From NCBI GenBank assembly GCA_005223085.1, contig NJBP01000082.1:1-6201 (forward strand): a stretch of DNA of 6,201 bases, read 5' to 3'. Source of the DNA: Candidatus Aerophobetes bacterium Ae_b3b (GTDB taxonomy: Bacteria; Aerophobota; Aerophobia; Aerophobales; AE-B3A). The position numbers and the translations under genes were made by a program. Of the stretch, positions 1 to 6,201 are shown in pieces. The notes beneath the pieces were generated by a model. That model did no database searches. It was not told the origin of the DNA and worked only from the letters and a program-made list of their open reading frames with translations. Position 1 is the first letter of the stretch. The number at the start of each line of letters is the position of its first letter.

Positions 1-917
1 CTCCTAATTTTAAATGCGAGGGAGGAGCAGAAAAGACAGAGATCGAAGTTACGATTATGAACTCCAGGGGACTTTCTTACTCTTTCAAAAAAACCAACTA
101 TGCCTTCTCATTTTACGCCTTTTTAGCCAAAGAGGGGGATTTTCTGGGAGTGCAGGAGGGTGAGGCTAGCTCTAAGTATAAGGACTGGTCTTTTTTCGTG
201 GCCAGGAGAATAACTGAGGCCATAAGACTTTCCAGAAAGAAATCCAAAATCAACCCCGGAAGATATCCAGCTATCTTTACTCCCAAGGTGGTTCCCCTCC
301 TACTTCAATCGTTGAAGGTGGGAATTAATGGAAAAACTGTGCAGAAGAAGGCCTCCCCCCTTTTGGGTAAGCTCGGAACTCGCATTGTCTCGCCATGTAT
401 CAACATCACCGATGATCCTCTATTCTCCTTTGGTCTAGCTACTGCTCCCTTAGATGGAGAGGGTGTACCTTCTCGCCGCACCCAGATAATTAAAGAAGGA
501 GTGCTGAAGAGTTTCATCTATGATCTGCAAACGGCTGGTTTAATGGGAACTGAAAGTACCGCCAATGGAGCCAGGGGATACGATAGTCTCCCTTCCCCCT
601 CCACCAGCAACTTCATCTTAAAGGCCGGAGATACTTCTTTTGAGGAGATGGTCAAAGACATTAAAGAAGGGATCATAGTGGATCAGGTAATAGGGAGTGG
701 ACAGAGCAATACTCTCATGGGGGAGTTCTCGGTAAACCTGGATCTGGGGTATAAGGTAGAAAAGGGAAAGATTGTGGGAAGACTGAAAGATATTATGGTG
801 AGTGGCAATGCTTATACCATGTTCAATCAAGTAGCAGCCTTGGGAAGCGAGCTTCGTTGGGTAGGGTCTACAAGAACTCCGGGTATCTATTTTAAGGAGA
901 TAAACGTAGCGGGATAG
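1..917 (+). CDS. TldE/PmbA-family protein, C-terminal part (5' end outside window)
   Basis: Partner-type subunit of the TldD/TldE (PmbA) system. In the family, the heterodimer degrades unfolded peptides and matures modified peptides, with the metal site on TldD. The frame is open from base 3, so the ATG at 57 is internal: 18 further codons, ending in EIEVTI, precede it and the gene begins to the left of the window. About 304 residues are visible; family members are usually about 430-450. Family-like blocks are FSFGLATAPLDGEGVPSRR, then IIKEGVLKSFIYDLQTA, the Gly/Ser-rich ARGYDSLPSPSTSN, and the terminal GNAYTMFNQVAALGSELRWVGS with a final xxVAG. No HExxxH metal motif appears in the visible part, which fits TldE rather than TldD. 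The missing N-terminal part cannot be judged. The TAG stop is followed within 40 bases by the adenosyltransferase start, suggesting one transcript. A tldD-like gene may lie upstream, out of view. Confidence 0.88.
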   Translation, partial: PNFKCEGGAEKTEIEVTIMNSRGLSYSFKKTNYAFSFYAFLAKEGDFLGVQEGEASSKYKDWSFFVARRITEAIRLSRKKSKINPGRYPAIFTPKVVPLLLQSLKVGINGKTVQKKASPLLGKLGTRIVSPCINITDDPLFSFGLATAPLDGEGVPSRRTQIIKEGVLKSFIYDLQTAGLMGTESTANGARGYDSLPSPSTSNFILKAGDTSFEEMVKDIKEGIIVDQVIGSGQSNTLMGEFSVNLDLGYKVEKGKIVGRLKDIMVSGNAYTMFNQVAALGSELRWVGSTRTPGIYFKEINVAG

Positions 918-945
918 CATTGGGGCCTAGACTCGATGTTTTTTC

Positions 946-950
946 AAGGG
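946..950 (+). promoter_or_regulatory. Ribosome binding site deciding the cobA start
   Basis: AAGGG lies 6 bases upstream of the ATG at 957. It favours that start over the ATG at 936, which lacks a comparable site. Confidence 0.6.
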
Positions 951-956
951 TTAAAA

Positions 957-1487
957 ATGAGGAAGGGATTGGTTCAGGTTTACACCGGGGACGGAAAGGG
1001 TAAAACTACTGCCGCTATAGGAGAGGCACTAAGGGCTAGAGGAAGAGGCCACAGAGTGCTTTTAGTCCAGTTCCTGAAAGGAAAGAAAGGCTCAGGCGAA
1101 ATCTCTATTTTAGAAGAATTGGGGGTAAAAGTAATCTGCAAGGGAAAAGATCTGGGTCTATCCCTGAACAGGATAGTAGAAGATGAGAGAAAAACCATAA
1201 GAGAGGAGTGGAGCAATTTTTTAGATAAGATTAATGAGGAAGTCTTGGCCGAGGGTTATGATTTGCTCATTCTGGATGAGATAAATGTAGCATGCCACTA
1301 TGAGCTCCTCGATGAGAATAAATTGCTAAGGTTTATCAAAGAAAAACCAGATGGTTTAGAAATTATTTTGACCGGGCGTTACGCCTCGCCTCGTTTGATA
1401 AAGACAGCTCACCTGGTGAGTGAAATAAAAAAAATTAAGCACCCTTATAATGAGGGAATAAGAGCGAGGAAAGGGGTAGAGTTCTAA
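957..1487 (+). CDS. cobA: Corrinoid (cob(I)alamin) adenosyltransferase, CobA/BtuR/CobO type
   Basis: Predicted cytoplasmic ATP:corrinoid adenosyltransferase, which attaches the 5'-deoxyadenosyl group of ATP to reduced corrinoid in adenosylcobalamin synthesis or salvage. From the ATG at 957 the protein has 176 residues, a little shorter than the roughly 196-residue enteric enzymes. It opens MRKGLVQVYT and has the family P-loop GDGKGKTT at residues 11-18. It then shows a Walker-B-like LLILDEINVA (103-112), ILTGR (137-141) and the family C-terminus KHPYNEGIRARKGVEF. I chose 957 over the in-frame ATG at 936 for two reasons. AAGGG (946-950) sits 6 bases before 957, and homologues start just before the KGLxQVYTGDGKGKTT block. 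The 936 start would add MFFQGLK and has only a weak GGGG upstream. No other cobalamin genes are visible, so salvage and de novo roles cannot be separated. Confidence 0.93.
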   Translation: MRKGLVQVYTGDGKGKTTAAIGEALRARGRGHRVLLVQFLKGKKGSGEISILEELGVKVICKGKDLGLSLNRIVEDERKTIREEWSNFLDKINEEVLAEGYDLLILDEINVACHYELLDENKLLRFIKEKPDGLEIILTGRYASPRLIKTAHLVSEIKKIKHPYNEGIRARKGVEF

Positions 1488-1495
1488 CTATAAGC

Positions 1496-2542
1496 TTATT
1501 TCCCCCAGAAAAGTCCCCCTGTTTCCTGGTAAAACTCTACGGGAACATACTTTGTCTTTCCTGCCGCCTCTTTTAGGGGAACGGAGATGATCTCGGTCCC
1601 TCGAACAGCTGCCATCTGACCGAATTTTCTTTCTTTTACCAGTCCTATAGCTTTGATGCCAAAGCGAGTAGCCAGGAATCTATCAAATGCGGATGGCCTT
1701 CCCCCTCTTTGCAGGTGTCCTAGAGTTACTGACCTGGTCTCTAGCCCTGTCCTTTTGGCGATCTCCTTCTCCAGCACCCTGGCAATTCCTCCCAGAAGGA
1801 TGTTGCCGAAAGCATCGGTTTTTTCATCTTTTACCACCTCACGGGAGAGGAATTTGCTTCCCTTGGCTGCCTTGGCCCCCTCAGCTACAGCAACGACACT
1901 ATAACTTTTCCCCTCATCTTTTCGTTTAATCAAAGTCTGGCAGACTTCCTCAATATCAAAGGGAACCTCGGGGATCAAAATGATGTGGGCTCCTCCTCCG
2001 ATTCCTGCTTCCAAGGTCATCCATCCGGCATGGCGTCCCATTATCTCTACCACTAGAACTCGACGGTGGCTTTTAGCAGTAGTATGAACTCTGTCCATGG
2101 CTTCCACTGCAATATTAACGGCAGTATCGAAACCGAAGGTGTAATCAGTTGAAGAAAGATCGTTGTCGATTGTTTTGGGTACCCCTATGGTCTTGAAACC
2201 CTCTTCATAGAGTTTGCCGGCTACCCCAAGAGTATCATCTCCTCCAATAGCTACCAGAACATCAACTTCTGTCTTTCTTAAGGTATCCTTTATTCTTTCA
2301 AGACCTCTTTCCTCCTTAAAGGGGTTGGTGCGGGAGGTATGGAGGATGGTTCCTCCTTCTCGATGAATATCCTCTACCTTCTCTTCGGTCAGACGTTCCC
2401 ACCTATTTTCTAGAACCCCCAACCATCCATCGAGGAAACCTATTATCTCGTAACCTTCTTTTATCCCTTGAGTGACTATACCTCTAATGGTTGCGTTCAA
2501 CCCCGGACAGTCTCCTCCCCCGGTAAGAATACCTATACGCAT
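1496..2542 (-). CDS. 6-phosphofructokinase, predicted pyrophosphate-dependent
   Basis: Phosphorylates fructose 6-phosphate to fructose 1,6-bisphosphate in glycolysis; if PPi-linked, the reaction is reversible. The protein is 348 residues from the ATG at 2542 and belongs to the PfkA superfamily. Visible motifs are GGGDCPGLNA (8-17), GGDDT (100-104), PKTIDND (122-128, with D126 the likely catalytic base), MGRHAGW (168-174), PEVPFD (191-196) and GHLQRGG (275-281). ATP-dependent enzymes such as E. coli PfkA have glycine at the positions matching D103 (Gly104) and K123 (Gly124). Asp plus Lys there is the pattern established for PPi-dependent enzymes, so PPi use is inferred, not proven. The ATG is preceded at 6 bases by AAGGAGG. 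The TTG immediately before it would be too close to that site. A consensus-like promoter lies just upstream, so the gene is probably transcribed on its own. Its stop faces the cobA stop across 8 bases. Confidence 0.95.
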   Translation of the reverse strand: MRIGILTGGGDCPGLNATIRGIVTQGIKEGYEIIGFLDGWLGVLENRWERLTEEKVEDIHREGGTILHTSRTNPFKEERGLERIKDTLRKTEVDVLVAIGGDDTLGVAGKLYEEGFKTIGVPKTIDNDLSSTDYTFGFDTAVNIAVEAMDRVHTTAKSHRRVLVVEIMGRHAGWMTLEAGIGGGAHIILIPEVPFDIEEVCQTLIKRKDEGKSYSVVAVAEGAKAAKGSKFLSREVVKDEKTDAFGNILLGGIARVLEKEIAKRTGLETRSVTLGHLQRGGRPSAFDRFLATRFGIKAIGLVKERKFGQMAAVRGTEIISVPLKEAAGKTKYVPVEFYQETGGLFWGK

Positions 2543-2548
2543 CAACTA

Positions 2549-2555
2549 CCTCCTT
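2549..2555 (-). promoter_or_regulatory. Strong ribosome binding site of the phosphofructokinase gene
   Basis: AAGGAGG on the minus strand, with 6 bases to the ATG at 2542. It excludes the TTG at 2545, which would leave only 3 bases. Confidence 0.85.
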
Positions 2556-2585
2556 CTTTAGCCTGATCAAATTCACTTGAAGCAA

Positions 2586-2613
2586 ATTTTACCATAAATC
2601 AAGGAGCTGTCAA
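2586..2613 (-). promoter_or_regulatory. Sigma70-type promoter for the phosphofructokinase gene
   Basis: On the minus strand a perfect -35 TTGACA (2608-2613) is followed, after 16 bases, by -10 TAAAAT (2586-2591; one mismatch to TATAAT). A TG one base upstream of the hexamer gives an extended -10. Transcription would begin near 2579, leaving a leader of roughly 37 bases with the ribosome binding site correctly placed. No operator or riboswitch is evident in this short leader. Confidence 0.75.
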
Positions 2614-2961
2614 TCACACGAACCATTGAAGAACCCTACCCACGTATAGCATTTCTGGCTAAGACCATACTATGATTGGAAACTAATTTGCGGTTTTCAA
2701 TGAGGCACATGAGTTTATCGGTCAAAAAACCGGACAAATTAGAAATTGCCATAACGTATTTATCTAGCCTAGCGTTAAAGGTAAAGAGGCTGAGTTACGC
2801 TGAGTAAGAAGGTGTAGCATCATCTCACAATTACGAACGACTTCATATCCCTAAAATTGCAAGCGAGCATTAAAAAGAGACAGATATTCAACTTGAAAAA
2901 AAAGAGGGAATTATTACGGATGAAATATGGAAAATGTGCAAATTTGTAAAAAGAATTGATA
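2614..2961. other. Non-coding gap between the large hydrolase ORF and the pfk promoter
   Basis: About 350 bases with no convincing gene. Only short reading frames without ribosome binding sites occur: 35 codons at 2700-2807 (+) and 38 codons at 2636-2752 (-). It holds the long inverted repeat at 2683-2742, a pair of GCTGAGT direct repeats 10 bases apart (2789-2795 and 2799-2805), and an 8-base T run on the minus strand near 2897-2904. That T run has no clear GC-rich stem before it, so I do not call a terminator for the upstream gene. The stretch may be a degraded remnant of a mobile element or an untranslated region. Confidence 0.5.
2683..2742. repeat. Interrupted inverted repeat, 15 pairs with a 2-base bulge
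   Basis: Left arm CTAATTTGCGGTTTT (2683-2697) matches the reverse complement of right arm AAAACCGGACAAATTAG (2726-2742), apart from an unpaired GA at 2733-2734. The 8-base outer block and 7-base inner block both match perfectly, around a 28-base loop. It is not followed by a T run suited to intrinsic termination. It could be a cruciform, a protein-binding site or the decayed end of an insertion sequence. Which of these cannot be told from one copy. Confidence 0.55.
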
Positions 2962-5820
2962 TCAGCCATTATTGTCAACTTCACTAGATTCAGTTCCTGT
3001 AAACCATTTTCCTATGATTGATTTTGCCTCTTGAGAGGGTACGTAGCTTCTATCATTCGCAGGTTTTTCATCAGCCCAATGGAAAAAATAGATACCCTGG
3101 AGATAGTTTCCCCCTTCGAATTTACCATTTACTATCTGTTTCTTACTCCATACTTCATAAAGCGCTTTGTATGCTAAGTATTGCTCCTCGAAATTAGACT
3201 CACCCAGATACCAAGACCAAGGCTGGTATGTACAACCTCTTTGACTGGCGTAGCCAGCTTCGGTCACCAGTATAGGCTTGTTCATCCTTTCTTGCCACCT
3301 GTCCAAGGTAGCGACCCACAGTTGCCAGCCATCTAGCAGATCTTCATAAGAAGGATTATGATATCCGTCCTTGACTTCAGCCCAAGGTTGGTACCAATCG
3401 TCTCTGCGATTGATTGGAAAGTAGAAATTCATGGCGATAACATCTAATTTATCCCAGAACGGAACGGTCTCATAAGCATCAAAGTTAGAAGCAAAAACAA
3501 TTACTCCTTGGTAATGTTTTCTTGTATTATCAATAATTTGCTCCCATTCTTCTTTATATTTATGAGTAGAATTTAGTTCGACACCAATTACAAACTGTTC
3601 TACTTCATTCTTTTGTGCTAGTTTCGCATAGTGTTCGATGAACCCGCTGTAATTCTCAAACCATAAATCCCAATCATCCGGTCTGATCATGCCCATCCAC
3701 TCACCCTTTCTTTGATGCTTAAGGTTCACTAGTGGTTCGAAAAGAACGTTGAAACCTCTTTTGTGTAATTTGTTAATAATATATTCTAAAGATTCATCAG
3801 AAGCTGTTCTTTCTTCATCTACAAATATGGATGAAGAGTTAATGTTCTTCTGATAAAGTACAGTTTTTAGTTTTACCCATTCTACTCCTACATCTTCCCA
3901 ATGGTCTAGTTCTTTGTTTATTTGATAAGAAAAATATGTATCTTTTGAGTATGCAACCAAATCTATTCCCTTTTGAAAACTTCTTTTGGCCAAAATTACT
4001 TTTTCTTCAAATGATTTTTCTTTTTCAAGTAGATCATAAATAGAACGAAATTCATATCCCATGTCTCTTAAAGAGTTTATTATTCTATTCAAGGATTTTT
4101 CCCCGAGTTCTTGATCTCTAAATAGATAAGGATGATAAAAAAAGGATATTGAAGGGTCTTCAAAACAATCATAAATTTTTTTGGCATTAGTTATTATTCC
4201 ATTGATAGATTCCAGGGAAGACAGGGAATATAACTCAAAAGGACTAAAAATAGTATTATCCCTCTTAAATATAAAAGGCACATTAATGCCATTCCTATCA
4301 TCATATATTATAGGAAAAATTTTTTTGAAAATTTTGTAGTCTACCTCACTTGCTTTATAGTGAGGGGTTTCCCATATATCTGTACTAAGCTTCGCTTTTT
4401 TCAAGATATTTAAAGCACTGATTACTCTTCTTTGAGCGAATTCTTCACTATCTCCTTCAATAGGTTTATTTTTAGATTCATCCCAGAATTCAAAATCAAT
4501 TCCAGTTTCACCGTCATATTGATGAGTATATCCATGTAAGACAGGTACTCCATTTTTAGAGATTAATAATCTAAGAGAATGTAAAAAATCTATATCTTGA
4601 TCTATTGTCAAATCCATCTCTTTAGCTGGGTTGATATATCTGGGTATTATACCAAAATGGAATGGAATGTTCTCACTGAATAAATAATTCCCAAGATCAT
4701 TCAATGGTTGCGTATTCCTATAAGTGTATTGATTCAAATCTTCTAATCTAATTAGAGCAGTTGCCTGTTTTTCATGGTGACCAAAAGTTTCATGTAGTAC
4801 ATTAAAAAAAGGAATTTGTTCATCCAGGTAAGGAACAGCAGGAGGCAAATAGGAAACATATAAGAAATTCTCATTTGCATTTACAATAGCAGGATTTCTT
4901 TTTCCAGTTTCATCATCAACTAACCATGCCAATACTTCAGCTTTTGCTGGGTTTGTAAGGTGTACGAGTGATGTATCGGTGGGGTTTAGTCTGAAGTCAT
5001 AGTTTCGGTAGCTTATTCTATTAAAATCCCTAGAATGCTTGTCAGAAACTCTAAAACCGAGTTTTCTGGTATTTAATTTCCAAGGATGATAATTGATCCA
5101 TAAGACTTCTTTGGTGGTATGATTAACATCATTTATCAATGCTCTGGGAATCCTGATACGATAATTTTCCCCAATGTACATCAAGACGTCAAAATTATCA
5201 ATTTCTCGCTTTTCATAATCTTGAACCAACTTCATATGGGTATTAATATCCCAATGAGAGGCAATCAAATCTCTAAACAACTCAGCTCTCTCTAAGGTGG
5301 TAAGAGGACCGTCATTTTGAAAAGCTTCTGTGTATAATATAAGGACATTTTCTATTCTGGGATTAGTTTCAGGGGTTTTCTTGGGAAGATACCCTCTTTT
5401 ACTCAAGATCTCAGGTATATCGGCATCTTTCGTGTCTTCAATCGGTTCATACTCTCCTATTAGTCCTTTTTGAACAAGCTCATCACCAACATTTTTTACT
5501 TCTTCTTGGCTACCATTCACATCCACAATTACTCTGGTGAATTCTTTACCATCAACTCTTGCTTTTGTCAGGTATGGAAAATAACCAGCCCCTTCTAATC
5601 TTATTCGTACTTCTAGCGCATTTTCTTGGCTAAGGTACGAATTAGCCAAGAGGTCATATTCTATTCTATCCAGAGAAGTTGCAGATGCTGCGTTTGCCAG
5701 TAAAGCTAAACTAATCCCCAGGTTAAGGATCTGTATCCCAATACTATATAGAATTGAATGACTTTCTTCATTAGCTTGATAGCCGCCACCAACCATATCG
5801 TCAAGATTGCTTCCTATCAC
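2962..5820 (-). CDS. Exported SPOR / DUF2334 deacetylase-like / GH113-like glycoside hydrolase fusion protein
   Basis: A 952-codon ORF from a GTG start. Residues 23-47 form a hydrophobic export segment ending ANAASA. Residues about 54-122 resemble a SPOR domain (ENALEVRIRLEGAGYFPYL, then DGKEFTRVIVDVNGSQEEV), a fold known to bind denuded peptidoglycan glycan. Residues about 158-345 form a Rossmann-like region I do not recognise. Residues about 355-600 match the DUF2334 polysaccharide-deacetylase-like family: RLEDLN with D361 as likely metal ligand, HGYTH with H429 and H433, ETPHY (484-488) and FYHPY (561-565). Residues about 605-945 resemble a GH113-type TIM barrel, with candidate acid/base E748 in VIGVELN and nucleophile E854 in VTEAGY. 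Both modules keep plausible catalytic residues. An extracytoplasmic role in deacetylating and cleaving a surface polysaccharide is inferred; the substrate is unknown. The GTG has purine-rich AGAGGGGGAAGG upstream but gives an acidic, K/R-free n-region, so the start or frame is doubtful. glmS lies 187 bases upstream on the same strand. Confidence 0.8.
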   Translation of the reverse strand: MIGSNLDDMVGGGYQANEESHSILYSIGIQILNLGISLALLANAASATSLDRIEYDLLANSYLSQENALEVRIRLEGAGYFPYLTKARVDGKEFTRVIVDVNGSQEEVKNVGDELVQKGLIGEYEPIEDTKDADIPEILSKRGYLPKKTPETNPRIENVLILYTEAFQNDGPLTTLERAELFRDLIASHWDINTHMKLVQDYEKREIDNFDVLMYIGENYRIRIPRALINDVNHTTKEVLWINYHPWKLNTRKLGFRVSDKHSRDFNRISYRNYDFRLNPTDTSLVHLTNPAKAEVLAWLVDDETGKRNPAIVNANENFLYVSYLPPAVPYLDEQIPFFNVLHETFGHHEKQATALIRLEDLNQYTYRNTQPLNDLGNYLFSENIPFHFGIIPRYINPAKEMDLTIDQDIDFLHSLRLLISKNGVPVLHGYTHQYDGETGIDFEFWDESKNKPIEGDSEEFAQRRVISALNILKKAKLSTDIWETPHYKASEVDYKIFKKIFPIIYDDRNGINVPFIFKRDNTIFSPFELYSLSSLESINGIITNAKKIYDCFEDPSISFFYHPYLFRDQELGEKSLNRIINSLRDMGYEFRSIYDLLEKEKSFEEKVILAKRSFQKGIDLVAYSKDTYFSYQINKELDHWEDVGVEWVKLKTVLYQKNINSSSIFVDEERTASDESLEYIINKLHKRGFNVLFEPLVNLKHQRKGEWMGMIRPDDWDLWFENYSGFIEHYAKLAQKNEVEQFVIGVELNSTHKYKEEWEQIIDNTRKHYQGVIVFASNFDAYETVPFWDKLDVIAMNFYFPINRRDDWYQPWAEVKDGYHNPSYEDLLDGWQLWVATLDRWQERMNKPILVTEAGYASQRGCTYQPWSWYLGESNFEEQYLAYKALYEVWSKKQIVNGKFEGGNYLQGIYFFHWADEKPANDRSYVPSQEAKSIIGKWFTGTESSEVDNNG

Positions 5821-6007
5821 TTCACCTTCCCCCTCTATTTTTGGAATTCTCTCTCATTTATGAGCTTTACGACTACGACAACGGGTATACTGAGAGGCGT
5901 GTACCCTCTGAAGTACTTGATTTAAAAGGAAAACGGCCTATTCTTCCAATTATTTCCTTTTCTAGTGATTTACCCAGATAATCTAACAATTTATGATATT
6001 TTTTGCC
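5821..6007. other. Gap between glmS and the large hydrolase ORF
   Basis: 187 bases with no supported gene. On the minus strand there is an 11-codon frame (MRENSKNRGGR) whose TGA falls just before the GTG start. It has no ribosome binding site and is not called. An imperfect inverted repeat at 5888-5915 (AGAGG paired with CCTCT, outer TACT with AGTA) has no T run after it, so it is not a convincing glmS terminator. I found no promoter with both hexamers close to consensus. Read-through from glmS is therefore possible. Confidence 0.5.
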
Positions 6008-6201
6008 TTATTCTACAGTAACTGATTTTGCTAGATTTCTTGGTTTATCTATTTCACACCCTCTTTCCTTTGCGATGTGATAGGCCAACAATTGCAAAGG
6101 TACTACATTTATAACTGGAGATAGTTCTTCTATTGTCTCTACCGTAGGTATAATATAGTCTTTATCTGTAAGTATATGCTTGAGGTTTTTGCCGTTATCT
6201 G
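6008..6201 (-). CDS. glmS: Glucosamine--fructose-6-phosphate aminotransferase (isomerizing), C-terminal end
   Basis: Only the last 63 codons and the TAA stop are inside the window; the gene continues past the right edge. GlmS makes glucosamine 6-phosphate from fructose 6-phosphate and glutamine, the first step toward UDP-GlcNAc for peptidoglycan and other amino-sugar polymers. The visible part is the end of the C-terminal SIS (isomerase) domain. It includes [20 protein letters not shown] and the near-invariant terminus [13 protein letters not shown], which matches the well-known [13 protein letters not shown] ending of the family. The N-terminal glutaminase domain and any glmS ribozyme or riboswitch would lie outside the window. 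The gene faces the same way as the large hydrolase ORF and ends 187 bases before it. Confidence 0.95.

Follow-up and report, generated by a model that had tools for sequence, protein, structure and literature searches.

What kind of enzyme is encoded by a single open reading frame of Candidatus Aerophobetes (phylum Aerophobota) that joins a deacetylase-like domain to a mannanase-like hydrolase, and on which polymer would it act? The frame encodes 952 amino acids, starts with a GTG at position 5820 and occupies positions 2962-5820 on the minus strand of the window, that is, of the whole 6,201-nucleotide stretch analysed. Its features are given below together with what supports each of them; residue numbers refer to the encoded protein.

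6008..6201, minus strand: partial glmS homologue (GlcN-6-P synthase), of which only the 3' end lies within the contig; match to the complete glmS of a genome of the same genus (G003)
5825..5835, minus strand: Shine-Dalgarno-like GAGGGGGAAGG upstream of the GTG start of the fusion gene; read from the sequence
2962..5820, minus strand: fusion protein, SPOR-like / Rossmann / DUF2334 / GH113, 952 amino acids; open reading frame and homologues
5680..5820, minus strand: residues 1-47, signal-peptide-like hydrophobic helix ending in NAASA (AxA-type site); sequence, and helix 18-47 in the AF2 model
5455..5661, minus strand: residues 54-122, SPOR-like domain, sub-threshold; Pfam, profile comparison and AF2
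4774..5361, minus strand: residues 154-349, Rossmann/ThuA/class I amidotransferase-like domain preceding the deacetylase; predicted-structure comparisons
4021..4773, minus strand: residues 350-600, DUF2334 deacetylase-fold domain; Pfam, conservation and fold matches
2986..4008, minus strand: residues 605-945, GH113-type TIM barrel with E748 as acid/base and E854 as nucleophile; Pfam and alignments

The frame is kept over its full length in two other Aerophobota genomes (64-65%), and the gene occurs in 4 of the 17 genomes that make up our small sample of the phylum. A copy 80% identical to the Aerophobota gene lies on a 3.3-kb contig labelled Heimdallarchaeota (L008:439-3294), which is probably mis-binned. 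Searches of phages yielded only GH113-like pieces and no full-length relative, plasmids gave only partial matches, and an NCBIfam search with the window protein returned chance matches only. GH113 matches from E. faecium and Pantoea in the plasmid search were set aside, their contexts being unrelated. Elsewhere in the window, positions 3-2545 hold ordinary genes (PmbA/TldD C-terminus, BtuR/CobO adenosyltransferase and phosphofructokinase); the phosphofructokinase gene adjoins the polysaccharide cluster in G003 as well.

Both enzymatic domains proposed by the first-pass annotation are present in the frame, with scores far beyond chance: Pfam identifies DUF2334 (PF10096) at residues 355-581 (E=3.4e-40; 138 bits against a cut-off of 26) and GH113 (PF22612) at residues 626-899 (E=4.2e-46; 158 bits against a cut-off of 27). 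Judged by its signal-peptide-like N-terminus, the protein looks like an exported one; the same segment of the homologue in G003 (L004) has a Lys-rich n-region. Pfam domains and N-terminus together bear out the proposed picture of an exported protein in which a deacetylase precedes a hydrolase, both from families other than those of PgaB and PelA. The SPOR-like domain, placed by the annotation at about residues 54-122, finds support in homologues, profile comparison and predicted fold, but scores below the Pfam cut-off of 21 for SPOR (PF05036), both with the whole protein (E=0.12, 13.1 bits) and with the domain alone (E=0.0044, 17.8 bits; best homologue 4.5e-5). Profile comparison of the region with E. 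coli RlpA/FtsN/DedD gives a probability of 69%, and the AF2 model, at low confidence (pLDDT about 50-78), contains at residues 65-117 a helix-strand-strand-helix in SPOR-like order, SPOR domains being β-α-β-β-α-β (RNP-like). We regard residues 54-122 as a probable, not a certain, SPOR domain.

For the deacetylase, D361, H429 and H433, the residues singled out by the annotation, are invariant in 36 DUF2334 sequences, as are E360, H563 and R358, and the invariant motifs include WETPHY and DYEFWDE. D361/H429/H433 are the predicted metal triad (Asp-His-His, HxxxH), and the order of the motifs suggests that E360 serves as base and H563 as acid. By their order, the invariant residues correspond to the base, metal triad and acid of Agd3 (D377; D378/H510/H514; H668; PMC7229062) and of NDST1 (D319; D320/H389/H393; H529; PMC10864358), and both enzymes lose their activity when the counterparts of the metal ligands, base or acid are mutated (PMC7229062, PMC10864358). 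The position of the base is occupied by an invariant Glu here, whereas it is Asp in Agd3, NDST1 and CE4. R358, located two residues ahead of the putative base, may be likened to H526 of PelA (PMC12022489).

The likeness extends beyond the deacetylase domain. Modelling of residues 150-605 on the basis of 36 sequences gave a high-confidence model (pLDDT 87.8; pTM 0.87), the top Foldseek matches of which are human NDST1 (9f6z, E=1.7e-11) followed by fungal Agd3 (6nwz, E=2.1e-9). These alignments span both domains with a large rmsd of about 11 Å, and the likeness is hence one of fold and domain order. Over residues 350-605 the model matches CE4 enzymes with Z-scores of up to 19.4 (3qbu; rmsd 3.0 over 221 residues), the DUF2334 domain model exhibiting the distorted barrel of CE4/CE18/CE21-type deacetylases. 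With the whole-protein model, both domains are matched at Z 14 by PelA (9cgy; Z=14.2, rmsd 7.1 over 357 residues) and NDST1. Matches to other DUF2334 proteins begin near residues 157-200, well ahead of the Pfam domain, because the Rossmann/ThuA-like domain (154-349) is part of the unit; this domain appears to be an analogue of the N-terminal domain of NDST1, the α/β/α CBM of Agd3 and the mixed α/β domain of PelA. Hence, as predicted by the models, Rossmann and DUF2334 domains form one two-domain unit (154-600), and the solved folds closest to it are those of NDST1 and Agd3 (CE18), not that of PgaB. The annotated DUF2334-type deacetylase is thus supported by its fold, yet not as a lone domain. 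Like NDST1 and Agd3, the unit places a Rossmann-like or α/β/α domain ahead of a deacetylase with D/H/H triad and His acid; unlike them, it is prokaryotic, shares only about 10% identity, has Glu where their base is Asp, and is joined to GH113 and not to a sulfotransferase.

Comparison with the two fusions invoked by the annotation leads to the same distinction. E. coli PgaB (CE4 + GH153) is likewise exported, places an N-terminal deacetylase before a C-terminal TIM-barrel hydrolase and belongs to an operon with a GT2 synthase. However, its hydrolase is from another family, the SPOR-like and Rossmann domains are extra in the Aerophobota protein, BLASTP between the two gives no match, and neither CE4 (PF01522) nor PgaB-type GH153 was found in the fusion protein by Pfam at E up to 1. 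PelA (CE21 + GH166) also combines hydrolase, deacetylase and a ThuA-like mixed α/β domain, with a structural match over residues 154-607, but carries its hydrolase, of another family, at the opposite end and acts on α-1,4-GalNAc. Consistently, Pfam found no GH114/GH166-type hydrolase ahead of the deacetylase in the fusion protein, the hydrolase being the C-terminal GH113. PgaB and PelA are functional analogues of the fusion protein rather than sequence relatives.

The C-terminal domain aligns with solved GH113 mannanases (phmmer), such that E748 and E854, both highlighted by the annotation, fall on the acid/base and the nucleophile, respectively. Both are kept in 17 of 17 GH113 sequences; in the 5yli group, one PDB sequence variant, E854 aligns with an Ala. 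Structural alignment with the endo-β-1,4-mannanases AaManA, BaMan113A and 5ylh gives 20-26% identity; the AF2 model of this domain is of low confidence. In contrast to these mannanases, the Aerophobota domain constitutes its own long-branched clade in the GH113 tree and has Phe at position 799, where the others have Gly or Ala; this leaves room for, but does not prove, a changed substrate. Since the synthesis-linked members are not united in one supported clade of the tree, we refrain from proposing a common origin of the pairing of GH113 with polymer synthesis. Our literature searches did not find GH113 combined with a polymer-synthesis context.

Such a context is what the gene neighbourhoods provide. 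In the window, the glmS 3' end lies upstream of the fusion gene on the same strand, separated by 187 nt. In G003 the order is nucleotidyltransferase, GT2, WecB, GlmS, GNAT and fusion gene, and in G002 it is GT2 synthase, WecB, fusion gene and GlmU-like gene. Further downstream in G002, two genes after the fusion gene and with a start overlapping the end of the GlmU-like gene, a 949-residue exported DUF3131 protein with a weak polysaccharide-deacetylase match is encoded (L005:7931-10780). The GT2 is a predicted processive membrane synthase with DxD, TED and QxxRW motifs. No recognisable WecB and none of this GT2 were found in the window's own MAG (88.6% complete), and by analogy with G003 we assume that both fall in the assembly gap past the contig end. 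The GT2, WecB, GlmS and nucleotidyltransferase genes beside homologues strongly support the role in polymer processing that had been proposed from the domains.

DUF2334 proteins of this subfamily are also associated with synthases outside Aerophobota. Two peptide patterns, applied to 84,980 species genomes, yielded 50 DUF2334 loci, 40 of which have a same-strand GT2 beside DUF2334, mostly within 300 nt (QxxRW in 38). DUF2334 is found in Aerophobota, Bipolaricaulota, Bacteroidota/Ignavibacteria, Acidobacteria, Actinomycetes, Proteobacteria and ANME archaea, and in most cases polymer synthase genes lie next to it. WecB, a UDP-GlcNAc 2-epimerase, is encoded within 10 kb of DUF2334 in 17 of 39 genomes where 0.44 would be expected; the Poisson p of about 2e-21 is only indicative, since the genomes are phylogenetically non-independent. 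WecB accompanies none of eight divergent extra DUF2334 copies. Five Bipolaricaulota-type loci have a separate GH113 gene near DUF2334, located after the GT2, and on one Streptomyces plasmid wecB, GT2, DUF2334 and a separate GH113 gene are neighbours. In Bipolaricaulota, genes for VTC-domain and CotH proteins come after the GT2-GH113 genes (L030:12925-17136). The DUF2334 proteins of Ignavibacteria and Acidobacteria, with about 1,320 residues or more (L011:7824-11783, L014:6633-11681 and similar), carry GH42-trimerisation-like or GHL6 regions, which hints at further fusions of deacetylase/hydrolase-like type.

A link to a known system comes from a Comamonadaceae plasmid (L059) encoding, in a row, WecB, an NfrB-type GT2 (E=8.5e-152), DUF2334, an NfrA-like porin and DUF4434. 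This is the gene set of the E. coli Nfr system (NfrB-NfrA-YbcH-WecB, a ManNAc-type exopolysaccharide), to which it adds DUF2334: YbcH of E. coli MG1655 (L060:4092-4982), the third gene product of nfrBA-ybcH, is a DUF4434 protein (E=1.5e-69). YbcH has been described as a putative Nfr scaffold, and its family pairs with DUF2334 in the Comamonadaceae locus; we found no informative match of DUF4434 to a solved structure. The available excerpts of the Nfr papers propose that NfrB polymerises UDP-ManNAc, and that a ManNAc polymer is made from the UDP-ManNAc of WecB; within these excerpts DUF2334 is not mentioned (PMC8669469, PMC8669472). The Aerophobota loci share with Nfr a GT2 synthase and WecB. 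However, the E. coli operon is without DUF2334, neither NfrA nor DUF4434 was observed on the Aerophobota contigs, which are short, and the GT2 of Aerophobota shows no specific likeness to NfrB: it is a divergent family that, by its phmmer scores, is marginally nearer to PgaC (1e-5) than to NfrB (0.003).

Taken together, we favour, with reasonable though limited confidence, the view that the fusion protein is the extracytoplasmic deacetylase and endohydrolase of a synthase-dependent exopolysaccharide system, acting on a β-linked HexNAc polymer that is probably ManNAc; activity and substrate are deduced from the observed domains, residues, predicted folds and neighbourhoods, as are the identity of the polymer and the order of deacetylation and cleavage. 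UDP-GlcNAc would be supplied via GlmS and the nucleotidyltransferase and epimerised by WecB to UDP-ManNAc. The membrane GT2 synthase would then polymerise, and pass outward, a β-linked HexNAc chain, probably with ManNAc. The Rossmann + DUF2334 unit would remove N-acetyl groups, using a metal on D361/H429/H433, E360 as base and H563 as acid, and the GH113 barrel would cut β-manno-type linkages via E748/E854, either to set the length of the chains or to release them. A tether to glycan strands may be provided by the SPOR-like domain. Inverting GT2 enzymes form β linkages; this, the manno configuration conferred by WecB, a deacetylase that needs N-acetyl groups and a family of β-mannoside hydrolases jointly point to a β-ManNAc-containing polymer. 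The substrates named in the annotation (GlcNAc polymers, mannans, peptidoglycan) thereby narrow to an N-acetylhexosamine polymer, most likely one containing ManNAc, with mannan and peptidoglycan less favoured.

Since the Aerophobota GT2 is not NfrB-like, it is WecB, together with the mannanase character of the GH113 family, that speaks for ManNAc, and the marginal proximity to PgaC therefore leaves some weight on a GlcNAc-based, PNAG- or chitin-like polymer made and processed by the same enzyme logic, with WecB serving another glycan or an occasional side branch. Ignavibacteria GT2s, too, score nearer to PgaC than to NfrB, GlmS and GlmU-like genes would supply UDP-GlcNAc, and 22 of the 39 genomes have no adjacent WecB. 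We nevertheless consider a GlcNAc polymer rather unlikely, given that WecB adjacency is far above expectation and kept in both Aerophobota arrangements, that GH113 members of known activity are β-mannanases, and that the protein has neither a PgaB-type hydrolase nor a sequence match to PgaB.

The mannanase relationship could also be taken to indicate a secreted catabolic enzyme, with DUF2334 deacetylating and GH113 cutting the backbone of acetylated environmental mannans or similar polymers; characterised GH113 enzymes are indeed degradative, and that of E. faecium lies within a sugar-uptake cluster. With polymer synthesis genes, rather than uptake or other degradative genes, as Aerophobota neighbours, and with DUF2334 recurring beside GT2 synthases, this appears very improbable. 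Least probable of all, to a degree that we would hardly expect it, is peptidoglycan remodelling, in which the SPOR-like domain would target the enzyme to septal glycan to be deacetylated and cut. While the CE4 fold includes peptidoglycan deacetylases, the SPOR match stays below threshold and has no counterpart in the matched part of other DUF2334 proteins, the context is exopolysaccharide synthesis and not division, and GH113 is not known to have muramidase activity.

Returning to the favoured β-linked HexNAc system, it is tempting to go one step further, and to propose DUF2334 as the deacetylase of widespread, hitherto undescribed prokaryotic systems that make partly de-N-acetylated β-ManNAc polymers, a counterpart of the NDST/Agd3 unit, with the GH113 domain fused to it in Aerophobota being an endo-β-mannosaminidase, an activity not known from that family. 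We offer this wider proposal tentatively, as one that may well turn out otherwise. What the locus probably encodes is a PgaB/PelA-like strategy assembled from unrelated or remotely related parts within a synthesis locus. DUF2334 is essentially unstudied and nearly absent from the literature, yet recurs beside polymer synthases. Its tie to UDP-ManNAc supply provides a concrete, testable substrate hypothesis and connects to the unsolved chemistry of the N4 glycan receptor of E. coli, and its relationship to NDST1 suggests that the heparan-sulfate N-deacetylase unit has prokaryotic relatives in exopolysaccharide loci.
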